A stretch of DNA of 22,733 nucleotides from a virus. Shown piece after piece: positions 1 to 22,733 of the stretch. Each line of letters starts with the position of its first letter. The stretch's first letter is position 1. The DNA is taken from positions 1 through 22,733 of the IMG/VR virus record IMGVR_UViG_3300029787_000011; one strand, given 5' to 3'. A program made the position numbers and the translations under genes. Under the pieces are notes generated by a model. That model was not told where the DNA came from. It made no database searches and saw only the letters and a list, made by a program, of their open reading frames with translations.

Positions 1-87
1 CTTTACGTGGTCTGCAGATATGTCTGAACCGAACTGCTGAAAGTATGATAGAAGTTCAGTCTCTGTAAATTTTGCTTGGAATGGCAT
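1..87 (-). CDS. Unknown protein, partial (runs off left edge)
   Basis: An ATG at 87-85 opens a frame of 29 codons that reaches the window edge without a stop, beginning MPFQAKFTETELL. I do not recognise it. The same frame is open upstream as far as a TAA at 189-187, but that stretch holds no ATG, GTG or TTG and overlaps the end of the 53-aa gene, so the ATG is the best start. No convincing ribosome binding site precedes it (GACAACAAAGAAACC). The missing C-terminal part prevents any functional call. Confidence 0.5.
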   Translation of the reverse strand, partial: MPFQAKFTETELLSYFQQFGSDISADHVK

Positions 88-101
88 GGTTTCTTTGTTG
101 T

Positions 102-118
102 CTATACTAATAGTATAG
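102..118. repeat. Perfect 7-bp inverted repeat (ctatact-aat-agtatag)
   Basis: Arms at 102-108 and 112-118 are separated by three bases, in the interval between the 53-aa gene and the partial gene at the left edge. The arms are AT-rich and no T-run follows on the transcribed strand, so it is not a standard terminator. It could be a weak RNA hairpin or a protein-binding site just upstream of the next start codon. Confidence 0.4.
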
Positions 119-157
119 CATCGTGGTACTACTTTAACAAGCCATGGTGGACAGTTA

Positions 158-319
158 TTATAGTGTCCACTCTCGTTTAAGTTGTCTTACATCAGATACA
201 CCATATAATCCTTTACATCTTTGTTCAGCATCCTCTCTTAAATTAGATTCGCATGTGAACTCAACCTTAGTAAGTCTATTGGATTTCAATAGAATATAAG
301 CAGACCATTTTGTTGTCAT
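158..319 (-). CDS. Small unknown protein, 53 aa
   Basis: This frame starts MTTKWSAYILLKSNRL and ends QLKREWTL before tandem stops (TAATAA). Its ATG shares a base with the pcyA stop (TAATG at 321-317), a layout typical of translational coupling. The pattern of a short beta-like N-terminus, a charged middle with ESNLREDAEQ, and a YGVSDVRQL tail resembles very small proteins common in marine T4-like phages. I can name no function. The compact charged sequence and the tight overlap make it a credible gene. It is probably co-transcribed with pcyA. Confidence 0.65.
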   Translation of the reverse strand: MTTKWSAYILLKSNRLTKVEFTCESNLREDAEQRCKGLYGVSDVRQLKREWTL

Positions 320-1008
320 TAAAAAGTAAATAAAGGTTTTGGTTTATCAAATAGTACAGTATCTATATAATTTTTTGCCCAATCTGGGTCAAACCATGAT
401 CCTAATACTGCTTCAGTTTTTTTATTTCTTTTCTGTTGAGTACAATAATATATTTGATCTTGATATCTTTCATACGATGAATCCAAATTTTTATCTCTCT
501 CTGCTTTCTTTACTGCATTCACATACACTGTTAAGTATTCTTCTAATAGTTGTATGTACATTATCTGTTCATGTTGCTTATGCAATCTCATAAACTTACA
601 ATGAGGAGAAAATATATCTGCCCATAAAGGTAGTTTACGAAAATCAAAATCCATGTACTTTTCACTTATAGGTTTTATATCTTTATAGAAATTAGATCTA
701 ACTCCTTTAACAGGAGATACATCTACAATAGCAGCAGTCACTATACGATTGTTTGCTATAATATCACACCCAAAGATAGGTAATTTATATCGAGGGTCAG
801 GAAAAAATACACAGTGGAGTACATCTAAGTATTTTGTTTTACATGTTTCCAGATGAATTTTTCTTAGTTGTGCACATGACCACATTTCATTATTAATCGT
901 AATATCATCTTTAACAATACTTGTATTATGATCTTCTGGTAAATATTCTAAGTTGGGTATAGCATACGCTATTCTGCGTATGCTCTCTGCAACATCATCT
1001 ATAATCAT
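319..1008 (-). CDS. pcyA: Phycocyanobilin:ferredoxin oxidoreductase (PcyA-type bilin reductase)
   Basis: This is a ferredoxin-dependent bilin reductase of 229 aa. PcyA reduces biliverdin IXalpha to phycocyanobilin, the chromophore precursor of phycobiliproteins and cyanobacterial phytochromes, in the cytoplasm using reduced ferredoxin. Diagnostic blocks line up with remembered cyanobacterial PcyA: RKIHLE (49-54), LHCVFFPDP (64-72), LPIFGCDI (76-83), the IYYCTQQK stretch, and the C-terminal VLFD. The catalytic Glu-His-Asp triad of PcyA appears conserved as E54, H65 and D82. Phage PcyX enzymes have Asp in place of that Glu, which favours PcyA over PcyX or PebS. The N-terminus is roughly 20 residues shorter than in cyanobacterial enzymes. 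In the usual Asn-Asp-Lys-Thr motif near the C-terminus this protein reads NKKT, so an Asp is apparently replaced by Lys. The start overlaps the preceding gene's stop as ATGA. No heme oxygenase gene is visible in the window. Confidence 0.9.
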   Translation of the reverse strand: MIIDDVAESIRRIAYAIPNLEYLPEDHNTSIVKDDITINNEMWSCAQLRKIHLETCKTKYLDVLHCVFFPDPRYKLPIFGCDIIANNRIVTAAIVDVSPVKGVRSNFYKDIKPISEKYMDFDFRKLPLWADIFSPHCKFMRLHKQHEQIMYIQLLEEYLTVYVNAVKKAERDKNLDSSYERYQDQIYYCTQQKRNKKTEAVLGSWFDPDWAKNYIDTVLFDKPKPLFTF

Positions 1009-3233
1009 GCGATCTGCTCAATGAATTTATTTAGAATCGTTTTGTTCTGCATCTTTGAACTCATGTGTTTTTTGAATGCTCTGTTCAATTCTGCTCTGGT
1101 TGCTTCAACACCTTTCTGTTTGATCTCTAGTTCATCAGAGTCTGAACCATTGTTTCTATCAGGCATGAAGAATGCTTCAGTGAAACCTGCATCATCTTTG
1201 ATAGAGATAAACTTTTCTTTTCTCCATTGCTTGTCATACTTTTGTATGTCCTCATAGTTCTCAGTAAAGTTTCTAACAACTCTATTCAATTCTGACTTAG
1301 AGCATAAACGAATACCTATCCAGTTGTAGTCTGTGATTGATCTCATGTATGAAACAATCTCTTTGGTTGTCTGGTAAGGACTACCATTTAGACGTTTTTG
1401 GTATCCAGTTGCTTTATCACGAAGGACAAATACATGAGAACCACTACAGATATTTCTTTGACGTAATTCTTCAAAGTGCTCAGACTCTGCAGTATAGTTC
1501 ATTGGATTTGATTCACCATCAGTTAGGCAAACAACATTCACTTTCTGAACTTTCTCTTGTGCTTTCATTTGTGCAACAATTGTTTTTGCACAATAGATTG
1601 CTTCTGCAAGTGGAGTACCGCCAAGACCATAAGGTTGATTTGCTTTGATATTATAGTTGTTCATTGCATACACTTGTAAGTAAAGAATCTTCATAGATGC
1701 TTCTAGTGATCTATTGTTTTGTCTTGATGAAAGAAACTCAAGAAGTCTAAAGTCGTCACCGATAGCAAGTTGATTTGCTTTATGCTCAATACCTTCATGA
1801 AGTCCAGAACCATATCTGTATGAATTATGATATCCACTCTGGAAACCATAGACTCTGAAAGGAATGTTTGCTTTCTTACAGAACCATACTAGGTTGTATG
1901 TTTGCTTAAGTGTATCAAGTAAACACTGACTCATAGAACCAGACCAATCAAGGAACATAACAAGACCATGATTCTTACCATCAGGTATTACTGTAATCTT
2001 CTTGAAGATATCCTCTGTCAACTTGTACTTGTATAGAGATTGAGTATTGATAACACCAGTTTTAGATGTTGCCTGTCTCTTGTACTGATCAGCAGACTTC
2101 TTCATTTCAAATTGCTTGAGAAGATAGTTTACTGTCTTGCCAGTTGACTTCTTGAATGTTTGATAGTGTCTGCGACCATTCTCGATTGCATCTCTTTGCT
2201 CTTTAACTTGAAATTGTCTCCAATCAGAATTTTCCATTGTTGGGTCTGCCACTTTAGCGTACTCATCTTCAAAGTGCTTTTCTAAATCTTCTCTGATTTT
2301 TTTGTTGTCGATAACAATTGTGTTGAGGTCTTTGATCTTAGGCATTGTAAGATAAACCCACTCTCTTGAATCTTCATCAACAAGAGTCTCGATGGATTCT
2401 GCTAATGCTTCATCTGTAACACATTCTGTTTCTTTGAATTCTGTTTCTAGTTTAGTACCACCACCTACTACACCAGTATCATAATCAAGTCCTTCATCTT
2501 CATACCCATCTTCAAAGTCTGTATCATCTTCACCTAAGTCTGGACGACCTTCTCCATCTTCTCCATCTTCTCCCTGACCTGCAGGTACAGATTGCTTTTC
2601 ACCTAACTCATACTCACCATCTAGATCTTTCTCTCCGTTGAATGGTATTTCTGGAGGAGTAATCTCTTCATTCTCTTGATCTTTCTGCTCTGCACGATCC
2701 ATCATATCACGTGCTAGTTCTAATACGTCTTTGAATGTTTTAGTCACTGCTGCACGATCTACATATACTTGCTCTGATGGTTCAAACTCTATTGATGCAT
2801 TACCTTTAAAGAATAGATTGATACGATCAATCAAAGATAGTTGCTCTATATCTCCATCTGATACACCGAAGAATCCATCATTCCATAACTCTTGATAACC
2901 TTTGAAGAATGTATTACGAAGACCTGGATATTTTACTTTCATCATACGCTCGATACGTGCATCCTCAAGAACATTTACAAATGCTCTAGGTGCATCATTG
3001 AGTTCATCTGCAGGTGTGAATAATGCATGACCAACCTCATGACCTACAAGTAAATCATATACTGTATTAGAAGCAGACTTCCAGATAGGAAGGCATAGGA
3101 TACGTTTCTCTACATCAAAGTATGCTGTAGATACTTTACGATGTTCTATTGTAAGGTTCTCTGTTGCAAGTAGTTTTGCAAGTTGTCCTTTTACTTCTTG
3201 GTTAATTAGCATGGGTGTCTCGTCTATACCCAT
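1005..3233 (-). CDS. HExxH zinc-peptidase-like plus VWA-domain protein (CobT-like)
   Basis: This 742-aa protein has three parts. The N-terminal domain carries HEVGH at 65-69 and a downstream ExxR-type helix (LEDARIE, E90), the pattern of a gluzincin-like zinc metallopeptidase. Residues about 185-250 are a very acidic, low-complexity linker rich in Glu, Asp and Gly. The C-terminal VWA domain has a full MIDAS: DWSGS at 428-432, GGTP with T539, and TDG with D571. Cyanophage proteins of this type are often labelled peptidase or CobT-like, and VWA proteins of this kind usually work with a MoxR/CobS-type AAA+ ATPase, which is not in this window. The substrate is unknown, and a role in cobalamin synthesis should not be assumed. 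It follows gp46 by 45 nt and its stop overlaps the pcyA start. Confidence 0.8.
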   Translation of the reverse strand: MGIDETPMLINQEVKGQLAKLLATENLTIEHRKVSTAYFDVEKRILCLPIWKSASNTVYDLLVGHEVGHALFTPADELNDAPRAFVNVLEDARIERMMKVKYPGLRNTFFKGYQELWNDGFFGVSDGDIEQLSLIDRINLFFKGNASIEFEPSEQVYVDRAAVTKTFKDVLELARDMMDRAEQKDQENEEITPPEIPFNGEKDLDGEYELGEKQSVPAGQGEDGEDGEGRPDLGEDDTDFEDGYEDEGLDYDTGVVGGGTKLETEFKETECVTDEALAESIETLVDEDSREWVYLTMPKIKDLNTIVIDNKKIREDLEKHFEDEYAKVADPTMENSDWRQFQVKEQRDAIENGRRHYQTFKKSTGKTVNYLLKQFEMKKSADQYKRQATSKTGVINTQSLYKYKLTEDIFKKITVIPDGKNHGLVMFLDWSGSMSQCLLDTLKQTYNLVWFCKKANIPFRVYGFQSGYHNSYRYGSGLHEGIEHKANQLAIGDDFRLLEFLSSRQNNRSLEASMKILYLQVYAMNNYNIKANQPYGLGGTPLAEAIYCAKTIVAQMKAQEKVQKVNVVCLTDGESNPMNYTAESEHFEELRQRNICSGSHVFVLRDKATGYQKRLNGSPYQTTKEIVSYMRSITDYNWIGIRLCSKSELNRVVRNFTENYEDIQKYDKQWRKEKFISIKDDAGFTEAFFMPDRNNGSDSDELEIKQKGVEATRAELNRAFKKHMSSKMQNKTILNKFIEQIA

Positions 3234-3278
3234 ATTATAGTACCTTTTAATGTATTTGGAAACAATGAATGTGCCAGC

Positions 3279-4997
3279 TTATAAATCGTCCACTAATTTG
3301 GAAAAATCATTGATCTTTTCAAATCTTAACGTTCTGTGAAATTTCTCAACAAGAATGTCACCTTTGTGTGATATTACGAAAATGTTTGTATTATTTCCCA
3401 ACGTTCCAAGTATAGAAAGTAGGGCACCTGTACTATCAGCATCTAAAGAACTATCGAATACCTCATCAAGAATCAACAAATTAGTTGCTGCTGAGTTCTT
3501 CATACGTGCTACCTCTCTCCATGTAAAGAGAAGTGCTAGGTCAATCTTTTGTTTCTCTCCTTCAGAGAATGATGCATAACAGAAATCATCTCTAAAACGA
3601 CTCTTGATCTCCTCATTAAACTCCTCGTCAAGAGTAAAGTTAACAAAGAAATCCATGCTGTGAAGATATTTATTAATGAGTTGATTGAATATTGGTATAT
3701 ACTTCTTAATTATACGACGCTTGATTCCACTATCCTGTAATAAACTTTTTACTGTATGATATTCATCTATCTTCTGTGCAACTTTACCACAGTCAATTTT
3801 AGTATCTTCAAAGTCATCTACTAATGTTTTTAAAACATGTTCTTCTTTCTCTATCTTAGGTGCTGCAACCAAACTACTAAGTTCTTTCTCTATTGATAAG
3901 TTCTCGGATTCTAATCTTACGATGTCTCTATCAAAAGTTGAGATCTCACTACGTAATTCATGAGCTTTCATTGATAACTCATTGGCTTGATCCAAGATAG
4001 AAACTACATCTTCAATAGCTTTTTCTTCTTTCTTTAAAGCTTTAGCAAAGTCAACCCCGCTATGAGTCAGTGAATCTATCTTTTCTCCTTTAAATTCGTG
4101 ACTTATTGTTTGTGTACATGTAGGACATGTGTCATGAGTCTTAAGAAATTTCATTTCCTTAGACACTCTTTTCATCTCAGATTTAAGATCTGCTGTCTTG
4201 GATTTGAGATCAGATAGTATATACTGATGCGTATCTGTTTCGATTAATTCTTTTTCTAGTATAGAAAGGTCACCATTTCTTTGAGATTGATCTGATGATA
4301 TGGTTTCTATTAAAGCTTTGTTCTGTACTACTTTATCTTCCTTCTCTTGTCTTCTAACACTGTTTACTTCTCTTAAGGATTTTATAAGTTTTTCCTGTGA
4401 TTTTAACCTCTCTTCTGCTATAGATAGAAGGTTGCTACAATCTTTACTTTGTTGATATGCTATCTTATATCGATCTTTTAAGATCGTATTCATCTGTGAG
4501 AAGATCTTGATGTCGAGTAGATCTTCGATAACTTCTCTCCTGACAGGTGCATTGAGTTGCATGAAGGGGACAAATGTGGATGAACCCAAGATGACGACTT
4601 GTGTAAAAGACTTGAAGTTGAGTTTGAGAATTGATTGTTCGAGATATTTCTGGGTATCTTTAGTCGCAGCGTCCTGATCAACCAACTTATTGTTTTTGTA
4701 AAGCTCGAAAAGATTTGGTTTGATTGCTCTGAATACACGATACTCATCTCTCCCTATACTAAATGTTACCTGTACCTTGGTTCCTTTTTCATTAATACTA
4801 TTTACAAGTTGACTCTTACTTATCTTTCTAAAAGGTTTATTGAATAAAGCAAAACACAAAGCATCGAGCATAGTAGATTTACCTGCTCCATTAGATCCGA
4901 CAATAAGTGTCGCACCTGCATCATCAAGTTGGATGTCAGTCCATTGATCGCCTGTAGAAAGAAAGTTCTTCCAAGCAATCGTTTCAAATGTAATCAA
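3279..4997 (-). CDS. 46: Recombination endonuclease subunit gp46 (SbcC/Rad50-like)
   Basis: This is an SMC-family ATPase of 572 aa that pairs with gp47 to resect DNA ends for recombination-dependent replication and, in T4, host DNA breakdown. Visible motifs are the Walker A GSNGAGKST at 34-42, long coiled-coil arms, a zinc hook CPTC at 290-293, the ABC signature SFSEGEKQK starting at 475, and Walker B LLILDE at 506-511. The order and spacing match T4 gp46, and local identity to remembered T4 gp46 is high around YASFSEGEK and LLFTWR. The start is a TTG at 4997, inside a TTGA overlap with the upstream 88-aa gene's TGA. No in-frame ATG precedes the conserved N-terminal strand, so the TTG is preferred. 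Confidence 0.95.
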   Translation of the reverse strand: MITFETIAWKNFLSTGDQWTDIQLDDAGATLIVGSNGAGKSTMLDALCFALFNKPFRKISKSQLVNSINEKGTKVQVTFSIGRDEYRVFRAIKPNLFELYKNNKLVDQDAATKDTQKYLEQSILKLNFKSFTQVVILGSSTFVPFMQLNAPVRREVIEDLLDIKIFSQMNTILKDRYKIAYQQSKDCSNLLSIAEERLKSQEKLIKSLREVNSVRRQEKEDKVVQNKALIETISSDQSQRNGDLSILEKELIETDTHQYILSDLKSKTADLKSEMKRVSKEMKFLKTHDTCPTCTQTISHEFKGEKIDSLTHSGVDFAKALKKEEKAIEDVVSILDQANELSMKAHELRSEISTFDRDIVRLESENLSIEKELSSLVAAPKIEKEEHVLKTLVDDFEDTKIDCGKVAQKIDEYHTVKSLLQDSGIKRRIIKKYIPIFNQLINKYLHSMDFFVNFTLDEEFNEEIKSRFRDDFCYASFSEGEKQKIDLALLFTWREVARMKNSAATNLLILDEVFDSSLDADSTGALLSILGTLGNNTNIFVISHKGDILVEKFHRTLRFEKINDFSKLVDDL

Positions 4998-5260
4998 TTT
5001 TCTAAGGTTTTAGGGGGAGGTACAACCAAATCTTCTGATTTTATTACCATATAACGATATCCATGAGTTCCACAATTCACTTCGATAAGTTCATCTGCCA
5101 CTTCTAAAACAAGTAGTTCGTGTTCTGTATCATTAGCAACAAGCATTTCATGATATCTTTGGCAATCAGATTCCTCTTCAAAGCATTGAACAGTTTTCTG
5201 GTTGTCTTTGTTTAAGACGGAGTAAATCCCGCCAGATTTTTTATCAGTTAATACGAACAT
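4994..5260 (-). CDS. Unknown protein of 88 aa between gp47 and gp46
   Basis: The frame begins MFVLTDKKSGGIYSVLN and ends PPPKTLEN. It has no transmembrane segment, and it has an acidic middle (CFEEESDCQRYHEML) and a C-terminal VVPPPK motif. It is locked into the operon: its ATG shares a base with the gp47 stop (TAATG) and its TGA overlaps the TTG start of gp46. T4 also has small genes between 47 and 46, but I cannot match this one. The position suggests co-expression with the gp46/47 nuclease and perhaps a modulator of it, which is inference only. Confidence 0.8.
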   Translation of the reverse strand: MFVLTDKKSGGIYSVLNKDNQKTVQCFEEESDCQRYHEMLVANDTEHELLVLEVADELIEVNCGTHGYRYMVIKSEDLVVPPPKTLEN

Positions 5261-6291
5261 TAGATTGCTGATGCCTCCATATACAGAGATCTCATTACAC
5301 TTTTAACATTATCTTTACTTACTTGTAGATCTATATCATCTATGTATGTATCGAGTAATGTTAAAGTATCTTCAGTTTCTAATATTGAATCACTCTCGCC
5401 AAGTACACTAAGATCTTCTACAATCTTAAGGTCTGCAATGTTCATGTCTTGTAGACGTTTAACTGCATAGTCAAACTTGGCATAGTCACCCTTCTCTTCT
5501 ACGATGAGTTTGACAAATGTTCCTTCGACATCTTTTTCGCTTGGGAGACTAACTCCATTATTATAATACAATTTATGAAAAACGTCAAAGGGATTCCTAT
5601 AATGAGTAGTCTTAAGAGTAATTGTATCAAAAACATGGAAGCCTCTTTTGCATCCGAAGTCATTCCAGTAAAGTTGGTAGGGATTTCCAAGATAATAAAC
5701 GTTGTCTTTATGTGATTTAGAATGATAGTGTCCTGTAAACACTTTCTTAAATTTTTTGAAGACCGAATGATCCATGCCACGTTCCATCATGTGACCAGGA
5801 TGTGCTTCAAAACCATTGAGTTCTAAGTGTCCCATACACACTTTGCTTTTGCTTTCCTTGATCGCTCTAAATGATTGTTCAAGGTTGTCATCACATATCC
5901 AAGGAAGACATAGAATGTCAAGACCATCATAAGTGATGTTAATTGGTTCTGTGATTATATGAATGTTATGGTACTCACCCAGAAGTTCTTCTGGTGCGTT
6001 GACTCGTAATGTATTCTTATAGTATATGTCATGGTTACCTACAAGCATATCCATTCTGACTCCTAGTTTTAATAGGGGGTCAAACCACATCTCTTTAGAT
6101 TCATCTAATGAATTAAAGTTTATAGATTTACGTTTATCAAACGTATCACCTAAACAAAAGATATGTTCAATGTTATGTGCTTTTATAAAGGGTATGACAA
6201 CTTTACTATAAAACTTTTTATAGTGATTAATAAAATGCTTGTTATCATTACGAACACCAAAGTGTTGATCAGTTATCAGCAATAATTTCAT
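5260..6291 (-). CDS. 47: Recombination endonuclease subunit gp47 (SbcD/Mre11-like)
   Basis: This metallophosphoesterase of 343 aa is the nuclease partner of gp46. All phosphoesterase motifs are present in order: DQH at 8-10, GDTFDKR at 48-54, GNHD at 85-88, GH at 154-155 and GHYH at 187-190. These ligate two metal ions in Mre11-family enzymes. The length matches T4 gp47 (339 aa). The start codon overlaps the gp55 stop as ATGA (6291-6288), so it should be translated with gp55 from the early promoter upstream of that gene. Confidence 0.95.
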   Translation of the reverse strand: MKLLLITDQHFGVRNDNKHFINHYKKFYSKVVIPFIKAHNIEHIFCLGDTFDKRKSINFNSLDESKEMWFDPLLKLGVRMDMLVGNHDIYYKNTLRVNAPEELLGEYHNIHIITEPINITYDGLDILCLPWICDDNLEQSFRAIKESKSKVCMGHLELNGFEAHPGHMMERGMDHSVFKKFKKVFTGHYHSKSHKDNVYYLGNPYQLYWNDFGCKRGFHVFDTITLKTTHYRNPFDVFHKLYYNNGVSLPSEKDVEGTFVKLIVEEKGDYAKFDYAVKRLQDMNIADLKIVEDLSVLGESDSILETEDTLTLLDTYIDDIDLQVSKDNVKSVMRSLYMEASAI

Positions 6292-6764
6292 CGCTTTTGA
6301 TTCATCTCCACTCTGTTCTTAATTTGATTATAGTCGGTACTTGCATCTCCGTCAACACTAAATACGTGATCATATCCAGATTTCTCTATAATCTTTTCTT
6401 TTATATCCATCTGTCTTTTCTCCTTTGCTATACGTCTTAGAAATGCATAATACACTATCTGAGTAAAATATGCAAATGGATTTCTTGATTTAGTAGGATC
6501 AAAGTTATCAATATACTGTATACAATTTTCTATACCGTCACAGACCATATCATCTTTATACATGTAATTGATAAAGTTTGGTCTGTAAGATAAGTGAGTT
6601 GCTATCTTTAAGAAACAACTCCCGATATAATTATTGACGCGAGGTTTAGGAAGACCTTTTAACTTAGCGATGTCAACTTTTTCTTTGTACTTTATAATAG
6701 CCTCAAGAAATTTTTTGTTGTCAACATAGTGTTGCTTCTTCTTGGTGCTCGCTCGTGCAGCCAT
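6288..6764 (-). CDS. 55: Late-transcription sigma factor gp55
   Basis: This is the phage sigma-like factor that gives host RNA polymerase specificity for TATAAATA late promoters. It has 158 aa against 185 in T4. It matches remembered T4 gp55 along its centre: YVDNKKFLEAI aligns with YVNNKELLQAI, then the DDMVCDGIENCI helix, NFDPTKSRNPFAYFTQ and FLRRIAKEKR correspond to the sigma region 2-like core. The C-terminal tail that binds the sliding clamp in T4 is shorter here. A consensus sigma-70 promoter lies 24-52 bases upstream, and an AGAAGGAG Shine-Dalgarno sits just before the ATG. That fits early or middle expression by host polymerase. Confidence 0.92.
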   Translation of the reverse strand: MAARASTKKKQHYVDNKKFLEAIIKYKEKVDIAKLKGLPKPRVNNYIGSCFLKIATHLSYRPNFINYMYKDDMVCDGIENCIQYIDNFDPTKSRNPFAYFTQIVYYAFLRRIAKEKRQMDIKEKIIEKSGYDHVFSVDGDASTDYNQIKNRVEMNQKR

Positions 6765-6787
6765 ATTTCTCCTTCTGGATTGTTTTT

Positions 6788-6816
6788 ATTATAGCAGAGC
6801 TTGACAAAGATGTCAA
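6788..6816 (-). promoter_or_regulatory. Perfect-consensus sigma-70 promoter for gp55 operon
   Basis: On the minus strand TTGACA (6816-6811) is followed by exactly 17 bp and then TATAAT (6793-6788), matching the bacterial sigma-70 consensus at all 12 positions. Transcription would start near 6781, about 17 nt before the gp55 ATG. The -35 box is one arm of a perfect inverted repeat (ttgaca-aaga-tgtcaa, 6801-6816), a possible operator. A second repeat, tacac-taacc-gtgta (6824-6838), lies 7 bp further upstream. Confidence 0.85.
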
Positions 6817-6823
6817 TTTGCTG

Positions 6824-6838
6824 TACACTAACCGTGTA
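6824..6838. repeat. 5-bp inverted repeat upstream of gp55 promoter
   Basis: The sequence tacac-taacc-gtgta lies between the stop of the 144-aa gene and the gp55 -35 box. No T-run follows, so it does not look like an intrinsic terminator. It could bind a regulator or be chance. Its position just above a consensus promoter is the only reason to note it. Confidence 0.35.
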
Positions 6839-6854
6839 GGGGTTTCTGAATATA

Positions 6855-7289
6855 TTAATTACCTTTATTCAATTTATACATCTTTTCAAATAATGATCTA
6901 GCAGTGTCAATTGATCCCAAGTAACCCAGATGTTTGTTGGGTTCTTGTTCCATTCTTTCCCTCCTACTATCAGGTGACTCGCCCTGCAAATATGATTTGT
7001 ACATGAATTCACATTGTTTAGACATAGCAGATATTGTTAAAATATCCTTTTCTCTTATTACATAAAAGTCCTCGTCTGACAACTGCATCCATTTAGAAAA
7101 TCCTATTCCTCGTGCCAATCTATCGTGTTCTACTTCTTTCTCAATCATTTCTACAGCAACAGGGTTCTGAATAAAGCATAAACTTTCACCGTGGTCATCT
7201 GTAAGAACAGCTTTACCCAACACTTCCTCTCCATTTATGAGTTTTAATACTCCGTAAAATTCTTCTTCGTGTTTGGCGTAATTAATCAT
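6855..7289 (-). CDS. Unknown protein, 144 aa (possible Sm-like N-terminal barrel)
   Basis: The N-terminal half reads as alternating beta strands with the phrase GVLKLINGEEVLGKAV, then IQNPVAVEMI, a pattern I associate with small Sm-like or SH3-like barrels found in marine phages. The C-terminal third is helical and charged. There is no signal peptide or membrane segment. The ATG overlaps the end of uvsW (ATGATTAA, 7289-7282), which argues for co-translation with the helicase, and its stop is followed by the gp55 promoter. I assign no function, and the barrel idea is inference from strand periodicity. Confidence 0.75.
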   Translation of the reverse strand: MINYAKHEEEFYGVLKLINGEEVLGKAVLTDDHGESLCFIQNPVAVEMIEKEVEHDRLARGIGFSKWMQLSDEDFYVIREKDILTISAMSKQCEFMYKSYLQGESPDSRRERMEQEPNKHLGYLGSIDTARSLFEKMYKLNKGN

Positions 7290-8748
7290 CCTTTAGTTTA
7301 ACGTCTATGATTTCATAATCAAACTTTTCTTCATTATAAATTTTGACTCTCTCTAACAAATGATTCAATGTGTAATTGTTTCCTCTGTCAGTGGATATGT
7401 CATCAGCAATATCATAAAGAGTTGCTTTTGATTTATTGTCGCCCTTCCTAAGTACTCGTCCAATGCTTTGTAAATTACGAATACGAGATTTAGAAGGAGA
7501 AGCAAAGATAACATTATGTAGATTACGAATATTTATACCTGTACTGAATGTACCATAGGAAGCAACAATAATAGAATTGTTTGATTTTTCAGTTAACTCT
7601 CGAATTTCTTCTCGGTCTTCTGTATCAACTCCTCCATGTACAACATACACAGGTGTGTTTGTATCACTATTTATCATATTGAACAAAGGTAAACCGTGTC
7701 TTTCTACGTAGTTAAATAGAATTAGTGTATTACCTTTGAGATCTTTTGCTAAATTTTTAATGAATTTATTTCTAGGTTCATGCTCAACGAGGTAGTCCAT
7801 CTCGTCCTGATACCCTTCAAATATTTTATCTTTATGTTTTATTAGTATAATTTTTACTTTTAATTTAGAAAGATATCCCTGCTTCATTAGTTCATTGGTC
7901 TTTGTGACCTTAGAACATTTACCGAAAACTCCCTCCAATACTAACTGATTAACGTTTGCACCATCTAATGTACCAGTAAATCCAATACGATATTTACAAT
8001 CATGGAGTTTACCCATAAGTGATGTCAAAGACTTTGCTTTAAATAGATGTGCTTCGTCACCTATCACACAGTCAAACTTATCAAACCACTTCTTAGGTTC
8101 TTTATATATTGATTGCCATGTGGAAATCACTACATCATGTTCCGTATATTTCTCTGCTCCTGCATAGAGTTTATGGCAATGGTGATCTACATTCCAACCA
8201 TATTCTTTAAAGTCCTTATACATTTGTTCCACAAGAGATGTTGTGGGTACAACTATTAATACATTTCTATCCGCATTAACATGGTATCTCACCAATGAAT
8301 AGATCATCAAGGATTTCCCGCTTGCAGTTGGCGACAATAGGAGTCGTCTGTTGTATTTCAGGCATTCGTATATTGCTTGGTATTGGTAATCCCTTACCCT
8401 ATGATTCAAACAAAGACTCTGTACAAATGACGCAACTCCCTCAGGAGTAATCAAATCATTTGTTTCTTGGGGGTGACCATAATATCCATCTTCATCTAAA
8501 ACGTAGTCATACCCTTTCTTCTCTGCCCAGTCAGTAAGATAATCTACAAGACCACAATAGATCTCTCCATTAGCAGGTGAGTATAATCTTATCTTTCCAT
8601 CCCATCCTTTATATCTTCTTGTCTTCTGCATGTACTTTGCAGACTCAACCTCGAAGGTAAAGAAGTCTGCTAACTCATAATTGATATGATCTGCTGCTTC
8701 TACTTTTAAATATACCTCATTCTTCTTTGCAATCTTGAGGTCCATCAT
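7282..8748 (-). CDS. uvsW: UvsW RNA-DNA and recombination DNA helicase
   Basis: This superfamily 2 helicase of 488 aa unwinds R-loops and branched DNA and drives the switch to recombination-dependent replication in T4. Visible motifs are PTASGKS (Walker A, 140-146), DEAH (232-235), GFTGTLD (motif III, 257-263), VASYGTFSTGI (396-406) and QSIGRVLRKG (motif VI, 428-437). The N-terminal domain with GWDGKIRLY matches the T4 UvsW N-terminus (NWDGRIRLL). Two ATGs are adjacent at 8748 and 8745, and T4 begins MDIK, so the second (MDLK) may be the true start. A pair of palindromes fills the gap to uvsY. Confidence 0.95.
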   Translation of the reverse strand: MMDLKIAKKNEVYLKVEAADHINYELADFFTFEVESAKYMQKTRRYKGWDGKIRLYSPANGEIYCGLVDYLTDWAEKKGYDYVLDEDGYYGHPQETNDLITPEGVASFVQSLCLNHRVRDYQYQAIYECLKYNRRLLLSPTASGKSLMIYSLVRYHVNADRNVLIVVPTTSLVEQMYKDFKEYGWNVDHHCHKLYAGAEKYTEHDVVISTWQSIYKEPKKWFDKFDCVIGDEAHLFKAKSLTSLMGKLHDCKYRIGFTGTLDGANVNQLVLEGVFGKCSKVTKTNELMKQGYLSKLKVKIILIKHKDKIFEGYQDEMDYLVEHEPRNKFIKNLAKDLKGNTLILFNYVERHGLPLFNMINSDTNTPVYVVHGGVDTEDREEIRELTEKSNNSIIVASYGTFSTGINIRNLHNVIFASPSKSRIRNLQSIGRVLRKGDNKSKATLYDIADDISTDRGNNYTLNHLLERVKIYNEEKFDYEIIDVKLKDD

Positions 8749-8751
8749 TTC

Positions 8752-8777
8752 GACTTAAGTCACTATATTATATAGTG
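8752..8777. repeat. Two abutting palindromes upstream of uvsW
   Basis: A perfect 10-bp palindrome (gacttaagtc, 8752-8761) shares its last base with a 17-bp palindrome, cactatat-t-atatagtg (8761-8777). They occupy nearly all of the short interval between the uvsY stop and the uvsW start. The second contains TATAAT on the minus strand, but no good -35 lies 15-19 bp upstream. They could form an RNA hairpin over the uvsW leader or serve as operator sites. Confidence 0.5.
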
Positions 8778-8782
8778 TATCA

Positions 8783-9211
8783 CTAGAACCCATTCTTAAA
8801 TTTTTCCCAGTCTATTGCATTCTTGATTTGAAAATTACGATTGTTAATCATTCTCAATACACCATCCAAATAAGTTAAACACTGATCTACATACTCAATT
8901 TTATATTGCAACTTTCTCACCTCATCGTCACCTTCTATAAACATATTGACTTCTTCTTTGGTAGTCAACTTATAATCAAAAGGCAATTCTTTATACACAG
9001 TTGATGGTGCTTTACCTTTATAGTATATCCATTTCTCTCTAACAATTCTTTTCATCTCAATCTCACGTTCTTTCTTCATTAGTCCAAACGTGGTGTATAG
9101 TTCCATATATCGCATATGGAGTTGTGGAATTTTTGTGGATTCTTCGCAGTAAAGATCGTTATCAATTACGGAATCCTTCTTCCACATCTCCTGTATCTGT
9201 TCTAGATTCAT
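8783..9211 (-). CDS. uvsY: UvsY recombination mediator
   Basis: UvsY loads the UvsX recombinase onto gp32-coated single-stranded DNA. This version has 142 aa against 137 in T4. The N-terminus MNLEQIQEMWKKD aligns with T4 MRLEDLQEELKKD, and the C-terminal LDGVLRMINNRNFQIKN aligns with the T4 GALDAIKSRGFAIKH region. The frame extends upstream to a TTG at 9217, but the ATG at 9211 gives the T4-like N-terminus and is chosen. The upstream 178-aa gene overlaps its first 50 bases. It is followed by uvsW, the usual cyanomyovirus neighbour. Confidence 0.9.
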   Translation of the reverse strand: MNLEQIQEMWKKDSVIDNDLYCEESTKIPQLHMRYMELYTTFGLMKKEREIEMKRIVREKWIYYKGKAPSTVYKELPFDYKLTTKEEVNMFIEGDDEVRKLQYKIEYVDQCLTYLDGVLRMINNRNFQIKNAIDWEKFKNGF

Positions 9212-9698
9212 TATCAATCCAAGGGTCTGGTATTATACTCCCTGATCCTTCGTTTCCTTGAAGAAATCTTGGAGACTGCTTTGGCAGTTCACTGTTTTTT
9301 CGTTCTTGGGTCTGATCCCTTTCATCTTTTCGTAGTCGCTGTGCATCGCTCCTAGTAACCATGCCTGTGCTAGTTGCTTCGGACCTTCTTTCAACAACTG
9401 GATTTGAAATTTCGATAGACCAGCCTTCATCTCCAAGTACTCCAGTCTCCAAGATGTTTGGTCTTCTAATTGGTTCATTTCTGTCCCACTCTTTTACTAA
9501 TTGGTCAGCTTGTGTGTCAACTGATCGCATTGTATTTTCTATTTTAGCATAGATCCACTTTTTTTTCAACCACTCTAGCAAACCAAGTGCTAGATGCCTA
9601 ACGAAAGGGTTCTTGAATTTCTTCTTTACCCATCGCTCTGCCTTGTGATACCAAGGATCTACACCTTTACCAAAGGTTTTTTCAAAGGAGAATAGCAC
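9162..9698 (-). CDS. Unknown protein, 178 aa, basic N-terminus and low-complexity tail
   Basis: The first ~70 residues are strongly basic and aromatic with an amphipathic helix (WVKKKFKNPFVRHLALG, then WLKKKWIYAK). The rest is polar and disordered-looking, rich in Arg, Glu, Ser and Thr. The start is a GTG at 9698, overlapping the end of the 51-aa gene, with a weak AAAGGG upstream. The C-terminal 50 bases overlap uvsY. I do not recognise it. A virion or DNA-associated role is possible from the basic head, but that is a guess. Third-position AT bias supports this frame over a competing 81-codon frame inside it. Confidence 0.7.
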   Translation of the reverse strand: MLFSFEKTFGKGVDPWYHKAERWVKKKFKNPFVRHLALGLLEWLKKKWIYAKIENTMRSVDTQADQLVKEWDRNEPIRRPNILETGVLGDEGWSIEISNPVVERRSEATSTGMVTRSDAQRLRKDERDQTQERKNSELPKQSPRFLQGNEGSGSIIPDPWIDNESRTDTGDVEEGFRN

Positions 9699-9837
9699 CT
9701 ATTAAAATCCCTTTAGTGAAAGCAAGACAATGTATTTGATAGTCTGACAACTTATATTTATCTTGAAATTTTTTTATAAGTTTCTTATCCCACTCTACAA
9801 ATGCTACGAAAGATTTTTTGATGTTAAGATTGTACAT
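9682..9837 (-). CDS. Small unknown protein, 51 aa
   Basis: An ATG at 9837, two bases after the stop of the tail-tube-fold gene (TAAACATG), opens a 51-codon frame beginning MYNLNIKKSFVAFVEW and ending FTKGILIGAILL. It fills what would otherwise be a 140-base gap, and its end overlaps the GTG of the next gene by 17 bases. The hydrophobic C-terminus could be a short membrane-associated or buried helix. Its AT-rich third positions and operon-like spacing support it as real. The function is unknown. Confidence 0.65.
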   Translation of the reverse strand: MYNLNIKKSFVAFVEWDKKLIKKFQDKYKLSDYQIHCLAFTKGILIGAILL

Positions 9838-9839
9838 GT

Positions 9840-10391
9840 TTACCTACGTGTCGATTGGTTTACGTTTCTTACCTCGTACAAGGTATATCTAAATGTTGCT
9901 GATGCTGTAAAATAAGTGCTATCACTTCCTGTCACATCAAATGGTAATGATGATAAGTTGATAGGAAAGACTGATTTAAAAACTACATCAAAGTTTGCAA
10001 GGTTATTGTTATTTAATATTTGTAATGTAGCATCAGAAAATCTTGGATCTTGGTTAGTTCCTCTGGTAATGTTTTCTTGATTCCAATTATATCTATCTTC
10101 GTATTCACCTGGTGTAGACAGTGCTCTCATCCAGTTGTGTATCTCCATATAATTCTTTAAGTCTTCATCTACTATAAACTCTATAGTTAAATCTTCGTAT
10201 GATGCTGTACTCTCTACTGGTATGGTGACAAAACCACGTGTAGGTATTTCAATATTACCTGTCGTAAATGCAGGTATATTTGCTTTCTGACATAAGAACG
10301 ATGTTTTCTTTGCTCTATCTAATAAGAATAAAAATCCTATAGGGGATAGAAAGTTCTTGTTAGTCAGTTGATCTTGATACCAATTTGCCAT
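9840..10391 (-). CDS. Probable virion protein with tail-tube fold (gp19/gp54-like)
   Basis: This 183-aa protein has the features of small beta-rich tail-tube-family proteins found in marine T4-like phages: FLFLLDRAKKTSFLCQKANIPAF near residues 20-43, the VTIPVESTASYEDLTIEFIVDE block, then a helix with NYMEIHNWMRAL, and a beta-strand C-terminus ending in FRYTLYEV. T4 gp19, gp48 and gp54 share this layout (strand, 'IP' loop, YE or W-L strand, helix, DV.F strand). It is clearly distinct from gp19 at 17624-18205, so it may be a tube initiator, a cap or an extra tail protein. It follows the oxygenase gene by one base. Fold assignment is moderate and the exact role is unknown. Confidence 0.6.
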   Translation of the reverse strand: MANWYQDQLTNKNFLSPIGFLFLLDRAKKTSFLCQKANIPAFTTGNIEIPTRGFVTIPVESTASYEDLTIEFIVDEDLKNYMEIHNWMRALSTPGEYEDRYNWNQENITRGTNQDPRFSDATLQILNNNNLANFDVVFKSVFPINLSSLPFDVTGSDSTYFTASATFRYTLYEVRNVNQSTRR

Positions 10392-10392
10392 T

Positions 10393-10983
10393 TTATCCGT
10401 TAATGTTTTCTAACCATGATGTAGCAATATATTTTTCACCTGATAATGGAGGATTACCTCTATGAGTATGCGTAAACCCTGCTGGCCAAAGTAATACTTG
10501 TCCTTTTTTAGGTTTAAAACGTTTAGAAAGGTAGAGAAATTCTGTTTCTCCTCCTTCAAAACCTTCGTTGAGATACATCATAGTTGCTAACAATCTACGA
10601 TTAGTTCCCATAGAACCATTCTCAGCATGCCATGAATGATAACCGTTTTGTGGTGTAGTCTTTTGTACATTCAAATATACTTGTTGGTATCTAAATCCCA
10701 ATAGACTTTCATACTTGTCAATGTATAATTCTAAACACTCACCGCAAATATCATTGTATTGTTTCATCCATTGGTATCCGCAAGAATGATCCAATATAAA
10801 ATCTTCCGTAGCAAGACACTCGTCTTTACGTTGATTTGCTCTACGTTCTTTACCAAAGATACCTTTGCGATTAAACGTAGCACCACACTTCTTTTGATAT
10901 TCCCAATAATCTATCAATGGTTGAGTATTGAATTTAGTATCAAAGATACCAATAAAATCATCAAACCTTACATCATCTATCAT
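10393..10983 (-). CDS. 2-oxoglutarate/Fe(II)-dependent oxygenase (prolyl-4-hydroxylase-like)
   Basis: This is a 196-aa double-stranded beta-helix dioxygenase. The metal-binding triad appears as H119-x-E121 (in YHSWHAEN) and H174 (in FTHTHRGNPP), with K184 ten residues later, as expected for the residue that binds the 2-oxoglutarate C5 carboxylate. The middle MMYLNEGFEGGETEFL and GQVLLWPAGF blocks are typical of P4H-like enzymes. The first motif has Glu where most P4H family members have Asp. Such enzymes are common in cyanophages, with substrates mostly unknown. A late-type motif (ACTAAATA) sits about 25 bases upstream, and the next gene encodes a structural protein, so a virion-protein substrate is possible but unproven. 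Confidence 0.85.
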   Translation of the reverse strand: MIDDVRFDDFIGIFDTKFNTQPLIDYWEYQKKCGATFNRKGIFGKERRANQRKDECLATEDFILDHSCGYQWMKQYNDICGECLELYIDKYESLLGFRYQQVYLNVQKTTPQNGYHSWHAENGSMGTNRRLLATMMYLNEGFEGGETEFLYLSKRFKPKKGQVLLWPAGFTHTHRGNPPLSGEKYIATSWLENING

Positions 10984-11005
10984 AATTAAGTATACTATAC
11001 GTTTA

Positions 11006-11013
11006 TATTTAGT
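11006..11013 (-). promoter_or_regulatory. Late-promoter-like motif ACTAAATA before oxygenase gene
   Basis: The minus strand reads ACTAAATA, six of eight matches to the T4 late promoter TATAAATA, 23 bases upstream of the oxygenase ATG and just below a terminator. The 12-mer ACTAAATATAAA is shared exactly with the motif upstream of gp19, which supports it as a variant late promoter. Confidence 0.5.
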
Positions 11014-11016
11014 GAC

Positions 11017-11042
11017 AAAAAAAAGGTGCCTATCCAGACACC
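11017..11042 (-). terminator. Intrinsic terminator after the 394-aa gene
   Basis: The transcript would form GGTGTC-TGGATA-GGCACC (six pairs, one G-U) followed directly by eight U residues. It lies about 70 bases past the 394-aa gene stop and insulates that gene from the oxygenase gene. A purine-rich tract (GAAAAAGGGGAAAGGGG) runs into the stem. Confidence 0.85.
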
Positions 11043-11111
11043 CCTTTCCCCTTTTTCACACGTGTAATATTATTTATTACATATGTAGCAAGGATTACAT
11101 TAAGAAAACCT

Positions 11112-12296
11112 TTAAATAAATGGTTGTAAAAAAGGTTCTGTCTCTCCTTGGATTTGAGGGTAGAACCAAATCTCAAAGTTAAGATCAGATATTACTTTTT
11201 CTTCAAAGACACCTGGTTTTAACTTTTCATATACTGGACGGTATGCACTGTCTCTTTTTAATTCCCACCTATCTTTCAAAGTAGTCATTAAATTTTTACG
11301 TGCGGTAGCTATACCAATTGAGTTTTCTGAGTCTTTTTCATTGAACATCATAATCTTTAAGGTCTTATTAGATCCCTTTTCTAGATTTTGATTTTCTTTT
11401 CTAACAGCAGCAGCAAGAATTTCTTCAGCAGTAGCATTTGTAATGTTGGTCGCTTTGTTATAAGTCCTCATAGAAAAGAATGATTCGTCGTCTTCTGTGT
11501 TGTCTCTACCCCACTCATCATTTTTGTTCATGAAATTTACAACTTGATCTTTAAGACCTTGATTGTTAATCGCTTGCAAATGACCAACTCCACTAACATC
11601 TTCAATATCTTGCTTGATTCTAGTGACTATGTTCTTAATGAATGATTCGTTCCAATTATAACGAACGTATACACCCATAGATTTCAAAATATCTTTGATA
11701 GTTTGATCATTTGTAAGAGTTCCTTTCCCTAGAATCTTCTCTTCAGTATGAATGATATACCGTGTAAGACTAATAAAGTTGTGATCTTTAGTGTCTGCAG
11801 GAACAGGACTACAAACATTACCCCACATACCTGCTATTAGAAGAATAGTTTCTGTAGTAAAACTATTGACAATATCATTAGGGTCGTTTGTCCAAACTCT
11901 TTCATACTCAGCACCATAGACGCATGGAATATCCTTACGATGTATTGTTATGAGTTCAAGTAGATCCTTTAATGTGTGTCTTCTGTCAAAGTTAATTTTT
12001 CGACCTTCATAATCAACATAAGGTATTGCCCATGATGTTGATAACCATCCTAACTTAAGTAATGCCATGAGGGAAACTAATTTATCACTAAGAAAACCTG
12101 ATCTTTTTGATGTAAGAATACCTCTCATTATATTGTTTAATGCTTTGAAATCAAATGGATCTACTAAATGTACTCCATTTGTTCTATCTGGTTTTTGTAC
12201 TAATTTTAAATATGGAAATTTTTGAAACTGATCATCTTCTGGATAAGTTAATCTCCATTCATCAAGGGATATTTTATCCCAAGGTATGTAACGCAT
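11112..12296 (-). CDS. Unknown protein, 394 aa, possible ParB/sulfiredoxin-like region
   Basis: I do not recognise this protein as a T4 core gene. Residues about 70-127 have a pattern seen in ParB/sulfiredoxin-type domains: a helix (DKLVSLMALLKLGWLS), strands around IPYVDYEGRKINF, then DRRHTLKDLLEL in the place of the usual D-G-R-H-R-L, then KDIPCVYG. The C-terminal half is helical and charged with no clear domain. It starts at an ATG with an excellent AGGAGG Shine-Dalgarno six bases upstream, unlike its late-gene neighbours. It has its own near-consensus sigma-70 promoter and lies between two strong terminators, so it is an independent transcription unit inserted between gp23 and the tail genes. 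Early expression and a host-directed or DNA-associated role are inferences. Confidence 0.85.
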   Translation of the reverse strand: MRYIPWDKISLDEWRLTYPEDDQFQKFPYLKLVQKPDRTNGVHLVDPFDFKALNNIMRGILTSKRSGFLSDKLVSLMALLKLGWLSTSWAIPYVDYEGRKINFDRRHTLKDLLELITIHRKDIPCVYGAEYERVWTNDPNDIVNSFTTETILLIAGMWGNVCSPVPADTKDHNFISLTRYIIHTEEKILGKGTLTNDQTIKDILKSMGVYVRYNWNESFIKNIVTRIKQDIEDVSGVGHLQAINNQGLKDQVVNFMNKNDEWGRDNTEDDESFFSMRTYNKATNITNATAEEILAAAVRKENQNLEKGSNKTLKIMMFNEKDSENSIGIATARKNLMTTLKDRWELKRDSAYRPVYEKLKPGVFEEKVISDLNFEIWFYPQIQGETEPFLQPFI

Positions 12297-12302
12297 AAGT
12301 TG

Positions 12303-12308
12303 CCTCCT
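12303..12308 (-). promoter_or_regulatory. Strong Shine-Dalgarno AGGAGG of the 394-aa gene
   Basis: The minus strand reads AGGAGG, six bases (CAACTT) before the ATG at 12296. It is the most consensus-like ribosome binding site in the window and fixes the start of the gene. Confidence 0.8.
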
Positions 12309-12318
12309 GTAAATTAAA

Positions 12319-12338
12319 AACGGATCACGATGTCCGTT
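12319..12338 (-). promoter_or_regulatory. Leader hairpin at the predicted 5' end of the 394-aa gene mRNA
   Basis: The transcript would form AACGGA-CATCGTGA-TCCGTT, a six-pair stem with an eight-base loop, beginning at or within a base or two of the expected transcription start. It continues into UUU AAUUU, so it resembles a weak intrinsic terminator or attenuator, or it may protect the 5' end of the mRNA. Confidence 0.5.
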
Positions 12339-12344
12339 AGTTAT

Positions 12345-12373
12345 ACTATACCATGCGTTTTTCTACTTGTCAA
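12345..12373 (-). promoter_or_regulatory. Near-consensus sigma-70 promoter for the 394-aa gene
   Basis: The minus strand has TTGACA (12373-12368), a 17-bp spacer, and TATAGT (12350-12345), 11 of 12 consensus matches. The start point would be near 12338. It lies immediately past the gp23 terminator and abuts a 9-bp inverted repeat on its upstream side. It is unlike the TATAAATA promoters of the surrounding virion genes. Confidence 0.8.
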
Positions 12374-12398
12374 GTCACCAAAAAAAATATTTGGTGAC
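12374..12398. repeat. 9-bp inverted repeat abutting the -35 box (candidate operator)
   Basis: The arms gtcaccaaa (12374-12382) and tttggtgac (12390-12398) are perfect and separated by an AT-only heptamer. The repeat touches the TTGACA box of the sigma-70 promoter on one side and the U-run of the gp23 terminator on the other. It may be an operator or activator site, or a second RNA hairpin backing up the terminator. Confidence 0.6.
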
Positions 12399-12423
12399 AA
12401 AAAAAGAGACCCGAAGGTCTCTT
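12399..12423 (-). terminator. Intrinsic terminator after gp23
   Basis: The transcript forms AAGAGACC-UUCG-GGUCUCUU, an eight-pair stem capped by the very stable UUCG tetraloop and followed by a run of U (seven A on the plus strand, 12399-12405). It starts about 22 bases after the gp23 stop and should end the late capsid transcript. Confidence 0.95.
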
Positions 12424-12445
12424 AATGATATATGTAATATCCGAA

Positions 12446-13834
12446 TTACATGAGGTTAGCAACCTGTACTCTTCTGTAGTACTTGTTAGCATTAGCTGTA
12501 AGTGCACCAGAACCTTGTGTAAGACCACCTGAGAATGGGTTTGAAACCATACCATAACGTGTCTTAAACCCGATTTTTGGTTGGAAGGTGTTAGGGTTGA
12601 TTGCTCTAACTTGCTGTAATGGAACGTAAGGACAGTAGAATAATCCTGCGTCATAAGGTGATGTACCTTTGTATCCTGCAACGTAGAAGTGCTTATCACT
12701 TACGTTTGAAGAATATGGGTCAACATAAACCTTGATACGTCCGTTTAGAGTACCAACAAGTGTAGATGAAGTATCGTCTACTCCTGTTAATGCACTGTTG
12801 CCTTGAAGACCAGGTGCATAGTCAAGTACTCCAGCCATTCCAAGAGCAGATGCAACGTCTGCAGAGCAGATCAAAATGTTGCCCTTCCCGCGTCTTGTCT
12901 CTTGACCGATAGCGTTAGCGTCTCTTTCTATCTGGAATAATAGTCCCTTGAATTTCTCAACTGACCATCTACCATTAGAGTCAACGTCTAAGTCAAATAT
13001 ACCGTCTGTAGCAGTGTTAGCGATAGCACCTTTAACAGCATTTACATAGATTGTTCTGACAACTTCTCTGTTGATTTCAGCAAGTATCTCTGTTGAGAGA
13101 ATGTTTGCTAATTCAGATTCAGCGTCCAATCCGTGAATTGCTTTAAGGTCTTGAGCCATCTCTATGCTGTACTCTGCCTTTAATGCTCTAGATTTAGCAG
13201 TAACAGTTACCTTCTCAATGGAGAAACCCATTTCTCTGAAGGCTGTTGAAGCAGATGAATCATCTAATGCTTCAGCAGTTGCTGTTGCCATACCTGTAGC
13301 ATCGCCAGTTACCTCGTAAGTTCCTGGTGAACTATCGTTAAGTAATCCTGGGTTTGCACCTTCAGCATCGTTTACAGCAGAAGAAGAAGCAGTAGGATCG
13401 TAGTTTGATAATCCTGTACCAGCTCCACCTGTGAAACCTGCGTTAGGTTCGTTGAATAGTGCTTCTCTGAAGTCACTGTTTGCAGGTCTACGCTCAGAAC
13501 CGTAGAATGATCTCATTGCAAAGATAAGACCTGTAGGACCTGTCATTGGTTGAACACCTGCAACGTCATATGCAATGAGTTGTGGCATTGAACGTCTGAT
13601 TAGACTGATCAAAACTGGGTCGAAACCTGCAACAGGACCAGTAGCGGTATCGCCTGTGGTATAACCTGTAGTCTGAAGAGTCTCGTTAAGAACTTGACCT
13701 TCTTCTTTGATTGCGTTTTCTTGGTTTTCTAAGAGTTGTGCGACTACGCCCTTTTTATATGAATCTTTGATTTCAGGAACTGATTCGTGATTCAATACGG
13801 GTGCCCACTTCTCTTGGAGATGTTGTAAAGACAT
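12446..13834 (-). CDS. 23: Major capsid protein gp23
   Basis: This is the main shell protein of the prohead, 462 aa (T4: 521). The block RRSMPQLIAYDVAGVQPM, then PTGLIFAMR and FYGSE, matches T4 gp23 (RRAIPNLIAFDICGVQPM, PTGQVFALR). The extreme C-terminal KYYRRVQVANLM is typical of the family. The N-terminal ~50 residues are a helical propeptide. Candidate gp21 cleavage sites of the (I/L)-x-E type are LLE (ending E36), IKE (E44) and LNE (E51), and the last best fits the T4 position. The start is at 13834 with AAGGA about ten bases upstream. No clear TATAAATA precedes it, so it is likely co-transcribed with gp22 or driven from a variant motif at 13872-13879. Confidence 0.96.
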   Translation of the reverse strand: MSLQHLQEKWAPVLNHESVPEIKDSYKKGVVAQLLENQENAIKEEGQVLNETLQTTGYTTGDTATGPVAGFDPVLISLIRRSMPQLIAYDVAGVQPMTGPTGLIFAMRSFYGSERRPANSDFREALFNEPNAGFTGGAGTGLSNYDPTASSSAVNDAEGANPGLLNDSSPGTYEVTGDATGMATATAEALDDSSASTAFREMGFSIEKVTVTAKSRALKAEYSIEMAQDLKAIHGLDAESELANILSTEILAEINREVVRTIYVNAVKGAIANTATDGIFDLDVDSNGRWSVEKFKGLLFQIERDANAIGQETRRGKGNILICSADVASALGMAGVLDYAPGLQGNSALTGVDDTSSTLVGTLNGRIKVYVDPYSSNVSDKHFYVAGYKGTSPYDAGLFYCPYVPLQQVRAINPNTFQPKIGFKTRYGMVSNPFSGGLTQGSGALTANANKYYRRVQVANLM

Positions 13835-13870
13835 TGTTATCTTTTTCCTTAAGTTAGTGTTAATTTACAA

Positions 13871-14905
13871 TTATTTGGACCAACGTGCTAGTGCATCTAC
13901 GTACTTGCCCATAGTGCCAGTCACAGTGGATTCTACCAATGGTGCTGATGCTTCCTCTGTGGGTTCAGTTGCTTTTTCGGCAACCTCAGCCTTACGAGTG
14001 AAGTATGATTCCTTGATAGTTTCGATCTTCTTACGAAAATCTTCTTCATTTTCAAACTCAACACCCTCTGCCAAAGATGCTAGCTTCTCCTTTTGGGTTT
14101 CTGCTAGACCTGTAGCTGCGTCGTTCACAATCTCCATTTTACTATACTCACCAATTTGCTTGTTTAAAGCAATGTTGGTGTCAATTTGTTCGTTGAGCTT
14201 TTTCTCCATTTCATCAAGTTCTCCTGTCATTCCATCTAACAGGTTGAACTTCTCTTCGGGAACAGTAAAGTTGTGTTCCACATAGAGATCTTTTAGACCA
14301 TTGAAGAACGACTCTGCCATCTCATTCTTTATGCCATGTTCAACAGCGAGGGCATTCTCCTCTATCCACTGTTTAGTAGCATAAGAAACGTAGTCGTCTA
14401 CTTTCTCGGCCAAATCTGTTTTGAGTTTCTCTACCTCTTCGGTTAGAGATTCTTCAAATGCTTCTTGCAACGCTTTAGTCTCTTCGTTTACACGTGAAGT
14501 GACTGCTGCCTCAAAGATTGTTGCTGCTTTTACTCTGAACTCTTCTGAGAGTTCTTCACCAGAGACAAGAGCGTCAACATCTTGACTAAAGTCGTACTTG
14601 GTTTCAGAGGTCTCTTCTTCTGCGATTGTTTCGTCATTAGATTCAGTCTCCTCCATCTTTGCGGACGCATCACTTGGTTTAGTAGAAGGAACAGGTGCCT
14701 TACCTACTGGTGAGGATGCAGATTTACCTGCGTTTTTAGTTCCCTTCGCACCTTCCATTGAATCAGTAGTGACAGATATCACTTTAGAAGCACCACCTTT
14801 GGAGGTGTCCATTGATTCGCCAGGTTTTGCGTTTTTAGTTACAGGATTGGAACCTTCGGTCACTTCTTCCATGTTATCTAATTCCTTTTCGAGGGTTTCA
14901 GCCAT
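13871..14905 (-). CDS. 22: Prohead core scaffold protein gp22
   Basis: This 344-aa, acidic, largely coiled-coil protein forms the prohead core that gp23 assembles around and that gp21 later degrades. The N-terminal third is Ser/Thr/Glu-rich and disordered. Residues from about 105 to 310 are helical, with charged repeats around LTEEVEKLKTDLAEK and ELDEMEKKLNEQI. The call rests on position between gp21 and gp23 and on composition, since scaffold sequences diverge quickly. A GGAG lies about 11 bases before the ATG, and a tandem TATAAATA/AATAAATA late promoter lies just above. Confidence 0.88.
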   Translation of the reverse strand: MAETLEKELDNMEEVTEGSNPVTKNAKPGESMDTSKGGASKVISVTTDSMEGAKGTKNAGKSASSPVGKAPVPSTKPSDASAKMEETESNDETIAEEETSETKYDFSQDVDALVSGEELSEEFRVKAATIFEAAVTSRVNEETKALQEAFEESLTEEVEKLKTDLAEKVDDYVSYATKQWIEENALAVEHGIKNEMAESFFNGLKDLYVEHNFTVPEEKFNLLDGMTGELDEMEKKLNEQIDTNIALNKQIGEYSKMEIVNDAATGLAETQKEKLASLAEGVEFENEEDFRKKIETIKESYFTRKAEVAEKATEPTEEASAPLVESTVTGTMGKYVDALARWSK

Positions 14906-14949
14906 TTCTTTTAACTCCGTTAAATTTTTACGTTGCTGTTTTATATATT

Positions 14950-14957
14950 TATTTATA
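14950..14957 (-). promoter_or_regulatory. Late promoter TATAAATA for gp22
   Basis: An exact TATAAATA on the minus strand, 45 bases upstream of the gp22 ATG and directly after the gp21 stop. An overlapping AATAAATA (14946-14953) is offset by four bases. Confidence 0.8.
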
Positions 14958-14958
14958 C

Positions 14959-15603
14959 TTATAAACTCTTCAGAAATTTACTGAACGCGGAAATCTTCCT
15001 TTCCTGTAAGTTTCTAAGTGTCGCTGAGTCAATTTCTTTCTTAATTTCAGCAACAGCAGACTCTTTAAGTATACCATTATCCCAAACCCACTCCTTTCCT
15101 TCCATGATACCATCGACAAAAGCGTCAGGTGCTGAAGGATCTGCAACTATATCAGCAGCAGTAGCGAGCATGAAATCATCTTGTACTATATTACAATTAG
15201 ATTCTTTCTTTAAAGAACCCATACCTCTAGAAGAAACTCCGAGACTTACACCCTCATCGAGTAAAGACTTTGCAATTTTTCCGTTAGGTGTATCAAGTAT
15301 CTTCGCACGACCAATGAAGTTGTTGCCATCTTCACTAAGACGTTCAATTTTATGCGATACTCTATCAAGATTTATTGAAGGACCTTCTGGGTGACCAAGT
15401 TCTCCAAGAGCTCTACCTTTTGCGATGAAATTTTCATCATACTTGGCAACTTCTCTCTGCAAAGTTTTAAATGGATACATGCGTCCATTTTTATTTGCAA
15501 GTTCAGACTGTAAAAATATACCTTCTATAAAGTAATTTTTTTTACCGTTCTTTTCTTCTGACAGAAATTTTACTTCTGTAAGTTCTTCAGCTATCAGTCT
15601 CAT
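14959..15603 (-). CDS. 21: Prohead core protein protease gp21
   Basis: This serine protease of 214 aa (T4: 212) cleaves the scaffold and the capsid proteins during head maturation. The T4-family catalytic His lies in ALGELGHPEG (H71) and the catalytic Ser in GVSSRGMGSL (S124 or S125), matching T4 ALGELNHPP and GVSSRGLGSL. The N-terminal IEGIFLQSE and the GRMYP block are also conserved, as is PSAPDAFV near residue 175. The ATG at 15603 overlaps the end of the gp67-like gene by 17 bases, which suggests coupled translation. Confidence 0.94.
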   Translation of the reverse strand: MRLIAEELTEVKFLSEEKNGKKNYFIEGIFLQSELANKNGRMYPFKTLQREVAKYDENFIAKGRALGELGHPEGPSINLDRVSHKIERLSEDGNNFIGRAKILDTPNGKIAKSLLDEGVSLGVSSRGMGSLKKESNCNIVQDDFMLATAADIVADPSAPDAFVDGIMEGKEWVWDNGILKESAVAEIKKEIDSATLRNLQERKISAFSKFLKSL

Positions 15604-15925
15604 CTTTTGATTCCTCGGTTGGTTCCTCTGCGGATGCAGTAGGTTGTTCTACTGGTACGTTAGGATCTGGATCTTCTGGTTTGCGACCTTGGACATCCAC
15701 ATCTGTCACATCACCTGTATCAGTTGCTTTATCAGCAAGTTCATCAGCAACGGCTTGTCCTGTTTGATCAGGATTAAAACCCCACTGTTTTGCGAAGTCA
15801 AGTTTCTTTGCTTGAATCGCATCAAACGCAGATGCGGCTAATGCATCATTTGTTGCATCAACTGCTTTTGCTTTTTCATCACCAAAAATGTGATTTACTA
15901 TTTGATTTGCTACGTCAGTAGGCAT
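15587..15925 (-). CDS. 67: Prohead core protein gp67-like
   Basis: This 112-aa protein sits between portal and protease, where T4 encodes gp67 and gp68. Its first half is helical: ATNDALAASAFDAIQAKKLDFAKQW corresponds in pattern to the gp67 segment around AEAMAARTIDLIKEEKIAIARNF. The second half is acidic and Pro/Asp/Glu-rich, like the acidic tail of gp67. It is expected to be an internal core component cleaved by gp21. The start at 15925 has a strong GGAGGA site and its own CATAAATA late motif 22 bases upstream. Sequence identity is low, so the call leans on position and composition. Confidence 0.72.
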   Translation of the reverse strand: MPTDVANQIVNHIFGDEKAKAVDATNDALAASAFDAIQAKKLDFAKQWGFNPDQTGQAVADELADKATDTGDVTDVDVQGRKPEDPDPNVPVEQPTASAEEPTEESKDETDS

Positions 15926-15946
15926 AATAAGAGTTCCTCCATTATG

Positions 15947-15954
15947 TATTTATG
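15947..15954 (-). promoter_or_regulatory. Late promoter CATAAATA for gp67-gp21
   Basis: The minus strand reads CATAAATA (seven of eight to the T4 late consensus) in the short gap between the portal stop and the gp67-like start, with GGAGGA following 7-12 bases later. Confidence 0.7.
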
Positions 15955-15957
15955 TTT

Positions 15958-17571
15958 TTAGATCTCTGCTCTTTTTTGATCTGCGGGACTAACTGCAGAA
16001 TTAGGGTCAGCAGCAGGTGCTTCTCCACCTGCAGGTGCAGGTTCTTCCTCACCGATACCCATCTCAATGGCTTGCATTGCTTGAGGATCCATGATTGTTC
16101 CGTCTTCGATTTCTTGTTTAATTTCTTTGTCGATTTCCCTAATCTCTGACTCGGTTTGTTTAAGAACCTTTGTACGTATATAGTTCGCTGAGAAGTATTT
16201 ACCCACGTAAGGATCCATTTGTGCAACTTCATTCATTCTTTCGTTGCGGATTTCTATCTCTTTTAGTTCTGTGAAATAGTTATCTGCAATAAAGTCAAAC
16301 TGAATGTGCTCTTTCATATCCTCCCATTCTTCAATAGAGCATATACCCTTAAGAATGAGTTGAGTTTTTAAAAGATCTACAAACAGTTCAGAGAATCTTT
16401 TGCGTAAACGTGCGATGAACTTCTGGAACTTTACTTCGTCCCTAGTAATTTCAGCAGCACGACCAATGTTAAAGGTAGTTTCTGTTTCTAACCTTGAGCT
16501 TGGAACGTTGAGTGCTTTGTATAATTTCTTTTGGAAGTACTTGACATCCTCAAGTTCTCCAAGATTTTGTCCACCTGGCAACGTAGTGATCTCAGTGCCT
16601 CGTCCCCCTTCTCGTCTGGGTAACCAGAAGTCTTCGAGCATTGACATGAACTTCTTGTCATCTTTAATTTCTCCTGTGTTTGCATCATATACTAACTTGT
16701 TTCTATACCTACCCATAACTTCACGAAGGTATTGCTCCGCTTTATTCTTAGGTAAGTTACCAACGTCAATATAAAATATACGACGTTCTGGTGCTCTTGA
16801 TAATCTGTAGATTACCAAAGAGTCCTCAATCATACGCAGTTGATTTACTGCCTTGATTGCTTTGTGTAGGTGTGATAACACCATGTTCTTATTGAGATCC
16901 TGTATACCAGAATGACAATAAGCAATTGAATCAGGTGCAATTTTCATACCCTGATTAGTTGAGTTCTTTAATCCTTTAGGATTGTATAGGAAATATGACG
17001 CACTCTGCTGTGTTAGTTGCTGATTGAGATCTTGAGTCCTTAATGCTTCAGGTCTCTTTGCCTCATACTCAGTCACCTTACGAATCTTTCTAGGATCAAC
17101 GTATCTTAATTCTACTAAACCGCCACGTGGTTTCTTTGGATCTATTACTTTATGAAAAAATAATCTCCCATCAACATACCATCGACGGAAGATTTCATAA
17201 GCTCTGTTATCAAAATCAAGAAGGCGAAGTATCTCATCAAATTCTGAACGAATTAACTTCTTAATTTTTTCTGATTGTTTTAAATTGTGTAAGTCTATTG
17301 ATATAGGAACATCATCAAAGTTCCCACAAATAGTCTCGTTCACTACGTCATCTACAGCACTATCGCATTCTGGATTCAAGACCATCTCTCTATAACGAGT
17401 GATTAGTTCATGATCATTACGAATAGTACCATCAAAGTCAACAGAATAACCGAAGTAACCGCCACCAACTATGGGTTGCGATCCATCTAAACTATCCTTC
17501 TGAACAAAAGAAGGTCCCTTAGGAACCTTCTTCGCTCTTTGTAATGAAAATCCAAAGAGTTGTTGTGCCAT
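15958..17571 (-). CDS. 20: Portal vertex protein gp20
   Basis: This 537-aa protein (T4: 524) forms the dodecameric head portal through which gp17 pumps DNA and which nucleates prohead assembly. Conserved portal stretches include the DFDGTIRNDHELITRYREM region near 47-65, the CDSAVDDVVNE motif around 73-83, LHKAIKAVNQLRMIEDSLVIYRLSRAPERRIFYIDVGNLPK near 235-275, and the RLRKRFSELF helix. These match the region long used as a gp20 marker for cyanomyoviruses. The C-terminal ~40 residues are acidic, then Ala/Pro-rich and probably disordered. No clear Shine-Dalgarno precedes the ATG, and a TATAAATA lies 26 bases upstream. Confidence 0.95.
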   Translation of the reverse strand: MAQQLFGFSLQRAKKVPKGPSFVQKDSLDGSQPIVGGGYFGYSVDFDGTIRNDHELITRYREMVLNPECDSAVDDVVNETICGNFDDVPISIDLHNLKQSEKIKKLIRSEFDEILRLLDFDNRAYEIFRRWYVDGRLFFHKVIDPKKPRGGLVELRYVDPRKIRKVTEYEAKRPEALRTQDLNQQLTQQSASYFLYNPKGLKNSTNQGMKIAPDSIAYCHSGIQDLNKNMVLSHLHKAIKAVNQLRMIEDSLVIYRLSRAPERRIFYIDVGNLPKNKAEQYLREVMGRYRNKLVYDANTGEIKDDKKFMSMLEDFWLPRREGGRGTEITTLPGGQNLGELEDVKYFQKKLYKALNVPSSRLETETTFNIGRAAEITRDEVKFQKFIARLRKRFSELFVDLLKTQLILKGICSIEEWEDMKEHIQFDFIADNYFTELKEIEIRNERMNEVAQMDPYVGKYFSANYIRTKVLKQTESEIREIDKEIKQEIEDGTIMDPQAMQAIEMGIGEEEPAPAGGEAPAADPNSAVSPADQKRAEI

Positions 17572-17596
17572 TACGATTTAATTTTTGGTTCTGATA

Positions 17597-17604
17597 TATT
17601 TATA
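17597..17604 (-). promoter_or_regulatory. Late promoter TATAAATA for gp20
   Basis: An exact TATAAATA on the minus strand lies between the gp19 stop and the gp20 start, 26 bases upstream of the ATG. Confidence 0.8.
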
Positions 17605-17623
17605 CAGGTTTCAAAAAGTCGAA

Positions 17624-18205
17624 TTATGATCCTGCTAAAACTGGTTTCCAGTATTGTACTTGCATCTCTACAGTAAATTCTTCAACCGCATCATTGTTTC
17701 CGTAATCCAGATCAATAGCAGCGATATTACTTGGGAAGATATTGAAGAACTTATAAGACTTAAGAATCTTAGGTGCTTCTCCGTCTTTAAGATCTCTTGC
17801 TAACTGATGGACAGTCATGTCTGCGAAGTATCCAGAACTATCTGAATTGTCTCCGAGTGTACCTGCAGAAGTAAAGTTCTCATTGTATGCTTGGATTGAA
17901 CTTGCCCACAATTCCATTGCAGTTCTTAACTTGAACTCACTATCGTTCATGATAGTAATTGTCCAAGGTTCAAATGTTCTGTCTCCAGCTATCTTTAGAA
18001 CTCTTCCTCTAAAAGGAACTTCTATAACACCAATCTGTGAACTTGGTAAATTTGCTGCACGAACAGTGAACTTACCTAGATTAACAAGATCAGAGTCTTG
18101 TATAATTTCAGCAGGGAATGCCAAATCTACTTGGAATAGATTAGGTCTTGCGAAGTCCGACTTGACATTCGCCTTAAATTGATCAATTGTTCCTTTGTTT
18201 GCCAT
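17624..18205 (-). CDS. 19: Tail tube protein gp19
   Basis: This 193-aa protein (T4: 163) polymerises into the inner tail tube. Diagnostic segments are FARPNLFQVDL near 18-28 (T4 FARPNLFQVEI), LPSSQIGVIEVPFRGRVLKIAGDRTF (T4 LPAGIVEKIPVGFMNRKINVAGDRTF), WTITIMNDSEF (T4 WTVTVMNDEAH), and the C-terminal FTVEMQVQYWKP (T4 FEVTLALDYWE). It follows gp18 in the canonical order and has an ACTAAATA late-like motif upstream. The ATG is at 18205. Confidence 0.96.
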   Translation of the reverse strand: MANKGTIDQFKANVKSDFARPNLFQVDLAFPAEIIQDSDLVNLGKFTVRAANLPSSQIGVIEVPFRGRVLKIAGDRTFEPWTITIMNDSEFKLRTAMELWASSIQAYNENFTSAGTLGDNSDSSGYFADMTVHQLARDLKDGEAPKILKSYKFFNIFPSNIAAIDLDYGNNDAVEEFTVEMQVQYWKPVLAGS

Positions 18206-18230
18206 TTTTAATTAGGATCTCCGTCTTTTA

Positions 18231-18238
18231 TATTTAGT
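18231..18238 (-). promoter_or_regulatory. Late-promoter-like motif ACTAAATA for gp19
   Basis: The minus strand reads ACTAAATATAAA starting at 18238, 26 bases upstream of the gp19 ATG. The identical 12-mer occurs before the oxygenase gene. It lies directly below two hairpins at the gp18 end. Confidence 0.55.
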
Positions 18239-18276
18239 CAAAAGAGTATTTTGAGAGGTTTTATGATGCAACCTCT
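18238..18276 (-). repeat. Two tandem hairpins spanning the gp18 stop
   Basis: In transcript order, AGAGGTT-GCATCATAA-AACCTCT (18276-18254, seven pairs, containing the gp18 stop codon in the loop) is followed at once by TCAAAA-TACTC-TTTTGA (18254-18238, six pairs). No U-run follows the first and only a short one lies within the second, so this is at best a weak terminator. It may instead affect mRNA stability or processing between the abundant sheath and tube messages. Confidence 0.5.
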
Positions 18277-20510
18277 GCAAAACTTACTCCAGTTCTGGTA
18301 GCAACGAATGTTAACTGTACATAGTTGATAGTTCTTGTTGGTTTCAAGAATACTTCCGCATAGAACTCACCACGGTCAACTGCCTCAGGTGTGTTATTGG
18401 AACTGTCACACTTAACTAAGAAGTCAACTACACCACGACGACCCTGTACATCACGGAGATATGGTTCAACAATATTGATGAATAGTGATCTCTGTGCCTC
18501 ATCGTTCTGTTCAAAGAGTTGTGATTTAGCAGCAGAACTAATAACTCTCTCAACTGTTAGGAAGAGACGACGTATGTTAATTCTGTCAAATGCTGATGCA
18601 AATCCAAGTGCAGTTTTGTCTCCGTAAAGAACAACACCTTGTCCTGGGAATGAAACAACTGGGTTGATTCTGTTTGCATAGAGTTGATCTCTTTGTGCTT
18701 TGTTTGGTGTGTATGCTAACTTAATTGCATTTCTTAGTACACCACGTTGGAATCCAGCTGGTGAGAACCAAGGTTCTGAAATTTCATTAGTCTGCAAGCA
18801 TAGACCTGCAATATCTCCATTAGTAGGTACATAACGGTAAACGTCATTATACTTGTCATAGATGTATTTGTATCCTGAGTCAAATACCATGTAAGAAGAA
18901 CTTGGTAGTTGCTTAAAGAAGTTTACAATGTTTGTTGTAATAGTTGTGTTATTGCTAAGTCCAATTACGTTTCCTCTACGAGGTGAAACGAATACCATAC
19001 AGTCTCTTCTCTCTTCTGCAATGTTTACGAGAGATGTAATCTTAGCAAGTGCGTTTGCATCACTTGTTCCAGAAGGACCTGAAATGATAAAGTCGATGAT
19101 TTGTGATTCTGGATCTTCAACCAATTCGTATGCACTACCTATGTCAGCATTAGTAATTGTATACTGTCCTGCTGATACTGTGTAGTTTACACCACCTGCT
19201 AATCTGTAGTAGTAAGTAGCATTGTTCTTAGAACCTAGTGTTGTTGCTCCTGCAGGATAATCTGTAGAACCATTTGCACTACGGAATAAGTTGAACTGTC
19301 TAGCTGCTGCAGTTTGTCCAAATACACCATCAGATGCAGATGAAGTAGCAGCAAATAATGTTGCCTCATGCTCTGCCCAGAAAATAAATTCTGATTTTTG
19401 TTTAATTACTTCTGCGTAGTAGTTTGTTTCTCCAACAGATGTCTTAGCATCAGATGCTTTAGAAACATCGATGTATCTTTCAAGAAGAGCACCAACTGTT
19501 CCAGTGACACCACCGTCGATATCAATTAAGATAACGTGCATTTCGTCTCTGTGTCCACCAACACCATTAGCATATAGTGAAGTGCCTGGTCTTGGAGCAA
19601 CGTTGATCCACTTAACGCCAGGTAGATACTCACGCTCTGTGTACTCATCTCTTACTGAAGTTGTAGTAATGTTTGTTGAGTTTGTATCTTGTACAACATC
19701 GGAGGCAGCAAATTCAATGCTTCCTTTGTCAAGAGCAACAAGTAGTTTTCTTTCGATTGTTGCGTTGACCTTAGCAGTGTTTGTACCCTGTGTGATAACC
19801 ATGTTATCTGCAATGATACCTGTGACACCACCACTAGGTAGTCCGATTTCTAATTTCTTGTTAGGAGCGTCATAAGCAAGGACGTTAACTGTCTCATTAG
19901 AACCACTGATACTAATTGTTGTAGTAGAACCAGGTGTGAATGAACCAACTATATCATCGATTGTTATTACGATACTATACTTAAACACTTTACCTGCAGC
20001 ACCAGATGCAGCAGATACAGCAGCGTCTGCAACGAACTCGTGCTCGTTACCTGAGCCAGGAGCAGGAACTACAAGTACTTGGTCTGCACCTGCGTCTGTT
20101 ACAAAAATACCGATTGAGTTTCCTGTATCACCAGGTGTTCTAGCAACCCATGAAAAGGAATTGGATGCTGATTCGATGCTTGTTTCGTAATCTTGTAAAT
20201 TCTTAACTAAAGGTGCTGTACCTGTATCAACAGCATTCTTCAATGTAGATGAATTAACACGAATGGTTTTTAGTAAACCACCGTATGATAAAAATTGTGC
20301 TGCAGAGAACCAGTACTCATAGTTGCTTTCGTTTGGTTCACCAAAACGTTCTGCTAGTTGCCTTTCAGAAGTAATCTCAATGATTTCTTCTACAGGTCCT
20401 TTGGTAAATGGTGCTGCAATAACTCCAACATTCGCGGTAGGAATAGTAGAGACAGTGGTCAGATCCCTTTCCTGAATTACTACACCTGGCGATGATTGAT
20501 TAGTTGCCAT
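18261..20510 (-). CDS. 18: Contractile tail sheath protein gp18
   Basis: The sheath subunit is 749 aa (T4: 659). The N-terminal SPGVVIQERDLTTV is the classic sheath opening (T4 SPGVEINE..). The C-terminal domain carries DGDKTALGFASAFDRINIRRLFLTVER-like signatures near 630-655 and the LFEQNDEAQR and RTINYVQLTFVATRTG segments conserved in phage sheaths. The middle (about 120-480) is a variable, Ser/Thr/Ala/Gly-rich insertion probably exposed on the surface. The ATG at 20510 has AAGGAG nine bases upstream, and an exact TATAAATA lies 46 bases upstream. Confidence 0.96.
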   Translation of the reverse strand: MATNQSSPGVVIQERDLTTVSTIPTANVGVIAAPFTKGPVEEIIEITSERQLAERFGEPNESNYEYWFSAAQFLSYGGLLKTIRVNSSTLKNAVDTGTAPLVKNLQDYETSIESASNSFSWVARTPGDTGNSIGIFVTDAGADQVLVVPAPGSGNEHEFVADAAVSAASGAAGKVFKYSIVITIDDIVGSFTPGSTTTISISGSNETVNVLAYDAPNKKLEIGLPSGGVTGIIADNMVITQGTNTAKVNATIERKLLVALDKGSIEFAASDVVQDTNSTNITTTSVRDEYTEREYLPGVKWINVAPRPGTSLYANGVGGHRDEMHVILIDIDGGVTGTVGALLERYIDVSKASDAKTSVGETNYYAEVIKQKSEFIFWAEHEATLFAATSSASDGVFGQTAAARQFNLFRSANGSTDYPAGATTLGSKNNATYYYRLAGGVNYTVSAGQYTITNADIGSAYELVEDPESQIIDFIISGPSGTSDANALAKITSLVNIAEERRDCMVFVSPRRGNVIGLSNNTTITTNIVNFFKQLPSSSYMVFDSGYKYIYDKYNDVYRYVPTNGDIAGLCLQTNEISEPWFSPAGFQRGVLRNAIKLAYTPNKAQRDQLYANRINPVVSFPGQGVVLYGDKTALGFASAFDRINIRRLFLTVERVISSAAKSQLFEQNDEAQRSLFINIVEPYLRDVQGRRGVVDFLVKCDSSNNTPEAVDRGEFYAEVFLKPTRTINYVQLTFVATRTGVSFAEVAS

Positions 20511-20555
20511 GTTTATATACTCCTTGAAATGCTGTTCAATCGGGTTGTCTAAGAT

Positions 20556-20563
20556 TATTTATA
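20556..20563 (-). promoter_or_regulatory. Late promoter TATAAATA for gp18
   Basis: An exact TATAAATA on the minus strand lies between the gp17 stop (20575) and the gp18 ATG, giving a leader of about 40 bases with a strong AAGGAG near its end. Confidence 0.8.
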
Positions 20564-20574
20564 TTTTTAAATCT

Positions 20575-22227
20575 TCACCTATACTCCCACATATATGATT
20601 TGTCTCCATATTCCGCGACCTGCCAAACATCCCCCTGAGCATCTTTAAACTGATCTTCTTCTAATCCATCAGTCACAAATCCAAAAGGTGCCATGTCTTG
20701 TTCTATCTGGTCTCTTTGATCTTCATATATTCTTTGCCTAACGTCATTGTCATGCATTTCTTTAAAGTATGGTTGCATTGCCATCCATGAGAATATAACC
20801 AGACACATTGCCAGATCATCGTTACATCCATCCTCCGCTTGGAATGATTGTCCTTTTTGAATAAAGGTTGTCAATTCCGCAATAGTATCATAATCTTCAA
20901 CAAGTAATTTATCATCTTCTATCAATGCCTTAAGGTTAGAACATCCAACTTGTTTAACTGCAGTAGACATTTTTATACCTAATTGTGTTTTCTTACCAGA
21001 GAATCCTTGACCAAGTTGCTGACCTGCTCTACCTCTCATGGATACCATTAGTAGATTCTCATACTCCATATCATATTGTATAATATCTGCAACCTGTCCA
21101 CCTATATCATTTACCTCACAAAGAAGGTATGCATTGTTATAGTTTGTGGCAACATCTACAATGACATTTGGAAAAACTATAGGTTTAATTTGATTGTTCT
21201 TATATCTTGCTACTACTTTATATGGAATGGTGGTTGTGTCCATTACAACAAATGCTGAGTAATCGTTTCCAACTCCTCTCGATACATCAATTGTAATTAT
21301 ATAATTGTGTTCTGCTATGACATTTTCATATACTGCAAGACCCTTGTTCTGATTAATAGGATCTTTGTATGGCATCATTCTTAATTTACTTGGTGTGATT
21401 AAGGTATCAACAGATCCTAAGAACTCACATTCAAACTCAACTCTGAACTGTGCCTCAGATGTATTCTCTATAGTTTGCTGTTTCCATTTATCATCCCTAC
21501 CAGGTACTTGTGACCAGTGTACTTCGGTTGCGACATAGTTATTTGCATTTCTTTCTGCATCATGCCACAACTTATAGAATTGATTCATCCCATGAGGAGT
21601 GGAGATAATAATAACTTTAGTTGACTTACCAGATGAAATTGTAGGATACACACTAGCAAAAAACTGTTCAGCAATATGATTCGGAACGAAAGCGAATTCG
21701 TCCAAAAATATAATGTTAAAGGACATACCGCGAACAGCACTAGCAGAAGTAGAAGAAGCGAGGATTTTACTTCCGTTTTCCAATTCGAGTGACCCTTTGT
21801 TCCATCCGACAATACCCTGTTGCATCCATTTAGGGAGATTCTCATAAGATAGTTGGAGGCGGCCCAACATCTCTCTTGCAGTTGGTGCTTTGTTTGCGAG
21901 GATTGCGACATTTACATTAGCATTGAATAGTACATACCATAGTAGATATGCTGTAACGATAGTTGACTTACCAGACTGACGAGGTAGTTTACATATATTA
22001 AATCTATGTTCATGAAACTTCTCTACCATTCCTTCTTGGAAATCATACATGTCAAAAGGTATAACACCTTCATCAAGAGATACAATTTTAATGTACTGTC
22101 TAATAAAATAGACAGGATCTTGAGCACACTTCATGTACTCAGCAACTTGTTTCTTAGTAAACTCAGTATTTACGTTTGCTTTTTTAAGATTAGGATTACC
22201 TAAGTATATCTCTTGTTTGACACTCAT
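20575..22227 (-). CDS. 17: Terminase large subunit gp17
   Basis: This is the DNA packaging motor ATPase and headful nuclease, 550 aa (T4: 610). The ATPase domain has Walker A PRQSGKST at 82-89, Walker B IIFLDE at 172-177 and the coupling motif STP at 209-211. The RNase H-like nuclease domain has TIDVSRG with D314, CEVND with E371, and NDDLAM with D470 or D471, matching the three acidic metal ligands of T4 gp17. The ATG at 22227 overlaps the stop of the Nfu-like gene (ATGA). The small terminase gp16 is not in the window. Confidence 0.96.
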   Translation of the reverse strand: MSVKQEIYLGNPNLKKANVNTEFTKKQVAEYMKCAQDPVYFIRQYIKIVSLDEGVIPFDMYDFQEGMVEKFHEHRFNICKLPRQSGKSTIVTAYLLWYVLFNANVNVAILANKAPTAREMLGRLQLSYENLPKWMQQGIVGWNKGSLELENGSKILASSTSASAVRGMSFNIIFLDEFAFVPNHIAEQFFASVYPTISSGKSTKVIIISTPHGMNQFYKLWHDAERNANNYVATEVHWSQVPGRDDKWKQQTIENTSEAQFRVEFECEFLGSVDTLITPSKLRMMPYKDPINQNKGLAVYENVIAEHNYIITIDVSRGVGNDYSAFVVMDTTTIPYKVVARYKNNQIKPIVFPNVIVDVATNYNNAYLLCEVNDIGGQVADIIQYDMEYENLLMVSMRGRAGQQLGQGFSGKKTQLGIKMSTAVKQVGCSNLKALIEDDKLLVEDYDTIAELTTFIQKGQSFQAEDGCNDDLAMCLVIFSWMAMQPYFKEMHDNDVRQRIYEDQRDQIEQDMAPFGFVTDGLEEDQFKDAQGDVWQVAEYGDKSYMWEYR

Positions 22228-22469
22228 ACTGCTAATACCTGTGTGACCTCAGGAAATACTTCCTTGACTCTACGTTCAATACCCAACTGTAAAGTTTGGG
22301 CACTCATAGCACAACCTGTGCATGCTCCACCCATCCTAACCATAACAATAGGACCTTCCTTTAAGTAATCTATACCGATATACTCAAGGTATCCTCCATC
22401 AGATTCTATGTATGGACGTAATTCGTCAAGAACATTATTAACGTTCAAGTCGTTTAACTCTTCAGTCAT
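22224..22469 (-). CDS. Nfu-type Fe-S cluster scaffold domain protein
   Basis: This is a single NifU C-terminal (Nfu) domain of 81 aa. It shows the family's VLDELRPYIESDGGYLEYI opening, VMVRMGGACTGCAMSAQTL with the CxxC that holds a 4Fe-4S cluster between two subunits (C50 and C53 from the chosen start), and a helical end. Nfu proteins receive and deliver Fe-S clusters to target enzymes such as photosystem I in cyanobacteria. The frame extends to a TTG at 22496, but the ATG at 22469, six bases past the upstream stop, is more likely. There is no fused A-type domain. The gene is coupled by ATGA to the terminase. Confidence 0.85.
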   Translation of the reverse strand: MTEELNDLNVNNVLDELRPYIESDGGYLEYIGIDYLKEGPIVMVRMGGACTGCAMSAQTLQLGIERRVKEVFPEVTQVLAV

Positions 22470-22474
22470 TTTAT

Positions 22475-22696
22475 TTAAAAGTGTTTGTTCTCCCAACCTT
22501 GTCCTAACCAGTTATCTCTTTTAAATGCAGGAATAACTTCGTTGACTAGGAACTTACGATTTTGTTCTGCAATCTTCAATGATTTAGTTTCAAGATTAGA
22601 TACTCTTGACTCAAGTGAAGATGCAAACCACACAGCACCACCTAACTGAACAAGTAAGAAGGATATTGCTGCGAATGGAATTTTAAAATCTTTCAT
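22475..22696 (-). CDS. Small single-pass membrane protein, 73 aa
   Basis: A hydrophobic segment of about 20 residues (IPFAAISFLLVQLGGAVWFA, 6-25) is followed by a charged, coiled-coil-like stretch (SRVSNLETKSLKIAEQNRK) and a tail ending in WENKHF. The positive N-terminus suggests N-in topology. GAGGG lies about ten bases before the ATG at 22696. The size and one TM fit many small cyanophage proteins near the terminase. A lysis accessory or holin-like role is possible, but nothing in the sequence decides it. I can assign nothing to the 37 bases upstream except that two frames reach stops there. Confidence 0.75.
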   Translation of the reverse strand: MKDFKIPFAAISFLLVQLGGAVWFASSLESRVSNLETKSLKIAEQNRKFLVNEVIPAFKRDNWLGQGWENKHF

Positions 22697-22733
22697 TTAA
22701 TTAACCCTCGTTTAATGTGCCAAAAGACCTACG

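Follow-up and report, generated by a model that had tools for sequence, protein, structure and literature searches.

Why should a gene that appears equipped for early expression stand directly behind the gene for the major capsid protein, among late virion genes? The question is posed by gene X, which lies in positions 1–22,733 of the record IMGVR_UViG_3300029787_000011, itself 92,438 bases long (we call this whole analysed stretch of 22,733 nucleotides the window). The window comes from a T4-like cyanomyovirus near the Prochlorococcus phages P-SSM4 and P-RSM3, and its DNA identity to P-SSM4 around the X unit is 88%. All of its genes lie on the minus strand, in the order gp17, gp18, gp19, gp20, gp21, gp22, gp23, X, a 2OG-Fe(II) oxygenase gene, gp3, a gene without a named function, uvsY, uvsW, a second such gene, gp55 (the late sigma factor), gp47 and gp46; no tRNA or Rfam match was found within it. 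X is probably a swappable helper gene that is switched on early, because it has a host-type promoter of its own and the slot that holds it is filled differently in relatives. More fully, we regard X as accessory cargo of a variable slot that would be transcribed early by the host sigma-70 polymerase, insulated from gp23 and refilled over evolution, a reading to which we assign a probability of about 0.77.

Layout of the X unit

The features, all on the minus strand, are as follows.

12446–13834, minus: gp23, major capsid protein, left neighbour of X
12404–12423, minus: intrinsic terminator of gp23, AAGAGACCTTCGGGTCTCTT plus T-run, 8 bp stem, z −4.1
12387–12405, minus: 19-nt direct repeat at the edge of the cargo, left copy, TTTTTTTGTCACCAAATAT; also in P-SSM4 and P-RSM3
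12374–12398, minus: perfect 9-bp inverted repeat, GTCACCAAA...TTTGGTGAC, −12.5 kcal/mol, z −5.6
12373–12368 and 12350–12345, minus: sigma-70 type promoter, TTGACA, 17 nt, TATAGT, 11/12 matches, extended −10 (TG)
12319–12338, minus: hairpin AACGGA/TCCGTT at the predicted 5′ end of the transcript, z −0.6 alone
12303–12308, minus: AGGAGG Shine-Dalgarno sequence, 6 nt from the ATG
11112–12296, minus: gene X, open reading frame of 394 amino acids, ATG at 12296, stop at 11112
11017–11047 (stem 11042–11025), minus: terminator 3′ of X, GGTGTCTGGATAGGCACC plus T-run, z −3.8
11005–11023, minus: right copy of the 19-nt direct repeat, TTTTTTTGTCACTAAATAT, comprising a T-run and the late-type CTAAATAT of the 2OG gene
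10393–10983, minus: 2OG-Fe(II) oxygenase, right neighbour of X

A preliminary description had drawn a terminator, inverted repeat, promoter, hairpin, AGGAGG, 394-residue gene and second terminator here, and each of these was recovered at or near its assigned position; the genes to the right, which it took for tail genes, are in fact the oxygenase gene and then gp3. The inverted repeat and both terminators form far more stable folds than shuffled sequence does. The gp23 terminator is unchanged in P-SSM4 and P-RSM3, and the inverted repeat, which sits between it and the −35 box and abuts the latter, is possibly an operator or an RNA hairpin; it is retained in P-SSM4, and because P-RSM3 carries indels that break the palindrome, its exact symmetry is arguably not vital. 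The hairpin at the 5′ end is weak when compared with shuffles, yet it is retained in P-SSM4 (as AACAGA/TCTGTT) with one compensatory pair. The unit had further been called private, which holds for the promoter, conserved in the orthologues, and for neither the AGGAGG, missing from both orthologue loci (P-SSM4 and P-RSM3), nor the 3′ terminator: the sequence between X and the 2OG gene, which contains this terminator, is also present in P-SSM3, where the cargo gene is unrelated, and the terminator therefore belongs to the locus.

The 19-nt repeat combines a terminator T-run with a CTAAATAT-like late motif, altered to CCAAATAT in the left copy, and in S-RIM8, S-RIM50 and S-H35 a single module of similar kind connects the gp23 terminator with the gene that follows. 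The two copies would fit, without proving, a duplication or an exchange at this module.

A host-type promoter in the virion block

The promoter of X is more than a chance match: the best promoter score of the intergenic region exceeds that of shuffled sequence with p=0.008 in the window and 0.001–0.002 in the orthologues, and P-SSM4 and P-RSM3 carry TTGACA-17-TATAAT, a 12/12 site, at the same place, which in P-SSM4 is 118863–118891. Such sites are scarce and strand-biased. Exact TTGACA-N16-18-TATAAT matches number 28 on the coding and 0 on the opposite strand of four related records (4, 7, 8 and 9 against 0 per record, counts that are not independent because the records are related). P-SSM4 has seven exact sites genome-wide, among them one at the slot and one at the gene for the late sigma factor gp55, and none between 57 and 118 kb; a cut-off of 11/12 adds a single coding-strand site in this phage, inside the gp7 coding sequence. 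At this looser cut-off the promoter of X is the sole coding-strand site from 12.4 to 77 kb in the record that contains the window, and no other good sigma-70 site lies between genes of the virion block.

The neighbours had been credited with promoters of a different sequence, and in the window the exact TATAAATA does precede g22, g20 and g18, but only these; the 2OG gene and g19 are preceded by CTAAATAT, and neither TATAAATA nor CTAAATA was found upstream of X. In cyanomyoviruses the late motif is NATAAATA, early genes are thought to be read by the unmodified host sigma-70 RNA polymerase, and a combination of early and late promoters has been proposed for middle genes (PMC2984593). If the early genes are read in this way, X would be produced as soon as infection begins, and it is on the sequence of its promoter that we infer an early timing. 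The composite of terminator and host sigma-70 promoter would insulate X from read-through out of gp23 and let the unmodified host enzyme transcribe it from the onset of infection, while the terminator at the 3′ end of the slot would limit read-through from X into the 2OG gene and gp3. The promoter could also work all through infection and not early alone.

Cargo of the gp23–gp3 slot

Comparison of the locus downstream of gp23 among relatives, which the preliminary description had proposed, indicates that the gp23–gp3 interval is a cargo slot, filled differently from phage to phage. P-SSM3, of the same genus, holds an unrelated 354-residue gene, PRAG_00023, with a different terminator and a different 12/12 promoter of its own, whose −35 box lies in the terminator loop. 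Elsewhere the slot contains gnd and zwf (P-RSM1), an HNH protein (Syn33), a carbamoyltransferase (ACG-2014d), a peptide deformylase (P-RSM6), a RimK-like gene (S-RIM32) or a glutaredoxin (ACG-2014a), and it is empty in S-RIM8 and S-RIM14; as annotated, S-RIM8, S-RIM14 and S-RIM50 also lack the 2OG gene between gp23 and gp3. Sigma-70 sites of 12/12 are found in the slots of P-SSM4, P-RSM3, P-SSM3 and MbCM1. The site in P-RSM1 scores 10/12 and is not significant (p=0.10), and the other genera sampled, with Syn33, S-RIM32, P-RSM6 and ACG-2014d among those whose slot genes lack a good site, have none there; many of them show TATAAATA or CTAAATA instead. An early promoter is therefore not always brought by the cargo.

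For the family of the P-SSM3 slot gene, cargo and promoter do appear to move together. A 12/12 promoter precedes the gene in all contigs long enough to include that region. At locus L012 a P-SSM3-type gene occupies the same slot in a distant phage, with 81% identity as against 37–63% for core genes, and at L013 it lies, its sigma-70 promoter kept, upstream of a DNA polymerase gene and a uvsX-like gene (both named by eye from the sequence). The gene is preceded by a leader of about 65 nt that hardly varies (L004 2925–3000, L009, L012 and L013), although promoters and neighbours differ between these phages; it is possibly a structured 5′ UTR or a small RNA.

Promoters nested in a terminator recur at gp23. 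A pattern search of the viral collection returned at least 120 stretches. In a sample of 82 sites, the −35 box is overlapped by a stem of 7 bp or longer in 57 (about 1% would be expected under the null), and gp23 immediately precedes 27. In two contigs, L139 (2901 and 4019, reverse strand) and L096, two such devices stand in tandem, and each leads a separate gene in the interval from gp23 to the 2OG gene. In both, the 334-residue phrog_2615 gene follows gp23 with a nested promoter, and it behaves like the P-SSM3-type cargo in occurring at other sites too; elsewhere this gene adjoins psbA-psbD (S-RIM8) or methyltransferase genes. Its distant members in Syn19, S-CAM4 and P-RSM4 (L194, L195 and L197) adjoin genes for a DNA methyltransferase or an R.RsaI endonuclease.

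The manA RNA (RF01745), already known from cyanophages (PMC2864571), starts a few bases past the nested sigma-70 promoter behind gp23. It directly follows the nested device in 7 of the 10 loci tested with Rfam; matches lie at L005 3037–3236 and L006 3012–3199, and further ones at L061, L066, L067, L079, L120, L137 and L139. The RNA is also present in P-RSM1 and MbCM1. Its occurrence behind the gp23 device in many cyanophage contigs makes it a recurrent part of the slot.

How does the slot relate to known systems? T4-like phages reportedly possess PeSL (promoter-early stem-loop) cassettes, a finding ascribed to Arbiol (2010) and Comeau (2014). The X slot would be a case of this composite terminator/early-promoter shuffling: a terminator stem-loop and an adjacent strong sigma-70-like promoter border variable, lineage-specific genes between core genes, and one module recurs with different cargo. 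Exchange by recombination may be reflected in the boundary direct repeats and in the P-SSM3-type cargo, which occurs together with its promoter in two different genome positions. We infer that the slot is refilled, most likely through homologous recombination at the recurrent terminator–promoter modules, similar to the PeSL mode of modular gene shuffling that PMC4503421 cites for T4-like phages. Unlike PeSL cassettes, the X slot is set within the virion block, after gp23, the X-bearing phages have terminator, inverted repeat and promoter in tandem, and the −35 box is nested in the terminator loop of P-SSM3 and of many contigs.

The preliminary description had also pictured X as moron-like early cargo in a late block, and the orthologues, the slot comparison, the scarcity of promoters and their strand bias bear this out. 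Like a moron, X is one additional gene that has a promoter of its own and a terminator on either side, absent from the site in close relatives (P-SSM3; S-RIM8 and S-RIM14); unlike one, it shares its 3′ terminator with the locus. Classic morons, moreover, were defined in temperate phages and are expressed from prophages, whereas P-SSM4-like phages we take to be lytic. The hyperplastic region between g15 and g18 of cyanophages (Millard 2009) likewise has accessory and metabolic genes, including zwf and gnd, inserted among structural genes, as PMC2984593 describes it; the present site differs from the region so described in lying between gp23 and gp3 and in the sigma-70 promoter that several lineages have at its 5′ border. 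The literature searched contained no description of the gp23–gp3 slot as a variable site, and within that literature it is a previously undescribed site for a known style of virus evolution.

Gene X and competing explanations

Full-length orthologues of X were found only in P-SSM4 (PSSM4_109, T4-GC 409) and P-RSM3 (CPQG_00185), at 69% identity. PSSM4_109 occupies the same site in the same promoter-led unit, and differs from X in its 31% amino-acid divergence, the missing AGGAGG and a perfect −10 box. Peptide-seed scans of viral collections added one fragment in a marine contig of the same species, and no further relative emerged from the viral and genome collections with these seeds, which miss distant relatives. 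X is fast-evolving (dN 0.22, dS 0.44, dN/dS about 0.49, against 0.05–0.13 for most core neighbours), a ratio that could instead reflect weak constraint; residues 271–300 and 361–394 are 90–100% identical, and parts of the protein are therefore constrained.

Searches of Pfam, PHROG, NCBIfam, PADLOC and PDB gave no match of note. The ParB- or sulfiredoxin-like region suggested earlier was not borne out: PF02195, a home-made ParB profile and hhalign all stayed at noise level, a genome search found no PF02195 match in related phages, and single-sequence AlphaFold2 models of X and of residues 30–170, built without an alignment, were uninformative (pLDDT 38 and 36). By eye, FDRRHTLK...IP resembles ParB-like motifs, a likeness that failed every sequence test and is not supported, in an alignment too shallow to exclude ParB. 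Homology of X to the P-SSM3 slot gene or to the phrog_2615 gene was likewise rejected, BLASTP, hhalign and shuffled Smith-Waterman scores being at noise level, and the letters SFF/NIT/EN..RK, common by eye to X and other slot genes, were dropped.

What X does can be guessed at, and our tentative preference, compatible with the cargo explanation, is that it specifically counters Prochlorococcus defence or takes over host transcription. We favour this because of the predicted early timing from an early-type promoter, the narrow lineage and the fast change of a protein with two conserved patches; on the other side, X has no homology to the known anti-defence families searched, and its PADLOC matches are noise only. 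Somewhat more doubtful is a broader proposal, in which the 3′ end of gp23 is a general port for early expression and X founds a new family of takeover or counter-defence proteins. Were it true, unrelated host-control genes would plug into the late block and be read from the first minutes, from a promoter that lies within or after the gp23 terminator, in many cases ahead of a manA RNA sensor.

It is improbable that X is a passenger and that the slot promoter works chiefly for the middle genes downstream of it (2OG, gp3, uvsY and uvsW). The position of uvsY and uvsW and the mixed early and late promoters proposed for middle genes (PMC2984593) speak for it, but a strong, conserved terminator follows X, the 2OG gene has its own CTAAATAT and gp55 its own 12/12 promoter. 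We place equally little trust in X as a selfish element that would mobilise the slot, for instance as a homing endonuclease or a nuclease of ParB fold: Syn33 does carry an HNH gene there, direct repeats do lie at both cargo ends and the ParB-like letters are those noted above, yet X matches no nuclease or ParB family and is confined to one narrow lineage, and the repeats resemble reused terminator/late-promoter modules. Least probable is a late virion-associated protein, for capsid decoration or ejection, made with gp23 while the sigma-70 site is secondary, since its proximity to gp23 and gp3 and the precedent of T4, whose ejected internal proteins act in the host, are set against the strong terminator after gp23, the lack of TATAAATA or CTAAATA upstream, the perfect sigma-70 promoter conserved in the orthologues, the unrelated genes (metabolic enzymes among them) in other slots, and a search for structural protein families that returned no match.

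On the cargo explanation, the slot would be a place in very abundant ocean viruses where genes ranging from carbon-metabolism enzymes to lineage-specific proteins are exchanged. Those that stand under a host-type promoter in several lineages would form a short list of candidates for early host manipulation, and more could be found by searching the gp23 terminator and the sequence behind it for a sigma-70 site.

Elsewhere in the window, genes for a ferredoxin-dependent bilin reductase (319–1008) and a NifU-like protein (22224–22496) were noted. The T4-GC410 gene (9162–9698) overlaps uvsY in a different frame and, compared with P-SSM4, shows a high dN/dS of 0.69 at a very low dS of 0.10.
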